A stretch of 64,000 nt of DNA from Paenibacillus swuensis (GTDB lineage Bacteria; Bacillota; Bacilli; Paenibacillales; DY6), in NCBI RefSeq assembly GCF_001644605.1, contig NZ_CP011388.1:1078501-1142500 (forward strand). The letters run 5' to 3'. The notes beneath the pieces were generated by a model that saw nothing but the letters and a program-made list of their open reading frames with translations, was not told the origin of the DNA and did not search any database. The translations under genes and the position numbers were made by a program. Shown here in pieces: positions 1 to 64,000 of this stretch. Each line of letters opens with the position of its first letter. Position 1 is the first letter of the stretch.

Positions 1-248
1 AAAAAGTGATCGGTCTTCCTATGGTCGATTATATAAACTATAGAAGAATCAAGTTGGCGGAGATTTTCCTGGTCACGAGGGATATTTCGGTAGCGCAAAC
101 CGCGCAGGAGGCAGGTATTCCGAATTTGCCTCACTTCATTCAACTGTTCAAACGCTGGAACCAAATGACGCCAAAAGCTTATCAACTGAAAATGAATACG
201 ACCGTCACTATGCAACAAACGATCCGCAGAGAGGAACCTGAACGATGA
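1..248 (+). CDS. AraC-family regulator, C-terminal part (cut by window edge)
   Basis: The frame is open from the first bases and ends at 248, so only about the last 80 residues are visible. They read as the second half of an AraC/XylS helix-turn-helix domain: a DYINYRRIKLAEIFL helix, then the second HTH up to the closing FKRWNQMTPKAYQ, which matches the usual Fkk..G.tP..yR signature. The stop overlaps the start of the next gene (ATGA), so it is probably co-transcribed with the AEC transporter and may control it. The ligand-binding part lies outside the window. The family is clear; the regulated function is inferred from context only. Confidence 0.85.
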   Translation, partial: KVIGLPMVDYINYRRIKLAEIFLVTRDISVAQTAQEAGIPNLPHFIQLFKRWNQMTPKAYQLKMNTTVTMQQTIRREEPER

Positions 249-1168
249 TTCAAACTGTACTATTAACGTTGCTGGGCGTAACGGTACCTTTATCCATTCC
301 CGTAATAGCCGGCATGCTCCTGAAGAAGTATCAAAATCTCGATACGAAACCATTGCTTACTCTCTATCTCTACTTCCTGACGCCCGCGCTCATTCTGGAC
401 AGTCTCAGCAAGGCGAAGCTTTCGTATGGGGATGTCTTTCAGACGTTGGCATTCAGTGTGCTGAATTTGCTCCTCTTGTGGGCGGCGGCATGGGGCATCG
501 GTAAGGGAATGAAGTTGTCCGCGCCGGAAACCGCGGGACTTACGCTCATCTCTACATTCACGAACAGTGTGAACTACGGCTTGCCGTTGGTGCTGCTGGC
601 TTTTGGGCAGATGGGGTTGGATAAGGCCAGCGTGTATGTCATTGCACAGATGCTGATCGTCAACACGGTGGGGGTTTACTTCGCGGCACGCTCCCATTTC
701 TCAGTCCGACAAGCGATTCGCTCGGTGTTCGCTTTGCCGGCGATTTACGCGGCCGTCTTCGCCATGCTCTTGCGCGCGTTGGATCTACAGTTGCCTGTTG
801 GGATTGCCAAAGGAATATCCATGGTCGCCGCGGCCTATGCTCCGGTTGTCTTAGCTCTGCTGGGAGCGCAGATGATGAGCGTCAGCAGGCATAAGCTGGA
901 GGGGGAAGAGCGAAGGACATTCGGGCTGGGCATGGCGGTGCGGTCGTTGCTGTCACCGGTCATTGCGTTGGCAGGGCTGACCCTGCTCGGGATTGAAGGA
1001 ATCCTCTTCAACGTATTGTTTATTCTGGCCTCCATGCCGGTGGCGGTCAACGCGGTGGTGTTAGCCGAGCGGTATGACGCTTCACCGAAGATCGTATCCG
1101 CCTGCATACTCTGGTCAACGTTGTTGTCGTTCGTGATCCTGCCTGTGTATATCGTATGGGTGCAATGA
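245..1168 (+). CDS. AEC (auxin efflux carrier) family transporter
   Basis: A 307-residue integral membrane protein, the normal length for bacterial AEC permeases, with about ten hydrophobic segments in two halves. The N-terminal segment TVPLSIPVIAGMLLKK, the LYFLTPALIL helix and the FTNSVNYGLPL motif are typical of the family. Family members export or import small organic anions such as malate or malonate, but the substrate cannot be read from sequence. The start overlaps the AraC stop by four bases, so the two form a translationally coupled pair. A perfect 20-bp inverted repeat follows the stop. Confidence 0.85.
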   Translation: MIQTVLLTLLGVTVPLSIPVIAGMLLKKYQNLDTKPLLTLYLYFLTPALILDSLSKAKLSYGDVFQTLAFSVLNLLLLWAAAWGIGKGMKLSAPETAGLTLISTFTNSVNYGLPLVLLAFGQMGLDKASVYVIAQMLIVNTVGVYFAARSHFSVRQAIRSVFALPAIYAAVFAMLLRALDLQLPVGIAKGISMVAAAYAPVVLALLGAQMMSVSRHKLEGEERRTFGLGMAVRSLLSPVIALAGLTLLGIEGILFNVLFILASMPVAVNAVVLAERYDASPKIVSACILWSTLLSFVILPVYIVWVQ

Positions 1169-1182
1169 AATACGGCTGTAAA

Positions 1183-1231
1183 CACAACAAAGATGCGGTT
1201 CCATCCGATGAGGAACCGCATCTTTGTTGTG
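1183..1231. terminator. Hairpin terminator between AEC gene and agr-like cassette
   Basis: Perfect 20-bp inverted repeat with a 9-nt loop, 1183-1202 paired with 1212-1231. It lies between two convergent transcription units, so it can serve both strands; the stem ends are A/T-rich (CACAACAAAG / CTTTGTTGTG). Confidence 0.8.
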
Positions 1232-1240
1232 CCTGTGAAA

Positions 1241-1366
1241 CTAGTCTTTCTTCTTCATACTAGCTGGCGTGTCTATCTTACCAATCCCGACTTTAAACGT
1301 AAGACTGAACAAGGACGCCATGCCTGCCAAGATAGACATCGTGCGAATTACAATAGCTTTCTTCAT
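1241..1366 (-). CDS. agrD: AgrD-like autoinducer propeptide (41 residues)
   Basis: ATG at 1366 is preceded by a very strong GGGGGAGG site at 7-nt spacing, so independent initiation is likely even though the frame is shared with agrB. The product has a basic amphipathic start (MKKAIVIRTM), a hydrophobic middle and a charged tail with GKIDTPASMKKK, resembling the acidic-Pro-Leu tail of AgrD/cyclic lactone autoinducers. It has no cysteine. If it is cyclised, a serine (Ser18 or Ser21) would have to form a lactone, as is known for Staphylococcus intermedius AgrD. The mature peptide cannot be predicted with confidence. Confidence 0.65.
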   Translation of the reverse strand: MKKAIVIRTMSILAGMASLFSLTFKVGIGKIDTPASMKKKD

Positions 1367-1897
1367 GCGAATAAACCTCCCCCAATGCATAATGGTCAAA
1401 GCCTGAGATATAAATGCAAGAGTGAAAACCTCTTGTTGAAACCAGAGAAAGTTGGATGCCACAATCATGCAGGAAGTATATTTATAGATGTGCCGAAGCT
1501 TGGGGGTTATGAGATTCTGTTCGGTGCTCCGGGGGGCATATCGCAATATGAGCAGGAGAGAAACCAAGTCCAGATAACGTATGTAGGGGATATGAAGCAG
1601 CAGGACCAGCGGTAATGTAACAAATAACAGGCAAGAAATCAGCAGGCACGCTTCCAAGGAGGAAGCGTGAAAGCCGCCGCTGAATAAGCGCAGCAGGCAA
1701 AAACCGAACATGAACAGCAGGGCTTGTCCCGGATGGCCAAGGAAGAAACCAAGCATAACCGTGCCCGCCAACATTAAGATGAAGTGAATCAGAATGCTGA
1801 TACTGTAAGCCAGCTGATCCTGCGGAACGCTTGGCGTCTCTTTCTCTTCCAAGCTTACCAGATAAGCGGCCGCGCGGTTACTCCAGCCCGTGATCAT
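1241..1897 (-). CDS. agrB: AgrB-type peptide-processing protease, reading in frame into AgrD-like peptide
   Basis: Membrane endopeptidase that would cleave and cyclise an AgrD propeptide. From ATG 1897 the protein is 218 residues. Residues 1-177 are AgrB-like, with hydrophobic segments and the catalytic pair His77 and Cys84 in SGGFHASSLEAC, the same spacing as staphylococcal AgrB. The start overlaps the stop of the upstream membrane gene (ATGA) and has an AAGGAATTC site before it. Oddly, no stop codon separates AgrB from the AgrD-like peptide: the frame runs through the agrD ribosome-binding site (read as W-G-R) and ends at 1241. An upstream extension of the frame has no better start. Family assignment is firm; whether a fused product forms is unknown. 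Confidence 0.85.
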   Translation of the reverse strand: MITGWSNRAAAYLVSLEEKETPSVPQDQLAYSISILIHFILMLAGTVMLGFFLGHPGQALLFMFGFCLLRLFSGGFHASSLEACLLISCLLFVTLPLVLLLHIPYIRYLDLVSLLLILRYAPRSTEQNLITPKLRHIYKYTSCMIVASNFLWFQQEVFTLAFISQALTIMHWGRFIRMKKAIVIRTMSILAGMASLFSLTFKVGIGKIDTPASMKKKD

Positions 1898-2562
1898 ATA
1901 TCGAATTCCTTTCTGTAGGTCAAGTGAACCAAAGCCGCTAGGGTTAGTGTTAATGACGGCAGAATGAAGTATAAATACATCGATGAATTCAACAGCCAAT
2001 ACACGACGGTACACAGACTAAGGACGCCCATAATCACAACGTAAGCAATATATAAGTCGGATCCCTTAATCTGTTCCTTCTGACTGAAATTATGAGGCGG
2101 GTGCTCTACGGAAGAGAAGCCTAGCCGAAACCGATACGCGAACCAAACGAGTCCGAAGGATACGACATCCGTGCTGAATTGAATTCCGTAAGTTCCTAAA
2201 TTGTGCAGGCTTTGCGCATCCAAGAGCGATACGAAACCCGTACGAACCAGCAAGGGGAAGATTATAAATTGGATCAACAAGTAAGACATGAATCCGAATG
2301 CGCTGAGCAAAATACTCTTAAAGAGACGTATACGTATTACATAACGCATAAATAGAACATAAATTCCGAATTGTATAGCAAGGTCGTATTCAGGTATGCC
2401 TAATATGGCTCGATTCACGTAGGAAACAACCGAAAGCACCCCGCATATAAACACGATCTCTTTCACATATTCACGAAGCTGAAACCGGAAGAGGCTAAAC
2501 ATTATGGCGGTCACGGCGAACAAGTCTAGGAAGCCGAATATCAAATATAGTAATATGTCCAT
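1894..2562 (-). CDS. Polytopic membrane protein resembling an AgrC sensor domain without kinase
   Basis: 222 residues with about six transmembrane segments and a short charged end (HLTYRKEFDI). Size and position before agrB recall the N-terminal sensor part of AgrC-type kinases, but no histidine-kinase or HATPase domain follows: the frame stops and overlaps agrB by four bases. Start ATG 2562 has an AAGGTGATGAA site. It could be a truncated receptor, a partner of a kinase encoded elsewhere or an unrelated membrane protein. No response regulator lies nearby. Function is inferred from operon context only. Confidence 0.6.
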   Translation of the reverse strand: MDILLYLIFGFLDLFAVTAIMFSLFRFQLREYVKEIVFICGVLSVVSYVNRAILGIPEYDLAIQFGIYVLFMRYVIRIRLFKSILLSAFGFMSYLLIQFIIFPLLVRTGFVSLLDAQSLHNLGTYGIQFSTDVVSFGLVWFAYRFRLGFSSVEHPPHNFSQKEQIKGSDLYIAYVVIMGVLSLCTVVYWLLNSSMYLYFILPSLTLTLAALVHLTYRKEFDI

Positions 2563-2635
2563 TTCATCACCTTAAGGTAGATTATATAGGAAATCGGCAA
2601 ATTACGTAAGTTACTTTTGTTAACAAATTTACAAA

Positions 2636-2674
2636 ACCTTAACCCTGCTGGAAACGCGCCGGCAGGGGTTTTAT
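2636..2674. terminator. Terminator-like hairpin upstream of RND pump
   Basis: Stem CCCTGCTGG (2643-2651) pairs with CCGGCAGGG (2659-2667) with one G-T wobble and is followed by GTTTTAT on the plus strand. It lies in the 286-bp gap between the divergent agr cassette and the RND gene, so it could attenuate the RND transcript. Confidence 0.45.
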
Positions 2675-2848
2675 GCTTTGTGCAGAAATGTAAGAAAGTA
2701 GCAGAAAACATCCGTCTCGAGTCTAGGTTGAAGTACCATCTGGAGGCTGTGTTGAGTCGTAACGAAATTGAGTACTGTTTAGAGAGAGACATCATTAGAA
2801 TGAATCATACAGAGAAAAAAGGATTTTATATCGGAGGGAAAAATTGAA

Positions 2849-5800
2849 ATGACATGGTTAACGAAATGGGCGTTCGGTAACAAAGCGGCGGTTGGGTTGT
2901 TGGTAGTCATGGCACTGGCGGTAGGTTTAATGAGTTACACCTCATTGCCGATGGAGCTGATGCCGGAGGCGGATAATCCGCAAGTGACCATTACGGCTTT
3001 AGGGCCGGGGCAAGACGCCAAGTCGATGGAGAAGAATGTAACGGAACCGATCGAGAACGCGGTCGGTCTGATTAAAGGAAAGACGGCAATGTTCTCCACC
3101 TCAGGAGACGGTTACGCAAAGGTGGATCTGAATTTTGATGCGAAGACCGATATGAAGGAAGCGACGGCGGAGGTTCAGAAGGCTGTGGACGCGCTGCGGC
3201 TGCCGGAGGGCGTGATGAAGCCTTTCGTCATTCAGTTCAACACATCGATGATCCCGGTGTCGCAGATTACGATTGCGTTTGATGACGGCATAACGGACAA
3301 CAACGTGAAAACGGCGGAGGAAACCATCATTCCGGCGTTACAAAAGATTAAAGGCGTTTCCAACGTTCAGTTTTACGGAAAATCGGCGCCTCAAGTGAGC
3401 GTGAAAGCCGATCCGGCGAAGCTGGCGGCTAAAGGTGTGCCGGCGCAGCAGCTGATGGGCGTCCTGCAAGGCCGGAATGTCTCCGCATCGGTCGGGGAGC
3501 AGACCCTGGGCGGACAGAGCGGTAATGTCAACGTCAGCGCGACAGTAGACAGCGTCGATACGCTGAAGAAGCTGCCGGTGGCGCCGGGCGTAGCGCTGCA
3601 AGACGTAGCGACCGTGGAGCTGAAGCAGGAAGCGGAGAGCGTAAGCCGCTCGAACGGCAAGGACGTCCTGTTCGCGATTGTTACGAAAGAAGCGAGCGCG
3701 AACGCGGTGGATGTAGGCAACAATGTGCAGAAGACGATCGATGATCTGAACGGAAGCATCAAGAATGCGGAACTGGCGGTATTTTACTCCACTTCCGATA
3801 TGGTCGTGACATCCGTAAACAGTATGATGCGCGAAGTGCTGCTGGGCGCATTATTCGCGACCATCGTCATCCTGTTGTTCCTACGGAACATTAAAGCGAC
3901 ATTGATTACAATCGTATCCATTCCGTTATCCCTTGCGGTAACGTTGTACCTACTGAAGATGTCGGGCATCACGCTGAACATCATTACCCTGGGCGGTGTG
4001 GCCGTTGCGGTCGGTCGTCTCGTGGATGACAGTATCGTGGTGATCGAGAATATTTATCGTCGGATGCAAAAGGAAACCCTCTCCCGCGAAATGATCGTCA
4101 GCGCGGTGAAAGAAGTAGCGCGCGCCATCACTTCGTCCACAATCGTGACGGTAGCGGTGTTCTTGCCGATGGGGCTGCTGCGCGGAGGTTTGCAGGCGTT
4201 CTTGCTTCCTTTTGCCCTAACGGTAACGTACTCGCTTCTGACTTCCCTGGTGGTCGCCCTTACGGTTGTACCGCTGCTAAGTTCCTGGTTGCTGAAAAAT
4301 TCCTCCATGAAGGAGCATGCGCCGTCGAAGCGGTTTTCGGGCTTCCTGCTGTGGAATTTGCGTCATAAATGGGTGACGTTGTCGCTGGCCTTGGTCGTGT
4401 TCATTGGGTCGATCGCGGCTTACACGATGATGCCGAAAGGCGCGCTGGACGCGTCGGACGCAAGTTTCATCTCGGTTCAGTTAAAGTATCCGAATGATGT
4501 GCCGGTAACCAAGGTGCTGGAGGAAGGCAAGAAGCTGGAAGAGGCTCTGATTAAGCGGGAAGAGGCGGGTACGGTACTTCTGCAATCGGGGAACAGCTCT
4601 GAGAATGCCCAATGGGGCCAGGTGACGCCGCCGACGCAGGTGGATTACACGGTCATTATGAAAGAGGGCGCGGATGCTCAGAACTTTATTGATTATGTGA
4701 ATAGTCAAAAAGGCAGCTATGATGGCGCAACGCTTACCGCCAGCCAAGCGGGTATGTTCGGCAGTTCGTCACCGAATGAATTCATTGACATTGTCGGCGA
4801 AGATCCGGAAGCGTTGCGTACGGTAGCCGCACAAGTGGCCTCTTCCGTCGCCAAAGTGGACGGCATCGAGAAAGTTACGAACAACATGGAAGAGACGAAG
4901 CCGGTGTTCGCGTTTAACGTGGATCCGACCCAAGCCAATGCGCAAGAAATCGCGATGCAGCTTGGTTCCATGTTGAATCCGATGCCGATCGGACAGATCG
5001 ACATCAACGGAAACACATCGGCGGTTATTCTGGAGCCGATGCTGCAAGCGAAGACGGAAGCGGATCTGAAAGGTGTAACTCTGATGACAGCGGCGGGTCC
5101 TACGCCGATTTCGAAGCTGGCTACGTTTGAAACGCGCAATGAACCGGCGCTGCTGTACCATAAAGAGGGCAAATCTTATGTTCGCGTATCGGCGGAAGTG
5201 GATCCGAAGAAAGTGTCCGAAGTGGGCGCGGGCATCAAGAAAGAGACGGATGCCATCAAACTGCCGGACGGTGTGACGTTGTTCGCGGGCGGTGCTTCCG
5301 CGGATCAGGCCGGGGACTTCGCGGATCTGGGGATGACGGCATTGATCTCCATCGGCCTGGTCTATCTGATCATGGTATTGACGTTCAAGACCCTTCGCGC
5401 ACCACTGGCGATTATGTTCTCCTTGCCGCTGGCGGCTATCGGCGCCGTGCTGGGGCTGATCATATCCGGGGTGACGCCTGACTTCACCGCGATGTTTGGC
5501 GCGCTGATGTTAATTGGTATCGTTGTTACCAACGCGATTGTGTTGATTGACCGCATTAAGCAGAATGAAGAGACCATGTCCATTCGCGACTCCATCGTGG
5601 AAGCCGCGGCGACGCGGATGCGTCCGATCCTGATGACGGCCATTGCCACCATCTGCGCCATGTTGCCTCTAGTGTTCGGACACAGCGAAGAGGGTAGCAT
5701 CGTGTCGCAAAGCTTGGCCATCGTGGTCATCGGCGGCTTGGTGGCCGCGACGGTATTGACGCTGATCGTCGTACCGGCGATCTACGAGTTGTTCTACATG

Positions 5801-5860
5801 CGCAAGTCGTCTAAACAGCGTAAAGAGTCCAAGAAGCTTGTGACGCAGACGGCGTTGTAA
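2849..5860 (+). CDS. RND-family efflux permease (SwrC/AcrB-like)
   Basis: 1003-residue inner-membrane efflux pump of the HAE-type RND superfamily. It begins with TM1 (residues about 10-30), has two large extracytoplasmic loops (about 35-320 and 530-810) and two groups of TM helices. The proton-relay pair is Asp393-Asp394 in GRLVDDSIVVIEN. The lysine of AcrB TM10 is replaced by Thr in VVTNAIVLID, as in Gram-positive homologues. The length fits SwrC-like pumps. Start ATG 2849 has GGAGGG upstream. No membrane-fusion partner or TolC is adjacent. Substrates are unknown; SwrC in Bacillus exports surfactin-type lipopeptides. Confidence 0.9.
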   Translation: MTWLTKWAFGNKAAVGLLVVMALAVGLMSYTSLPMELMPEADNPQVTITALGPGQDAKSMEKNVTEPIENAVGLIKGKTAMFSTSGDGYAKVDLNFDAKTDMKEATAEVQKAVDALRLPEGVMKPFVIQFNTSMIPVSQITIAFDDGITDNNVKTAEETIIPALQKIKGVSNVQFYGKSAPQVSVKADPAKLAAKGVPAQQLMGVLQGRNVSASVGEQTLGGQSGNVNVSATVDSVDTLKKLPVAPGVALQDVATVELKQEAESVSRSNGKDVLFAIVTKEASANAVDVGNNVQKTIDDLNGSIKNAELAVFYSTSDMVVTSVNSMMREVLLGALFATIVILLFLRNIKATLITIVSIPLSLAVTLYLLKMSGITLNIITLGGVAVAVGRLVDDSIVVIENIYRRMQKETLSREMIVSAVKEVARAITSSTIVTVAVFLPMGLLRGGLQAFLLPFALTVTYSLLTSLVVALTVVPLLSSWLLKNSSMKEHAPSKRFSGFLLWNLRHKWVTLSLALVVFIGSIAAYTMMPKGALDASDASFISVQLKYPNDVPVTKVLEEGKKLEEALIKREEAGTVLLQSGNSSENAQWGQVTPPTQVDYTVIMKEGADAQNFIDYVNSQKGSYDGATLTASQAGMFGSSSPNEFIDIVGEDPEALRTVAAQVASSVAKVDGIEKVTNNMEETKPVFAFNVDPTQANAQEIAMQLGSMLNPMPIGQIDINGNTSAVILEPMLQAKTEADLKGVTLMTAAGPTPISKLATFETRNEPALLYHKEGKSYVRVSAEVDPKKVSEVGAGIKKETDAIKLPDGVTLFAGGASADQAGDFADLGMTALISIGLVYLIMVLTFKTLRAPLAIMFSLPLAAIGAVLGLIISGVTPDFTAMFGALMLIGIVVTNAIVLIDRIKQNEETMSIRDSIVEAAATRMRPILMTAIATICAMLPLVFGHSEEGSIVSQSLAIVVIGGLVAATVLTLIVVPAIYELFYMRKSSKQRKESKKLVTQTAL

Positions 5861-5887
5861 CATTTTGAAACATTAAGAAATAGATAA

Positions 5888-5960
5888 TTCAGCGTACCTT
5901 CAACATACCTTCATCATAACTTCATAAGAACTCAACCAAACCTCCATGCTGGCATAATAT
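5888..5960 (+). promoter_or_regulatory. Array of 11-bp direct repeats upstream of the nuclease gene
   Basis: Five consecutive 11-mers start at 5888, 5899, 5910, 5921 and 5932. The first four begin TTCA and all five end ACC or AAC (for example TTCAACATACC, TTCATCATAAC); a sixth, weaker unit TCCA starts at 5943. CATAAT (5953-5958) or TACAAT (5967-5972) could be the -10 box. Strict 11-bp periodicity is the hallmark of OmpR/PhoB-class response-regulator sites. This points to phosphate- or two-component-controlled expression of the DNase; the regulator is inferred. Confidence 0.6.
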
Positions 5961-6038
5961 TCCTCTTACAATAGACCGCTAGAGTATACACGAGACTACT
6001 AGTCTACTATGGGTTAAGAGAGACGGAGGAATGGATTG

Positions 6039-6485
6039 ATGTTGGGAGTTATGATGAAGAAGAAGTACGCGGCAATCACAGCTTTGTTGTTGGCGGCGCT
6101 TGCCGTATTCGGGATTTGGTTTCAACCTGCGGCACAGACGCAAGCGGCAACAACCTATGATGCGGTATTGTACTTCCCGTTTAACAGGTATCCGCTGACA
6201 GGGGACCACGTTCGGGACGCGATTGCTGCCGGACATCCGTCGATTTGTACGATCGACCGCGCGGGTGCGGATCAGAACCGCAGAGAATCCCTTGCGGGTA
6301 TCCCGACGAAATCCGGGTATGACCGTGACGAGTGGCCGATGGCGATGTGCAGAGAGGGCGGCGCCGGAGCAAGTGTGCGTTACGTGCCTTTGTCCGACAA
6401 CCGCGGCGCGGGCGCTTGGGTAGGCAACCAACTGTCTCAATACCCGAACGGCAAACGGATTAAATTCATCATGTCTTACAACTAA
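6039..6485 (+). CDS. Secreted NucA/NucB-family deoxyribonuclease
   Basis: Extracellular or membrane-exposed DNase of the NucA/NucB family (DNA degradation, competence or sporulation lysis). A signal peptide covers about residues 1-35, with a [17 protein letters not shown] core and an AQTQAA cleavage region. The mature part carries the family motifs [32 protein letters not shown] and [15 protein letters not shown], with the Asp/Glu and Asn residues that form the active site. ATG 6039 is chosen because GGAGGA ends 8 nt upstream; TTG 6036 is also possible. The inhibitor gene follows. The upstream 11-bp repeats suggest response-regulator control. Confidence 0.9.
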
Positions 6486-6510
6486 GCCATTACAAATTTA
6501 CAAATAGGAG

Positions 6511-6536
6511 GAGCCCTGGATGCATCAGGGCTCTTT
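6511..6536 (+). terminator. Intergenic hairpin between DNase and inhibitor genes
   Basis: Perfect 8-bp stem GAGCCCTG (6511-6518) / CAGGGCTC (6526-6533) followed by only three T, then CCCC. It looks like a weak terminator or attenuator that would set the DNase-to-inhibitor ratio. Confidence 0.5.
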
Positions 6537-6557
6537 CCCCATTAGGAGGTTACACTT

Positions 6558-7058
6558 ATGACGCTTTCTGGGAAACGTTGGCCGAAACAAGAGTTGGTGG
6601 TATCTTACTCGCAACTGGCTATATTTAACACTGGGATGGAGCATCCGTTTTCCGATTGGCGGGACGAGCATATTATGCAAGGGTTCACATGGCGGGAAGG
6701 CAGCGTATCCTTCGGAACACTGGCTGACCGGACCAGCGAAGTTGAAGTAGCTATGGGCGAAAGTGTGAGTGTGGGCGAGGATGCGGTGCGTGCGATTGTG
6801 GTGCCTTTTGCCGTGGGAGGAGAGGGCATTACGATTAGCAGCATTCTGTCGGCCGCTTATGATATGGAGGTTCCGCAAGGATCGTACGCGCTGCTGTTTG
6901 AGGCGGTGCTGATTGATGCGGATGCGGTGGCAGGTCCTGCGGCGCGGTATCGCTTCACGTTCGTGCCGAGTGAGCAGCCGGAGCCGGCCATTCTGAAGCG
7001 GGACGAGGAGCTGTCGCCGCCCGAGCCGTTGCTGATGGAAGCGGAAGCGGCTGTGTAA
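6558..7058 (+). CDS. ComJ/Nin-family nuclease inhibitor
   Basis: 166 residues without signal peptide, so cytoplasmic. Its core matches the ComJ (Nin) family, which binds and inhibits the competence nuclease NucA in Bacillus subtilis: ELVVSYSQLAIFN near the start, then SDWRDEHIMQGFTW, AIVVPFAVGGEGITISSI and the VPQGSYALLFE strand. The C-terminal tail after about residue 140 is Pro/Glu-rich and longer than in B. subtilis. AGGAGG lies 8 nt before ATG 6558. It sits directly behind the DNase gene, the same pairing as comJ-nucA but in reverse order. It likely protects the cell from its own nuclease before export. Confidence 0.85.
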   Translation: MTLSGKRWPKQELVVSYSQLAIFNTGMEHPFSDWRDEHIMQGFTWREGSVSFGTLADRTSEVEVAMGESVSVGEDAVRAIVVPFAVGGEGITISSILSAAYDMEVPQGSYALLFEAVLIDADAVAGPAARYRFTFVPSEQPEPAILKRDEELSPPEPLLMEAEAAV

Positions 7059-7062
7059 GGGG

Positions 7063-7103
7063 AGAAGCATCCTGACGAGTGATGTTGGGATGCTTCTTTA
7101 TTT
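7063..7103 (+). terminator. Terminator after inhibitor gene
   Basis: 10-bp stem AGAAGCATCC (7063-7072) / GGATGCTTCT (7088-7097) followed by TTATTTTG. Confidence 0.8.
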
Positions 7104-7140
7104 TGTAGGTGGGTTACATGCGCATAGACGCACCACGAGG

Positions 7141-7463
7141 GCTAAGGAACTCCATAGCTCCGCGAATGCTAAGTATCCCCATGGAGGCTGAGGAACCCCA
7201 TAGCCGCGAATGCTAAGTGCCCCATGGACGCTAAGGAACTCCATAGCCGCGAATGCTAAGTATCCCCATGGACGCTAAGGAACTCCACGCACGCTATTTG
7301 CTGCAAATTAACACATTTCAGTTTCTAAGGAACTGAGTTAACGCTAATGTGTCTAAAACCCCGGTAGAGTGGACTCATTCGACCCAATAAGGTGGCTACG
7401 GTTCCTTAGAATTCCAAAGTGGCAAATGTGAGCGAAATAAGACTGCTGTGGTTCCTTAGAGAT
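7141..7463. repeat. Intergenic tandem and inverted repeats with CTAAGGAAC core
   Basis: Units of 43-46 bp start at 7141, 7187, 7230 and (truncated) 7274. Each begins GCTAAGGAAC or GCTGAGGAAC and contains GCGAATGCTAAGT and CCCCATGG. Further on, a direct core CTAAGGAAC recurs at 7325 and inverted cores GTTCCTTAG at about 7400 and 7451. Units are imperfect and contiguous, with no unique spacers. No gene is supported between 7103 and 7550. Confidence 0.75.
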
Positions 7464-7550
7464 AGCTAGTGGGCTACGATGGCTCGGAAATACAACACTT
7501 GGTGGGTAATTCGCATTTCCAATCTCTTGATGTATCATCCGCCGGATTGT

Positions 7551-9797
7551 TTACGAATAGACCCTTACCTCATATAACTCCGCGCAAGGCGAACCGTTCG
7601 TTGACTCGACCACTACCCGCAGTCGATCGGCGCGAATGTCTCCCAGCGCGTGACGCAAGGTACGCTTGCGATTGTCAGATTCCCGATGCAGCAGCTGCCA
7701 CGCGCCGTCCAACCAAGCTTCGATCCGATAATCCCTGGCAAGCTCCGGCATAATGGTGTACGGCGTGCGATGGTGATGAAGGTTGATGAGATCCATGTTC
7801 ACATCATCGTTCCACGTCAGCTGAATCTGCCCCATTCGCGCAGGCTCTGCCCATTGCAACTCCACCCAGGCTTCCTCCCCGGGCAAGACAGGCTCAGACA
7901 CCCATAGATTCGGCCCGCCGAATGGTCGCATATAGCCGTTCGTAATCTGAGCCGCCGCATACACATCCTCCACACCCTCCACCTTCATGCAAAAAGGCTG
8001 CCTCTGCGTATATTTCATCGTCCATTCCACCACGGGCTGGCGTTGCTGCGACTCTCCGAAATCCGCCGCATGGGCCTGCCCCTGAATAAAGGAGAGCACA
8101 CCGGTAACCGGCGTATCAGAGACATGCAAGCTGATGTGAGGATTCGATCGGACGATCATAAACAGGTTGACGCCCCCTTGCTCCGGCTGATACGGCAGCT
8201 TCACGGTCACCCACTGCAAGTCCCCGCGCACAACCCGCACCTCGTCCGACACCAGCAGGGTGTGCGGAATGTAGTTCTCGCCGCGTCCCGTGTTCCACAG
8301 CTCCGCCTGAAGCACGCCGTCTTCCGCGGCGCTTACAAGCAGCCGCAGCTCCCGGATTCCGCGGAACCCGATCGGGAACAGCTGTCCCGCGTCCGCATCC
8401 AGAGGCACGGCACGAACCGGCTCCTCAATCGCGATGCGCTTCATCGAGGAGGAGGCCGTAACCGTCGCCGCCCTCGCCAGATCCTGCGGATCCTCGTTCC
8501 GCAGCCCGATCACGGCCGCGTCCTGCCGCAGCAGCAACTGCTGCAGGTCCTGCATCCGGCCGGCGTACGCCTCCCGCGGCGTCAGCCCCTCCCGCAGGCA
8601 AAAAGCCGCGCCGGTACCGGCCGCCTCCCCCATCACCGCGCAAGTCGCCATGACGCGGATCGTGCCGAACGCGACATGCGACGCGCTGACATTCCGCCCC
8701 GCGAACATCAGATTTCGCGTGTTGCGCGAGTACAGGCTTCGGAACGGGATATGGTAGATCCCGTCCGGCTGCCAGTGCTTGGAGCCGCGCTCATCCGAAT
8801 ACATTCCTTGCGGTGGGTGCAAATCAATGGACCAGCCGCCAAACGCGACGCGATCCTCGAACGGCATCTGCTCCAGAATATCCTGCTGCTTCAGCGTATA
8901 ATCCCCCTCGAACCGTCGATACTCCCGCTTACCGGGAATCGATCCGATCCATTCCAGCGTCATAGTGTCGGTGTCGAATTGCCCCGAATTTTTGATATAA
9001 TCCCAGATGCCGTAAATCACCGACCACAGTTCATCGCGAATGCGCTCGTTCTCATGCACCGTATCCAGCTCGCCGCCCCACTCAATCCACCAATAATGGC
9101 ACCCGGAATCCCCCGAGCGAATGACGCGTTTCAGAGGGATGGGCGTTTGCGTAATATCTTTGGCAAAAGAGGGCGGAACATACTTCACAGGAACCCCCGT
9201 ATCCTTCGTATAGAAAAGGATGGTGCTGCCCAGTGTTATCGAGTCCGCTTTCTCAGGCGCCCACTCCTCGCCGAACTCGGACCGCGCTTCCCGGCCCAGC
9301 CGGAACTTGGCGCCCGCCAGAAAGCCGATCAGCCCATCACCGGTGCAGTCCATGAACAAGGTGCCCGTCAAGGTGATGCGCCGCTCCGATCCGGTCATCC
9401 AGCCGGTTACGGATTGAATGCTGCGATCTTCTTCAGGCCCGGAGGCTTCCACTTCTGTCACGTCTGTGTTGAGGAAGAGCCGGATGTTGGATTCCTTTCT
9501 TACCGCTTCCATAAGCACCAAGTCCCACAAATACGGATTTCCCTCCGGGTTGCGGTACTGATTTTCGACGAACAATTCACCCATGATTCCCGTCTCCCGG
9601 GCATACCGATTAATGCCGTGCGCCGTTGCGCCGCATACCCACACCCGAATCTCCGAGCTGGAGTTGCCTCCAAGAACGGGGCGGTTATGCACCAAAGCGA
9701 CCTGCTGGCCTAATCGGGCCGCAGCGATGGCAGCGCAAATGCCGGCTAATCCGGCACCGATGATGACCAGATCCGATGCGTAATTTTCAACTTTCAC
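7551..9797 (-). CDS. FAD-dependent oxidoreductase (FAD_oxidored family)
   Basis: 748 residues. The N-terminus has a Rossmann dinucleotide site IIGAGLAGICAA (residues 12-23) and the following GGNSSSEIRVWVCGA block that is typical of FAD_oxidored (PF12831-like) proteins. The DCTGDGLIGFLAGA and MFAGRNVSASHVAFG segments complete the FAD domain to about residue 420. The rest, about 480-748, is beta-rich and may be a carbohydrate- or surface-binding extension. There is no signal peptide. The start is GTG 9797 with GGAGGAT upstream. It is divergent from an AraC regulator, a frequent arrangement for sugar-linked catabolic genes. The substrate is unknown. Confidence 0.8.
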   Translation of the reverse strand: MKVENYASDLVIIGAGLAGICAAIAAARLGQQVALVHNRPVLGGNSSSEIRVWVCGATAHGINRYARETGIMGELFVENQYRNPEGNPYLWDLVLMEAVRKESNIRLFLNTDVTEVEASGPEEDRSIQSVTGWMTGSERRITLTGTLFMDCTGDGLIGFLAGAKFRLGREARSEFGEEWAPEKADSITLGSTILFYTKDTGVPVKYVPPSFAKDITQTPIPLKRVIRSGDSGCHYWWIEWGGELDTVHENERIRDELWSVIYGIWDYIKNSGQFDTDTMTLEWIGSIPGKREYRRFEGDYTLKQQDILEQMPFEDRVAFGGWSIDLHPPQGMYSDERGSKHWQPDGIYHIPFRSLYSRNTRNLMFAGRNVSASHVAFGTIRVMATCAVMGEAAGTGAAFCLREGLTPREAYAGRMQDLQQLLLRQDAAVIGLRNEDPQDLARAATVTASSSMKRIAIEEPVRAVPLDADAGQLFPIGFRGIRELRLLVSAAEDGVLQAELWNTGRGENYIPHTLLVSDEVRVVRGDLQWVTVKLPYQPEQGGVNLFMIVRSNPHISLHVSDTPVTGVLSFIQGQAHAADFGESQQRQPVVEWTMKYTQRQPFCMKVEGVEDVYAAAQITNGYMRPFGGPNLWVSEPVLPGEEAWVELQWAEPARMGQIQLTWNDDVNMDLINLHHHRTPYTIMPELARDYRIEAWLDGAWQLLHRESDNRKRTLRHALGDIRADRLRVVVESTNGSPCAELYEVRVYS

Positions 9798-9913
9798 GGG
9801 ACATCCTCCTCTATGGGAACGTTATTTATTTCATTGTATAGAAGGATTTTTTGTAATAAAATGCAGTTAATTTATATTTTGCATATACTTTATTTCATAT
9901 GGAGGTGGGGGGG

Positions 9914-10738
9914 GTGCAAGGGTATGGAGGAAGGAATATCACGTTTCGAAGTCATGTGTATTGGCATGAAATCGCCGCCTTTCAGTTGTCTGAGGATACA
10001 TACGAAAGCTGGGCTTTATTCGCGGTGACCGAGGGAGCCTTTCGGTATGAGATCGGGGGTCAGGAAGGGTTGGCGGGTGCGGGGGATTTGGTGCTGTGTC
10101 CGCCGGGGACTCTTTTTGCCAGGAAGGTGGTGAATCGGTTGTCGTTTCATTTCTTCTTTTTTGACGGTGAGGAGGGGGCGGGTCGGTGGTGGTCCGGGCG
10201 TCGGGGGCTGAAGGACAGGGAAAGGCTGCGTGCGAATGATTGTTATTTGGCGGCGGTCGGGCGTCTTTATCCGGATGCGGATCATCCGACCAGAGGCTTG
10301 TATTTGCTGGATTTGCTGCAAACGGCGGAGTTGGAACTTCAATTGGCGGCGGTGGAGAAGGGGGATGGGCAAGTTGATCGGGATGGGACGGTGTTGCAAG
10401 AGGGTGAGAGGGAGGATGCGGTAAGGATGCAATCGGTAGTGGCGTGGCTGACGGAACACTATGCAGACAAATTGTCCCTGAAAGAGGCCGCGGCGCAATG
10501 GCAGCTCTCCCCGGTGCAGCTGACCCGCAAGTTCAAAGCTTATACCGGGGAAACGCCGATGGATTATTTAACTTCGTTACGTTTGGAAAAGGCGCGAGAA
10601 TTACTGTTGCATACGCGGTTGAACTTGAACGAGATCGCGGAGGCATGCGGGTATGACAACGGATACTACCTGAGCCGCGTATTTCACAGCAAAATCAAGA
10701 TGCCGCCGTCGGTCTATCGCCAGCGGCATCAGGTGTGA
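9914..10738 (+). CDS. AraC-family transcriptional regulator
   Basis: Cupin-like N-terminal sensing domain (about residues 5-95, with APGTLF-like strand pattern CPPGTLFARKVVN) and a C-terminal double helix-turn-helix: LSLKEAAAQWQLSPVQLTRKF then LNLNEIAEACGYDNGYYLSRVF, ending MPPSVYRQRHQV. GTG 9914 is preferred because GGAGGTGG lies just upstream; ATG 9899 overlaps that site. Eight consecutive G bases (9907-9914) run into the start region. It is divergent from the FAD oxidoreductase, its most likely target. Its 3' end overlaps the convergent AraC gene by 10 bp. Confidence 0.85.
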   Translation: MQGYGGRNITFRSHVYWHEIAAFQLSEDTYESWALFAVTEGAFRYEIGGQEGLAGAGDLVLCPPGTLFARKVVNRLSFHFFFFDGEEGAGRWWSGRRGLKDRERLRANDCYLAAVGRLYPDADHPTRGLYLLDLLQTAELELQLAAVEKGDGQVDRDGTVLQEGEREDAVRMQSVVAWLTEHYADKLSLKEAAAQWQLSPVQLTRKFKAYTGETPMDYLTSLRLEKARELLLHTRLNLNEIAEACGYDNGYYLSRVFHSKIKMPPSVYRQRHQV

Positions 10739-11616
10739 GCGAACCGTTGCCGGTACCTGCGCGGCGAGAGGCCCTCGTACTTCGTGAAGCGGGCGGTGAA
10801 GTACGCGGCTTGGTTGAAGCCGACTTCCTCGGCGATGCGCGTAACGGGGTAGTCCGTCTGCAAGAGCAACAGCTTCGCCTGCTCCATGCGGTAGCGCAGC
10901 AGGTACTCGACCGGCGAGCAACCGTATTCCGCCTGCATGCACCGCGCGATATAAATGGGATGGAAGTTGAGACTTCCCCCCATCGCCTGCACGGTGACAT
11001 CCTCGCGGTAATGCTCCCGCAGATAAGCCGCCGCTTGGCGCGCGCAAATTACGCCCGGCGAAGGACCGGTGCCGGGCGCCTCGGCCGCCAGCTGTTGCAG
11101 CAGCTCCTGAAACAGCGCTTCCTGCTTCCAGCGTGCGCCGTCCAGATGCGCGCTGACGTTCAGCGCGACAAGCCGGGCCAGCAGGCTGTGCGCGCTGTCC
11201 GGCTTCTGGAGCCTGCTGAACTGCGGCAGCTGCAAATGAAATGGGCGCGCCTCCAAACTCCATGCAGGCGAAGATTGCTCTTCCTCCGAGACCGGTCCGC
11301 CGGACGGCAGAAGCGCATCGGATACACTCCACTCCCCCGTGGTCTGGAAATGCAACCAATAATGCTGGGTCGTCTCCGTGCATGGCCGCGTCGGGTAATG
11401 CGCTTGATCCGGACGCAGGATGAGCGTACACCCTTCCCCAACCTCGTAGCTTCGATCTTCCTCCCTCAAATATAAACACCCCTTAGTCACGACCAACAGA
11501 TCAAAGACGCCTACATTTTGACGACCAACATGCTTGCTGCCCGCTGGAAAGTCCGAAACAAATCCGCTGGTAATATAATGAGGCAACGGCGGAGCCTTAA
11601 ATTGCAATACATTCAT
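10729..11616 (-). CDS. AraC-family transcriptional regulator
   Basis: 295 residues: AraC-type arm-binding domain (HYITSGFVSDFPAG, LLVVTKGCLYLREED, ILRPDQAHYP) and a C-terminal HTH pair (VTVQAMGGSLNFHPIYIARCM; YPVTRIAEEVGFNQAAYFTARF, then LSPRRYRQRF). ATG 11616 is chosen over GTG 11625 because AGGAG sits 8 nt before it. It is convergent with the preceding AraC gene and their ends overlap by 10 bp, so antisense effects between the two transcripts are possible. It is divergent from the MATE gene across 131 bp. Target unknown. Confidence 0.85.
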   Translation of the reverse strand: MNVLQFKAPPLPHYITSGFVSDFPAGSKHVGRQNVGVFDLLVVTKGCLYLREEDRSYEVGEGCTLILRPDQAHYPTRPCTETTQHYWLHFQTTGEWSVSDALLPSGGPVSEEEQSSPAWSLEARPFHLQLPQFSRLQKPDSAHSLLARLVALNVSAHLDGARWKQEALFQELLQQLAAEAPGTGPSPGVICARQAAAYLREHYREDVTVQAMGGSLNFHPIYIARCMQAEYGCSPVEYLLRYRMEQAKLLLLQTDYPVTRIAEEVGFNQAAYFTARFTKYEGLSPRRYRQRFAHT

Positions 11617-11747
11617 GGAATCCACTCCTAACCAAGAAGTTTGAATTGTGAAAGTTTACGTTTCATTCTTACAACACACTACCTAGAATACCAACTATAA
11701 TGTGAACTGCATAGTATATTGGTGTTTTGTAGGAGGTTTGTTTTGTA

Positions 11748-13139
11748 ATGAAATCGTTGGATCGTAAATTTACGTTATGGGCTCTAGCCTGGCCGATCTT
11801 TATGGAGTTGTTCCTCCAAACGCTGCTGGGTACCGTCGATACGCTGTCCGTGAGCCAGATTTCGGATGGGGCTGTGGCGGTTGTGGGGTTGTCCAATCAT
11901 TTGTTCAGCGCGATGATGACGTTGTTCATGGTGGTGGCGAGCGGCGCGGGAATTTTGATTGCCCAACGCATCGGTTCGCAGCGGGAAGAGGATGCGCGCT
12001 CGCTTGCAATGCTCTCGCTGAAAGTGTGCGGCGTCATCGGCCTCGTCCTTAGCGTGTTCTTATATACGCAACCCGGGCTCATCGCCCAGTGGTTGAATGT
12101 GCCGGAGGCGTTGATACCTTTGGCTGAATCGTACATCGCCATCGCGGGAGCGGGCATGGTGTTCACCGCTCTGTCGGCGGTGCTCGGAACCGCGCTCCGG
12201 AGTACCGGCAATACGAAGGCGCCTATGGTGGTCGGCGTTGTAATCAATATTGTGCATGTGGCGCTGAATTATGCGTTCATCTTCGGCGCCTTCGGGTTCC
12301 CGGAGTGGGGGCTTGCGGGTGTGGCCGTGTCGACATTGGTCAGCAAGTTGTTGGGAACAGCCATCTTGTACTTTATCTTCATAGAGGCGTTCCATCGAAG
12401 AATCGGGTGGAAGGAGCTGGCGCGTTACTGGGATCGGAGCTTATTGAAAGAAGTGCTCCATATCGGTTGGCCGCTCGGCATCAACATGTCGGCATGGGTG
12501 CTGACACAGCTCGTCATCTACGTGTTCCTAGCTACACTGGGTGTGAAAGAACTGGCGGCGAAGACGTATATGAACACGCTGGAATCGTTTTGCTTCACAT
12601 TGGGGTATGCGGTTGCTCTTGCCTTGCAGATTCAGGTGGCGCATCTGTTCGGGGCGGGCCGCACGCGCGATGCCTATAAAGCGACGTACAAAGCGCTGTG
12701 GATCGGCCTTGCCGTAGTCACGGTGAACGCGTTGCTGCTGTTCTCGCTGGGGCGGCAGCTGCTGGGGATCTTCACGGACGATGCGCAAGTCATTGCGATC
12801 GGCATCTCTCTATTGGGACTAAACCTGATTCTGCAACCGGGCAAAATGCTCAACATGGCGCTAACCAACGCCCTCAACGCCGTCGGGGATACACGGTATA
12901 CAATGGTGATCTCTTTTGTCTGTATGTGGCTGGTGGCAACGGGGGGTTCGTACGTATTGGGCTTGCACTGGGGCTGGGGGATCGTCGGTGTCTATATCTG
13001 CATGATTGCGGATGAGTATATTCGCGGCATCCTCTGTTTGTACCGTTGGCGGGGGCAAAAGTATCTGCGTCAGGCAGAAGCTGAACCAGCGCTCGGCGTG
13101 GGCTTGAGTGCGCGGGAGCAGGAGTTGGTTCAGGCGTAG
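11748..13139 (+). CDS. MATE-family efflux transporter
   Basis: 463-residue membrane protein with twelve predicted helices in two repeats, the standard MATE length. Typical segments are LAWPIFMELFLQTLLGTVDT in TM1, ALSAVLGTALRSTGNTKAPM and the second-half counterpart GKMLNMALTNALNAVGDTRY. MATE proteins export cationic drugs or metabolites using a Na+ or H+ gradient; the substrate here is unknown. AGGAGG lies 11 nt before ATG 11748. The C-terminus is a short cytoplasmic tail. It may be regulated by the divergent AraC protein. Confidence 0.9.
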   Translation: MKSLDRKFTLWALAWPIFMELFLQTLLGTVDTLSVSQISDGAVAVVGLSNHLFSAMMTLFMVVASGAGILIAQRIGSQREEDARSLAMLSLKVCGVIGLVLSVFLYTQPGLIAQWLNVPEALIPLAESYIAIAGAGMVFTALSAVLGTALRSTGNTKAPMVVGVVINIVHVALNYAFIFGAFGFPEWGLAGVAVSTLVSKLLGTAILYFIFIEAFHRRIGWKELARYWDRSLLKEVLHIGWPLGINMSAWVLTQLVIYVFLATLGVKELAAKTYMNTLESFCFTLGYAVALALQIQVAHLFGAGRTRDAYKATYKALWIGLAVVTVNALLLFSLGRQLLGIFTDDAQVIAIGISLLGLNLILQPGKMLNMALTNALNAVGDTRYTMVISFVCMWLVATGGSYVLGLHWGWGIVGVYICMIADEYIRGILCLYRWRGQKYLRQAEAEPALGVGLSAREQELVQA

Positions 13140-13225
13140 GGAGTGGCAGGGGCGTGTGTGGAATCACCATTTCTCTTGTGGACCATAGACTAGGGAATAG
13201 AGATTTTTCCCGGGAGGTTTAGGGT

Positions 13226-13864
13226 ATGAAAGTGAGCAAGAGTAACGCGTCCCGCAAGGTTGGAGGCAAGCCGGTTCAGTCCAAAACGCATAAATCCCAA
13301 GCACCACAGCGTTCCGTTGAACCGATTACGGTGTTCGCACTGCGCAAAGCAGCTTATGTGACCTTTCCCTTCTATCGCAAAATCGTCCAAGACGAAGCCT
13401 ATTCCGCTGAGTGGGCTAAAGCAGTGCGCACGGGAGATTTGAACCAACTGCTGAAATTGTTCCAGCTGGCTGTGGGAAAGGTAAACTTGTTGGCGTTCAG
13501 TACGAATGCCATCGGCTACTTTATTGATCTTCCTGTGCCGAAGCCGCTGGAATCAGTCACCAACGCCACGTCCATCCGCCCCGGCCAAGTGCAGTTTACG
13601 TTCAGCTCTGCTGTTCATCGGGCTGTAGCTAGAGCTATTTTGCCATTATATCGGGAGATCGCGGTCAATCGGGGGTATGCGGCCTTGATCGTGAAAGCGA
13701 TCCGCAGCAACAACCAGCCGTTCCTGGAACAGCTCATTCGCAGCAAGGTGAAAACGTCGCGCTTAGTGAAGGTTGAGCTGAACAATGGGTTCTTCCTGGG
13801 CTTCAAGTTTCCGGGCAGCAGGTATGTGTATTATAATCAGATTTTTCATGAGCGGTTTGTTTGA
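13226..13864 (+). CDS. Unknown protein with internally duplicated domain
   Basis: 212 residues, not recognised. The first 35 residues are basic and disordered-looking. Two copies of a roughly 65-residue helical/beta unit follow: LRKAAYVTFPFYRKIVQDEA...VNLLAFSTNAIGYFIDLPVP (about 40-110) and VHRAVARAILPLYREIAVNRG...LVKVELNNGFFLGFKFP (about 130-200). Both share the pattern LPLYR/FPFYRKI, a repeated aromatic-rich turn and a closing strand. No signal peptide or membrane segment. GGGAGG lies 9 nt upstream of ATG 13226. It stands alone, with its own promoter region and the toxin locus after it. Confidence 0.7.
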   Translation: MKVSKSNASRKVGGKPVQSKTHKSQAPQRSVEPITVFALRKAAYVTFPFYRKIVQDEAYSAEWAKAVRTGDLNQLLKLFQLAVGKVNLLAFSTNAIGYFIDLPVPKPLESVTNATSIRPGQVQFTFSSAVHRAVARAILPLYREIAVNRGYAALIVKAIRSNNQPFLEQLIRSKVKTSRLVKVELNNGFFLGFKFPGSRYVYYNQIFHERFV

Positions 13865-13925
13865 TGGGGTAATAATCTACTTGATATAATATTGAAGGTT
13901 TGGTTTAATTGTTAATATAAAGGCA

Positions 13926-14075
13926 TACAATAGGAAAAGCCCACTAAGATGCTACAACATCCGTGGGCTTGGCAGTAGCCGCTTTAAGAGCGGCGGCTTG
14001 GAACATAGGTGTTGCTACCAATGAAGAAAAGTAGGTCCATCCTGTGCTGGGGCGGCCTACTTTTTCTTTAGGTAT
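13926..14075 (+). ncRNA. Candidate antisense RNA (antitoxin) to the small toxin
   Basis: A possible -10 box TACAAT (13926-13931) is followed by an 8-bp stem AAGCCCAC/GTGGGCTT (13937-13944 with 13963-13970), a second structured stretch around GTAGC...GCTAC (about 13974-14018) and a terminator at 14027-14065. The 3' end overlaps the 3' end of the minus-strand toxin gene, as in TxpA/RatA and BsrG/SR4 type I systems. The promoter is weak and existence of the RNA is inferred. Confidence 0.5.
14027..14065. terminator. Bidirectional terminator shared by toxin mRNA and antisense RNA
   Basis: AAAAGTAGG (14027-14035) pairs with CCTACTTTT (14056-14064), with U tracts on both strands. The toxin stop codon lies inside the stem. 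Confidence 0.75.
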
Positions 14076-14170
14076 GTGAGAAGGTTCAGGAACACGGAAA
14101 TGGTTGTTAACACTAGCATAAGCATAGAGATCACAACCACGAGTATGTCCTTAACTTCGACCACAGGCAT
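14057..14170 (-). CDS. Small hydrophobic toxin, holin-like type I TA family
   Basis: 37 codons from ATG 14170, too short for ordinary gene calling. The peptide begins MPVVEVKDILVVVISML, continues as one hydrophobic helix and ends with LLTYLKKK. This resembles the short Gram-positive holin-like toxins (Hol-Tox, BsrE/TxpA type): an acidic/VKD start, a single membrane helix and a basic tail. The site AAAGGAGGTG sits almost against the start codon, and a long hairpin (14208-14257) lies in the likely leader. The predicted role is membrane depolarisation when the antisense RNA is lost. Family call from pattern only. Confidence 0.65.
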   Translation of the reverse strand: MPVVEVKDILVVVISMLMLVLTTISVFLNLLTYLKKK

Positions 14171-14207
14171 CACCTCCTTTCGGAGACGATAGCTAATAAT
14201 ATAGATA

Positions 14208-14257
14208 GACAACAAGAAAGGAGAAGCCTAATTGGGGTTTCTCCTTTGTTGTAGCGG
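14208..14257. other. Hairpin upstream of the small toxin gene
   Basis: ACAACAAGAAAGGAGAA pairs with TTCTCCTTTGTTGT, with a 3-nt bulge. On the minus strand it falls in the toxin leader and includes AAAGGAGAA, which could compete for ribosome-binding elements; on the plus strand it resembles a terminator. Confidence 0.5.
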
Positions 14258-14301
14258 TCTGCCATCTACAATTTATACTTATTATTAGAGAGGAACTTGT
14301 A

Positions 14302-15192
14302 ATGTTTGAAATGAAATTAGCTCTTGATTTTAAAACATCGTATGATATCTCCATGTCTGCGGACGAGAAATGGTTATGTCATACCTTAAACAATAGAGTA
14401 GATATTATTGATATTGAGAATAAAGAAAAAATACAACAGATTAATAGAGTAAAACATCCGTCAATGGCTAGGTTTTATGAAAATTTATTATTAGTTAATA
14501 ACACTTCGGGGAATATCTATATTTTTGAGCGGGGGGATTATCAACTTATTAAAAGGCGGACTAGTACAAAGTTTGTTAAGCGGCAAGAAGGTGAATTTCT
14601 ATTAATGAATGAAACTTTAGTTGATATTGTCATTAATAATAATGAATTCGAGATGTCCTTAATGAATTTAGATACTTTTTCAGAACAATCCATTAAAATT
14701 AAGCAACTTTGCTCTGAAGAATTTGATAGGGTTAGGATTAGCCACTGTGACATTACTGTAGACAAAATATTCTTAACAGCATTTAACTTTAATGCACATT
14801 ACAAAATTATTGAGATTACTGGGCTTGCTGAAACTAGGATTCTAACTAACCCGCTAATCAGAAGATGGCATAATTTCGTGTATAATCCCTCTACCAAGCA
14901 GTATGTTTTTTTAGTGGATCATGAAATCATAGTACTTGATTCGAATTTCAAGCAAGTTATTCAAAGGCATTTATTGGATAACTTCAATTATTGCGTGGAT
15001 TTATCACTTTCAAATGACTATAAATATCTAGTGTTATGTGATCCCAAAACCACCTATGTCTTCACCTCGGACAATCTCAATCTGGTCACAACATTATCAG
15101 TAGAGTATTGCTGTTACTCTAGATTCAGTAATAGCGATCAATATTTGATGGTGGGATCATGGAATAAAGGTTATTTGTACGCCTTGGCATAA
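14302..15192 (+). CDS. Unknown AT-rich protein with WD/propeller-like repeats
   Basis: 296 residues, cytoplasmic (no signal). Repeating strand patterns such as YDISMSADEKWLCHTLNN, CVDLSLSNDYKYLVLCDP and RFSNSDQYLMVGSWNKG suggest a six- or seven-bladed beta-propeller of the WD40/YVTN type. No catalytic motif is seen. The gene is clearly more AT-rich than its neighbours, which suggests acquisition by transfer. AGAGAGG lies upstream of ATG 14302. It does not form an obvious operon with the next gene. Function unknown. Confidence 0.6.
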   Translation: MFEMKLALDFKTSYDISMSADEKWLCHTLNNRVDIIDIENKEKIQQINRVKHPSMARFYENLLLVNNTSGNIYIFERGDYQLIKRRTSTKFVKRQEGEFLLMNETLVDIVINNNEFEMSLMNLDTFSEQSIKIKQLCSEEFDRVRISHCDITVDKIFLTAFNFNAHYKIIEITGLAETRILTNPLIRRWHNFVYNPSTKQYVFLVDHEIIVLDSNFKQVIQRHLLDNFNYCVDLSLSNDYKYLVLCDPKTTYVFTSDNLNLVTTLSVEYCCYSRFSNSDQYLMVGSWNKGYLYALA

Positions 15193-15340
15193 CATTTCGA
15201 CAGAAACCCTCCCAGTGGTTCATTCGGCCTGTTAATTTAGATGAACAGTTGTTACTTAAGATGCAAGTTAAAAAAAGGGATAAATGGTATTGTTAAGTAT
15301 GATACATTGTGTATCAATTATACTTAATGAGGTGGTCTTT

Positions 15341-16663
15341 ATGCGAACGTTATATAAATTTACGGTGTATTTTCTTGCCGTCATTCTCATGGCCAGCGCA
15401 ACTACACCAACCTTCACCTTCGCACAAACTGCTACTTCTCTCATCCCTAAGGTAAATTCCTTGGAAACATTGGGAAAGAAATTTCTTCAACATTATAAAG
15501 AAGTTCATGATGCTCTTTATGCATTTAAAGGCACGGATATATGGAACATGAGTCAAAATTCACGGGATGTGGAATATGTACATAAGTTCCGTCAACAACT
15601 AGCTTCCCTAAATCCCTCTGATCCTGCAGATCTTGAGTTGGTGAATCCTTTATGGGATCGGGTGAAGACTCAATTCAAGCCTTCCCAGCAAGAGTTAGTA
15701 AGAAAAGAAATATTTATTCTGCTGAGAAGTTTGGCTATCATCTATTATGGAGACGCGCGTGAGATTCTCAAGCTCTATCAAGACGGGCAGAAGTATCGTT
15801 CTGCGTTAGCGTTATTGGCTGCCAAGGCAGGAATTAAAGGTGGGATATCCGGCGAAGATATTGCTGAATTTATATTAGGAAGTTCAACCTTTGTGGGATT
15901 TACACACAATATGAAGAAGGTGTCTGTTACGTCATTAGACGATGCTGTTTTTGATATTCCTCTAATCAAAGTATTACATGACACGATTACTCAGCCTAAC
16001 GCACAAGAGAACCAGGTTGCGAGAGTGCTTCGCTACTATCATTTAGATTCCCTTGAAACTGACAATCCCACTCTAAAAACTACGATACGGAATTTTGAAC
16101 GGAGAATGCCGGATTTAAATAATGCATCCGAGGCCTTAATCATGGCTTACATTCGTACAACTAAACCGCAAATCTACGTAAAGCTCCTTAACGACAGCGG
16201 CACATTAGGTTATGGAGCATTCAAGATATGGGGGAAGGAGTATTATTATGGCGTCGTGAAACCCAAACCCGGCCAACAATCTGATCTAAACATCGATCGT
16301 GATGGACTAATTTCACTACCCCCAGGTAAAGCCGCTGGTACGATGACGTTGTGGGCATATGTCGATGAGAGGGTCATTGCTGAACAGACCGTAACCATGA
16401 AGCGTACAATCACTGCTAATTATTATAAGCCGATGAACGTGAATATTACTTATTACTCCCGGTTCTCGAGTACAATATATTGGGAACCGGGACCCGCGGG
16501 AGTGCCTGATAAATACATAATCCATATAAGTGGAGGGCAACCCGAAGATGTTGACGGGGAGTATCCTGGTTGGTCCATACCCAATGTACATTACAAGCAA
16601 ACAATTACAATCCATGCCGTCTACGGTGATCTCATAAGTGAGCCGTACGTTATGGTATGGTGA
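15341..16663 (+). CDS. Secreted protein of unknown function
   Basis: 440 residues from ATG 15341, chosen because AGGTGG sits 8 nt upstream; an upstream extension of the frame lacks a site. Residues 1-30 form a signal peptide (YKFTVYFLAVILMASATTPTF, then FAQTA). The middle (about 35-280) is helical; the last 150 residues are beta-rich, with a GPAGVPDKYIIHISG segment like an Ig-like strand pair. No catalytic motif recognised. It ends 10 bp before the convergent hydroxylase gene, and no clear terminator is seen between them. Moderately AT-rich. Confidence 0.6.
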   Translation: MRTLYKFTVYFLAVILMASATTPTFTFAQTATSLIPKVNSLETLGKKFLQHYKEVHDALYAFKGTDIWNMSQNSRDVEYVHKFRQQLASLNPSDPADLELVNPLWDRVKTQFKPSQQELVRKEIFILLRSLAIIYYGDAREILKLYQDGQKYRSALALLAAKAGIKGGISGEDIAEFILGSSTFVGFTHNMKKVSVTSLDDAVFDIPLIKVLHDTITQPNAQENQVARVLRYYHLDSLETDNPTLKTTIRNFERRMPDLNNASEALIMAYIRTTKPQIYVKLLNDSGTLGYGAFKIWGKEYYYGVVKPKPGQQSDLNIDRDGLISLPPGKAAGTMTLWAYVDERVIAEQTVTMKRTITANYYKPMNVNITYYSRFSSTIYWEPGPAGVPDKYIIHISGGQPEDVDGEYPGWSIPNVHYKQTITIHAVYGDLISEPYVMVW

Positions 16664-16673
16664 GACAGATACA

Positions 16674-17306
16674 TCACATCCCCGCATCCGGATACTCGCG
16701 CTGCTCCAGGTTCCGTGCCGTGGGGCTCTTCGCGACGTCGCGCTCCTCTTTGAACGTGCCCATTAACAGGTCGAATGCCGGATTCGTGACCCCGTACCAA
16801 TAATTCTCATTCTTAAAATGGTGCCACTGATGCACCTTCTTCATCCAACGCCCCCATGGCGTGAGCGGCTGTACCGGGCGATGCGCGGCATAATGCGTCC
16901 ACTCATAGTAAAGCAGCGCGCCCAGAATACCGGTCGTGAACGCAACGGTCAGCAGGAGACTGGACGTGATCAGATACGCGACACCCGCGGCCACGAGCAT
17001 CTGAGGAAGGCTATACCACACCGGCAGAAACAGCAAATGCAAGTCATTCGGCTCCACATGGTGGTCGTAATGCAGTCGTTTGATCATGCGGAGCAACACC
17101 GGATTTTTCGGCGGCTTCATATGGAACAAGAAACGGTGGGTCGTGTACTCGCTGGCGATATACGCAACCATCCCGATCCCAAGCGCGAGCCACATCGAGC
17201 CGGAATCCGCATGGAACAAGCTATAGCCCAGTCCGCCCGCAAACAGCAAACTCATCAAAGTAACGTCCGGGAACGTCAGAAACTCCTTAATATACGTACC
17301 TTTCAT
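16674..17306 (-). CDS. Fatty acid hydroxylase / sterol desaturase superfamily membrane protein
   Basis: 210 residues with about four membrane segments. It carries the diiron histidine boxes of the superfamily: HRFLFH (about 57-62), HYDHH (about 79-83), HYAAHR and HQWHH (about 159-163). Members hydroxylate or desaturate membrane lipids using two iron atoms bound by these histidines. The lipid substrate is unknown; carotenoid or fatty acid hydroxylation are possibilities. The gene is monocistronic and divergent from ppaC. All boxes appear intact. Confidence 0.85.
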   Translation of the reverse strand: MKGTYIKEFLTFPDVTLMSLLFAGGLGYSLFHADSGSMWLALGIGMVAYIASEYTTHRFLFHMKPPKNPVLLRMIKRLHYDHHVEPNDLHLLFLPVWYSLPQMLVAAGVAYLITSSLLLTVAFTTGILGALLYYEWTHYAAHRPVQPLTPWGRWMKKVHQWHHFKNENYWYGVTNPAFDLLMGTFKEERDVAKSPTARNLEQREYPDAGM

Positions 17307-17531
17307 TGCAAAATGCTCCTTTTTGAATACATACCGAATAACAAATCATCGCAAACGCTTTCAACTAATTAAATTCTATGTCACCGCGCTTTCGGCTGTC
17401 AATGAAAGGATAAACGAACATGGCCGTGGCGGACCCGCCTGTGAATTTTCGAGTGCACCCCTGTCTAATTCTGTGTTAAAATAGTGGACAAGTGTGAATT
17501 TCAAATTACAGCAATTGAAGGAGCGATTCTA

Positions 17532-18473
17532 ATGGAAAAAGTACTGGTTTTCGGCCATAAGAACCCTGATACGGATACGATTTGTTCAGCTATTGCCTAT
17601 GCGGCGTTAAAGAAAGAGCTTGGCGTGAACGCGGAAGCGATTCGTCTGGGCGAAGTTAGCGGCGAGACGCAATACGCGCTGGATTATTTCAAAGTGGAAG
17701 CTCCGCGTCTGGTGGAGAAAGTGGCTGGCGAAGCCAAAGAAGTCATCCTGGTCGACCATAACGAGCGCCAACAAAGCGCTGAAGATATCGCGGATGTACG
17801 TGTGATTGAAGTTATCGACCATCACCGTATTGCGAATTTTGAGACAAGCGATCCTTTATATTACCGTTGCGAGCCAGTGGGATGTACGGCGACGATTTTG
17901 AACAAAATGTACAAAGAAAACGGCGTAACCATCCGTCCTGAAATTGCAGGTCTGATGCTGTCGGCAATCATTTCCGACTCCTTGCTGTTCAAGTCCCCGA
18001 CTTGCACGGAGCAAGACGTGGCTGCGGCTCGCGAACTGGCTGAAATCGCCGGCGTGAATGCGGACGAGTACGGTTTGGCGATGCTGAAAGCGGGCGCGGA
18101 CCTGAGCGACAAGACGATCGCGCAATTGCTGACAATTGATGCCAAAGAATTCTCCATGGGCAACGCCAAAGTGGAGATCGCACAAGTCAACGCGGTGGAC
18201 ACGAACGACGTGCTGTCCCGCCAAGCGGAAGTGGAAGTGGCGATCAACGGGATTGTGGCCGAGAAGAACCTGGATCTGTTCCTGTTCGTGGTGACAGACA
18301 TTTTGACCAACGACTCCGTCGGTCTGGCGCTGGGCTCAGCGGCCAACGTGGTGGAGCAAGCCTACGGCGTGGCATTGAACAATAACACGGCGTTGCTGAA
18401 AGGCGTCGTATCTCGTAAGAAGCAGATCGTGCCGATCTTGACGGACACGTTTAACGCTTTGGCAGCAAAGTAG
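17532..18473 (+). CDS. ppaC: Manganese-dependent inorganic pyrophosphatase (family II)
   Basis: Cytoplasmic DHH-family enzyme that hydrolyses pyrophosphate to phosphate. 313 residues from ATG 17532 (GAAGGAG 10 nt upstream), close to the usual 309. Metal ligands are visible: His9, Asp13 and Asp15 in FGHKNPDTD, Asp75 in VDHNE, and Asp96-His97-His98 of the DHH motif. The C-terminal DHHA2 domain ends with the substrate-binding SRKKQ segment (about 294-298). An upstream in-frame extension has no ribosome site. The 3' end (18402-18450) is partly repeated at 19613-19661. Confidence 0.95.
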
Positions 18474-18496
18474 ATAGTGGGATAGGCAGGCATCAG

Positions 18497-18530
18497 CGGA
18501 GGGGACTTGGGTCTTCTCCGTTTTTTATTT
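18497..18530 (+). terminator. Terminator of ppaC
   Basis: Stem CGGAG (18497-18501) / CTCCG (18516-18520), extended by G-T and A-T pairs, then six T. Confidence 0.7.
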
Positions 18531-18682
18531 TGTTGAGGAATGCACGAAGCTTCCCAGAAATCCAAGAACCATGGAAAGAGATTTCTTTTGTTACAATTAT
18601 TAGTAATATTTAATATTCAAAAAATAACATTTAGAGGTAAACATTATACAGAAGTGAATATTTTATTAAAGGAGGTTTTTGA

Positions 18683-19384
18683 ATGTCGAAAGTAAAAAAG
18701 ATTTTTTTGCCAGTTTTAATGACTTTGGCCTTTATCAGTTTAAGTTTATTCCCAGATTTGAGGGTTACAGCACAAGCGGACACCCAGGATATTGTAGTAG
18801 TTACAGGTGATGAAGCCGAGGAGTTCATTAATGCAACGCAGCGTGGAGTAAAAAAAGGTAAAGTTGATAAGATCGCCCCGTTGTCCACTTTTGATTTTGA
18901 AAAATCGAGTGTGTACACGGTTGGCGGTGGAGTTACAGTGGTTACAGTTCCTTTGAGTGATAAATATAGCCTTCCTAGTAACGTAACAGTATTCTTCAAT
19001 GAGGATAATACCGTATTGCAGACAAATGAAATGTTGGTGACCAAGAATGAGGCAGGTAATTTCTTAGTTGAGACGTATTTGAATGGATCACTTGTTAAAT
19101 CCGTGGACACTGAGATACCTTATCTCACAGATAAAGAATTGCTTGCAGAAGAGCCAGTTAACTCTGGAATTCAACCGATGGGAATTGGAACAGTGGCAGC
19201 TTGTCTTGGAGCAGTACTCGGCATTGGGGGTACAGTTGCTTATCTTATTGCGGTTGCGTGCGGTTCTTCCTGTGTAGCACCGACACCAGTAACTGCTGTG
19301 ATATGTGCCGCATGTATTGGTGCATATGCAGTTCTTGGTGCTGGTGGGATCGCTGGAGCAGTAGCTTGTTTCAATTACCTGTGA
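18683..19384 (+). CDS. Secreted bacteriocin-like precursor (SdpC/halocin C8-like architecture)
   Basis: 233 residues. The signal peptide (about 1-32) has a core IFLPVLMTLAFISLSLF and a VTAQA cleavage region. A hydrophilic stretch (33-165) follows. The last 68 residues are a glycine-rich hydrophobic peptide with six cysteines (174, 193, 197, 208, 211, 229), including ACGSSC and ICAAC. Precursor with signal, spacer and C-terminal Cys-containing hydrophobic peptide is the layout of SdpC and halocin C8-like toxins. AAGGAGG precedes ATG 18683. A small membrane protein gene follows after 9 bp, a likely immunity function. Homology to SdpC is not proven. Confidence 0.55.
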   Translation: MSKVKKIFLPVLMTLAFISLSLFPDLRVTAQADTQDIVVVTGDEAEEFINATQRGVKKGKVDKIAPLSTFDFEKSSVYTVGGGVTVVTVPLSDKYSLPSNVTVFFNEDNTVLQTNEMLVTKNEAGNFLVETYLNGSLVKSVDTEIPYLTDKELLAEEPVNSGIQPMGIGTVAACLGAVLGIGGTVAYLIAVACGSSCVAPTPVTAVICAACIGAYAVLGAGGIAGAVACFNYL

Positions 19385-19393
19385 GGTGATTAG

Positions 19394-19591
19394 ATGCACA
19401 AAATTCTAGCATACTCGATTTTGGCAACGGGTATATCGGGTGCCGTTTTAGTGATCTCCACTGCAATGATGTTTAAATCTCCTGTAGGAAATATGGTGAA
19501 GTTGGTTACTGCTGCTTCAACCGTATCTTTTATTGTATTCGCTGTCTCGTCATTAGTATTTCGTCGGCGTTTAGATGAAGAAAGAGAGTAA
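19394..19591 (+). CDS. Small two-helix membrane protein, possible immunity protein
   Basis: 65 residues from ATG 19394, preceded by GAGGTG 7 nt upstream. Two transmembrane segments (about 4-26, AYSILATGISGAVLVIS, and 33-56, LVTAASTVSFIVFAVSSLVF) are followed by a charged tail RRRLDEERE. It starts 9 bp after the bacteriocin-like gene in the same direction, so the two are probably co-transcribed. Small membrane proteins in this position commonly give self-protection. No family recognised. Confidence 0.5.
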   Translation: MHKILAYSILATGISGAVLVISTAMMFKSPVGNMVKLVTAASTVSFIVFAVSSLVFRRRLDEERE

Positions 19592-19612
19592 TGTTTTCTC
19601 CCTTTTGCTGAA

Positions 19613-19878
19613 GGCGTAGTATCGCATAAGAAGCACATTGTGCCGATTTTGACGGACACGTATTCCATGTATTATGCTTTATCCTTTTATGAAGACGTGA
19701 TGGACAAAGTGCATAAGCTCAACGATTTCCCGCACAAAGGACGTATTGTACCAGAGATGGATGACGCTAATGTGCGGGAAATTTTTGTTCACAGAATAGA
19801 ATTGTCTATGAAATTTCAGATACATCCCTTATCATAACCACTATCATTCATGGTGCCAGAGACTACAAGAAAGAATAG
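19613..19878 (+). pseudogene. ppaC 3'-end remnant joined to frameshifted ParE/RelE toxin remnant
   Basis: 19613-19661 matches 18402-18450 of ppaC at 43 of 49 bases and encodes [16 protein letters not shown] in place of [16 protein letters not shown]. It continues in frame into a ParE-like toxin lacking its N-terminal part: SFYEDVMDKVHKLNDFPHKG, RIVPEMDD, VREIFVHR. Just after VHR one base is missing (near 19796), and the true continuation lies in another frame: RIVYEISDTSLIITTIIHG up to TAG at 19878. Two lesions (lost N-terminus, frameshift) make it non-functional. No antitoxin gene is present. Confidence 0.75.
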
Positions 19879-19917
19879 ACATAGACAGAATAATCAAATT
19901 CATTATTTATAATCCAT

Positions 19918-20643
19918 TCATGAATTTCCAGCTTTAATCCGATCTTGCTCCGTCATAATAATCTCCTTCAACTTCTCCGTTCCAAACATTCCCGCGGTAA
20001 AAGCGTTCGCTTTCGGATAGAAGACCATTCGAAACGAAGTGCCGTCGTTCAGGTGCACGCGCAGGAAGATGCCCGATTCATGCTTCGTTTGTTTGTAAAC
20101 TTTATTAAACCCCACTAATTCCAGCAGGAGCAATTCCTCCATGAACGCCGATGACATTTCCTTGCTGAAATCACCGAGATGACTGCCATCTTGCCCGCTA
20201 TTCAAGCTCACTTTATCCACTTTGCCCGCAATATCCCATAGCTCGCTCACGGTTGCTGCATGCGGATTGCGATCGGCTTCGTAAATTTTGTTATCGGCAA
20301 TGATTCGATACTCCTCTTTGTAACCTTTCATAGCATAAATCGGTGTGCCGATGGGCAGGAAAGCCGCATCCCCGTTAGCGTTCTTATGATTTGAACAAGC
20401 ATGATCGTTCAGCATATAGGTTATTTCGCCAATCCGATTCCCCAGTTGTTCCGTAGTGGCGGCCGTCGTACCGTCATAATTGTGATGATAAGTAATATCA
20501 TTCAGCTGGATAAAATCGACCCAATCCACGATTTCTTTACATTCCCGTTCCGCTTCATTCCCTTGTTTTACAGCGCCGCATCCGGCTAGAGTGAGCATCA
20601 GGGCAAGAGTTGTGAGTAACAATTTATATATTGAAGTCCTCAT
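19918..20643 (-). CDS. Lipoprotein of unknown function
   Basis: 241 residues from ATG 20643, preceded by GGTCGAGGTG; an upstream in-frame start (20670) is less likely. Residues 1-22 form a lipoprotein signal ending LTLAGC, with Cys at about 22. The rest is soluble, with no recognised catalytic motif; LRVHLNDGTSFRMVFYP near the end is a beta-sheet pattern. It lies 80 bp downstream of the histidine kinase gene on the same strand and may belong to that operon, but the gap carries no clear signal. Confidence 0.7.
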   Translation of the reverse strand: MRTSIYKLLLTTLALMLTLAGCGAVKQGNEAERECKEIVDWVDFIQLNDITYHHNYDGTTAATTEQLGNRIGEITYMLNDHACSNHKNANGDAAFLPIGTPIYAMKGYKEEYRIIADNKIYEADRNPHAATVSELWDIAGKVDKVSLNSGQDGSHLGDFSKEMSSAFMEELLLLELVGFNKVYKQTKHESGIFLRVHLNDGTSFRMVFYPKANAFTAGMFGTEKLKEIIMTEQDRIKAGNS

Positions 20644-20723
20644 TAAGTTCACCTCGACCCCTAGACGCAAGCTGGAAACAGAATGTTTCAGGATTCGTCT
20701 TATGCCAATATTGCGCGCCGCCG

Positions 20724-22226
20724 CTACGTCAGCGGCAACCGCACGCGGAACACCGCGCCCTCCCCGGGCGCGCTGTCCGCGCTCACGGCTCCGCCATGGG
20801 CCTCCACGATCGACTTCGTGATCGACAGGCCCAGCCCGGCGCCGCCGCTGGCTCGCGTGCGCGAGGTGTCGATCCGGTAGAACCGATCGAACACATAGGG
20901 CACGCTCTCCGGCGGCAAGCCGCCGCCGTTGTCGCGCACGACCAGCTCCGCTTCAAGCGCGTCGCGAGCCCGAAGCGCCACCTCAATCCGCCCGCCGGCG
21001 GGATCGGTGTGCTGCACGGCATTGTGAAACAGGTTGAGAATCACCTGTTTCATCTGATCCGCGTCATACTCGCCGCGGATCCCCTCCGACAGGGCGAAGC
21101 GCACGTCGCGCTCGCCCGCAAGCACGCGCAGCTGCGGCTCCATCTCCCGCAGCAGCCGCGTCAGCTCTACCGGCGCCAAAGCCGGCGCCGGCGCGCGGTC
21201 CAGCTTCGCCAGAAGCAGCAGGTCCTCGACCAGCTTGATGATCCGCCTGGACTCGCCGTGCATGCTGTTCAGCGCGCTGTACAGCTGCTCCGGCCGATCC
21301 GCGGCGCCGCGGAGCAACACCTCCACGAACCCGTGGATGGACGTCAGCGGCGTCCGCAGTTCGTGGGAGGCGTCGGCGATGAAGCGGCGCATCTGCTCTT
21401 TGGCCTCGCGTTCCTGCTCGAACGAAGCCTCCAGCCGCTGCAGCATTCGGTTGAACGACTGCGCCAGCCGATCGATCTCCTCCTGCCCCTGATGGGCGGG
21501 GAAGCGCTCGGCCAGGTTGCCGGCATCGACGCCTTCGACCGCTTTCACCATGCGGAACAGGGGTCGCAGCGTCCTGCGCAGCACCCGGCTGTAAACCAGC
21601 AGTCCCGCGCACAAAGCCAATGCGGACAACACGCCGAACGTGGTCAGCTGGCGCATTAATACGGCTTGCAGCGGTCCCGTTTCCACGCCCATCTGCAGAA
21701 CACCTCCCGGATTGCCGGGTAACCCGCGCAGGGAACGGAAGATGACGAGCTGTTCTACACCTTCGGCATTCTTCAACACTTGGTAGTTCCCGGTCCGGGG
21801 CTTGGCGCGTTGCCGTAACCATTGTTTATATTCCGCGTCAGTTAACCGAGGAGCGGCCAAACCGCTTTCCCCGAGCACATCCGTAAAGGCACCACCCGGA
21901 GAAAAGAACGCGAATGAGGTATCGCCCATAATCATGAGCGGGGAGCGAGGCAGTCTGATGCCCGGCGCCTGCGGGAACAGGTCCCCGTTCCACACCAGCT
22001 CCTTGGGCACGGACATTAACTGAGCTTCGAGCTTGTCGGCTTCATTGCGGTACATGAAATTTTGCATAACAAAATATTGAAGAAGTCCAATTAACCCTAG
22101 CAGCACAGCCAGAATCAGGAGCGTACGCGACACTAACTGCGCCTTCAACGAACGACGTCCGCCACTTAACCGAACTTGTCCAAACCCGCGCAACCGTTCC
22201 AACAAGTCCTTGGCCCCGCCGCTCAT
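20724..22226 (-). CDS. HAMP-containing sensor histidine kinase
   Basis: 500-residue membrane kinase. TM1 (about 33-54), extracytoplasmic sensor (about 55-195), TM2 (about 197-215), HAMP (about 216-270), HisKA with phospho-acceptor His288 in DASHELRTPLTSIHG, and HATPase_c with N-box (LNLFHNAVQHT), DNGGGLPPE and GGAGLGLSI. It overlaps the upstream response-regulator gene by four bases (ATGA). The pair lies divergent from the YkcB/YkcC-like operon, recalling YkoGH/YkoST in B. subtilis. Very GC-rich in its second half. Signal unknown. Confidence 0.9.
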   Translation of the reverse strand: MSGGAKDLLERLRGFGQVRLSGGRRSLKAQLVSRTLLILAVLLGLIGLLQYFVMQNFMYRNEADKLEAQLMSVPKELVWNGDLFPQAPGIRLPRSPLMIMGDTSFAFFSPGGAFTDVLGESGLAAPRLTDAEYKQWLRQRAKPRTGNYQVLKNAEGVEQLVIFRSLRGLPGNPGGVLQMGVETGPLQAVLMRQLTTFGVLSALALCAGLLVYSRVLRRTLRPLFRMVKAVEGVDAGNLAERFPAHQGQEEIDRLAQSFNRMLQRLEASFEQEREAKEQMRRFIADASHELRTPLTSIHGFVEVLLRGAADRPEQLYSALNSMHGESRRIIKLVEDLLLLAKLDRAPAPALAPVELTRLLREMEPQLRVLAGERDVRFALSEGIRGEYDADQMKQVILNLFHNAVQHTDPAGGRIEVALRARDALEAELVVRDNGGGLPPESVPYVFDRFYRIDTSRTRASGGAGLGLSITKSIVEAHGGAVSADSAPGEGAVFRVRLPLT

Positions 22227-22909
22227 GAAAAGTCCATCCGGTAGCCGGAGCCTCGAATCGTGCGGATCAACTGATGTTCCTTATCTTTTAACTTCTCACG
22301 CAAGGAACGGATGTACACTTCGACAATATTTTCCTCCCCTTGGAAATCATAGCCCCATACTTTGTCCAGAATCGCCGGTTTACTCAGCACAATGCCGTGA
22401 TTCATCACCATGAAGCGCAACAGCTCATACTCCGTAGGCGAAAGCTCCAGTACCGTTCCCGCGTAGGTAATCTCTTTGCGGCGGTCATCTGTGCGGAACG
22501 GCCCATACACCACTTCTCCCAGCAAAAAAGGAAACTGATTGCGAATACGCGCCCCGATCCGTGCCAGCAATTCGTCAAAGGAGAACGGCTTGATCATATA
22601 ATCATCCGCTCCGAGCGTGAGTCCCTTGATCCGATCCCCGACCTCGTCCTTGGCGGTTAGCATGATAATTGCGATCTGAGCGTTGTTGTGCTTTAACATC
22701 CGACAGACTTCAAAGCCATCCATCCCAGGCATCATAATATCTAGTATTACTAAGTGAGGCTGAAAGTCTTCGGCTATCATAACCGCGCTCATTCCGTCTG
22801 TGGACGTGCGAACTTCATACCCCTCATTCACCAGGCCCAACTCCAAAAACTGCAATATATGAGGTTCATCATCCACCAGCAGCAGCTTGATTCCTTTAAC
22901 TTTTCCCAT
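22223..22909 (-). CDS. OmpR/PhoB-family response regulator
   Basis: 228 residues from ATG 22909 (GGGGAGG 9 nt upstream); ATG 22927 would add six residues. The receiver domain has the acidic pair in LLVDDEPHI, phospho-acceptor Asp57 in VILDIMMPGMDG and Lys in MIKPFSFDELLAR. The C-terminal winged helix (about 130-228) ends RTIRGSGYRMD. It is the likely partner of the kinase that follows and the best candidate to bind the 11-bp repeats at 23011-23054, about 100 bp upstream on the divergent side. Confidence 0.92.
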   Translation of the reverse strand: MGKVKGIKLLLVDDEPHILQFLELGLVNEGYEVRTSTDGMSAVMIAEDFQPHLVILDIMMPGMDGFEVCRMLKHNNAQIAIIMLTAKDEVGDRIKGLTLGADDYMIKPFSFDELLARIGARIRNQFPFLLGEVVYGPFRTDDRRKEITYAGTVLELSPTEYELLRFMVMNHGIVLSKPAILDKVWGYDFQGEENIVEVYIRSLREKLKDKEHQLIRTIRGSGYRMDFS

Positions 22910-23010
22910 TCCTTGAATCCTCCCCATACCCGTCCATACGCCTGTTCCTTAGCCCTTCTAGTATGACAGTGTTTCCTGAAAATAGCCTGAATGCATCATA
23001 CCTTTTCCGT

Positions 23011-23065
23011 TTTCAGTAAACTTTCAGCAAACGCTCAAGCTTGGTTCAGGGAGAGGGCGCACAAT
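23011..23065 (+). promoter_or_regulatory. 11-bp direct repeats upstream of glycosyltransferase operon
   Basis: TTTCAGTAAAC (23011) and TTTCAGCAAAC (23022) are adjacent, followed in the same phase by GCTCAAGCTTG (23033) and GTTCAGGGAGA (23044). A possible -10, CACAAT, is at 23060-23065. The period fits binding of an OmpR-type regulator such as the one encoded divergently. Confidence 0.55.
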
Positions 23066-23109
23066 AGGTCCATCGCAAACTTGTTCCAATTAAAGGAGTG
23101 TATATTCGA

Positions 23110-25515
23110 GTGAAACTGATTCTTTTCCAAAATATTCGCATAGACCGTTGGCTAGCAGGCATCGCCTTACTGGCGTTGTTCCTGAACGGCTACAACATCT
23201 GGGCGGAACAATACGCCAATGCTTATTACACGATGACGGTCGGAAGCATGCTGCAAAGCTGGAGCAACTTCTTCTTCGGCGCGTTGGATTCCGCGGGTTC
23301 CGTTACCGTGGATAAGCCTCCGCTCACGTTCTGGATTCAAGGGGCTTTCGCGAAGGTGTTTGGGTTGTATGGGTGGAGTGTTATTTTGCCCCAGGCGCTG
23401 GCGGGTGTCGGTTCGGTACTGTTGATTTATGGGTTGGTCAAGCCCGGCTTTGGCGTAAAGGCTGCAAGAATCGGTTCGCTGGTGTTCGCGCTGACGCCGA
23501 TTGCCGTTGCGGTTGCCCGGACGAATAACATTGACAGCATGCTCGTGTTTACGCTGTTGCTTGCGACCTGGCTGTTGTTCCGGGGAGCGCGGGAAGGCCG
23601 GGCGGGTCTGTTGATAGCGGCGTTCGGCGTGGTCGGGCTGGCGTTTAATATGAAAATGCTGCAAGCGTATATGGTGTTGCCGGCGTTCTACGGATTTTAT
23701 TTACTTGCGGTGCGGATGCAGTGGCGTAAAAAGCTTGGCGTGTTGGCAGGCGCAACGGCCATGTTAGCCGTGGTTTCATTGTCTTGGGCCGTTGTGGTGG
23801 ATTCCATCCCGGCGGACAACCGTCCTTATATCGGGAGCAGCGAAACGAACTCTGTGCTCGAGTTGGCATTCGGCTATAACGGGTTATCCCGGTTAACGGG
23901 AGATCAAGGACCGGGGAACGGACCGGTCGGGGGGCCAATGAACGGTCAGCGGATGGACGGGCAGGTGGGAACGGTTGCAGGTACGGGTGCGGGAACAGCA
24001 ATGCCCGATGCCGCTGCACAAGAAGCACCCAGCGCGGTCGGCAACGGCACACTCCCCGAACTTAACGGGGTGCTCCCGGGCGCCTTACCCGGAGGGTTTG
24101 GAGGCGAAGGGTTCCCAGGCGGAGCCGGGGGCATGGGAGGCATGTTCGGTACAGGTGAGAAGGGACCTCTGAGATTGTTCCAGTCCGCTCTGTCCGGTCA
24201 GGCCAGCTGGCTCATTCCGTTCGCGCTGACCGCAAGTGTGATCTTGCTTGCCGGTATGCGCAGACGCCGTTTGACGCAGCAACATATCGAAACCCTGTTC
24301 TGGTTGGCTTGGTTGTTGCCGTGCGCGGCATTCTTCAGTATCGCAGGCTTCTTTCATCATTATTACCTGATTATGTTGGCACCGCCGATCGCCGTGTTAA
24401 CCGGCGCGGGATGGACTCGACTTTACGAAACTTACCGCGCGGAAGGCCGCGGATGGCAAACCTGGTTGTTGCCTGGAGCCGTAGCCGGCACCGCCGTGTT
24501 TCAGTGGTATGTGATGCAGCCGTTTAATAAAACAATTGGCCAAGGTTGGTCCATTGGGGTGCTGTTGACAGGGATAATCACAGCCGTGATGCTGGCGGGC
24601 TTCAAGCAGCAAGAAGAGAAATGGATGAAGACCGCCGCATGGGCAGGATTATTGGTGCTGTTGGTTGGTCCTCTATATTGGGCGGCAACCCCGATCACAT
24701 ACGGACAGAACAGCATGCTGCCCCAAGCGGGTCCCGGCGGTGCCGAGATGAGTTTTGGCGGAGGCCGCGGCGGTGCTATGCCAGCTATGGGAATGAGCGG
24801 CGGCACCGCGGGCCAGGGGGGATCCTCGAACGGAGACTTGCCGGCCTTCCCCGAAGGCATGGATGCCGGCGATTTGCCGGCACAGCCCAATGGCAAGATA
24901 TCGGGCGATCTGCCCGCATTGCCCAACGGCTCGAAGCCGGACAACATGCCGGCATTGCCCAACGGCATGACACCGGACAATCTGCCTCCCTTACCTGAGG
25001 GGATAACGCCTCAAGAAATGATGGAGATGTTCCGGAACGGTGCAGGCATGGGCGGTATGCCTGGCGGCATGCCGGGCATGAATCAAGAAGGCGTCGACGA
25101 GAAGACGCTTGCTTTCTTGCAGGAGAGCAATACGGGTGAAACGTACCTTTTTGCAACAACAGACTATACCACAGCTGCGCCGTACATCATCGATGAGAAT
25201 GAGAAAGTCATCTCGATGGGCGGGTTTTCCGGTCAGGATCCCGTCTATACCCCGGAGAAGCTTGAAGCGATGGTGAAGGCGGGCGAGTTGAAATATTTCC
25301 TCCTTGGCGGAGGCGGTATGCGGGGAGGAAGCGGCGAGGTGACCGCGTGGATTCAGAAGCATGGCAAGGTAGTGCCTACGGGGGCATGGAAGAGCGGAGA
25401 ATCCGCGGCGGACAACACATCCAATACGTCCAGCACATTCAACCGTCTACAAGACGCTCCATTAATGAACCGGATGTTTGGGGAAGCGATACTATATGAA
25501 GTGATTTTGCCATAG
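23110..25515 (+). CDS. ArnT/PMT-like glycosyltransferase (GT39 fold, YkcB-like)
   Basis: 801 residues from GTG 23110 (GGAG 11 nt upstream; GTG 23098 overlaps the site). About eleven membrane helices. The first extracytoplasmic loop carries the conserved VDKPPLTFW of ArnT/PMT-type lipid-linked sugar transferases; ARTNNIDSM also fits. Two low-complexity Gly/Pro-rich loops are inserted: about 275-345, and about 545-665 with five 12-residue repeats. The C-terminal soluble domain has the YkcB-like EKVISMGGFSGQDP and KYFLLGGGG segments. With the GT2 and GtrA-like genes it forms a three-gene operon for extracytoplasmic glycosylation. Confidence 0.85.
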   Translation: MKLILFQNIRIDRWLAGIALLALFLNGYNIWAEQYANAYYTMTVGSMLQSWSNFFFGALDSAGSVTVDKPPLTFWIQGAFAKVFGLYGWSVILPQALAGVGSVLLIYGLVKPGFGVKAARIGSLVFALTPIAVAVARTNNIDSMLVFTLLLATWLLFRGAREGRAGLLIAAFGVVGLAFNMKMLQAYMVLPAFYGFYLLAVRMQWRKKLGVLAGATAMLAVVSLSWAVVVDSIPADNRPYIGSSETNSVLELAFGYNGLSRLTGDQGPGNGPVGGPMNGQRMDGQVGTVAGTGAGTAMPDAAAQEAPSAVGNGTLPELNGVLPGALPGGFGGEGFPGGAGGMGGMFGTGEKGPLRLFQSALSGQASWLIPFALTASVILLAGMRRRRLTQQHIETLFWLAWLLPCAAFFSIAGFFHHYYLIMLAPPIAVLTGAGWTRLYETYRAEGRGWQTWLLPGAVAGTAVFQWYVMQPFNKTIGQGWSIGVLLTGIITAVMLAGFKQQEEKWMKTAAWAGLLVLLVGPLYWAATPITYGQNSMLPQAGPGGAEMSFGGGRGGAMPAMGMSGGTAGQGGSSNGDLPAFPEGMDAGDLPAQPNGKISGDLPALPNGSKPDNMPALPNGMTPDNLPPLPEGITPQEMMEMFRNGAGMGGMPGGMPGMNQEGVDEKTLAFLQESNTGETYLFATTDYTTAAPYIIDENEKVISMGGFSGQDPVYTPEKLEAMVKAGELKYFLLGGGGMRGGSGEVTAWIQKHGKVVPTGAWKSGESAADNTSNTSSTFNRLQDAPLMNRMFGEAILYEVILP
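24832..25011 (+). repeat. Five 36-bp units inside the YkcB-like gene
   Basis: Units begin at 24832, 24868, 24904, 24940 and 24976 and encode GDLPAFPEGMDA, GDLPAQPNGKIS, GDLPALPNGSKP, DNMPALPNGMTP and DNLPPLPEGITP. They lie in a loop predicted to be outside the membrane. Confidence 0.85.
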
Positions 25516-25537
25516 ATAAAGACTGGAGGAGAGAACG

Positions 25538-26542
25538 ATGAGGGAAGGTGTGCAATATTCGGTCATTATTCCCATGTACAACGAAGAGGCAGTCATCGAG
25601 GAAACGTACCGCCGATTGGCGCAAGTGATGAGGGAGACCGGTGAAAGGCATGAACTGATTTTCGTCAATGACGGCAGCCGCGATCGCTGTGCGGAGCAGA
25701 TCCGGTCGATTTCCGAAAGGGACAGCAACGTGAAACTGATTGAGTTTTCCCGGAATTTCGGGCATCAGATTGCAATTACCGCAGGAATGGACTACGCGGA
25801 GGGGGATGCGGTTATTATTATCGACGCCGATCTGCAGGACCCGCCGGAAATCATCCACGAGATGATTGCGAAGTGGCAGGAGGGCTACGAGGTAATTTAT
25901 GCCCAGCGGGTGCAGCGAAACGGAGAAACCTGGTTCAAAAAAATATCCGCGGCCTGTTTTTACCGCATATTAAAACTTTCGACAGATATCGACATCCCCG
26001 TGGATACGGGGGACTTTCGCTTAATGGACCGCAAGGTGGTAAGCCAGATGAAACGCATTACAGAAAATAATCGTTACGTGCGAGGCTTGGTCAGTTGGGT
26101 AGGCTTTAGTCAGACGGCTGTCTATTATGTGCGGGACGAACGGCTAGCCGGCGAAACGAAATACCCGTTGAAGCGGATGTTGAAGTTATGTATGGACGGC
26201 ATTCTGTCGTTCTCTTACAAACCTTTGAAACTAGCCGTGTATGCGGGGGCGCTATTGTCCGGTTCGGGTTTCATCTACCTGATGTACGTACTGTTTATGA
26301 CCCTCTTCACGGATTCGACCAGCCCCGGATGGCCTTCCATCATGTCCGTAAACTTGATATTCAACGGGTTTATCTTGCTCATTCTTGGCATTTTGGGTGA
26401 GTATGTAGGCCGGATCTATGATGAGTCCAAGGGGCGTCCGTTATATATCGTGCGGGATACGCTTGGGTTGAATACCGAACAGTCCGCACGCTCCGCGCAC
26501 TCCGCGCACTCGGGCAGCACCAGAGAGATTGTTTATGACTAA
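25538..26542 (+). CDS. GT2 polyprenyl-phosphate sugar transferase (YkcC/GtrB-like)
   Basis: 334 residues. GT2 catalytic domain (about 7-230) with YSVIIPMYNEEAVIEE, nucleotide-binding FVNDGSRD and the metal-binding DADLQDPPE, then LAGETKYPLKRML and two C-terminal membrane helices (about 232-258 and 268-295). Such enzymes transfer a sugar from a nucleotide donor to polyprenyl phosphate on the inner face, which a GtrA protein flips and an ArnT-like enzyme uses outside. The start is ATG 25538 with GGAGGAG upstream. The tail has a short SAHSAHS repeat. It overlaps the next gene by 8 bp. Confidence 0.9.
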   Translation: MREGVQYSVIIPMYNEEAVIEETYRRLAQVMRETGERHELIFVNDGSRDRCAEQIRSISERDSNVKLIEFSRNFGHQIAITAGMDYAEGDAVIIIDADLQDPPEIIHEMIAKWQEGYEVIYAQRVQRNGETWFKKISAACFYRILKLSTDIDIPVDTGDFRLMDRKVVSQMKRITENNRYVRGLVSWVGFSQTAVYYVRDERLAGETKYPLKRMLKLCMDGILSFSYKPLKLAVYAGALLSGSGFIYLMYVLFMTLFTDSTSPGWPSIMSVNLIFNGFILLILGILGEYVGRIYDESKGRPLYIVRDTLGLNTEQSARSAHSAHSGSTREIVYD

Positions 26543-26915
26543 CCGTTGGACGCCTTTGCTGAAGTTCGGACTGGTAGGTGTACTAAATACAGCGGTGGAC
26601 TTCCTTGTGTTCGCGGGACTCTCCGCAGCTGGGGTTGGCGTCTTGCCGGCACAATGGATCTCTTATGGCAGCGGTGTGGCGAACAGTTACATTTGGAACC
26701 GAAAGTGGACGTTTAGAGAGCAGGTAAGCGGAAGCGTAAGTGAGTTCGTGAAATTTATTTTGCTCAATCTAATGACATTGGTGATCGTAAGTTTATTGCT
26801 CTGGGGGATGATTCATGGGATGGGCTTCAGCCTTTATTTGGCCAAAATCCTTGCAACCCTTTTAAGTGTGATAATTAATTATATAGGCAGCCGAACCTTT
26901 ATATTTCGAGCCTAA
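26535..26915 (+). CDS. GtrA-family membrane protein (lipid-linked sugar flippase)
   Basis: 126 residues from ATG 26535; TTG 26529 is a possible alternative. Four transmembrane helices and the GtrA landmarks LLKFGLVGVLNTAVDF, SYIWNRKWTF and the closing IINYIGSRTFIF. GtrA proteins are thought to flip polyprenyl-phosphate sugars. It overlaps the GT2 gene, completing the glycosylation operon. A terminator lies about 110 bp downstream. Confidence 0.88.
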   Translation: MTNRWTPLLKFGLVGVLNTAVDFLVFAGLSAAGVGVLPAQWISYGSGVANSYIWNRKWTFREQVSGSVSEFVKFILLNLMTLVIVSLLLWGMIHGMGFSLYLAKILATLLSVIINYIGSRTFIFRA

Positions 26916-27021
26916 GGATTAGTGTGAAGCGTTCAGGACCTTCGTCCCTCGGCGACAGTCTGTCTAAAGTCCCTGAAGTATCAATAATTTTCCTAAAATC
27001 AGCAGAATTCGACATAGATCA

Positions 27022-27056
27022 GCCCTTAATATGCTTAGGCGTGTAAGGGCCTTTTT
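27022..27056 (+). terminator. Terminator of the glycosylation operon
   Basis: GCCCTTA (27022-27028) pairs with TAAGGGC (27044-27050), followed by CTTTTTG. Confidence 0.75.
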
Positions 27057-27153
27057 GCTCATTCAAATCGCTAGCAATTATAGTACATTATGGAATAACT
27101 CTGATAGATTTATAGACTTTGTAAAGGTGTTCACTTTAGCTTAGGAGGGACTA

Positions 27154-30100
27154 TTGTTGAGAAATCGTAAACGGTTAAGCAGAACAGTATTGCCAGGCAT
27201 GTTATCGCTCAGCGTCATGTTCTCGGGTATAAGCGTGGGGGCGGCGGCCGAGCCTTTGGATGTCAAAGCTTTGGAATCACGGTTACCTTCAAGCGCAACA
27301 CTCCTGAAATCCTTGCAAAGTCCCAATCTCCAGCAAAACAGCAAGCCTGCGGCAAGCGCGAAGAAGTCGGCGGCGGGAAGTGCGAGTCCGTTTAAAGTAC
27401 GGTCTGTCGGCGGAGAAGCCGTAGAGGCGTCTCCAGCGTTGACCGGTGTTCAAAATTATGTGCCGAAATCCGGGAGCGCATCGACCATTACGGTTATCGT
27501 TGAACTTCAAGCGAGACCGCTGGCTGTGCAAGACGCTCTGGTGAAGCAGGGCCGCGCCTTGCAGAAGAGCAATCATAAAGCGGTCATCGATAAGGAACAG
27601 GCGTTATTCAAGGCTTCCGCCGCGAAGACGCTTGGTATTAAGACCAGACATACATATTCGCGGGTGTTTAACGGGTTCTCGGTGACCCTGCCCGCCAATC
27701 AGGTAGAACAGCTGACGACGCTTCCGGGCGTTAAAGCGGTCTATCCTTCAAGGACAATGAAGGTCGACCCGATCGATACGGTCGATCCGCTGATGAATGA
27801 CAGCGCGCCGCACATCGGTGTCGGCAGCTACTATAACACCGGCTTCGACGGCAGCGGTGTGAAGGTCGGTGTCATCGACACCGGTATCGACTATCGCCAT
27901 CCGAGCCTGAAAGACGCGTACCGCGGCGGCTTCGACTTTGTCGACGAGGACAGCGATCCGATGGAGACGCCGCCCGATCCGAACGATCCGGAGGCGGCGA
28001 CCTCCCACGGCACGCACGTATCCGGCACGGTGCTCGGGCGGGGCAACCCGGAGAACCCGAACGGTGCGACCGGTTGGGTTCGCGGCGTAGCACCGGGCGC
28101 GGATTTGTACGCGTACCGGGTGCTGGGTCCGGGCGGCTCGGGGTCGGAGGAAGACGTCATCGCGGCCGTGGAACAATCGGTTGCGGACGGCCTGGACGTC
28201 ATCAACCTGTCGCTAGGCTCCGACGCGAACGACCAGAACGCGGCGGATTCCATCGCGCTGAACAACGCGGTGCTCGCGGGGTTGGTTGTCGTGACGTCGA
28301 ACGGGAACAACGGTCCGGGCGACTTTACGACAGGCTCGCCGGCGGCTTCGGAGCTGGCGATTTCCGTAGGCGCATCGACGCCGCCGGGTAATGTGGGATT
28401 GGCTACCGGCGCGTCGACGGTGACATCCAACACATATTATGACTTGCGCGTGATGGCTTATAATTCGGCGGGTGACTATAAAGAGTTGGAAGGCACGCCG
28501 CTTGAGCTCGTTTATGCCGGGCTCGGCACAACCGCGGAGTTTCAGGGCAAGGATGTCACCGGCAAAATCGCGTTCATTAAACGAGGCGATATCGCCTTCG
28601 TGGACAAAATCGCGAACGCCAAAGCAGCCGGCGCTGCAGCCGCAATCATCTTCAACCGGGATGACCTAAACGGACACGCGGGAGTGTTGCTGGAGGATTC
28701 CCTGAACTTCATTCCGACGTTCGACATGAAGGGAACGGACGGACGGGCGTTGCTTGCCGCTTTGGAAGCTTCTGGCAGCGGCACCTTCTCCTTGACCGGC
28801 TTCAGCTCTTATGCGGATCCGGGCGATCTGATGGCGGACTTCTCCTCCCGCGGGCCTTCCTTGCCGGGCTTGGAAATCAAGCCGGATATCTCTGCGCCGG
28901 GGGTATCGATTCGTTCATCCATTCCTTCCTATGACGGAAACTATACCTATGCCTATGAATACTTACAAGGCACTTCGATGGCTGCTCCGCATATCGCGGG
29001 GGCTGCGGCGCTTGCGCTGGACAAGCAGCCGGAGCTGTTGCCGGATGAGATTAAATCACTGCTGATGAATACAGCGAACAAGCTCGTAGATGGTTCGGGT
29101 ACACGTTACAGCCACATGGTACAGGGCGCGGGACGCGTGAACCTGAACACAGCAATTGAAGCGTCTGCCATCGCCATGGTACGGGAAGCCAACAACGCGG
29201 TGCGCGGCGGCGAGCTTACGCCGTACCACACGGGAAGTATTTCGTTCGGCAAAGTCGGGGTGGGGGATAGCGTATATCGGACCATCGATGTGAAGAATAT
29301 CTCTGGTACCCCAGCCAGCTACAACGTAACCACGAAGTGGTACGACAAGGAAGCAGGCGTACTGTCGAGCAGCAAGTCAACCGTTGCTGTGGCAGCCGGC
29401 GAGACGGCCTCGTTCGATGTGGCTTTGGCCGTGGATGCGGCAACAGCGACGGGCCGGTATGAAGGCGAGGTTACATTGACCGGCGCGAATGGAACGCTGA
29501 ATGTACCCGTGGCGGTATATGTTGGCGAAGTCGACTTGCCGGACACCGTGTCTGATCTATCGCTGACGCCGGATGTGTTCTCTCCGAATAAAGACGGGGC
29601 GATCGATACTTCGGATGTGGCATTTAAGGTGAATTTGCGGAACACCTATGTATCCCTTGATGTGTTTGACTACGTGAGCGGACAATGGCAAGGATATATT
29701 ACCGAAGAAGCGGGAGGCATTCCGCCGGGCAGTTATATCGTTCCGGATTGGGACGGCACCATCTCGGATTACACGGATGTGTTTACGGTAAATGACGGAT
29801 TGTACGCGTTGGCGCCATTTTACAGCGACGAAGGCGGCGATTACCTGTTAGAGGATCAAGCGGTACCTTTCGTCACGGATACGCATGTGCCTAAATCCAC
29901 CCTGGAGGAAGGGCTGGAGGTTGAAGACGGTATCGGAACGATCAAGGGCGCCGTTCAGGAAGACTTGCTGGTTGATGTGTTCGGGGATTACTCGGGCATC
30001 GGCGTAGCAGCTCTGTATGAGAAAGACGGCGACTGGGTGCAGGCGGACGGAACGATTGCGGCAAACGGCGCGTTTACGATTAAAGTGCCGGTAGGCTTGA

Positions 30101-31101
30101 ATTCGACGCCGATCGAAGTTTACGTTTACGATTCGGCAGGCAACGGTACGATTTCGCCGGCTTATGTGGTGGATAACGTGAGCACGCAGAAGACCAGCCT
30201 GACTGTAGCGCCATCCAAACCGGAAGTAGCGGTGAAGGAAGGGTTTGACGTTAGTGTTGATTTTGCTCAGGTAAAAGATTTGTATTCCGCGCAGTTCAGC
30301 CTGACGTACAGCTCGGCGTTGACCAAAGGCGCCGTGGCGAACAGCGTGACCCTGTCCACGTATCAGCAAGCGAATCACCCGGCATCGGGACTGATCGTGC
30401 GTGAGAAAGTCGTGAAGCTGGCGGGCGGATTGGTGCGGTCCGATTATATCGTGTCGCTGTCCGGGGATATCGGCGGCTTTAGCGGCAGCGGGTCTCTGGC
30501 ATCCTATCCGTTCAGTGCAACGAAGACGGGTAAATACGATTTGGCTTTGTCGAATGTGCGGTTGCTGAACAGCAACGGTCAGGAGATTGAAGCAGGCACC
30601 CTAACGGGCGGTACGGTGAATGTGGTAACCAAGAAATACGTGGTTTCCGGCAAGCTGACGGCGGAAGCCTTCGGTTTCGGCGTAGCTTACGATAAGGTAT
30701 GGTACCAGGGTGCGGACGGCGTAGTGGCTTCGAAAGTGGAAGCATGGGACGCCCAAGGCAAACTGGCAGGAACCGGGATCGTGAACGCGGACGGGACGTA
30801 TAGCATCTCGTTGGCAGCGGGAACCTACACAATCAAGGCTTCGGTACCGGGGCATATCGCCAAGAGCATGAAGGTTGGGGTGAGCGCGGCGAAGACCCTC
30901 CATTTCGGCGTATTGACGGCGGGGGATGTGAACGGGGACAGCATCGTGGACCTCAAGGACCTCAACCAAGCCAACAAGGCGATGGGCAAAATAGCTCCAT
31001 GGACCACCTACCAAGCAGCGTCCGCGGATATCAATCGCGACAACAAGGTGGATGCGGTGGATACGAACTACATTTTGGACAACTACGGCAGTGTGAAGTA
31101 A
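27154..31101 (+). CDS. Secreted subtilase (S8) with PA, cohesin-like and dockerin domains
   Basis: 1315 residues. Signal peptide 1-32; I9-type propeptide about 110-200; S8 domain with Asp242 (VIDTGID), His285 (SHGTHVSG), the SNGNNGP oxyanion region and Ser608 (GTSMAAPHIAG); PA domain inserted at about 440-545, as in Vpr-type proteases. Then Ig-like domains (about 700-800), a SPNKDG FlgD-like domain (about 800-930), a cohesin-like domain (about 1010-1155), a carboxypeptidase-regulatory-like domain and a type I dockerin (about 1257-1314) with two calcium loops, DVNGDSIVDLKD and DINRDNKVDAVD. The start is TTG 27154 or 27157 behind AGGAGGG. Monocistronic. Confidence 0.9.
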   Translation: MLRNRKRLSRTVLPGMLSLSVMFSGISVGAAAEPLDVKALESRLPSSATLLKSLQSPNLQQNSKPAASAKKSAAGSASPFKVRSVGGEAVEASPALTGVQNYVPKSGSASTITVIVELQARPLAVQDALVKQGRALQKSNHKAVIDKEQALFKASAAKTLGIKTRHTYSRVFNGFSVTLPANQVEQLTTLPGVKAVYPSRTMKVDPIDTVDPLMNDSAPHIGVGSYYNTGFDGSGVKVGVIDTGIDYRHPSLKDAYRGGFDFVDEDSDPMETPPDPNDPEAATSHGTHVSGTVLGRGNPENPNGATGWVRGVAPGADLYAYRVLGPGGSGSEEDVIAAVEQSVADGLDVINLSLGSDANDQNAADSIALNNAVLAGLVVVTSNGNNGPGDFTTGSPAASELAISVGASTPPGNVGLATGASTVTSNTYYDLRVMAYNSAGDYKELEGTPLELVYAGLGTTAEFQGKDVTGKIAFIKRGDIAFVDKIANAKAAGAAAAIIFNRDDLNGHAGVLLEDSLNFIPTFDMKGTDGRALLAALEASGSGTFSLTGFSSYADPGDLMADFSSRGPSLPGLEIKPDISAPGVSIRSSIPSYDGNYTYAYEYLQGTSMAAPHIAGAAALALDKQPELLPDEIKSLLMNTANKLVDGSGTRYSHMVQGAGRVNLNTAIEASAIAMVREANNAVRGGELTPYHTGSISFGKVGVGDSVYRTIDVKNISGTPASYNVTTKWYDKEAGVLSSSKSTVAVAAGETASFDVALAVDAATATGRYEGEVTLTGANGTLNVPVAVYVGEVDLPDTVSDLSLTPDVFSPNKDGAIDTSDVAFKVNLRNTYVSLDVFDYVSGQWQGYITEEAGGIPPGSYIVPDWDGTISDYTDVFTVNDGLYALAPFYSDEGGDYLLEDQAVPFVTDTHVPKSTLEEGLEVEDGIGTIKGAVQEDLLVDVFGDYSGIGVAALYEKDGDWVQADGTIAANGAFTIKVPVGLNSTPIEVYVYDSAGNGTISPAYVVDNVSTQKTSLTVAPSKPEVAVKEGFDVSVDFAQVKDLYSAQFSLTYSSALTKGAVANSVTLSTYQQANHPASGLIVREKVVKLAGGLVRSDYIVSLSGDIGGFSGSGSLASYPFSATKTGKYDLALSNVRLLNSNGQEIEAGTLTGGTVNVVTKKYVVSGKLTAEAFGFGVAYDKVWYQGADGVVASKVEAWDAQGKLAGTGIVNADGTYSISLAAGTYTIKASVPGHIAKSMKVGVSAAKTLHFGVLTAGDVNGDSIVDLKDLNQANKAMGKIAPWTTYQAASADINRDNKVDAVDTNYILDNYGSVK

Positions 31102-31117
31102 AAAATTAGCAGTAGGA

Positions 31118-31188
31118 AGAGCCGCGTTTGCGTGGCTCTTTTTGCTTTTAGACCGAAACTTTCATGACGAATAGGCGTCTAAAAAATA
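31118..31188 (+). repeat. 71-bp intergenic element, copy 1 (terminator plus TTTTAGAC hairpin)
   Basis: Contains the subtilase terminator (AGAGCCGCG / CGTGGCTCT then TTTTT) followed by TTTTAGAC (31146-31153) and its inverted copy GTCTAAAA (31177-31184). A near-identical copy in the same orientation is at 39858-39930. Confidence 0.75.
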
Positions 31189-31216
31189 GGTGTTCGTGAT
31201 ACTTATTTGAACTGGA

Positions 31217-31279
31217 ATGCTGGGTTATCCCGAAGGCTCAGTGGTGTAATCGAAGACTGGAATGCTGGGTTATCCCGAA
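31217..31279 (+). repeat. Tandem 45-bp duplication of IS end
   Basis: The 18-bp sequence ATGCTGGGTTATCCCGAA occurs at 31217 and again at 31262, in a duplicated 45-bp segment. Its exact inverse is at 32445-32462. Confidence 0.85.
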
Positions 31280-31408
31280 CGCTCAGTGGCGTGGTGTGGT
31301 GCGGTGATGTGGTGTGATCGAAGAAGGCAATGAAATGATATATTCGAAAAATAAGGGTTGATGTATTTAGAGAAGTAAAGATGAAATTCAAAAATGTTTG
31401 TCCGTGGG

Positions 31409-32317
31409 TCAGGCGACCTGTACATGTAAGCACATCGGTTTGCGTGAAATGAGTTGTTTATAGGTAACAGCAGGTGTACCGATGAACAGCTTAAATAATT
31501 TCGATACCGCACGGTTCGGTTTAAATGAATGATTGATACGATAGGAGATTTCATCCAGATACGATTGCAAATGCTTGTCGCTTACCCCGTAATATCGCTC
31601 GTTTATTCGAACAGGAACAGAATCACAGATGATATTTAATGTGTCGCAAGCGTTCTCCTTTCTTGAACCATAATGAATAAAAGGAACTCGGACAGAATGA
31701 CTGACATGATTCTCAATGAAGTTGGAATAATCCCAATAACTAAGTTCTTTGTTAGGATGATGTTTCGGTATAAAAACATGCTTCAGCTTAATATAGGCAA
31801 CTTCACCAAAGTTAAGAGTGGCCCCTCCAACAAATGGCTGCTCATTGCGCATCGTCTTAAAGCCTTTAATATGGAAATTGCACGGATTGTACGCAGCTGA
31901 AATCACTTCGACAAGTCCGCTGAGCAGCTGCTCTGCATCTCCTTGCTGAATGGCATGGCGAAGTTTATGAAGGATCAACCAAGCCGTCTTATAAGTGACT
32001 TCAATAATGGTTGATAGCTGCACCGCGTTGATTGAAGCTGAAGGGTTAGCAATGAGAAACAAAGCCTGAAACCACTTATGCAGCAAAGTACGGCTTCCTT
32101 GCATAATCGTTCCCACGAGAAGGGAAGCTTGATACTTGCAGTTTCGGCATTCATACAGGGGTAGACGACGCGTAGTAATGACATGAGCATCAGGGGAATC
32201 GCAGCGCGGACAACGGTAACCGTTAGGCCACTTGGTGGAGATCAGGATAGAAAGACAAGAAGCCTCATCATGATACTTATGTCTAAATTGATCGAAAGTT
32301 ACTTCATTAGTAGACAT
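31409..32317 (-). CDS. IS1595-like transposase, apparently lacking the DDE catalytic residues
   Basis: 302 residues from ATG 32317 (GTGAGG just upstream; TTG 32344 possible). N-terminal zinc ribbon CPRC...CRNC (about 36-62) and the SLLVGTIMQGSRTLLHKWF helix are typical of IS1595-family transposases, as is SDKHLQSYLDEISYRIN near the end. The block that is normally VEVDETYIGG reads VEVISAAYN, and no NTIEGFW-like glutamate motif is seen before YYGVSDKHLQ. It is probably a non-catalytic derivative, possibly mobilised in trans or used as a DNA-binding protein. The frame is intact. Confidence 0.7.
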   Translation of the reverse strand: MSTNEVTFDQFRHKYHDEASCLSILISTKWPNGYRCPRCDSPDAHVITTRRLPLYECRNCKYQASLLVGTIMQGSRTLLHKWFQALFLIANPSASINAVQLSTIIEVTYKTAWLILHKLRHAIQQGDAEQLLSGLVEVISAAYNPCNFHIKGFKTMRNEQPFVGGATLNFGEVAYIKLKHVFIPKHHPNKELSYWDYSNFIENHVSHSVRVPFIHYGSRKENACDTLNIICDSVPVRINERYYGVSDKHLQSYLDEISYRINHSFKPNRAVSKLFKLFIGTPAVTYKQLISRKPMCLHVQVA

Positions 32318-32601
32318 AATCCTCACTTCACTCCCCCTCACCAATATAAGAACAAATGTTCTTTATATGTAATATAATACCAAATAAATATTATTACCTC
32401 AAGTGTTATTTTTAAAAAGAACGGATAAAAAATTTACCTGATTCTTCGGGATAACCCAGCATCGGCGCTGAATTTCATTTAATACTTGGCAGTTGAGCAT
32501 GCAACATGATACGCGGTCACCCATCCTGAAAGGCATAAATAGAGGTTATTTTAATGAGAAAAAAGTATAAATTTAGAGGAACGAAACGGGGGGAGTTACA
32601 T

Positions 32602-34365
32602 ATGGGTTCCAGAATTACGATTTTCACTAAAGTGATCGTGTTACTGCTCGTGCTGCTGGTTCCGATTGTATGTCTGTACGGCTATTCTCACAAGGTCAGC
32701 ATCAAGGTCATCCAGGAAGAAATAGAGTCATCCAGCGTCAATAAGTTATCGTTTCTTGTCAGCCAGGTGGAGACCTCCATGGATCAGTTGTCCAGCTCCT
32801 CGCTGTTGTTAATCGAAGATCCTGATGTAAGAGTTTTTCAGACGATGTATCTGGATAACAAGCTGCTTAATCTCGATACGATAACGGTAATGAATCGGCT
32901 GAAAGATAAATTAAGCATGGTTAGTTCCTCCAGCAGCTGGAATAATACGATGTCGGTCTATTCCACCTCAATGAAGCAAGTCATATCAACCGATGCGGGC
33001 CAAACATTTGATTCGGACTATATCCGGAAATATACGAAACCAGATTGGCAGGTACAGACAGCGAAGATAAACGGCTCAACCCAATATAAGTTCGCCTGGC
33101 GCACAGTTGAGCCTGTATCACCCATTCCCCGAACAGGGAAAGTAAAGTTTATGTTTGAAGTGAAATTTTCCGGGGAAAATCTGATTCGGCTGCTGGATCA
33201 ATACAAGGAGGGTGGTAAAGGCGACCCGTTCTTCTTCAACCCCCGGGACGGCGTTATTTCCAACAGTAGCAGCGACCAGGACTTAATCGTTCAATTGACT
33301 CGGAAATGGCGGGAAGATCAGAAGCTCGCTTCCGGTAAGCAAGTGATGTTATTGGATGGACAGCGATATCTGGTCTCCTTTGTCAAATCGGATAAAATGG
33401 GTTGGTATTTGATTGATTATGTGCCGTTGCAGGAGATTTTGTCCCCGATTACCAAATCAAAGGATTTGTTTATTTATTCCACGATTCTGCTGTTAACGTT
33501 AAGCGTTCTTGCGACTTTTCTTTTGTACAGTCAAGTGCAGGTTCCGATCCGTTCGCTTATGCGCGGTGTGCAGCAATTAAAGAAAGGGAACTACGCAGTC
33601 CGCATTCGGACTAGGCATGGAAATGAGTTCGGATTCCTGGTGGAACGGTTTAATGAGCTGGCGGAACAAATCCAAGAGCTGATCGAGAAAGTGTATGAAG
33701 AGAAAATAAGGTCGCGTGAAGCGGTTCTGAAGCAGCTTCAGTCGCAAATCAACCCTCACTTTCTGTATAACTGTCTTGCGTACATCCACAGTATGGCTAA
33801 ATTAAACGAGAACGCTGCTATTTCCGCCATGGTTCATCATTTAGGCAAGTATTACCGTTATACAACTCGGTTAGAGAAGGATGAGGCGGGACTGGAGGAG
33901 GAAATCCAGCTTGTGCTCAACTATCTGGAAATTCAAAAGCTGAGGATGCCGAGGATACAGTATACACTGGAACTGCCGGAAGGCATGAAGCCTCTTCTGG
34001 TACCGCGCCTGCTTATTCAGCCGTTGATTGAAAACGCTGTCATTCACGGTATCGAACTTAACCCGGCAGGAGGTAGAATCAGGATTTCAGGTACTTTGGA
34101 TGCCCATGAATATACACTCGTTGTGGAAGATGACGGAATCGAATTGTCTCAGGAGCAATTATTACGGTTAAGAAACAGGCTGAACCGGCCGCTGGATGAC
34201 CAGATGGGCTGCGGGGTGTGGAATGTGCATCAACGACTTTTATACCGTTACGGTGCCCCTTCAGGTTTAGAGTTCGACAACTCCTCTTTAGGCGGCCTAA
34301 AAACGACGATTCGTTGGAACCGGGTTCCCATGCAGGAAATATTCAGGTTAGAGGGGGTCATGTAA
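32602..34365 (+). CDS. YesM-type sensor histidine kinase
   Basis: 587 residues from ATG 32602 (GGGGGGAG upstream). TM1 about 7-30, Cache-like extracytoplasmic sensor about 35-285, TM2 about 290-312, HAMP about 313-365, His_kinase domain with His386 in QSQINPHFLYN, and HATPase_c with LIQPLIENAVIHGIE. The last G-box is weaker than usual (GCGVWNVHQRL). It overlaps the next regulator gene by one base (TAATG). YesM/YesN pairs sense extracellular sugars or their transporters. It lies beside an uptake system, whose genes it likely controls. Confidence 0.9.
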   Translation: MGSRITIFTKVIVLLLVLLVPIVCLYGYSHKVSIKVIQEEIESSSVNKLSFLVSQVETSMDQLSSSSLLLIEDPDVRVFQTMYLDNKLLNLDTITVMNRLKDKLSMVSSSSSWNNTMSVYSTSMKQVISTDAGQTFDSDYIRKYTKPDWQVQTAKINGSTQYKFAWRTVEPVSPIPRTGKVKFMFEVKFSGENLIRLLDQYKEGGKGDPFFFNPRDGVISNSSSDQDLIVQLTRKWREDQKLASGKQVMLLDGQRYLVSFVKSDKMGWYLIDYVPLQEILSPITKSKDLFIYSTILLLTLSVLATFLLYSQVQVPIRSLMRGVQQLKKGNYAVRIRTRHGNEFGFLVERFNELAEQIQELIEKVYEEKIRSREAVLKQLQSQINPHFLYNCLAYIHSMAKLNENAAISAMVHHLGKYYRYTTRLEKDEAGLEEEIQLVLNYLEIQKLRMPRIQYTLELPEGMKPLLVPRLLIQPLIENAVIHGIELNPAGGRIRISGTLDAHEYTLVVEDDGIELSQEQLLRLRNRLNRPLDDQMGCGVWNVHQRLLYRYGAPSGLEFDNSSLGGLKTTIRWNRVPMQEIFRLEGVM

Positions 34366-36002
34366 TGTACTCGTTGTTAATTGTAGATGATGAAGTCCAT
34401 CTGGTAGACAGTCTGGCCGATACCGTGCATTGGGAGAAAATTAATGTTACGAAAGTGTATAAAGCTTATTCCGCTTATGAAGCCATGGAACGGTTACATC
34501 ATACTCCGATCGACGTCGTTCTCACGGACATCCGCATGCCCGGAATGAACGGACTGGAACTAGCGGAGCAAATCCAATCCAGATGGAACACAACGAAATG
34601 CATTCTGCTCACGGGTCACGCGGATTTCGATTATGCCCAACAGGCTGTGCAGCATCAGGCTGCGGAGTACCTTCTGAAGCCGGTAAGCGATGAAGAAGCT
34701 TTGGATTCCGTTCAAAGAGTCCTAACTCGTCTGAAGCTGCAATGGGAGGAGATTTCCTCTTATCATAATGCCATGCAAACATTGAGGGATCATCTTCCTG
34801 TTCTTCGTGCGGGACTGCTGAATGAATTGCTGCAAGGGAGGAAGATGAACGGGCAGTCATTAGCCGGAAAGCTCCGTATGTATGATTTAAAAATCCAACC
34901 AGGGGAGAACGCCATTCTTATGTTGGTTCGATTGGAAGAGGAGTTTGTGAACTATGACTATTCAAGTGTTTCCTTAGTTCAGTATGCGGTAGGAAATATA
35001 GCGGAAGAACAATTCGGCTCTGAGTATCGATTATGGATGTGCAAAGATCCGCATGATTATTTAGTCTGTCTGGTAACCTCTGCTAACTCGGAATCCATTT
35101 CAATAGATCAGCTGCAATCAGCCGTGCAAAGCCACGCCGTTGCAGTGCAGAACCATATTAAAACTTATCTGAAAGGCTTCGCTACCTTACATGTAAGCCG
35201 TGTGCTTTCATTTCCGGAAGAGCTGAGCCATACTTACGATTTATCGGTTTCCGCGATCCGGCGGAAAGCAGGCAGCGCTTCCGACTTATTTATCGCAGGC
35301 TCCGCCCGGGAAGAAAGAGCGCCGTTTACGCTAAAGATCCTGTATGAGCCTCCGACACTGCACCATCTGCTGGAAATGGGACGATGGAATGACCTGCAAA
35401 CGAAATTAAACAAGATTTATGAAGAGCTTGAGCAATGCTGTTCGCATTCACAGGATCATTTGCTGGAAGCACTGTTCTGCATTTCTAATAGTTTTGCTTA
35501 TATTGTACATAAGAATGGGCAGAAGTTGTCTGAATATATCGGCCAAGATTTTGAAACGCTGCTGGACCACAGTTCCTTTCGCTCCGTCTCCCAGATGAGG
35601 GATTGGTCTGCCCGGGTATTGGAAAGGCTGAAGCTGGAAACAGAGGACGAAACCAAGTGGAACCGGATGTCCGTTGTTAAACAAGTGCAGCGGTTTGTTG
35701 AAGAACAATTGTCCCATGATGTGTCTTTACAGACGATTGCGGAACATGTATTTCTTCACCCTGTTTATTTATCTAAAGTGTATAAACTGGAGACCGGCGA
35801 AAGTGTAAGTGATTATATTTACAGAGTAAGAATGGAGAAGGCTGCTTATCTGCTGATTCACAGTGATAAGAAAATATATGAAATCACCGCTGAGATGGGT
35901 TATCAGAACCCGCAGTATTTCATCAAGCTGTTTCGGAAGCAGTACGGATCGACCCCTCAGGAGTACCGCGAAATGCAATTACCGCGTCTTCCGTCACAAT
36001 AA
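34365..36002 (+). CDS. YesN-type AraC-family response regulator
   Basis: 545 residues from ATG 34365; the longer open frame upstream lies inside the kinase gene. Receiver domain with DD pair in LLIVDDEVH, Asp55 in VVLTDIRMPGMNG and Lys in YLLKPVSDEEA; a middle YesN-type domain; C-terminal AraC HTH (VSLQTIAEHVFLHPVYLSKVY; KIYEITAEMGYQNPQYFIKLF, then STPQEYREM). Translationally coupled to the kinase. The likely targets are the binding-protein gene 105 bp downstream and the convergent permease genes. Confidence 0.92.
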   Translation: MYSLLIVDDEVHLVDSLADTVHWEKINVTKVYKAYSAYEAMERLHHTPIDVVLTDIRMPGMNGLELAEQIQSRWNTTKCILLTGHADFDYAQQAVQHQAAEYLLKPVSDEEALDSVQRVLTRLKLQWEEISSYHNAMQTLRDHLPVLRAGLLNELLQGRKMNGQSLAGKLRMYDLKIQPGENAILMLVRLEEEFVNYDYSSVSLVQYAVGNIAEEQFGSEYRLWMCKDPHDYLVCLVTSANSESISIDQLQSAVQSHAVAVQNHIKTYLKGFATLHVSRVLSFPEELSHTYDLSVSAIRRKAGSASDLFIAGSAREERAPFTLKILYEPPTLHHLLEMGRWNDLQTKLNKIYEELEQCCSHSQDHLLEALFCISNSFAYIVHKNGQKLSEYIGQDFETLLDHSSFRSVSQMRDWSARVLERLKLETEDETKWNRMSVVKQVQRFVEEQLSHDVSLQTIAEHVFLHPVYLSKVYKLETGESVSDYIYRVRMEKAAYLLIHSDKKIYEITAEMGYQNPQYFIKLFRKQYGSTPQEYREMQLPRLPSQ

Positions 36003-36106
36003 GCTATAAGAATGCCATTCATCTTCAGGAGATGACATTCCCGCATTGGATTGTTATCGCTTACAATTTTAGTGAAGTCATCCATCACCTAATAGGGGGA
36101 AAGCCA

Positions 36107-37819
36107 ATGCGGTATCATAACAGATTCGTACTTACGATGATTGCGGTCATTCTGTTGCTGGTTTCAGTCATCGGATGCTCGCAATCCAGCGAGGAAGTGA
36201 AAGACGGCAAAGCAGGCACCAATGAAACGGCGGGAAACAATAACTCAACCGGGAAAGAAACAGACGGGCTTCCCATGAGTAACGGCAAGTACGACCCTCC
36301 CGTTACCATCACAACTGTTCGTGGAGTAGGCGGGGATTTGACGTTTAAAAACGGGGAGAAAATAGAGAACAACGTGCATCTGAAGTGGGCTAAGGAGAAG
36401 CTTGGCATCGATATTAAATACTTATGGACCGTAACAGACACGAATGATGCCTTTAAGACGAAGCTCCGGCTGTCCCTATCCGCTAATCAGAAAATGCCGG
36501 ATATTGTAGCGCTGCGCTCGGACGTAGATAAAGATATGATTGATTCCGGTAAATTCATGGAGGTGGGCGAGCTCTTTGACCGATATGCTTCCCAAACCTG
36601 GAAAGACGCTATGAACGAGGATCCGAGCGTATGGTATCCATATATGCGTGACGGCAAGCGGTACGGGATCCCGATTCTGGATTATGCTTACAACGCAGAT
36701 CCGGTGCTTTGGATTCGGGAAGACTGGTTGAAGAAATTAAACCTGACTGCGCCGAAGACGATTGAGGATATGGAGCGCATTATGGAAGCTTTCACAAACC
36801 AGGATCCGGACGGTAACGGAGTAAAGGATACGGTTGGACTTACAATCGGATTTAAAAATTGGGTCAACACGTGGATGAGCGACGCGGGGTGGGTATTTGG
36901 CGCCTATGGTGCGATGCCGAACCAGTGGAATGAAAAGCCGGATGGAACGCTGGAATACGGTTCGGTCAGCACCGAGGCTAAAGCCGGTTTAGCCAAGCTG
37001 CGTGAATGGATGGAAAAAGGTCTTATTCCGAAAGAAGCGGGTCTATTCGATGAAACCAAAGCGACTGAGCTGTTCACGGCAGGGAAGGCAGGTATGGTTG
37101 CCGGTCCGCACTGGATGCCTTGGTGGCCCTTGGAAGATGTGAAGAAGAACGTGAAAGGCGCGGAATACAAAGCTTATCCGATTCCTTCGGGACCGGATGG
37201 AAAAGCAGGAAGGCACGATACGGCCAGCCGAAACGGTGTAGTCTTGATCAATAAGGATATGAAAAATCCTGAAGTGTTCTTTACCTACCAGAACTACCTG
37301 TTTGAGCATTACGCCAATCCTGCAGCCGGCTCCGAATTTGAGAATGGGATGGCCAAAGGATACGATTGGGACGAAGTCAACGGAAAAGTGGTTGTAGGCG
37401 GCGAGGTTCCGGGAGGTGCGGTTCCCGTTAATAAATACACGCTTACCTTTGACGGCGCCCGAATTCCTTCCCTGTCCATGAAGACATTGGCGAAGCTGGC
37501 CAACGGAGAAGAAGCGGTAACCCCTTATGAAAAAACAACCAAGGCAGCTTCACCTGCCACCGTATTGGAGGCTGCCAGAATTGTCCTGGATCAGAAGGCC
37601 ATTGTCATGCCTCAGAAGTTTGTAGGGGCACCTACGGAAACGATGATGGCCAAAAACGAGCTCCTTCAAAAAATGGAGAAGGAAACGTTCAGTAAAATCA
37701 TCTACGGCAAAGTTCCATTAGAGGAATTCGATAAGTTCGTCAAAGAATGGAACTCCGCAGGCGGAGAGAAAGTGACGAAAGAAGTAAATGATTGGTATGC
37801 AACTGTAACCAGTAAATAA
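36107..37819 (+). CDS. Carbohydrate ABC transporter substrate-binding lipoprotein (LplA-like)
   Basis: 570 residues from ATG 36107 (AGGGGGAAA upstream). Lipoprotein signal ending VIGC (about residue 23), then a Gly/Asn/Thr-rich linker. The mature domain has the features of large family-1 binding proteins of the LplA/YtcQ type, including LWIREDWLKKLNL, TIEDMERIMEAFTNQDPDGNG and TAGKAGMVAGPHWMPWWP. These bind oligosaccharides such as those released from pectin or xylan; the ligand cannot be named. It is on the opposite strand to the two permease genes that most likely serve it. Confidence 0.9.
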   Translation: MRYHNRFVLTMIAVILLLVSVIGCSQSSEEVKDGKAGTNETAGNNNSTGKETDGLPMSNGKYDPPVTITTVRGVGGDLTFKNGEKIENNVHLKWAKEKLGIDIKYLWTVTDTNDAFKTKLRLSLSANQKMPDIVALRSDVDKDMIDSGKFMEVGELFDRYASQTWKDAMNEDPSVWYPYMRDGKRYGIPILDYAYNADPVLWIREDWLKKLNLTAPKTIEDMERIMEAFTNQDPDGNGVKDTVGLTIGFKNWVNTWMSDAGWVFGAYGAMPNQWNEKPDGTLEYGSVSTEAKAGLAKLREWMEKGLIPKEAGLFDETKATELFTAGKAGMVAGPHWMPWWPLEDVKKNVKGAEYKAYPIPSGPDGKAGRHDTASRNGVVLINKDMKNPEVFFTYQNYLFEHYANPAAGSEFENGMAKGYDWDEVNGKVVVGGEVPGGAVPVNKYTLTFDGARIPSLSMKTLAKLANGEEAVTPYEKTTKAASPATVLEAARIVLDQKAIVMPQKFVGAPTETMMAKNELLQKMEKETFSKIIYGKVPLEEFDKFVKEWNSAGGEKVTKEVNDWYATVTSK

Positions 37820-37837
37820 AATGGGAAAGCAGAAAAG

Positions 37838-37863
37838 AAGCCCGGGCCATAACGCCCGGGCTT
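37838..37863. terminator. Bidirectional terminator between binding-protein and permease genes
   Basis: AAGCCCGGGC pairs with GCCCGGGCTT around a short ATAAC loop; the minus-strand side is followed by TTCTTTT. Confidence 0.75.
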
Positions 37864-37881
37864 AAGTTTGCTCAGCATCCG

Positions 37882-38760
37882 TTATTCTTTAACGGCACCC
37901 AATACCATTCCTTTAACGAAGTATTTCTGAAGAAACGGATACACGAGAAGCACGGGCAGGGCGCCGATAAATATTTGAGCCGCTCTTACGGTCCGTTGAG
38001 CGATATTCTCCAAATCGGAAGGATCCACGTTTACTTTGCTGAAATCCTGCTGCACAATGATCGTCTGCAGGAATGTGGCCAACGGATAGTTTTGATAGTC
38101 GGTCATATAGAGCATTCCTGAAAACCAGTCGTTCCAGTGGCCCACCATCGTAAACAAAGACAAGGTTGCGATGGCCGGCATAGAAATGGGCAGATAGATC
38201 ATAAACAAGGTGCGAAATTGGGTAGCTCCGTCGATTAAAGCGGCTTCCTCCAGCTCTTTCGGTACATTACGAAAGAAATTCAGCATAAGGATCATATTCC
38301 ACACGTTCACAAGGCCGGGAAGAATCAATGCCCACAACGAATTCATCAACCCAAGTTTCTGAATGAGAATGTAGGATGGGACCATACCGCCCGCAAACAG
38401 CATCGTAAAGACGAAAAACCAAGAGTATATGCTCCGGCCGCGGAACGAGGATTCGTCCTTGGAGAGCGGGTATGCTGCCAGAAAGATAACAATCATTCCA
38501 AGCGCCGTACCGAGCACCGTACGTTTGACGGATATCCATAAAGCCGTAATGAAATTGTCGTTGCCCAATGTTTTGACATAAGCTTCAAACGTGAAATTTA
38601 CGGGCCATAAACTAACCAGATTCGCGCTTGCCGCAGCTTTTCCGCTTAGAGAAACGGCAAGGACGTGGATTAGAGGCAGGATACACAACAGCGCCAAAAT
38701 TCCGAGAAAGATATAATTGAACACACTGAAAATACGGTAGGGCAATGTTTTATGATACAT
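37882..38760 (-). CDS. Carbohydrate ABC transporter permease (LplC/MalG-like)
   Basis: 292 residues, six membrane helices. The EAA loop reads EEAALIDGATQFRTLFMIYLP (about 185-205), where the ATPase docks, and the protein ends FVKGMVLGAVKE as in LplC/YtcP proteins. GGAGGAGG is upstream of ATG 38760. Second gene of a two-gene minus-strand operon. No ATPase gene is present, so a shared MsmX-type ATPase is expected. Confidence 0.92.
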   Translation of the reverse strand: MYHKTLPYRIFSVFNYIFLGILALLCILPLIHVLAVSLSGKAAASANLVSLWPVNFTFEAYVKTLGNDNFITALWISVKRTVLGTALGMIVIFLAAYPLSKDESSFRGRSIYSWFFVFTMLFAGGMVPSYILIQKLGLMNSLWALILPGLVNVWNMILMLNFFRNVPKELEEAALIDGATQFRTLFMIYLPISMPAIATLSLFTMVGHWNDWFSGMLYMTDYQNYPLATFLQTIIVQQDFSKVNVDPSDLENIAQRTVRAAQIFIGALPVLLVYPFLQKYFVKGMVLGAVKE

Positions 38761-38778
38761 CGAATATTCCTCCTCCGG

Positions 38779-39687
38779 TTAGAAAATACGGTAATTCGCC
38801 ATTTTATAAGCTAATCTGTAAGAAAGGATAATGAGGCCCATGCCGATTACCGATTTGAACAAACCGACAGCAGCGCCAAAACTCATTTCTCCGTTTAAAA
38901 TAGCCATGCGGTACACATACGTATCAATAATATCGCCCTTATCATAAACAAGTGAATTATAGAGATTGAAAATCTGATCGAATCCTGCGTTCAGAATATT
39001 GCCCAGCGACAACGTCCCAACCACCACGATTATCGGGAGCAGGGAAGGCAGAGTGATATGGAGCGTTTGTTTTAATCGCGCCGCGCCGTCCACTTCAGCC
39101 GCTTCATAGAGAGAAGGATTAATGCCCGCCAGGGAGGCCAGAAAAATGATGGTGGAGAAGCCAAATTCCTTCCAGACATCGCTCACAACGACCGTAATTC
39201 TGAACCAGTTGCCGTCCCCTAGGAAAAATATAGGCTCCACCCCGAACAAGAAGCCAAGCGCTTTGTTGACGATTCCGCCATCCGGAGAAAGCATGTCGAG
39301 CAGGATGCCTCCCAGAATGACCCAGGATAAAAAATGCGGCAAATAGACCAGGGTCTGCAGTACTTTCTTATAAGCTAGCTTACGCACTTCATTTAGCAGG
39401 ATGGCGAACACTAAGGGAATAACTAAACCTGAGGCAATTTTGAGAGCGGCAATGATGACGGTGTTCAGGATGACCTGCTTGCTGTCCGGTCTTTCAAACA
39501 TGTATTGAAAGTGATCCAGACCGACCCACGGCGAATTCGAGAAACCGGTCCACGGCTTGTACTCCTGAAAAGCCATAATGATACCGCCCATCGGCAAATA
39601 GGCGAAGATCAGCGTCATGATGACAGCGGGCAGCAGCATTACGTGGAACGGCCAGGTTTTTTTGAGATTCCATGTGCGTTTGTACAT
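38779..39687 (-). CDS. Carbohydrate ABC transporter permease (LplB/MalF-like)
   Basis: 302 residues with six membrane helices. The N-terminal KKTWPFHVMLLPAVIMTLIF and AFQEYKPWTGFSNSPWVGLDH are typical of LplB. The EAA loop is YEAAEVDGAARLKQTLHITLP. AAAGGAGG precedes ATG 39687. It is followed by the second permease after 18 bp. Both permeases probably work with the lipoprotein encoded at 36107-37819 on the other strand. Confidence 0.92.
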   Translation of the reverse strand: MYKRTWNLKKTWPFHVMLLPAVIMTLIFAYLPMGGIIMAFQEYKPWTGFSNSPWVGLDHFQYMFERPDSKQVILNTVIIAALKIASGLVIPLVFAILLNEVRKLAYKKVLQTLVYLPHFLSWVILGGILLDMLSPDGGIVNKALGFLFGVEPIFFLGDGNWFRITVVVSDVWKEFGFSTIIFLASLAGINPSLYEAAEVDGAARLKQTLHITLPSLLPIIVVVGTLSLGNILNAGFDQIFNLYNSLVYDKGDIIDTYVYRMAILNGEMSFGAAVGLFKSVIGMGLIILSYRLAYKMANYRIF

Positions 39688-39857
39688 CGATTACGACCTC
39701 CTTTATATCTATTTTGATTCATTATAAAATGCAGCTCCGTCCTAGGGGTATGGCGGGTTGAAAAGGGCGATGGCATTTTTATAGCTTCCTGACTTTTAAC
39801 AGCTGCGTCTGCTACTCTTGTGAGGAATTCCTTGGAACTAATACCGGCATAACAAAA

Positions 39858-39930
39858 AGAGCCACGCATTGCATGGCTCTTTTTTGCTTCTAGACCGAAA
39901 CTTTCATGATGAATAGGCGTCTAAAAAATA
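39858..39930 (+). repeat. 71-bp intergenic element, copy 2
   Basis: Near-identical to 31118-31188: terminator stem AGAGCCACG / CATGGCTCT with T6, then CTAGACCGAAACTTTCATGA and GTCTAAAAAATA. Here TTTTAGAC has become TTCTAGAC, so the second hairpin is one pair weaker. No gene is seen between 39688 and 39959. Confidence 0.75.
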
Positions 39931-39959
39931 ACTACAAGATTAGGCGGTGTTTTGCTACT

Positions 39960-40727
39960 ATGGCAAGAAAACTCAAGGTAAAGTGGATCGTAATGATAAT
40001 CATCTCTGTTTTGTCACTAATGCTGTTAAGTATTAATGTTATGAACGGAGCCAGTTACTTAAAACAGATTCAAGCACATATCATTAACGTCAAATATGTT
40101 ATAAATGGAGAAGAGAGAACCATGGGGGATGAATATACTTCTCTTACCTACAATAACCGTTTATACGTTCCCATTCGTTTTGTTGCTGATACCCTGGGGG
40201 CTAGGACCTTATATGATAACACTACTAAAGAGGTTAAGATTGCTAACATCCATACTCAACAAATATTCAATACAACGAATCGAAAGCATGCGAGTTCTAA
40301 CCATTTTGAAATAGGCTTATTTAGTGGCAAAAACCAATATACACGCGATGAGATCCCATCCATATGGTCAGAAGTTGAATATGTGGGTAGCGGCGAGATC
40401 AAGATTGAACACGGGTATCCGCTGCTGTCTTATTACATTAAGGATAAAGATGGAGCTATACAACATGAATTTACAGCACCTATGAAGATGACATCTACCT
40501 TTAAACAGAGAGATAAGCAACTACGGTTTTTTCCTGAATCTTTAATCAAGAACTATCTGATAAATAGAGATTTGCTGTTAAATCGTTCTTCAACTCAACA
40601 AGAGGTAAGCGATTTTAGACTTGATCCAGGTCATTATGTCGTCGGAGCAGAAGCTGATTTTATCATAAGCGGTTCAAAAGAAACCACAACACTTCAAACT
40701 GAAATAAACATAACAGTTGTTGAGTAG
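39960..40727 (+). CDS. Membrane-anchored or secreted protein with copper amine oxidase-N-like domain
   Basis: 255 residues from ATG 39960 (AGGCGG 12 nt upstream). ATG 39906 would add 18 residues but lies inside the repeat element. A hydrophobic segment (about 8-28, VKWIVMIIISVLSLMLLSI) is a signal or anchor. Residues about 40-92 match the copper amine oxidase N-terminal domain common in Paenibacillus surface proteins: YVINGEERT and YNNRLYVPIRFVADTLGA. The remainder (about 110-255) is beta-rich and unrecognised. AT-rich relative to neighbours. Function unknown. Confidence 0.7.
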   Translation: MARKLKVKWIVMIIISVLSLMLLSINVMNGASYLKQIQAHIINVKYVINGEERTMGDEYTSLTYNNRLYVPIRFVADTLGARTLYDNTTKEVKIANIHTQQIFNTTNRKHASSNHFEIGLFSGKNQYTRDEIPSIWSEVEYVGSGEIKIEHGYPLLSYYIKDKDGAIQHEFTAPMKMTSTFKQRDKQLRFFPESLIKNYLINRDLLLNRSSTQQEVSDFRLDPGHYVVGAEADFIISGSKETTTLQTEINITVVE

Positions 40728-40744
40728 GTTTCGTTTACAAATAA

Positions 40745-40768
40745 AAGAGACAGTATAATACTGTCCCT
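40745..40768 (-). terminator. Hairpin after the coiled-coil pseudogene
   Basis: GACAGTAT (40749-40756) / ATACTGTC (40758-40765), followed on the minus strand by TCTTTTATTT. Confidence 0.55.
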
Positions 40769-40771
40769 CGC

Positions 40772-41051
40772 TTAGTTCGATGTATCTAGTTCAAGTTTAT
40801 CTACACGTTCATTTAGTTGATCATAATCAACTTCCAATAAACGCAGTCTACGGTCAACCTTGTTGAAGTTGTTATTAGTTTCTCTGCGGAAATCGTAAAA
40901 TTCATTTTTTAAGATCGTCAACGGACGTCTTTAACTCGTTTATATCCTTTTTTATGTGAAGTACTGCGTCTTGAGTCGTCGTAGCCTTTGCGTCAAGAGT
41001 TTCAAGCGCCTTTAATACAGCACTCATGAATTCACGTTCGTTCATTTCCAT
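40772..41051 (-). pseudogene. Coiled-coil protein gene split by a one-base frameshift
   Basis: ATG 41051 with AGGAGGTTGATCG upstream opens a 49-codon frame (MEMNEREFMSAVLKALETLD...) that stops at 40902 inside a run of six A. Dropping one A restores the frame, which continues NEFYDFRRETNNNFNKVDRR and then RLLEVDYDQLNERVDKLEL to a stop at 40772. The joined 92-residue product is a heptad-patterned coiled coil throughout, so the two parts belong together. It may be a decayed gene, a sequencing slip or a slippage-controlled gene. No family recognised. 41052-41218 holds nothing recognisable. Confidence 0.65.
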
Positions 41052-41218
41052 TCGATCAACCTCCTGATTATATTATAATATCATGCTAAGCGCCCAGACG
41101 GTGGCTCAATCCTTCTAAATAATGAATAAAAATTGCTCCCCTCGCGGCAACAGTTTTATAATCTCAACTGTCTACCGTATGGGGAGTCTATCAGTCATCA
41201 GCCCGGAGCGCGCTCTTA

Positions 41219-43450
41219 TTACGGAGTTACCTTCACACTCGTAGCAGAGCTTATCGACTTATTTAACCACAGCAACAATTGTCCGTTACTCACGACAGCT
41301 TCGTAATCCACGCCTGCCGTCAGGGCTACGTTGTTGAGTGACACTGCAGCGCTGCCCGCGTTCCAGTTGGTAATCTTGAAAGCGGGGTTCTTCTGCGTCT
41401 GACCGGCAACCGGCGTGATCGTGAAATTCGTTTCCGTTGCGCCGGTGCGGTTGAACTCGATGGTTTTGTCCGGATAGTAAGTGCCGGTATATGCGCTGTT
41501 CCCATTGTTCATCGTGATGGTGCCTGGCTTCAGCCAAGCGCTGGTATGATTGCGCATCGCCGCATAATCATTGGAAGCGGAGAGACCGATTAAGGACGTA
41601 TACTCCCGATATTTCCTGCCATTGCCGTCCGTCTTGTAGTTGGAGGACCAGTTCGTCCCTGAATTGTACTGCCCCAAGCCGAACATGGATGTATGAGCCG
41701 GAACGCCGGGGAACACAGCGAATGTGCTGTTATAGTCCGGGCTTCCGTCCGCTCGCTTCGCCCACCATATTTCCTTGTTGATCGGGAAGTGGCCGAACTT
41801 CCATTTCATATCATGCCATGACATCTCCACATCCAGGTTGAGTCCGGCGGATACGCCTTTATCCACATAGTCCGACGTATGCTCGTTATTCCAAACCGCA
41901 TACGCATCCAGATTGTTCAGATGTCCCACGGTGATCCATTGCTTCCAGTTATGCAGCGTTGGCAAGTACTGCGAGTCGAACGTCTTCGTGCCGCTCGCCT
42001 GATACGTATTGTTGAAGCCGCTCATTGTCGACTTCGTGAAGTTCAATAAATTACCTTCCAAGTTAGTGAAGGAGGAGACAGTATCTGCAATATACGTTTC
42101 CGGGTACTGCGCGCCTTTACCGTTCGTAATCACCATCGGTTCCGACAGCTCGAAGCCCTTGTTGCTCCAGTTTCCGTCCAGCTTCGGCTTGAAGTAAATA
42201 TGCCGCGTTCCGGTTCCGTCCGGATAGATGGTCCAGTACTCATCGACTTCCGGATACTGTCCGTTGTTGTTCCCCACAGAGCTTAAGTCCGAAGGATTCG
42301 CGGAAGATCCCAGAACTTCATAGTTGGGATTAATCAGGGTGTATTTCCAGTGAATTTTTTTGCGAACCGCCGTGTCCTCCAGAATATTCACCGTGGTCCA
42401 GCGCCGCGTCCGATCCGACATCGGCTCGAAGCACCCCAGCAAGCCGTTCGTTGCCCAAGATTCCACGAATTCATAGCTGAACGCCGTCTTGTCATCCAAC
42501 TGCCACATCGGCACATAATTCGCCTGATCCCAGAATACTAGCTTCCGATCCTGATTGCGGTAAGCGAACTTGTCCCCGAACGTTACTACAACGGCTTCGC
42601 CCGCATAACCGCCCCAATTGTATTCGCGTTTCGTTGCTTTGAAGCCTGTGCCCACATCGCTCTGATCGTCGTGCGGCTTGTTCACCGCACGCAGGTTATC
42701 GTACTTAACGGTAACGCCGTTGCCATCCCGGACCAGAGGCATTACATAGAATTCGGAGCCTGCGGCGTTCCAATCCTTCGACGGAGCCAGTTCCACCCAG
42801 TCTTCTACATACTGACCGCTGATGGTGGCGCCGATTCGCAGGTAATAATGGAAGAAGCCCGTATTGTTATTACGTATAATGCGCAGCTTCTTGGCATGAT
42901 TCTTCGTGGGCAGCGAATATTTGCCGTCCAGCGCCACGTCATAGCGGTCACTGTTGTTTAACGTGTAGCCGGGATCGGTCGGATTCGCCGTAAGCCCGGT
43001 GTTGTCGCGGACGTTATTGACCCCGTTCTGGCGATCCAGCACTTCGGCATGAATCGAGCCGTTCCAGTTATAGATGTTGATTGCGGTCCAATTGTTGTAA
43101 TCCGGGGCATTGTTCGTCTTCTTCACGAGCGCAAGTCCGATAGGAACTTCCAGGTTCGCATCCACCTCCGCATAAAAGTGGCCGGATACCGCTTTGGTGT
43201 TATAGACACCGAACGTGGAGTTGCTGTTCGTATTCGTAATATTGAGGCCGCCGTTCGACACATTAAACGAACCGCCGGAATTCCCGTACAAGTAAAAGCT
43301 CTGGTAAGATCCCGTGGTGTTGAAAGCATCATTCAGTTGAACCGTCCCGTTCTCCGCGGAAGCTGGCGATCCCTGCCAAACCAAGACAGCGCTTACACAA
43401 AACAGAGCCACAAATGCGTTTCTAAGGCTCCATGCATACTTCTTCTTCAT
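41219..43450 (-). CDS. Large secreted protein of a glycan-uptake operon, function unknown
   Basis: 743 residues. Signal peptide 1-32 (NAFVALFCVSAVLVW, ASAEN). Residues about 35-260 look like a concanavalin-type beta-sandwich, possibly carbohydrate-binding (YAEVDANLEVPIGLALVKK, VKYDNLRAVN). The central part, about 265-640, is Trp/Tyr-rich (EYNWGGYAGEAVVVTFGD, LVFWDQANYVPMW, CFEPMSDRTRRWTTVNILED) and may be a hydrolase or lyase fold, but I recognise no catalytic signature. The C-terminal 80 residues form an Ig-like domain. GGAGGA precedes ATG 43450. It follows the ABC genes after a partial terminator, so it likely acts on or binds the same glycan outside the cell. Confidence 0.7.
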   Translation of the reverse strand: MKKKYAWSLRNAFVALFCVSAVLVWQGSPASAENGTVQLNDAFNTTGSYQSFYLYGNSGGSFNVSNGGLNITNTNSNSTFGVYNTKAVSGHFYAEVDANLEVPIGLALVKKTNNAPDYNNWTAINIYNWNGSIHAEVLDRQNGVNNVRDNTGLTANPTDPGYTLNNSDRYDVALDGKYSLPTKNHAKKLRIIRNNNTGFFHYYLRIGATISGQYVEDWVELAPSKDWNAAGSEFYVMPLVRDGNGVTVKYDNLRAVNKPHDDQSDVGTGFKATKREYNWGGYAGEAVVVTFGDKFAYRNQDRKLVFWDQANYVPMWQLDDKTAFSYEFVESWATNGLLGCFEPMSDRTRRWTTVNILEDTAVRKKIHWKYTLINPNYEVLGSSANPSDLSSVGNNNGQYPEVDEYWTIYPDGTGTRHIYFKPKLDGNWSNKGFELSEPMVITNGKGAQYPETYIADTVSSFTNLEGNLLNFTKSTMSGFNNTYQASGTKTFDSQYLPTLHNWKQWITVGHLNNLDAYAVWNNEHTSDYVDKGVSAGLNLDVEMSWHDMKWKFGHFPINKEIWWAKRADGSPDYNSTFAVFPGVPAHTSMFGLGQYNSGTNWSSNYKTDGNGRKYREYTSLIGLSASNDYAAMRNHTSAWLKPGTITMNNGNSAYTGTYYPDKTIEFNRTGATETNFTITPVAGQTQKNPAFKITNWNAGSAAVSLNNVALTAGVDYEAVVSNGQLLLWLNKSISSATSVKVTP

Positions 43451-43525
43451 TAATTCATCCTCCTAATCATTAACTACATTTATAATCGCCTTGCAAACAA
43501 CCAAGCACCCCCTTGAATTAGTATA

Positions 43526-43567
43526 AAAAAAGAGACACAGAAACGTATATGCAGCTCTTGTGTCTCC
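43526..43567 (-). terminator. Partial terminator between permease and secreted protein genes
   Basis: GAGACACA (43532-43539) pairs with TGTGTCTC (43559-43566); on the minus strand it is followed by TTTTTTTATAC. The downstream gene probably depends on read-through or its own promoter. Confidence 0.7.
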
Positions 43568-43584
43568 CCATTGCGTAAGTTTGC

Positions 43585-44406
43585 TTATCCCTTTACGGCA
43601 CCGGCCATAATGCCCTTCGTAATCTGCTCGGAGAAGAGCAGGTAGATCGCGACGGACGGAATACTGATTAACGTCAGCACGGCGAATTGAGCGCCATAAT
43701 TGCTGGAGTATTGTCCTTGAAATTGAATAATCGAGAACGGAAGTGTCTTCAGCGACTCCGATGAGATAAAAGTCAGCGGATTAATATAATCGCTCCAGCT
43801 GGCTAGAAACACCATGACGCTAATCGCGGCAATTGCCGGTTTACACAACGGGATGACGACCTTCATGACCAGACCGAAGATGTTCAAGCCGTCGATAACA
43901 GCCACTTCTTCCATCTCGCGGGGCAGGCTGACCAGGAAGCCGGTCAGGATGAACGTGGAAATAGGGATGTTGAACGCGATACCCGGTAAGATGAGGGACC
44001 AGTAGGTGTCGAGTAAGCCGATATTTTTGAAAATAAGAAAATTCGCCAGTAACGTCGTTTGCACCGGAATAATCATCCCGATCAGGATGATGCCGAGCAC
44101 GACGCCTCTCCACTTCCAATACATGCGTGTGAAGGCGTAAGCCATGAAGATCGAGATCAGTGTAGTCATAACGATGGTAACCGCGGTGACAAGAACGCTG
44201 TTCAGGAAGAATTGCGGCACTTTCCCATGGGTCAACGCGTCGCTGTAATTCTTCCAATGGAACGGATCCGGCCACTTCAGAATGCTGGAACCGAAGAATT
44301 CGCTGCTGGGCAGGAAAGAGAAGTTAAACAGCCACAGTAAGGGGAAGATCTGAAGGACCGCGATGATGGCGATGGTGCCCCATATTCCTAGTTTTCGCAG
44401 CATCAC
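43585..44406 (-). CDS. Carbohydrate ABC transporter permease (MalG-like)
   Basis: 273 residues, six membrane helices. EAA loop MEEVAVIDGLNIFGLVMKVV (about 182-201) and the C-terminal ITKGIMAGAVKG are typical of MalG-type CUT1 permeases. AGAGGGTG lies inside the end of the preceding gene, which it overlaps by four bases. It partners the MalF-like permease and the lipoprotein upstream; an MsmX-type ATPase is expected from elsewhere. Confidence 0.92.
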   Translation of the reverse strand: MMLRKLGIWGTIAIIAVLQIFPLLWLFNFSFLPSSEFFGSSILKWPDPFHWKNYSDALTHGKVPQFFLNSVLVTAVTIVMTTLISIFMAYAFTRMYWKWRGVVLGIILIGMIIPVQTTLLANFLIFKNIGLLDTYWSLILPGIAFNIPISTFILTGFLVSLPREMEEVAVIDGLNIFGLVMKVVIPLCKPAIAAISVMVFLASWSDYINPLTFISSESLKTLPFSIIQFQGQYSSNYGAQFAVLTLISIPSVAIYLLFSEQITKGIMAGAVKG

Positions 44407-45284
44407 GCTTCACCCTCTTCCGATTTCATCATTTTGTTCATGGCAAAAGTAACCAACAGACAGATAACAACGAAGGTAATCGAAACCGCGTTCCCGTATC
44501 CGTACCGATTCAAGCTGAACGCTTCCTCATACATGTAAGTCAGAGGCATATGGGTAGACTTGAACGGACCGCCGTTCGTCATAAGCTTTGTAATATCGAA
44601 CATCTTCAAGCTCGCGATGACGGCAAGAATCACATTCACTTTAATAATAGGCTTCAGCATAGGCAGGTCAATCAGCGTATGAATCTGGAAATTGCTTGCG
44701 CCGTCCAGCTTGGCCGCTTCATGCAGATCCGCGGGAATGCCCTTGAGGCCGGTGTAATACAGCAGGAATGCGTAACCGAAGCCGCACCACATGGAGACGA
44801 GAATAATACACCAGATGGCGGTCTTGGGGTCGCCCAGCCAATCATGCTGCCAGGATTCCAGACCGACGATATCGAGCAGATGGTTCAACAATCCGAATTG
44901 TGTGGAGAAGATGCTGCTCCATACCATGGAACCGACAACGACGCCGATAATTGTAGGCAGGAAGTAGACGGCGCGGATCGCTTTCTCGCCGCGGCCAAGA
45001 TATTGGGCGAACATGCCCGCCGCAATCGCGATGGGATGCTGTATGAAGATCAAGGCGAGCATCATGAGCAGCGCGTTCCATAAGGAATGATAGAAATCGC
45101 CGTCGCGAATGAGTTCCTTGTAATTATCCAAACCGATGAACGTATAAGGCTGTAACAAATCATAATTGGTGAAGGAATAGAATGCGCTATAAATCAGCGG
45201 AATTAAGATAAAACAGGCGAAGAACAGCAAGCCCGGCATGATGAATAACGTAATGATCAGCTTGTTGGAAAGCATCTTGGTCAT
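44403..45284 (-). CDS. Carbohydrate ABC transporter permease (MalF-like)
   Basis: 293 residues, six membrane helices. Features: LFFACFILIPLIYSAFYSF in TM1, FIGLDNYKELIRDGDFYHS, and EAA loop LHEAAKLDGASNFQIHTLIDLP. AGGAG sits 8 nt before ATG 45284. Second gene of the binding-protein/permease operon, separated from the binding-protein gene by a strong stem-loop. Confidence 0.92.
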   Translation of the reverse strand: MTKMLSNKLIITLFIMPGLLFFACFILIPLIYSAFYSFTNYDLLQPYTFIGLDNYKELIRDGDFYHSLWNALLMMLALIFIQHPIAIAAGMFAQYLGRGEKAIRAVYFLPTIIGVVVGSMVWSSIFSTQFGLLNHLLDIVGLESWQHDWLGDPKTAIWCIILVSMWCGFGYAFLLYYTGLKGIPADLHEAAKLDGASNFQIHTLIDLPMLKPIIKVNVILAVIASLKMFDITKLMTNGGPFKSTHMPLTYMYEEAFSLNRYGYGNAVSITFVVICLLVTFAMNKMMKSEEGEA

Positions 45285-45302
45285 CTCTACAACTCCTAAC
45301 CC

Positions 45303-45350
45303 CGATAAGGAACGGGATTCTCCTGTAACCAGGAGAGTCCCGCGCTATCG
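45303..45350 (-). other. Intercistronic stem-loop after binding-protein gene
   Basis: 13-bp stem CGGGATTCTCCTG (45313-45325) / CAGGAGAGTCCCG (45330-45342) with one T-G pair and a 4-nt loop, flanked by a further CGATA/TATCG pair. No U tract follows on the minus strand, so it is more like an mRNA-protecting element than a terminator. Confidence 0.65.
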
Positions 45351-45360
45351 TTCTTTATAT

Positions 45361-46716
45361 TTATTTGGCCGCGTTCTTCTCGGCTGCTTGATCTAACGCT
45401 TTCTGGAACTCTTCCGGTGTCGAAGCTCCCGCAAGAAGCTTCATCAGCGCATTGTAGTAATCCTTCTGGTTATCTCCTGCCAACGTGTTCTGGATAATAT
45501 CGCTGGTGGACGTCGCCGAGGAGAAGATGGTTGTAAAATCCTTCTGAAGGTTGTTCTCTTTCCCCGTGAAGAACTGATCATACTTCTGCGTAGGAATCGC
45601 CGTGCCTTGCTGCCAGGCCGTCTTCGCCCAATTGTCAGGCAGGAATACCCATTTCAGGAACGCTTTCGCTTCTTCGAGATGCTTGGACTTGTTGGAGATG
45701 GAATAGCCGCCTCCGAACCATAGCGCTGTATCGGTCGCTTTCGCTTTAGCCGAACCCGGGAACGCGAAGGCTCCGAACGAATCGCGCATTTCTTGCGGAA
45801 TATTCTCATCCACCGCCATACCCATTTCCCATTCGCCGATTAGGAACATCGCGGCCTTGCCCTGCGCGAACATATTCTTAGCTGTGTCGTAATCGTTGTT
45901 CAGGAAGCCGGCGCCGAAGTATTCTTTCTTGGCCATCTCCTGGTACGTCTTCGCCGCTTCAATAACGGATGGATCCATGAATGTTCCTGTACGATCCAGA
46001 CCTTTCTTGGCCACATCGAATGTGCCTGCCGCGCGCTGCAGCATCAGGTCGAACGTGATGGCCGGTTCCCATTGCTCTTTGCCCGCCATGGCGATCGGCA
46101 CAATCTTCTTCGCTTTCAGCTTGTCCGCTACAACTGTCAGTTCATCCAGCGTTGTAGGAACCGTCAAACCGTTGTCTTCAAAAATCTTCTTGTTGTACAT
46201 CACCGCCCAGAAATCAGCGTTCTTCGGAATGCCGTACAACTTGCCCCCACGGGTGAAGCGCTCCAGCGCGCCCGGTACGAAGCCGCCGTCCTTGTAGTCG
46301 TTCAAATCCAGCTCCGCCAAGGAGTTGTTGTTGATCATCGGCTCCATGAAAGCGTTGTCGCCCCACGAGTTGAAAATATCCGGCAACGTGTTGGATGCGT
46401 TGTAGAGCTTAATTTTGTCCCGATAAGGATCGGTTTGCGCGGTTTCTACCACAATCTTGATGTGCGGATTCTCTTTCATATACTGATCAATAATCGTTTG
46501 CTCCAGAAGTCCCAGCCCGCTTGTGCGATCCGGTGTGTTGCTGAAGAACTTGAGGGTAACGTCTTCCTTGGTCGCTTCTGTCGTCGTGTTGTTCTTGTTC
46601 GTATTCGGCTCTGCGCCCTTGTTGTTCGCCCCTGTATTGCTGTTTGAATTACATGCTGTAAAGAGTAAGACGGAAGCCATCGCTACGGAAAGTAGAGCCC
46701 CTTTATTCCACTTCAT
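45361..46716 (-). CDS. Carbohydrate ABC transporter substrate-binding lipoprotein
   Basis: 451 residues from ATG 46716, chosen because AGGAG lies 9 nt upstream; ATG 46725 touches that site. Lipoprotein signal ending LFTAC (Cys about 22), then an Asn-rich linker. Family-1 extracellular binding-protein fold: PHIKIVVETAQTDPYRDKI, LPDIFNSWGDNAF, GIPKNADFWAVMYNKKIFED and MFAQGKAAMFLIGEWEMG. First gene of the operon with two permeases and the secreted 743-residue protein. Divergent from its likely regulator pair. The ligand may be a mannose-containing oligosaccharide, by neighbourhood only. Confidence 0.92.
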   Translation of the reverse strand: MKWNKGALLSVAMASVLLFTACNSNSNTGANNKGAEPNTNKNNTTTEATKEDVTLKFFSNTPDRTSGLGLLEQTIIDQYMKENPHIKIVVETAQTDPYRDKIKLYNASNTLPDIFNSWGDNAFMEPMINNNSLAELDLNDYKDGGFVPGALERFTRGGKLYGIPKNADFWAVMYNKKIFEDNGLTVPTTLDELTVVADKLKAKKIVPIAMAGKEQWEPAITFDLMLQRAAGTFDVAKKGLDRTGTFMDPSVIEAAKTYQEMAKKEYFGAGFLNNDYDTAKNMFAQGKAAMFLIGEWEMGMAVDENIPQEMRDSFGAFAFPGSAKAKATDTALWFGGGYSISNKSKHLEEAKAFLKWVFLPDNWAKTAWQQGTAIPTQKYDQFFTGKENNLQKDFTTIFSSATSTSDIIQNTLAGDNQKDYYNALMKLLAGASTPEEFQKALDQAAEKNAAK

Positions 46717-46905
46717 GAACGGCATCTCCTTAACATTCTATATTTGTATTTTCTAAGTCTGTCTTAACTGTAATGCTTAATGCGTCTGGTGATAAGGTGG
46801 CAAAACAACGAAAAGGTGTTTATTCCTCCAATCCCCATTGTGAGAAACGGTGATGAAGTTTATGATGCTAAATATAGACATCCTTAAGGAAATGAGCTGG
46901 ATTTA

Positions 46906-48723
46906 TTGAAGAGATTCTATGAGAAGCTCTCCGTTCGTTATAAGTTGCTGGTCCTGATCGCGGGACTGTGTTTCCTGATTATAAGCGCATTCGGCTACTG
47001 GGCTTACCGCATCGCCACCAGCGAGGTCATCCGGAACAATGAGCAGACGGACGCCAATCTGCTGGAACAGACGATGATTCATCTGGACTTCGTCGCGCAG
47101 GATGTCATTAACGCCTCGAATTTCTTCATCTTGTCCAAAGATCTGCACAAGAACCTGACTAGCGGAACGAAAGGCCAAGAGGACATTAATTACTTGCATC
47201 ATCGGAACAATCTGTCCGAATCCATCATGCAGATGTTGAATTCGAGACACTATATTAAATCGTTGATTATATATTCGGATGCTATACAGCCGATCACCTA
47301 CAGTAACTATTCGATGAACCCGATTATGCCCTATGAACAGTTTAAAGAGACGGATTACTATCGGCAAGCGAAATCCCAGCCCGGGAACATGTTCTGGGGC
47401 ACATATGAAAGCGCTGTCGGCGTGTTTCCCGACCGGCGCAACGGCGAGCTCTTGTTGATGGGGATGTTAATGAACGGCTTTACGGGTCTTAGCGACGGCT
47501 TTATCGTCTTCGGTCTGGACGTCAGAGAACTGATTCCGGAACGGACGATGAACGGGATGAAGATTTACATAGCCAACGAATACGGGGAAATTTTGTCGGA
47601 TTCCGAAGGGAAAGAGACGGGGAACGAGATGAGTTCTTTGCCTTATTTTGCCGATAAGAGTCTTGAGGAGTTGAACCGGAACGGGTGGAAGCCAGGGGCG
47701 AAAGATTGGATCATTTCCCATGCGCAATCGTCGTTCTCGGGATGGCATCTGGTCATTGTGCAGCCGCATGCGAACCTGGTATCCAAGTTGGGACACATTA
47801 AGACGATTACGGTGCTGACCATTGCCATCGCGCTCACGCTGAGCCTGCTTATATCGTGGTACATCTCCAGCTTCACTACACAACCGATTCTGCGGATTCT
47901 GAATTCCATTCGCCACTTTCAGCGGGGGGACTTTGAACAGAGTGTGGAAGTCCGCGGCAATGATGAATTCGCGCAGCTCGGCAGCGGCTACAATACGATG
48001 GTCGGCAACATCCGGACGCTGATTCATGAGCAGTATGACAGCAGGCTGAAGCTGAAGGAATCGGAACTGGCGCTGCTTCAATCGCAGATCAACCCTCATT
48101 TCCTCTATAATACGCTGAATACGATGAGCTATATGGCGCAGAGCGAGGGCAGTCCCAAGATTGCGGAGATGCTTTACTCGCTAAGCTCCTTATTCCGCAT
48201 CAGCCTGAGCGACGGCGCTGAATGGATCTCATTGGAGAAGGAATTCGAATTAATGAGCAGTTACCTGTTTCTTCAACAAGAGCGATTTCCCGATCAATTC
48301 CAGTATGAAGTGCGTTTATCACCGGAAGCGGCTGGAATTCTCATTCCTAAACTGGTGTTGCAGCCTTTTGTCGAAAACGCGTTGATTCACGGCATTCAGC
48401 CTTCCGAGCACTCCGGTTTCATCCAGATTCATGCGGAGTTGGACGGGGAAAAGGTGCGCGTGCAGATTACGGATAACGGGGTCGGTATGGATTCGTCCAG
48501 ACTTAATGGCGAGGTCGACGAGGTTGGTGGGAAGTTGGGGAATGCAGGCGCCGGGAATGCTGGAGGGCACCCTCCGCGCACCGGTTATGCGATTCGGAAT
48601 GTGAGACAGCGGCTGGCTCTGTATTACGGTGATCAAGCCAAGATTCATCTGATGAGCAGGGAACATCAAGGGACACAGGTAACCGTTGAATTTCCGGCAA
48701 ATTCACAAAGACTGAATTCTTAA
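46906..48723 (+). CDS. YesM-type sensor histidine kinase
   Basis: 605 residues from TTG 46906, with AAGGAAATGAG upstream; the start is not certain. TM1 about 13-35, Cache-like sensor about 40-290, TM2 about 300-325, HAMP about 326-380, phospho-acceptor His398 in QSQINPHFLYNTLN, HATPase_c with LQPFVENALIHGI, DNGVGM and TGYAIRNVRQRL. A Gly/Asn-rich insertion (GKLGNAGAGNAGGH) separates the last two boxes. Divergent from the binding-protein gene; 15 bp before its response regulator. Confidence 0.9.
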   Translation: MKRFYEKLSVRYKLLVLIAGLCFLIISAFGYWAYRIATSEVIRNNEQTDANLLEQTMIHLDFVAQDVINASNFFILSKDLHKNLTSGTKGQEDINYLHHRNNLSESIMQMLNSRHYIKSLIIYSDAIQPITYSNYSMNPIMPYEQFKETDYYRQAKSQPGNMFWGTYESAVGVFPDRRNGELLLMGMLMNGFTGLSDGFIVFGLDVRELIPERTMNGMKIYIANEYGEILSDSEGKETGNEMSSLPYFADKSLEELNRNGWKPGAKDWIISHAQSSFSGWHLVIVQPHANLVSKLGHIKTITVLTIAIALTLSLLISWYISSFTTQPILRILNSIRHFQRGDFEQSVEVRGNDEFAQLGSGYNTMVGNIRTLIHEQYDSRLKLKESELALLQSQINPHFLYNTLNTMSYMAQSEGSPKIAEMLYSLSSLFRISLSDGAEWISLEKEFELMSSYLFLQQERFPDQFQYEVRLSPEAAGILIPKLVLQPFVENALIHGIQPSEHSGFIQIHAELDGEKVRVQITDNGVGMDSSRLNGEVDEVGGKLGNAGAGNAGGHPPRTGYAIRNVRQRLALYYGDQAKIHLMSREHQGTQVTVEFPANSQRLNS

Positions 48724-48738
48724 TGGAGGTGAAGATTC

Positions 48739-50349
48739 ATGTACACCATACTCATCGTTGAAGACGAACCGCATATTCGTAAAGGAATTATCTCCATGGT
48801 GGACTGGTCTTCCTTGCAGGTAACGGTAATCGGGGAGGCCGGTAACGGAGCGGATGCGCTGGCTCTGATGGAGCAGCAAGCTCCGGATCTGTTGTTGACC
48901 GACATTGAGATGCCCCGGATGAACGGACTGGAGTTAATCCGGACAACACAGGAACGGGGATGGAACATTACGCCGCTTATTCTGTCGGGACACGATCAGT
49001 TTCACTACACGAAGCAAGCGCTGAAACTTGGAATTTCCGATTATATATTGAAGCCGTGCCGACCCGGGGAAATTCAGGAGGTCATCTCCAATGCCATCTT
49101 GAACAGACAACAGCGCTCTAATGAACAGGAGAATATCTCTCTCCTCAAGAAGAACTGGGTTCAGGGCCTGCCCTACATGAAAAACCAGGTGTTATCGCGA
49201 TGGTTCCAGCATGCGAGCAACCCTGTTGAGGATCGCCCCAGGCAGGCTGCGCAATTGGAGATGAAGCTGCGGAGCGAGAAGTTGACCCTGTTCCTCCTCC
49301 GCTTCGATTCCAGCTCGTTCGCCAATCCGAACTATTCCGAATCCGATGCCGAGTTGATTCGGTTTGCGGCTTGTAACATTTTGCAGGAGGTTGTCCCGGC
49401 TGAATTTATGCCTTATTGCGAGATTGTTCGTGTTGGCGATGATATTGCGATTGTCGGCAACGTGGAGTCTGTGTCCGGTAATGTCCTATCGATGGCGTTT
49501 CTGCAAGAAAAGCTCGAGTCGCTGCAAAAGCTGTTGCAATCGTACTTGAAGGTCTCCCTGTCCATCGGCATAAGCGCATCCGTACATCCTCTGGACACAT
49601 TGCATATCGCATTCCAGGAAGCTTGCGAAGCTCTGCGGCAGAAGTTCTTTCGGGGAAGCGGCGGGATCTATTTCTGGGAGCAACATAAGGATACGCCTGT
49701 GCAGGTCGCGCCGAATCGGAAGACGGAGCTTGCCTTGCATGAGAATAAGCTGCTGGAACAGCTGCGGGCGGGAAAGTTCAGCGAGGCCATAGACGAGATG
49801 GATGAATGGCTGGCCTTGCTCCAACAGCTGGAGGACACTTCCGCGGTGCAGCTGCATACGATGTCTCTACTTACGAAGATGAGCGATATTGTGGACCAGC
49901 CGGAGCATCAAGCGGAGTGGGGGAATACATCCGCGGCGTTAATCAGCCGTTATTCCGCGCTGGAGAGCTTCGATGATGTAGCCAAGCTGATCTCCGAGAT
50001 GATCAGGCAGTTGGTGGATATGCTGCACATGGGCAAGCCTCTGCATAAATCCGTTGTGCTGGCGAAGCAATATATGGAGGCGAATTACCGGCATAACCTC
50101 ACGGTCGAGTCTGTCAGCAAAGAAATCTTCGTGTCGCCGAATTATCTGAGCACCTTATTCAAGCAGGAGATGGGCATTCGGTTTCTGGATTATCTGCATC
50201 AATACCGGATTCAACAAGCGAAGGCGCTGCTGCTCGATACGGATATGAAGATCTATCATGTCGCGAAGTCATGCGGCTATAACGATGAGAAACATTTTAC
50301 GAAGATGTTCAAAAAGTGGACGGGCGTCAATCCCTCGGAGTTTAAATAA
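48739..50349 (+). CDS. YesN-type AraC-family response regulator
   Basis: 536 residues. Receiver with ILIVEDEPH, Asp55 in LLLTDIEMPRMNG and Lys in YILKPCRPGE; YesN middle domain; C-terminal HTH pair (LTVESVSKEIFVSPNYLSTLF; MKIYHVAKSCGYNDEKHFTKMF, then VNPSEFK). GGAGGTG is upstream of ATG 48739. It likely controls the divergent uptake operon at 46.7-41.2 kb and possibly the mannosidase gene convergent with it. Confidence 0.92.
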   Translation: MYTILIVEDEPHIRKGIISMVDWSSLQVTVIGEAGNGADALALMEQQAPDLLLTDIEMPRMNGLELIRTTQERGWNITPLILSGHDQFHYTKQALKLGISDYILKPCRPGEIQEVISNAILNRQQRSNEQENISLLKKNWVQGLPYMKNQVLSRWFQHASNPVEDRPRQAAQLEMKLRSEKLTLFLLRFDSSSFANPNYSESDAELIRFAACNILQEVVPAEFMPYCEIVRVGDDIAIVGNVESVSGNVLSMAFLQEKLESLQKLLQSYLKVSLSIGISASVHPLDTLHIAFQEACEALRQKFFRGSGGIYFWEQHKDTPVQVAPNRKTELALHENKLLEQLRAGKFSEAIDEMDEWLALLQQLEDTSAVQLHTMSLLTKMSDIVDQPEHQAEWGNTSAALISRYSALESFDDVAKLISEMIRQLVDMLHMGKPLHKSVVLAKQYMEANYRHNLTVESVSKEIFVSPNYLSTLFKQEMGIRFLDYLHQYRIQQAKALLLDTDMKIYHVAKSCGYNDEKHFTKMFKKWTGVNPSEFK

Positions 50350-50354
50350 ACGCA

Positions 50355-50386
50355 AAGAAGAGCAGGGCGCATGCCCTGCTCTTCTT
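50355..50386. terminator. Bidirectional terminator between YesN-type gene and beta-mannosidase
   Basis: Perfect 14-bp stem, 50355-50368 with 50373-50386, loop GCAT, T-rich on both outer sides. Confidence 0.85.
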
Positions 50387-50404
50387 GCTTTCAATTGCAC
50401 TATT

Positions 50405-52870
50405 TTAGTAGCTGTCTTCCAAACTGCGAAGCTTTAGCTGGGCCTTGAACATGTCCAGCGTGAGCGGCTCGGACAGGGTAGATTTTAATGCCACAACCTT
50501 GCGGCATACGCCCCCGGTCAGATGGAAGTAGTTATCGCTGAACACAGCATCGGACTTCTCCATCTCGAGCTCCACGAACATCGCGAACACGTCGGATAGA
50601 ACCGTGACCTCGAAGGCGTCCGCGGTCTCTTCCACGGTCGCTTGCAGGCTGGCAGGCAACAGCTCGAAGTGCTTCGCCGGCAGGAAAATCGTACATCCGT
50701 CGCTGACATACCCCTCGTCCGTAACCAGCGTGTACTCCAGATAATGTCTGCGCTTCTTCTCGTCGGAATCCAGCTCCGCCGCGAAGTCCAGCTCTGCCAA
50801 GGATACAGTGGTTAAGGCTGGAACGTCCGCCGCCGCCTGACCTTCGCGAATGACCTTCGACGCTCGGTCCTTCAGACTCCAGTGGACCTTACCCTTGAAC
50901 GGGTTCAACGACTCGTTGCTGACATGAAGCGATGCGGTAACGCCTTCTTCCCATGCGGAGAGCAACACGGGCGCGAAGAACTTGCGAGCCGCATAGTGTA
51001 ACGCCTTCCAACGGCCGTAAGAATCGATACTAGCCCAGGAAGTCACCGGCCAGGAGTCATTCAACTGCCAGTACACGGCCCCCATGCAACGTCCTCTGTG
51101 TCTTCTCCAGTGTTCCACGCCGTAACGCACGCCTTCGGCCTGAATGAGCTGAGATACGTAAGGGAACGATTGGAAATCCTTAGGAAACTTGAAGTATTGA
51201 GACAAGTAATACACCGTCGGTTCAATGCCGGAAGGATGCTTCTGATGATCTTCCATGACGTAGGAATACACATTGTGATCCTCCGGAAGGGCAAAGGTAT
51301 CGATCGTCTTCATGCTCGGGAACGCCTGCAATCCGAACTCCGACATGAACCTCGGGAACCGGTTACGGAAATCGGTGAACGGTTTGCGTCCATGCCAGAT
51401 GCTCCAGTCATGCATATCGCCGTAATTCTCATCATTCGGCTTCTCGAAGCTGCCAAAGGAAGAGGGGGAAGCAAGCCAGTAGAATGTATTCGGGTCAATT
51501 TCCCTAGCAAGCTCTGGAAGAACGACCTCGAACTGCTTGATATAATCCGCCTTGAGCTTCAGACTCTGGTTAATATCCCAATCTACCCATGCCCATTCCA
51601 TCTCATTGTTTCCGCACCACAGACCCAACGAGGCATGGTGGCGGATGCGCTTCATATTCTGAATCGTCTCTTGAACGATGTTCTCCTTGAATTCTTCCGT
51701 GAAGTCGTACACCGCGCACGCATACAGATGATCTTGCCATACGATTAAGCCGTACTCGTCGCACAGATCATAGAAGTAATCCTCGGCGTAATAGCCGCCG
51801 CCCCAGACGCGAATGCAGTTGTTGTTGGCGGCAACGCAATCCTGGATCAGGCGCTCGGTCTTCTCCCGATTCGTGCGGGCGATAATCTGATCTTCGGGAA
51901 TATAATTGCCGCCCATGGCGAAAATATCATGCCCGTTCACACAGATGGAGAAGGAACGGCCCCACTGATCATCCTGTTGGGTTACGGTCATCGTGCGAAG
52001 TCCGATACGCATATGCCTGCGGCCAAGCTCCAGTTCCCCGCTCATCAGCACCACCTCCAGCTCATACAGCGGCTGCGCGCCGAAGCCGTTCGGCCACCAT
52101 AGCTCCGGCTTCGTTACCTGTAGCCCGATATGTTCGGTCGCTTGCGCGTCTTCCTGACGGGCCATCAATATCTCCCCGGCTGGGGTGCGCAATGTAACGT
52201 TTAACGTGTAATCTTCCTTGGTCCAAGCATCGATACCGACGCGGATATCCAGGTCCACGGCATCTTCCCCATGCTTCTGCGTAACGTATACTTCGTCCAA
52301 CGCCGCGATACTTTGGCCGATCAGACTGACATTGCGCCAGATGCCCATATCCGGCAGACAAGGACCCCAGTCCCAACCGAACATATAATGCGCTTTACGA
52401 ATGTACTGGAAGCCCTCAATCCCGTTTACGGACCAGATCGGGTTCTCTTTATATTTACGCCGAACGTACTCTGTAGGGGAACGGAATACGATAAGAAGGT
52501 CGTTCTCGCCAGCTGCGACAAAATCTTTCACATCGAACTCATACGTTCTGTGCATGTTGTCTGTCTTCGCCAGAAGTCGGCCGTTCAGGTGAAGCTCGGC
52601 AAGCGTGTCCAAGCCCTCGAAACGAAGAAACACCCGATCATGCTTCAACAGTTCACTGTTTACTTCAAAAATCCGGCTATATTCATAATCGTAATCCGAC
52701 AGCTTGGCCGCACGGATGTCATTATCTCGGTAATAAGGATCCTCCATTAAGCCGGCGTTCAAAAGATCATAATAGACGGAACCCGGCACGGTCGCGGGTA
52801 TCCAGGCGTCTTCACATACTCTTCGCATTTTCCATGTGCCTTTCAAATCGATGGTTGTTACAGCAGTCAT
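50405..52870 (-). CDS. GH2 beta-mannosidase
   Basis: 821 residues, no signal peptide, so it acts on imported oligosaccharides in the cytoplasm, releasing terminal beta-D-mannose. N-terminal jelly-roll (1-185; PATVPGSVYYDLLNAG and YMFGWDWGPCLPDMGIWR are beta-mannosidase signatures), Ig-like domain (about 190-295), TIM barrel (about 296-650) with acid/base Glu423 in WCGNNEMEWAW and nucleophile Glu511 in FMSEFGLQAFP, then C-terminal beta domains. Length and motifs fit the ManA/MANBA group. Divergent from an AraC regulator, which probably controls it. It suggests that the neighbouring uptake system carries manno-oligosaccharides. Confidence 0.93.
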   Translation of the reverse strand: MTAVTTIDLKGTWKMRRVCEDAWIPATVPGSVYYDLLNAGLMEDPYYRDNDIRAAKLSDYDYEYSRIFEVNSELLKHDRVFLRFEGLDTLAELHLNGRLLAKTDNMHRTYEFDVKDFVAAGENDLLIVFRSPTEYVRRKYKENPIWSVNGIEGFQYIRKAHYMFGWDWGPCLPDMGIWRNVSLIGQSIAALDEVYVTQKHGEDAVDLDIRVGIDAWTKEDYTLNVTLRTPAGEILMARQEDAQATEHIGLQVTKPELWWPNGFGAQPLYELEVVLMSGELELGRRHMRIGLRTMTVTQQDDQWGRSFSICVNGHDIFAMGGNYIPEDQIIARTNREKTERLIQDCVAANNNCIRVWGGGYYAEDYFYDLCDEYGLIVWQDHLYACAVYDFTEEFKENIVQETIQNMKRIRHHASLGLWCGNNEMEWAWVDWDINQSLKLKADYIKQFEVVLPELAREIDPNTFYWLASPSSFGSFEKPNDENYGDMHDWSIWHGRKPFTDFRNRFPRFMSEFGLQAFPSMKTIDTFALPEDHNVYSYVMEDHQKHPSGIEPTVYYLSQYFKFPKDFQSFPYVSQLIQAEGVRYGVEHWRRHRGRCMGAVYWQLNDSWPVTSWASIDSYGRWKALHYAARKFFAPVLLSAWEEGVTASLHVSNESLNPFKGKVHWSLKDRASKVIREGQAAADVPALTTVSLAELDFAAELDSDEKKRRHYLEYTLVTDEGYVSDGCTIFLPAKHFELLPASLQATVEETADAFEVTVLSDVFAMFVELEMEKSDAVFSDNYFHLTGGVCRKVVALKSTLSEPLTLDMFKAQLKLRSLEDSY

Positions 52871-53012
52871 GTTTGTACCTCGCTCACTTATGTGTAATTT
52901 AAATATCTATAAGTTATTGTATAGAACAAAATGAGAGAATACTTGTGTTTATACGTCATCGATTATGTGGTATTTTGACATTAGTATGGAGTGTATGGAG
53001 GAGGATGTTGCT

Positions 53013-53906
53013 TTGGAGATCTATAAGTTTGTGGCGGACACGCAGCTTGGAGTGGGGGTGGAATCGCTCTTCTTCACCGTGCAATCCTTACATCATGCGT
53101 CGCCGTTGCATTGCCATGATTATTATGAAATCTTCCTGGTGATTGAAGGGGAAGCGATTCACTGTGTGAACGGGGCGAGGGAGCCGATTAGCCAAGGCGC
53201 GATGGTGTTCATGCGGCCCGAAGATATACACGCCTATGACTGGGCTGGCGAGCAGGATTGCCGTTTCATTAATATCATCTTCAGACAGGAAGCGATGGAG
53301 AACGCGTTCGCTTTTCTGGGGAAGGCGTTTAACCGGGAACTGCTGCTGAATTGCACAGTGCCGCCGACCGTATATGTGACGCTATTGGAGCAGGAGCATA
53401 TTACGGGCCGGTTGGACCGGATGGGGGTATATCGGGGAAGGGACGAGAAGGCGCTAGAAGTATTGCTCCGAGGGTTATTGATTGATTTGTTGGTTACCCA
53501 TTTCGGAAAATTCCAGATCGGTCCGGATGAGAGGCTGCCGAGCTGGCTGGAAGCACTGTTGGTTCAAATGCAACGCGAAGATAACTTTACGGCGGGGCTG
53601 CCCCGCATGTACGAGTTGTCCAACCGAAGTCCCGGCCACCTCAATCGTGTATTTCGACAGCTGCTCCACACGACACCGGTTGAATATATTAATCAGCTGA
53701 AACTTAACTACACGAAGCATCTCCTTGCGACCACATCCCTGAGCGTGACAGATATCGCGCTGACCGCCGGATTTAATAACCTCAGCCACTACCATCATCT
53801 GTTCCGCAGAGTGTTCCATCGCACGCCCATGGAATTCCGCGCTGAGCAGCCGGAGGCTGAACGAGTGCGGGTGGATATGAATAGGGACGACAATGTCGTC
53901 ACATGA
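53013..53906 (+). CDS. AraC-family regulator with cupin sensor domain
   Basis: 297 residues from TTG 53013, chosen because GAGGAGG ends 8-9 nt upstream; ATG 52995 or 52986 would overlap that site. The cupin half (about 20-110) has HCHDYYEIFLVIEGEAIHCVNG and MRPEDIHAYDW. The C-terminal HTH pair (about 190-285) has LPRMYELSNRSPGHLNRVF and LSVTDIALTAGFNNLSHYHHLF, then RTPMEFRAE. Divergent from the beta-mannosidase gene across 142 bp, the usual layout for a sugar-responsive local activator. Confidence 0.88.
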   Translation: MEIYKFVADTQLGVGVESLFFTVQSLHHASPLHCHDYYEIFLVIEGEAIHCVNGAREPISQGAMVFMRPEDIHAYDWAGEQDCRFINIIFRQEAMENAFAFLGKAFNRELLLNCTVPPTVYVTLLEQEHITGRLDRMGVYRGRDEKALEVLLRGLLIDLLVTHFGKFQIGPDERLPSWLEALLVQMQREDNFTAGLPRMYELSNRSPGHLNRVFRQLLHTTPVEYINQLKLNYTKHLLATTSLSVTDIALTAGFNNLSHYHHLFRRVFHRTPMEFRAEQPEAERVRVDMNRDDNVVT

Positions 53907-54092
53907 GACTTTTGTATTACCTATATGTCGGAGTATATCTAGTTAATAGAATTTAGGTATATTCATCCCTGCTAATAGTCTTGATATAGCAAGAATATCA
54001 TCGGAATGTGTCAAAACTTGAGACTTTTTTCCTTGTTTATCACGTAGGTCTATGCTATATTTTGGATGTAATATATAACTATTTTCCTTATA

Positions 54093-54190
54093 CATACGAA
54101 AAAGGCAAACCTGTCGAAAGGCGGGGACGCAAAGCCGCGGGTCTACAGCTCAAAAATCATTTGAGTCATGACAGCCGGGTTGCCAGAGTG
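54093..54190 (+). promoter_or_regulatory. Cyclic di-GMP-I (GEMM-I) riboswitch aptamer
   Basis: Conserved core in order: GGCAAACC (P1 and the ligand-side G), CGAAAG tetraloop, GGGGACGCAAAGCC (the family hallmark), a receptor helix with GGGTCTACAGC, a variable AT-rich hairpin (about 54149-54167) and the closing ACAGCCGGGTTGCC. A terminator follows within 20 nt, so control is probably transcriptional. It precedes the SLH surface protein gene by about 80 bp. Confidence 0.9.
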
Positions 54191-54208
54191 TATTTTAGGT
54201 GCATTCGG

Positions 54209-54237
54209 CATTCGCCTATGGCGTAATGTCTTTTTTT
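54209..54237 (+). terminator. Riboswitch expression-platform terminator
   Basis: CATTCGCC (54209-54216) pairs with GGCG-T-AATG (54220-54228), followed by TC and seven T. Upstream sequence (GCATTCGG) could form an alternative pairing. Confidence 0.75.
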
Positions 54238-54270
54238 ATGGCTAAGGGGACAGAAAAAGGGAGGACCATC

Positions 54271-57200
54271 ATGGTCTGGAGAAAAAGCAGCAAGAAAGTA
54301 ATCTTTACTTTGTTCCTAATTCTATCTCTAGTAATTTCTAATGTAGGGATCGTTTACGGACAGAGCGCACAAGGAGCAACCGATGTATCCAACAGCTGGG
54401 CTAAAGATTCACTGTCCCGTTGGTTAGATCAAGGGTTAATTACCGCGGATGCAAGCAAGAAGGTGAGGCCCGACAGCAAGGTAACCAGGGCGGAAATGGC
54501 AGCCTTGATTAACAGGGCGTATGGATTTACAGAACAGTCTCAAGAAGATTTCAAGGACGTTTCTCCAAAGAAATGGTATTATGCCGAGATTGCCAAAGCG
54601 AAATCAGCTGGATACCTATCGGGTAATCAGGACGGCTCATTCAAGCCCGATTCTGTTGTTACAAGACAAGAAGCGGCTAAGATGATAAGCGATCTGATGA
54701 AGTTGGATGTTGCGAAAGCAGAGGGCGCTTTAAACGGTTTTAAAGATGCGGACCGGATTCCTAATTGGAGCAAGCCTGCTTTACAAGCAGTTAAATCAGC
54801 AGGTTATATGAGCGGTTATACCGACCAAACGATTCGACCAGCCACCCCAATTACACGTGCCGAAGCCGTGGTGATGTTAGATAAAGCTGTCGGTACGATC
54901 ATATCTTCCAATGGAGTTACAGGCCCGGAAACGGAAAAAACCATTAAAGGGAATGTAACCATTACCAAAGCAGGGACCACGCTACAAAACACGGTCATTG
55001 AAGGGGATTTGAACTTAACTGCCGGTATCGGACAGGGCGAAGTTTCGCTTGATCATGTTACAGTGAAAGGCAGAACCATTATAGCCGGCGGTGGAGAGAA
55101 TAGTATCATTGTTACTGATTCTTCCTTGAATGTGGCGATCGTAGATAAGTTTAGAGGTAAAGTCAGATTGTTAGCTAAAGGCAACACCGTTATTCAAAAT
55201 ACGATCGTAAATTCTGCGGTTAAGTTGGAATCTGAAGTAAAAGACAATAGCAAGGGCTTTGTTAATGTCGAATTCAGGAATAAAGTGAAGGGAGAAAGTG
55301 TTCAGCTTCAGGGGTATTTTACTAAAGTTACTGTAGTAACGAAGGTGACCGTCGAGGTTCTTGAAAGAACGGAAATCGGTAACCTTGAACTGGCATCCGG
55401 TGCGGGGGAAAGTACTGTAACGGTCAAGGAAAGTGCGACATTAATGAAAGTAGTATTGAACGCGGCCGTAACTATTAAGGGCAGCGGTACAATTAAATTT
55501 GTTCTTGTTCATGTTAACGGAACAACTATTGAGCAAAAGGTAGAGGCTTATGAGTTGGGTAGCGCAACCATTACGATTACTATTAATGGTACTGTAGTTG
55601 TTAAAACTCCGGGAGCTCCAGGAACTCCTATAACACCGGGAACTCCGGGAACAAGCGTGCCGCCTCAAACTACGATCCCGAACCCGAACCCGAACCCGAA
55701 CCCGAATCCGAACCCGGACCCGGAAGAAGAACTGACGGATTTGCCGGAAGCTGAAGGTATATTTATAGTCGGGGATAATGCTTACTCCTATATCGGTGAG
55801 GAAACGAATTACTCTGATCTTCAAATTTTCCTTTATGACGCTGTAACTGATAGTGTGTATGAGACCACTTACTCAACTGCTTACGGCCCTATCGGGGAGT
55901 TTCCAATTAATGAAGGTTCGATCCCGAATGCGGAATACATAGCCAGTCTGGAGAACGAAGACTATTATGCTCTGTATGATGTTCCTATGCTGGGAAGCGT
56001 ATCGGTAAATGATGTTGTGTATGGTCATGTATTCTATGGCGGATTGGAAAAGTTAAGCTATAAAATTAATGATTACAACGTTAACGATTTGTCAGCTCAA
56101 CAGTCTGCCAGCGCAAAACCTTTGGCTCATGGAGATCAAATGACCATGTTCTTCGGAGAGAACTTAACGTTAGTAGCATTATGGAATGCATCTGAAAACA
56201 AATGGGAATTACATTCCATCAGCAGTGGAAGTGTAAGCGCACCACTGAATGTGAAGGCGTTAACCGTAACCGACACTGATATTAATGTAACTTGGAATGC
56301 CGTACCTGATGCGGATTATTACTATATTTATTACAGTAATGCATTGAACGGTACCTATGCACCTGTACTAGACAAGCAAGGTGAGAAGGCAAGAATTACA
56401 GGAACTAGTTATCTGGACACAAGCAATCTTCCTAATACTCAACGATATTATAAGGTAACAGCTGTGATAGATGCTCTTCATCTCGAATCTGCAGAGAGCA
56501 AAGTCGCTTTTGCGACCACATATCATAACAAGCACACAGCTCTAAATTTCACTGTAACTGACAGTGTGCAGGATCCTATTCTTCCAGTAATCTATATGAC
56601 GGATCGAGCGGGTCAGAAGGTATACTCTTTAAATTACGAAACGAAAGAACTAAAATCACTTGCAGTTAGCCTGCCGCCGGAAAGCATTACTTACGCTAAC
56701 GGTGAGCTGTTTGTGGCACTGCTGAAAATGCCGCACTCTTACGTAGCATCGGTGGAAAGCGGCGCCATTGCAATTATCAATGCAGGAAACTTAACGGTTA
56801 CTAAAACCATTGATATTAATTTGGATCCATATGACCTGGCGGTAGATCGTAACGGTTATATTTATGTATCATCTGGTTCGGATCAATGGACGGATCTGAA
56901 ATCATATTCAAGAGTAGGGTTTGGGGTAGGAACAAGCGGAATCCGCCATCAAAGTTATATCCTGATGCATCCGACATTAGATAAGATTTATGCCATTAAT
57001 ACCGATACGTCTCCTCGTGATATCAGAGCATACAACCTTAACACAGACGGCACATTTGTAGAGCCGGCGTATCCGGGCGGCTATGATTCTCCTTATCACG
57101 GAGATCATACCATGACGGTATTCATGAAACTCTCTCCGGACGGAAAGTATTTGTTCAACGGAGCAGGAACTATTTTCCAAACCGTTAGCAGCAAGGCAGA

Positions 57201-57444
57201 TGACATGAAATTTGTAACGAAGCTAACCGCTGGGTTTAGCGATGTTGCTTTCGATATCCCGAATAATCAATTTTTCACTATCAGCAACACCAACGTGGGT
57301 GTATATAATTACAACGAATTGAAGCAAACCGGAATCTATCACACAGATGGAATGGGTAGCGGATTATTCGAGGCGAAGAGTCAGTTGATCGCCATTACCA
57401 CCCTTGGTGGAAAGACAATCGTAGAGTATATCAATAAGAAATAG
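54271..57444 (+). CDS. SLH-anchored surface protein with FN3 and propeller-like domains
   Basis: 1057 residues from ATG 54271 (GGGAGG upstream). Signal peptide 1-32. Three SLH domains (about 40-88, 92-145, 155-208; NSWAKDSLSRWLDQGLI, VTRAEMAALINRAYG, AIAKAKSAGYLSG-type motifs) bind pyruvylated wall polymer. Then a beta-solenoid-like region of Val/Thr repeats (about 215-455), a Pro-Asn linker (about 469-484), an unknown domain (about 490-650), an FN3 domain (about 654-750) and a YVTN-type beta-propeller (about 765-1057). The upstream c-di-GMP riboswitch ties it to the motile-sessile switch; an adhesin or matrix role is likely. Ligand unknown. Confidence 0.88.
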   Translation: MVWRKSSKKVIFTLFLILSLVISNVGIVYGQSAQGATDVSNSWAKDSLSRWLDQGLITADASKKVRPDSKVTRAEMAALINRAYGFTEQSQEDFKDVSPKKWYYAEIAKAKSAGYLSGNQDGSFKPDSVVTRQEAAKMISDLMKLDVAKAEGALNGFKDADRIPNWSKPALQAVKSAGYMSGYTDQTIRPATPITRAEAVVMLDKAVGTIISSNGVTGPETEKTIKGNVTITKAGTTLQNTVIEGDLNLTAGIGQGEVSLDHVTVKGRTIIAGGGENSIIVTDSSLNVAIVDKFRGKVRLLAKGNTVIQNTIVNSAVKLESEVKDNSKGFVNVEFRNKVKGESVQLQGYFTKVTVVTKVTVEVLERTEIGNLELASGAGESTVTVKESATLMKVVLNAAVTIKGSGTIKFVLVHVNGTTIEQKVEAYELGSATITITINGTVVVKTPGAPGTPITPGTPGTSVPPQTTIPNPNPNPNPNPNPDPEEELTDLPEAEGIFIVGDNAYSYIGEETNYSDLQIFLYDAVTDSVYETTYSTAYGPIGEFPINEGSIPNAEYIASLENEDYYALYDVPMLGSVSVNDVVYGHVFYGGLEKLSYKINDYNVNDLSAQQSASAKPLAHGDQMTMFFGENLTLVALWNASENKWELHSISSGSVSAPLNVKALTVTDTDINVTWNAVPDADYYYIYYSNALNGTYAPVLDKQGEKARITGTSYLDTSNLPNTQRYYKVTAVIDALHLESAESKVAFATTYHNKHTALNFTVTDSVQDPILPVIYMTDRAGQKVYSLNYETKELKSLAVSLPPESITYANGELFVALLKMPHSYVASVESGAIAIINAGNLTVTKTIDINLDPYDLAVDRNGYIYVSSGSDQWTDLKSYSRVGFGVGTSGIRHQSYILMHPTLDKIYAINTDTSPRDIRAYNLNTDGTFVEPAYPGGYDSPYHGDHTMTVFMKLSPDGKYLFNGAGTIFQTVSSKADDMKFVTKLTAGFSDVAFDIPNNQFFTISNTNVGVYNYNELKQTGIYHTDGMGSGLFEAKSQLIAITTLGGKTIVEYINKK
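55677..55722 (+). repeat. Hexanucleotide repeat encoding a Pro-Asn linker
   Basis: About seven tandem CCGAAC-type hexamers encoding (PN)n then PDP, in frame in the SLH protein gene. Length changes would alter linker length without breaking the frame. Confidence 0.8.
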
Positions 57445-57465
57445 ATTGGGTATGTAGTACAATTA

Positions 57466-57500
57466 GGCACATTGGGTAAGGACCCGATGTGCCGTTTTTT
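57466..57500 (+). terminator. Terminator after SLH protein gene
   Basis: GGCACATTGGGT pairs with ACCC-G-ATGTGCC, then GTTTTTT. Confidence 0.85.
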
Positions 57501-57529
57501 ATAAAATTAAGAAGGGTGCGATATTCACT

Positions 57530-59410
57530 ATGAAGAAATGGCTTATGCTTCTATTGTTAGTAGCATTCATGACGCCCGTTACATCCGTGTTAGCGGAGAC
57601 AAACCAGCGGGTTTACAGCTTCAAAGACGAGATTACAACAGTAAATATTCCTATGAAAAGTATATCTTCATATCGTTTACTGGACAATTATATTGCTTAT
57701 GAGAAAATGGAAGATAATACGACCCACATCTATGTGACCAATTTAAATACCGGAGAAATCAATAAGCTTACTTCAGTCAAGAGTTTTAAGGGTATTCCGG
57801 TATTATCGCAAACACCTCAAGGAATTATGGTCTTATGGTCTGAACAGAGGGGCAGCGAACAAGGAAATTTATTTGCTTATGACATTAAGAGTCAGACAAC
57901 TAAATCTCTGCTTAAAGGAACTTTTTCACAGCTCACGGCGGATGGTTCATTGATTGCCTGGACGAATATGGATACTGGCAATATTCATACTTATGACATA
58001 GTGTCCGGGGTTAATGAAACCATAGCGAAAGGTTCATACCCACAGATTAAAAAAGGAATTATCGTATACAGAAATGACCAAGGGCAACTGACAGTTTACC
58101 TATCGCAAACGAAAGAGACAAAGTTGATCATGAGTAGTCATATTGAGTCTTTTGCATTCACGGGCAGATATATTTTGGTTAGAGAGCGTATTAACCAAAC
58201 AAATTCATTTCAACTTTATGATTTACAAGATTTTAGACAATTCGGAAATAACTTAAATGCAGATGAGAAAGTTCATAAAACTTATCTTTATGCAGATGAC
58301 AGTTTCGGGGTGTGGGTTAAGGAAACGGCTTCCGGCAATGCCGAAGTTACCGGAGCGGATCTGATATTTAGGGGAGTTTTCCCTATCGCTATGAAACCCA
58401 CTCCTGCCAGAAATATACTAGGTATACAAAAGGATGTGCTGTATTTCCTTGATGCTAAAGATAATTTAGTTAAGAGAACGATCATGCCTCCCTCCAACCG
58501 TACCGTCAGGGATGCGGAACCTATCAGTGTAATGATTAACGGTAAGATCGCTGACCTACATCATCCTTCATTGCTCATTAACGAAAATTATTACGTTGAT
58601 GCTGCCGCAGTACTTGAGCAATTAGGATACAAGGTTAACTGGGATAAAGGAATCAATCAGCTTCGCGCTGAAGGGAACGGAAAATCAGTTGTTATTACAG
58701 CGGACCAGAATTCAATTATGGCGGGCAGTGATCGGATACCGCTAGAATCTTCACCTGTGGTCCGTTCTGAAGTATTGTACATTCCAATTGAAGTCATAAA
58801 CCGGATGGGCGATAAGAAAGTTAGCGTAAACAAAGATAAAAGTACGAAGGTGAATACAATTTATATTCGTCCATATGATACAGCAGATACTCTGTATTTC
58901 GAAAACGGCAGGATTAAGTATAAAGGTCAGCTTGCAAACGGAATAAGACAAGGCACAGGTGCCTCGTATAACGAGGAGAACGGCGGCAGGGATTATAACG
59001 GAGAGTGGCTTGCCGATAAAATGCATGGAGAGGGAATCATGTACAGCTGGTCAGGTAAATCAATTTTTTTCAAAGGCAAAATGGAGAATGGACTTCAGTT
59101 GGAAGGGATCGAATACTATCCAGGCACCCAAACTCCTCGTTTTGAAGGTAAGTACAGAAGAGGACTTCCGTGGGAAGGAAGGGGGCTGAATTTATTTCCA
59201 GATGGCACAGCCTTTGCTTATCATTTAAAGAGCGGTGCAAAGAATGGCAATGCTGTACTTTACAATTCCGACGGAACGATCAATCGGTTGTTAGTTTATA
59301 AGAATGACATCGCAATTCAGGGTACATTCTATAAAAATGGTAAAGTTGTGTATAAAGGTATAACGGACGAATATGGTGAACCGATCAGTAAGGTAAATGT
59401 GAAGAAATAA
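57530..59410 (+). CDS. Secreted protein with propeller, copper amine oxidase-N-like and MORN domains
   Basis: 626 residues. Signal peptide 1-22 (WLMLLLLVAFMTPVTSVLAE). Residues about 30-315 form a TolB-like beta-propeller (repeated YVTNLNTGEINKLT and AYDIKSQTTKSL-type strands). About 325-450 is a copper amine oxidase-N-type domain in two halves (INENYYVDAAAVLEQLGYKV, VLYIPIEVINRMG). About 455-600 carries MORN repeats (IKYKGQLANGIRQGTG, RDYNGEWLADKMHGEGIM, RFEGKYRRGLPWEGRG). AAGAAGGG is upstream of ATG 57530. Separated by a terminator from the SLH gene but in the same direction, so it may share its role in the envelope. Function unknown. Confidence 0.8.
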   Translation: MKKWLMLLLLVAFMTPVTSVLAETNQRVYSFKDEITTVNIPMKSISSYRLLDNYIAYEKMEDNTTHIYVTNLNTGEINKLTSVKSFKGIPVLSQTPQGIMVLWSEQRGSEQGNLFAYDIKSQTTKSLLKGTFSQLTADGSLIAWTNMDTGNIHTYDIVSGVNETIAKGSYPQIKKGIIVYRNDQGQLTVYLSQTKETKLIMSSHIESFAFTGRYILVRERINQTNSFQLYDLQDFRQFGNNLNADEKVHKTYLYADDSFGVWVKETASGNAEVTGADLIFRGVFPIAMKPTPARNILGIQKDVLYFLDAKDNLVKRTIMPPSNRTVRDAEPISVMINGKIADLHHPSLLINENYYVDAAAVLEQLGYKVNWDKGINQLRAEGNGKSVVITADQNSIMAGSDRIPLESSPVVRSEVLYIPIEVINRMGDKKVSVNKDKSTKVNTIYIRPYDTADTLYFENGRIKYKGQLANGIRQGTGASYNEENGGRDYNGEWLADKMHGEGIMYSWSGKSIFFKGKMENGLQLEGIEYYPGTQTPRFEGKYRRGLPWEGRGLNLFPDGTAFAYHLKSGAKNGNAVLYNSDGTINRLLVYKNDIAIQGTFYKNGKVVYKGITDEYGEPISKVNVKK

Positions 59411-59633
59411 CGAGTCTGTAAAATACTTTGTGTAAACTCCCAAATCTATAAGATATGTAGATTTGGGAGAGCGCAATGGAATGAAGACAGAGAAGAACGC
59501 TCAAGACTTTTAAAGTGTTAATGACATGTTCCATAAAGACCTTTACTCCCAACAACAGGAAAAAAGCTTGCTTTATAAGCAAACTTAATATATCCTAATT
59601 ATGGAAGTAAACAACCCTAAGGAGGTGAATCGA

Positions 59634-59849
59634 ATGGAACAGATGTGTATGAACATGATGATGAACATGTGTATGGAAGACACCATGAGCAAGATGAAAT
59701 GCATGAAAATGATGATGGACAACATGCAAGAAATGAACATGATGGACAGCATGGACATGGAGATGATGATGTCCAAGATGCAACAGTGTGATGAAATGAT
59801 GACGCAAATGATGACGATGATGAATGGAATGAAGCAATCCACAATGTAA
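59634..59849 (+). CDS. Extremely methionine-rich small protein
   Basis: 71 residues from ATG 59634, with an excellent AAGGAGGTGAATCG site. 32 of 71 residues are Met (45 percent), plus four Cys (5, 13, 23, 52), Asp/Glu, Lys and Gln. The pattern (EQMCMNMMMNMCMED, KMKCMKMMMDNMQE) suits one amphipathic helix or coiled coil and dense soft-metal binding, for example Cu(I). There is no signal peptide. The gene stands alone between a hairpin-rich leader and a terminator. No family recognised. A copper buffer, oxidant sink or spore-associated protein are possibilities, none supported by context. Confidence 0.65.
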   Translation: MEQMCMNMMMNMCMEDTMSKMKCMKMMMDNMQEMNMMDSMDMEMMMSKMQQCDEMMTQMMTMMNGMKQSTM

Positions 59850-59932
59850 AGTCGGAAGCTTTACATCGGGCTGCATAACAGTTCACTGAGTGCAGGAATT
59901 GAGCTTTAGAACTTAATTTATACGTCCTTATT

Positions 59933-59971
59933 GGCGGGTCAAGCAGTCCACTGCATACCGGCCTTTTTTTT
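59933..59971 (+). terminator. Terminator downstream of Met-rich gene
   Basis: GGCGGGT / ACCGGCC outer stem with one mismatch and GCAGT / ACTGC inner stem, then eight T. An additional TGTAAAG / CTTTACA hairpin lies at the end of the gene (59845-59865). Confidence 0.7.
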
Positions 59972-60290
59972 ATTTATACTGTGCCAGTTTCTTCCCTACA
60001 TTAACCCTCTGTACTTTCAAGGCCAGCCATTGTTCCTGTAACTGACGTCCGTGATCTACACTTTTGGGTTGTTTCATATCTTGGAACAGCTCCAACATTT
60101 GTTGGTTAATCCGTGCGTAGGACTCCTGCAGAGCAGCAAGCACCTGACTGACTCTCACTTCGAGCAATATGCTATCGGCATGGTTCAACTTCTCCAGCAA
60201 ACTGTGCTGCCAGACCGTATCCCCGATCGACCCTGCAAAATTATATAAGTCCAAGTAGTCGTTTACCCAAGCCTGCTTCAAGTGATCCAT
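59970..60290 (-). CDS. Small helical protein of unknown function
   Basis: 106 residues from ATG 60290 (AGGAG 8 nt upstream; GTG 60299 is less likely). Mostly alpha-helical and soluble, with a SILLEVRVSQVLAALQESYA helix and a basic end (VQRVNVGKKLAQYK). No domain recognised. It is downstream of proS on the same strand after a 100-bp gap. Could be a cytoplasmic or spore-related accessory protein; no evidence for either. Confidence 0.6.
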   Translation of the reverse strand: MDHLKQAWVNDYLDLYNFAGSIGDTVWQHSLLEKLNHADSILLEVRVSQVLAALQESYARINQQMLELFQDMKQPKSVDHGRQLQEQWLALKVQRVNVGKKLAQYK

Positions 60291-60390
60291 ACAAGCCACT
60301 CCTGTCCATCCAACAATTCGATTTATCTTTATACCAAGTATTATACTCGGAATAGTGAGTTAATCAATACTTTTTTTGTTTTTTGTGAAT

Positions 60391-62097
60391 TTAATTTTCA
60401 AATACGCTCAAAACTTCTTCCACAGACAAACGCCTCTTCACCCCGTCGGCGCGCTCGACAAGCTCCACAAATCCTTCGCCCGCATCCTTGCCCACAATGA
60501 TCCGATATGGCAATCCGATGAGATCGGAATCTTTAAATTTGACACCAGGCCGCTCATCTCGGTCATCCATCAGAACTTCAATGCCCTTGTCTTGCAAAAG
60601 CAGGTATAGATGCTCGGCAAGCTGCATCTGGGTCGTGTCTTTGACGGATATCGGGATGATATGGACCTGATACGGAGCTACGGACGAGGGCCATTTCATG
60701 CCCTGATCGTCATGATGTTGCTCAACCAAGGCTGATAACATCCGCGAAACACCTATGCCGTAACAGCCCATGATCATGACTTGTTCTTTTCCCTGTGGAT
60801 CCAGGAAGGTGGCCTGTAACTTTTCACTGTACTTTTTGCCCAACTTAAAAATATGACCGATCTCTATCCCCCGATGAAACACAAGCGTCCCATCATTACA
60901 TACCGGGCAAAGGTCACCTTCCGAAACGTTTCGGAAATCGCCTGTATCCATCATAGTGAAGTCTCGGCCCGGCACGATATGCTTCAAGTGGGTATCCGCC
61001 TGGTTCGCCCCCGTAATGCCCGTACGCATATTGGCCACTTGCTCATCCACCAGCACACGAATCTGCAACTGATAGGGTCCGGCAAATCCGACAGGGGCAC
61101 CGGTTACCTGCTTAACCGTCTGCGCATCGGCCATTTGAAACGTCACCGCGTTAAGATAGTTAATGACCTTAATTTCGTTTAAGTCCTGATCTCCCCGGAT
61201 CAAAATAGCTACAGGCTGCTCATCTTCCAGATAGATTAAGGTTTTGATGATATCCGTTGCTTGTATATGCAAGTGATTCGTTAAATCCTGGATCGTGCGA
61301 ATACCCGGCGTATGAATGTGTTCAGGTGTCGGAAGTGTATCGGTTGCGGATTGGGAGTTTTCCATTCTAACAGGTGCTTTGGAGACGGCTTTTTCCAGAT
61401 TAGCCGCATAGTCACAGCAAGTGCACGATGCAATGGTATCCTCGCCAATATCCGCAAGAGCCATAAATTCATGCGTCCCGCCTTCGCCGCCAATCGTGCC
61501 CGCATCGGCTTCCACAGCACGGAATCGGAGTCCGCAGCGTTGGAATATACGTTGGTAGGTTTCAAACATTGTATTATAGGTACGATTTAATCCATCCCAG
61601 TCGGTGTCAAAAGAATAAGCATCCTTCATCAAAAACTCCCGGCCGCGTAACAACCCGAAGCGTGGGCGACGTTCATACCTGAACTTGGTTTGAATTTGAT
61701 AAAGATTCACTGGAAGTTTTCGATAGGAGTTGATTTCTTGCCGGATCAATGTCGTAATGACCTCTTCATGGGTTGGCCCCAAGGTAAACTCGCGCTGGTG
61801 TCGGTCTTGCAGACGAACCAATTCGGGTCCATACAGATCGTATCGTCCGGATTCTTTCCACAGCTCCGCAGGTTGCATGGCGGGCATAAGTAACTCCTGC
61901 GCACCGGATCGATCCATTTCTTCTCGTACAATCTGTTCCAATTTTCGTAGAACTCGCAAACCTAACGGCAAATACGTATAAATTCCTGCAGCTAGTTGTC
62001 GGATGAAGCCTGCACGTAATAATAATTGATGGCTGACCGTATCTGCTTCGGCCGGTATTTCACGTAAAGTGGGCAATAGGAGCGTGCTTTGTCGCAT
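60391..62097 (-). CDS. proS: Prolyl-tRNA synthetase (bacterial type)
   Basis: 568 residues, the length of the bacterial ProRS class with an editing insertion. It charges tRNA-Pro with proline. Class II core: motif 1 (RAGFIRQLAAGIYTYLPLG), motif 2 (YERRPRFGLLRGREFLMKDA, about 140-159), TIGGEGGTHEF, then the YbaK-like editing domain (about 230-385), motif 3 (YGIGVSRMLSALVEQ) and the C-terminal anticodon-binding domain (IPISVKDTTQMQLAEHLY, DDRDERPGVKFKDSDLIGLP). Preceded by a T-box leader, so it is induced when tRNA-Pro is uncharged. Confidence 0.96.
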   Translation of the reverse strand: MRQSTLLLPTLREIPAEADTVSHQLLLRAGFIRQLAAGIYTYLPLGLRVLRKLEQIVREEMDRSGAQELLMPAMQPAELWKESGRYDLYGPELVRLQDRHQREFTLGPTHEEVITTLIRQEINSYRKLPVNLYQIQTKFRYERRPRFGLLRGREFLMKDAYSFDTDWDGLNRTYNTMFETYQRIFQRCGLRFRAVEADAGTIGGEGGTHEFMALADIGEDTIASCTCCDYAANLEKAVSKAPVRMENSQSATDTLPTPEHIHTPGIRTIQDLTNHLHIQATDIIKTLIYLEDEQPVAILIRGDQDLNEIKVINYLNAVTFQMADAQTVKQVTGAPVGFAGPYQLQIRVLVDEQVANMRTGITGANQADTHLKHIVPGRDFTMMDTGDFRNVSEGDLCPVCNDGTLVFHRGIEIGHIFKLGKKYSEKLQATFLDPQGKEQVMIMGCYGIGVSRMLSALVEQHHDDQGMKWPSSVAPYQVHIIPISVKDTTQMQLAEHLYLLLQDKGIEVLMDDRDERPGVKFKDSDLIGLPYRIIVGKDAGEGFVELVERADGVKRRLSVEEVLSVFEN

Positions 62098-62134
62098 GGG
62101 TCAACCTCACCTTCTTCTAATGTTCTGTAAATAA

Positions 62135-62400
62135 CGCAAAAAACGCACTCGTAGGGACGAATGCGTCGTGGTACCACCCTGATTCAGATCTGCACATAAC
62201 AAATGCGGCAAATCGCTTATTAGATAACGGAGTTCATCCGACAGAGGTGTGCTCTGCAGCTCGCAAGGTAGGGGCTCCATTCATAAGGTTGAGAAACCTT
62301 GCAACCATGGGTTTCTTCTCTGGGCAACCTGTTGTTGAATAAAGCGGCCTTGGTCTTTGCTTCCGATATGAGGTTCCCATTAATTTACACCAAAGGTGGG
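62135..62400 (-). promoter_or_regulatory. T-box leader of proS
   Basis: On the minus strand AGGGTGGTACCACG (62180-62167) is the canonical T-box sequence. It is followed by the terminator ACGAATGCGT (62166-62157) / ACGCACTCGT (62152-62143) and a run of six T. Upstream, 62400-62190 folds into the usual stem I to stem III region, including a GCAGAGC...CTCTGT hairpin. I did not assign the specifier codon; a proline codon (CCN) is expected. Confidence 0.9.
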
Positions 62401-62419
62401 TTCCAGTCAATCATGGCTT

Positions 62420-62701
62420 TTATTTCTCAACTTTAGCACGTAGCCTACTTAAATCCTCCCGAACCAGCTGAAACTCCTCTTGAATTTCACGGAATACTTT
62501 CAACAGCGTGTAACCGAGTCCAATTAATATCAACCCTATGAGGGGAAACACGGTTTGTTTTGCAATGATTCTCATAAACACACTCAAATCTGTATCCGAT
62601 GAAACGTTGCGCGGAACGAATTGATACAAGCCATAAAGCAGTAACACCACACCAATGAATATAATGATAAAGGACAACACCCGAGATTTCTCCAAAACCA
62701 T
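62420..62701 (-). CDS. Small two-helix membrane protein
   Basis: 93 residues. Two transmembrane segments (about 9-27, LSFIIIFIGVVLLLYGLY, and 50-68, VFPLIGLILIGLGYTLL) followed by a charged coiled-coil tail (REIQEEFQLVREDLSRLRAK). GGGGGAGG precedes ATG 62701. It is upstream of the proS T-box on the same strand but has its own transcription start region. No family recognised. Between 62702 and 62993 I see no gene or clear signal. Confidence 0.65.
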   Translation of the reverse strand: MVLEKSRVLSFIIIFIGVVLLLYGLYQFVPRNVSSDTDLSVFMRIIAKQTVFPLIGLILIGLGYTLLKVFREIQEEFQLVREDLSRLRAKVEK

Positions 62702-62993
62702 AACAAGCCTCCCCCTCGGTCGAACTGGTTACACATATCTATTATGCAACTGATTATGCAAGAGGCATCCCGCAAAGGTTTGTAACATACAGGCGGTGTA
62801 CCATCTAGAAAGCTTTCTCCAATTACGACGAGATTGAGATGGATTGGGGAGCTTGCGGCTACAATAACAGGAATTTTTAGTTTCCGCAAGACTAAAATCA
62901 TCCTAATTCTCCCGTACTTCTGAATCTTGTTGCTGTATACTCCTGGAGCTATGATCAGAGTAAGTTCGAATAACAGAAAGTGAGGGTACATCT

Positions 62994-64000
62994 ATGTCCA
63001 ATCCAATTTTTAAGAACATTCAACCAGCACCCAGAGATGGCGGCTTTCGCATGGAGAACTATTATATTTGGTGCGGGTCCGTCATACAAGGCGAAGACGG
63101 CAAGTATCATATGTTCGCTTCCCGATGGGCCAAGGAGCTTGGCTTCGACTGGCAGTGGCTATTTAACTGTGAGATTGTAAGGGCTGTCAGCGATACACCT
63201 GAAGGACCCTATGAATTCGCTGAAGTGGTGCTCGGCAGACGCGATAAGCGGTTATTTGACGGTATGAATCAGCATAATCCATCTATTAAGTATTGGAATG
63301 GCACGTACTATCTGTATTATTTTGGAACCACTTATGGGGGGCCAGTACCTGAAGCGGGAGAGCCTATCTCAATAGAACGAGCTACCGAGGTTTGGAATCG
63401 AAAGCGTATCGGGCTTGCGACGAGCAAGTCTGTGTTCGGTCCCTGGACTCGCATGGATACACCGCTTCTTGAACCCAGAATGCCAGGGTATTGGGACTGT
63501 ACAATTACGACGAATCCGTCTGCAGCTATTTTGCCGGACGGAACGACGTATATGATTTATAAATCTCGCGAATATGTGGGCTCAACTCTCCAATTAGGTA
63601 TTGTGAAAGCGCCGCATCCTGCAGGTCCGTTTGAGAGAATCAGTGATCAGCCCATCTTTAGATTTGAAAATCCAGACTTTCACGTTGAGGATCCATTCCT
63701 CTGGGTGGAAGACGGACGTTTCCATGTCATCATGAAAGATGATTACAAGAATAACAGCGGCGGTATTACGGGGGAATGGGGGGCAGGCGTGTACGCTACG
63801 AGTGAAGACTGCCTAACGTGGCATATTCATCCGGAGCCTATCTCTTATACACGAAACGTCGCTTGGGACGACGGCAAGACCAGCTCACAGAGCAATCTGG
63901 AGCGGCCTAATTTGCTATTCCATGAGGGAAAGCCGACGCATCTCTTTGTGGCAACGGGTAATGGAGGCGAGCCATGGGAATTCGACGGGGTGACGTGGAA
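62994..64000 (+). CDS. Glycoside hydrolase-like protein (five-bladed propeller, GH43/117-type), cut by window edge
   Basis: Open from ATG 62994 (GTGAGGG upstream) to the window end, 335 residues visible. The sequence shows five-bladed-propeller glycosidase features: GGFRMENYYIWCGSVIQGE and KYHMFASRW early, QHNPSIKYWNGTYYLYYFG in the second blade, ATSKSVFGPWTRM, AAILPDGTTYMIYKS, and DFHVEDPFLWVEDGRFHVI with an acidic pair in HVEDPFLW. Such proteins are exo-acting glycosidases or phosphorylases on plant or algal glycans. No signal peptide, so cytoplasmic. Family placement (GH43, GH32/68-like or GH117) is uncertain. The 3' end is outside the window. Confidence 0.7.
   Translation, partial: MSNPIFKNIQPAPRDGGFRMENYYIWCGSVIQGEDGKYHMFASRWAKELGFDWQWLFNCEIVRAVSDTPEGPYEFAEVVLGRRDKRLFDGMNQHNPSIKYWNGTYYLYYFGTTYGGPVPEAGEPISIERATEVWNRKRIGLATSKSVFGPWTRMDTPLLEPRMPGYWDCTITTNPSAAILPDGTTYMIYKSREYVGSTLQLGIVKAPHPAGPFERISDQPIFRFENPDFHVEDPFLWVEDGRFHVIMKDDYKNNSGGITGEWGAGVYATSEDCLTWHIHPEPISYTRNVAWDDGKTSSQSNLERPNLLFHEGKPTHLFVATGNGGEPWEFDGVTW

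Follow-up and report, generated by a model that had tools for sequence, protein, structure and literature searches.

The 64,000-nucleotide stretch of Paenibacillus swuensis DNA analysed here (the window) carries a gene for a small methionine-rich (Met-rich) protein and, convergent to it, a second small gene, f0 (Table 1). The preliminary description had reported a 71-residue product with 32 Met (45%) and four Cys, behind an optimal ribosome site and flanked by hairpins, and these points were borne out: the Cys lie at positions 5, 13, 23 and 52, the Shine-Dalgarno match is long and well placed, and RNA folding returned a hairpin upstream and stem-loops downstream. It had also ascribed the His-rich antisense frame to ATG being read as CAT, and we concur. 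Against a background of 3% Met, the occurrence of at least 32 Met in 71 residues has p ~1e-29. An alternative in-frame ATG at 59601 lacks a Shine-Dalgarno sequence like AAGGAGGTGA, and the gene is present in the genome as a single copy. Its expression signals recur among relatives, with Shine-Dalgarno matches of 4–9 nt in 86 of 87 homologues and a promoter-like pattern (TTGnnn-16..18-TAnnyT) in 56 out of the 71 upstream regions left after dereplication, vs. 3.6 in shuffles. A further motif, TATAGTA, occurs in 33 of these 71 regions, usually 12 nt past the TTGnnn box and overlapping the predicted -10. The product of the upstream gene (57530–59410) is predicted to be exported and has MORN-like repeats and a Cu_amine_oxidN1 domain; relatives do not keep this gene next to the Met-rich one.

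Table 1. Features of the Met-rich gene, its partner f0 and their flanks (window coordinates).
Feature	Coordinates	Strand	Remarks
Hairpin, 14 bp, no T-run	59437..59469 (arms 59437-59450 / 59456-59469)	+	RNA fold; interval between upstream gene and Met-rich gene
Sigma-A-like promoter of Met-rich gene, TTGCTT-17-TATCCT	59568..59596	+	Sequence reading
Shine-Dalgarno sequence AAGGAGGTGA	59619..59628	+	10-nt match, 5 nt ahead of Met-rich ATG
Met-rich protein CDS	59634..59849	+	71 aa, 45% Met; C13 and C52-D53-E54 motif
Intergenic stretch, stem-loops and T-rich 3' end	59850..59969	.	Separates convergent Met-rich gene and f0
f0	59970..60290	-	~106 aa from ATG 60290; 109 aa from GTG 60299; four predicted helices
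Palindrome, candidate operator CCGAGTATAATACTTGG	60334..60350	-	Covers f0 -10 box
f0 promoter, TTGATT-16-TATAAT	60340..60367	-	Sigma-A type

Of 395 genomes in the window's order, 113 gave a match to a search profile built from 13 relatives of the Met-rich protein; one locus is from Paenibacillus caseinilyticus, and identities within the family are 60–70%. Further members occur in four other Bacilli from three other families, and a fifth, weak match outside the order (G707) looks spurious. In a phylum-wide sample, matches were confined to the window's order and none lay beyond Bacilli. Viral contigs, phages and plasmids held no match to the Met-rich protein, and a phage or plasmid origin was rejected; f0 has no relative in the viral contigs and phages, and one match in a 2.7-Mb Paenibacillus plasmid. 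Neither protein has a convincing relative in Pfam, NCBIfam, PHROGs, PADLOC or PDB, and no convincing Pfam family match was found for any of the 13 Met-rich members.

The preliminary description had called for a homologue search and regarded a frame not conserved in relatives as grounds for discarding the protein. The search found the family, the frame is conserved, and residues M24, M45, C52, D53 and E54 are unchanged in all 84 non-identical homologues. Codons of the invariant non-Met residues vary freely (e.g., D53 is encoded by 42 GAT and 42 GAC), which rules out a simple ATG-repeat artefact. Purifying selection acts on the non-Met codons (median dN/dS 0.28; pN/pS 0.48 over 40 non-overlapping pairs), and in close pairs the coding sequence is 82–98% conserved vs. 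33–91% for the flanks. A leader peptide or attenuator was rejected because the downstream gene runs the opposite way, towards the Met-rich gene, and because invariance extends to non-Met residues. Two independent in-frame truncations, in different genera (L018, and L162, the same locus as L084), encode forms of 34 and 37 aa that consist of a short Met stretch and the CDE helix, with the ribosome site kept and f0 adjacent. At another locus (L160, 1091–1335), an Rfam match to BsrG, a type I toxin-antitoxin RNA, lies near a Met-rich gene.

Across the family, Met makes up 45.3% and Cys 6.4% of residues (~52% together), His is absent from all 84 homologues as is Trp, and Leu, Ile, Val and Phe jointly account for <1% (Leu 0.15%, Ile 0.18%, Val 0.47%). 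Members carry two to eight Cys, many with a C19-x3-C23 pair, and net charges mostly of -3 to -5. On the tree of f0, Met-majority columns lost Met to Thr, Ser, Ala or Lys in 57 events vs. 13 to Leu, Ile or Val; as six out of nine possible single-base changes in ATG give Leu, Ile or Val, such aliphatic replacements seem to be avoided. AlphaFold2 places two helices at residues 2–33 and 42–69 (pLDDT 83), i.e., a predicted helical hairpin with Met and Cys as nearly its sole non-polar residues, though the packing of the hairpin is uncertain given a pTM of 0.36, and the models of this protein and of f0 rest on shallow alignments of two sequences only. The Met/Cys periodicity of helix 2 is significant (p 0.0004) and makes it amphipathic, helix 1 being weakly so. 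The preliminary description had suggested a special helical assembly as one possibility; a conserved helical protein with Met/Cys stripes is supported. A fold search with the model gave no match. By reading, no signal peptide shape is apparent in the N-terminus (MEKMCMxMMM) of the 84 homologues and, lacking an N-terminal hydrophobic stretch, the protein is presumably cytosolic.

The constant companion of the Met-rich gene is f0. A strong f0 match lies within 2 kb of the Met-rich gene in 108 of its 114 places, convergent in every case; four of the remaining six carry a lower-scoring f0 nearby and one genome (G004) has f0 elsewhere, so that f0 is adjacent and convergent in at least 112 of the 114 places, G240 not being counted among them. 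Other neighbours, their identities largely assigned by reading the sequence, change between lineages (here prolyl-tRNA synthetase beyond f0, elsewhere unrelated genes). In the sampled order, the Met-rich gene never occurs in a genome that lacks f0, but the reverse does not hold, and f0 often remains where the Met-rich gene is lost or decayed. As the Met-rich protein hardly ever occurs without f0 in the sampled genomes, whereas f0 does occur without it, the Met-rich protein looks dependent on f0 and probably acts through it.

The f0 family (~105–120 aa) is predicted to be all helical, with four helices (AlphaFold2 pLDDT 90), and its invariant residues are D14, L16, D17, L18, A22, D27, W30, N65, L94, K95 and R98 (GTG numbering); a fold search with the model gave insignificant helical matches only, mostly to 14-3-3 proteins. 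Relatives of f0 occur in other settings. At two loci of the window's order (L229 and L232), a paralogue lies directly ahead of the binding protein and permease of a cystine-type ABC transporter, and at three loci (L120, L127 and L233) f0 without a Met-rich neighbour is followed by what look like genes for an ECF sigma factor and an anti-sigma factor. Two YgiT-like zinc-ribbon proteins of the window's genome (L175, 1486–1914; L176, 1222–1653) end in a helical hairpin, LDLLxxAKxxxDxxW, that resembles the f0 N-terminus, and free-standing versions of this hairpin, 51–66 aa long, were seen at L226 and L230.

Control of f0 differs between the window's order and more distant Bacilli. Within the order, a near-invariant palindrome with the consensus CCgAGTATAATACTnGG(TAtA) lies over the -10 box of f0. 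Its CCgAGTATAATACTnGG core was present in 149 out of 156 loci with f0, a set with much redundancy (68 distinct sequences) that also takes in loci from other families of Bacilli. The shape of the palindrome recalls Rrf2-family sites. In the window's genome, CCGAGTATAATACTTGG is the sole site with fewer than two mismatches, and a wider regulon was rejected, since weaker sites were no commoner than in a reversed-pattern control.

Outside the order, a SAM-I riboswitch (RF00162, Rfam) leads f0 or its operon in five Bacilli genomes, with E-values of 6e-22 (L115), 8e-22 (L117), 2e-18 (L214), 2e-14 (L217) and 9e-8 (L218); the last three loci came from a class-wide search with f0, whose new loci were then scanned with Rfam. 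Among the loci without the palindrome are L115 and L117, which belong to other families of Bacilli and have the riboswitch in its place. With as few as 5, 14, 18 and 19 SAM-I riboswitches per genome in four of the five genomes, chance placement beside f0 each time is very unlikely. No SAM-I riboswitch was found at f0 in the window's order or in the L215, L216 and genus g65 loci read. In L214 (1574–6001), the riboswitch is followed by ssuE, f0, a permease, a SsuA/TauA-type protein and an ATPase (i.e., ssuE-f0-ssuCAB, of the sulfonate/taurine type), an arrangement that places f0 inside a sulfur-assimilation operon.

In L117, the two genes are still convergent and a hairpin separates f0 from the Met-rich gene; in L115, both genes share a strand, with the Met-rich gene following f0 past an f0 hairpin with a T-run and behind a promoter-like motif of its own (TTGAGT-17-TATACT, by motif reading); and L217 (2979–3300) contains a deletion relic in which a damaged riboswitch and the f0 start are fused out of frame to the tail of a Met-rich gene (...MTSMMAMMREMKEKSR). 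The association thus outlives a change of orientation, and the two genes appear to be separately transcribed.

S-box riboswitches switch genes off when SAM is plentiful. Novel S-box genes are thought to belong to the metabolism or transport of cysteine and methionine (PMC3766115), and together with the logic of the switch this places f0 best in the low-SAM response; in the distant Bacilli, f0 is expected to switch on at low SAM. The RF00162 riboswitches ahead of f0 in five genomes, one of them leading an ssu operon, liken this system to the S-box regulon of Bacillales, from which it differs in that f0 has no named family, a palindrome replaces the riboswitch in the window's order, and the Met-rich gene has an ordinary promoter. 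As the window's own order carries the palindrome and not the riboswitch, the SAM link there is by homology.

We propose, tentatively and at somewhat under even chances, that the two genes make up a module of methionine and sulfur homeostasis, in which the Met-rich protein would be a reserve of Met and Cys released via f0. When methionine is plentiful, the Met-rich protein would be made, banking Met and Cys compactly; when SAM falls, f0 would be made and would bind it, the invariant C-terminal QxCDE helix offering a natural contact; and f0 may then hand the protein to proteolysis or otherwise free the reserve. In favour of such a module we count the near-constant adjacency of f0 among changing neighbours, the apparent dependence of the Met-rich protein on f0, the five riboswitch loci (with the layout of L115 and the relic in L217), the ssu operon, the cystine-transporter paralogue and the truncated forms that keep the CDE helix next to f0. 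Against it we count the palindrome in place of a riboswitch in the window's order, the riboswitch-less f0 loci (L215, L216 and g65) and f0 without a Met-rich partner and, against pure storage, the strictness with which M24, M45 and the CDE motif are fixed (84 of 84 rows), beyond what storage needs. Seed sulfur-storage proteins (Met-rich albumins, zeins) bank Met and Cys in dedicated proteins; they are eukaryotic, unrelated in sequence to the window's protein, lower in Met and without a riboswitch-linked partner.

Alternatively, the Met-rich protein may be a sensor of methionine sufficiency. A message with 45% AUG would need ample Met-tRNA, and its product would inhibit f0 as the low-SAM effector; synthesis would stall first when Met-tRNA is scarce, leaving f0 active in methionine starvation only. 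This idea shares the context evidence of the storage module, and both the dependence of the Met-rich gene on f0 (not the reverse) and the position-specific conservation fit a binding partner. Such a loop would be optional, however, f0 being found also without the Met-rich gene, and we consider this sensor unlikely.

The preliminary description had instead suggested soft-metal binding or an oxidant-absorbing role. Both are chemically possible in a family that has no His and seldom replaces Met by Leu, Ile or Val. A soft-metal buffer in the cytosol would have a helical bundle lined with thioethers of Met and with conserved Cys, and would sequester Cu(I) or Ag(I) in the way of the Csp3 thiolates or of Met/His in SilE; the high Met and Cys content, the conserved C13 and C52, the replacement bias and the predicted hairpin agree with this, and one Met-rich gene (L118) lies near lipoproteins that look metal-related by reading. 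Yet no copper or silver gene was recognised next to the Met-rich gene across lineages, upstream CsoR-, CopY- and Zur-like operators were not enriched (a CueR-like match occurred once), and the near-obligatory linkage to a gene under a SAM riboswitch would be left without a reason. Likeness to the known proteins is also partial. Csp3, with 18–19 Cys, forms four-helix monomers that assemble into tetramers (PMC5171941), and the window's family resembles it in being predicted cytosolic, helical and sulfur-lined, with some CxxxC pairs; but Csp monomers have 13–19 core Cys and four helices against two to eight Cys, ~32 Met and two helices here, and none of the 13 members convincingly matches a Pfam family. 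SilE, encoded in the sil operon, is periplasmic, disordered until Ag+ is bound, and built on His and Met motifs (PMC5008109); it too is small and fits the idea of a Met-based soft-metal sponge, whereas the window's family differs from SilE/PcoE in having no His in 84 homologues and no sil-like context. With no consistent metal neighbour and none of the metal operators clearly enriched, a metal buffer appears distinctly unlikely.

Slightly less probable again is an oxidant sink, in which methionines would be sacrificed to oxidants and then restored by MsrA/MsrB, a scheme proposed for MrpX. The extreme Met content would suit it, as would single neighbours with stress roles in some genomes (e.g., Spx beside the Met-rich gene in L117). 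Against this, no Msr gene was recognised in the 18 contexts read, an OhrR or sigma-B-like site is absent upstream, and an excess of PerR-like sites is marginal (10 vs. 6.5 in shuffles); overall, no metal, peroxide or heat-shock operator upstream of Met-rich genes stood clearly above shuffled background, and no consistent redox neighbour emerged. Nor would a sink need the invariant CDE motif. MrpX of Azospira is periplasmic, MrpX and BcrX scavenge HOCl and are cotranscribed with MsrP/MsrQ-type genes, and the Brucella BcrX system is controlled by an ECF sigma factor (PMC8315932). They share with the window's protein a small size and Met-richness, but the window's family has neither a leader peptide nor an Msr link, and its partner is under SAM control in relatives.

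Very unlikely, in our judgement, is a role as adaptor or chaperone, in which a flexible surface of Met, like that of the SRP54 M domain, would bind helices in f0 or other clients: the Met helix is amphipathic and f0 is predicted all helical, but Leu, Ile and Val, the companions of Met in such surfaces, are almost absent and rarely replace Met. A toxin-antitoxin or defence pair was rejected, as PADLOC gave no match and PHROGs no convincing one, and f0 persists without the Met-rich gene.

A methionine reserve or sufficiency signal thus has the merit of using both the place of f0 in the low-SAM response and the dependence of the Met-rich protein on f0, and the probable role of the pair is in methionine supply, not as a metal or oxidant sponge. 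To our knowledge, no bacterial protein stores methionine or reports methionine supply through its own composition, and searches of the open literature for a Paenibacillus protein rich in Met, for a Met-rich gene under an S-box and for a protein that stores methionine in bacteria returned nothing. We see about an even chance that the Met-rich protein is the first bacterial methionine bank or methionine-sufficiency signal, with f0 as a partner made at low SAM that either controls it or is controlled by it. If so, it would add a protein layer to S-box/SAM control in Bacilli and would explain why a cell makes a protein that is 45% one of its costliest amino acids. Should its role prove to be in metal or redox chemistry instead, the family is still widespread and unnamed, its partner is nearly constant and its regulatory handle is clear, which makes it directly testable.
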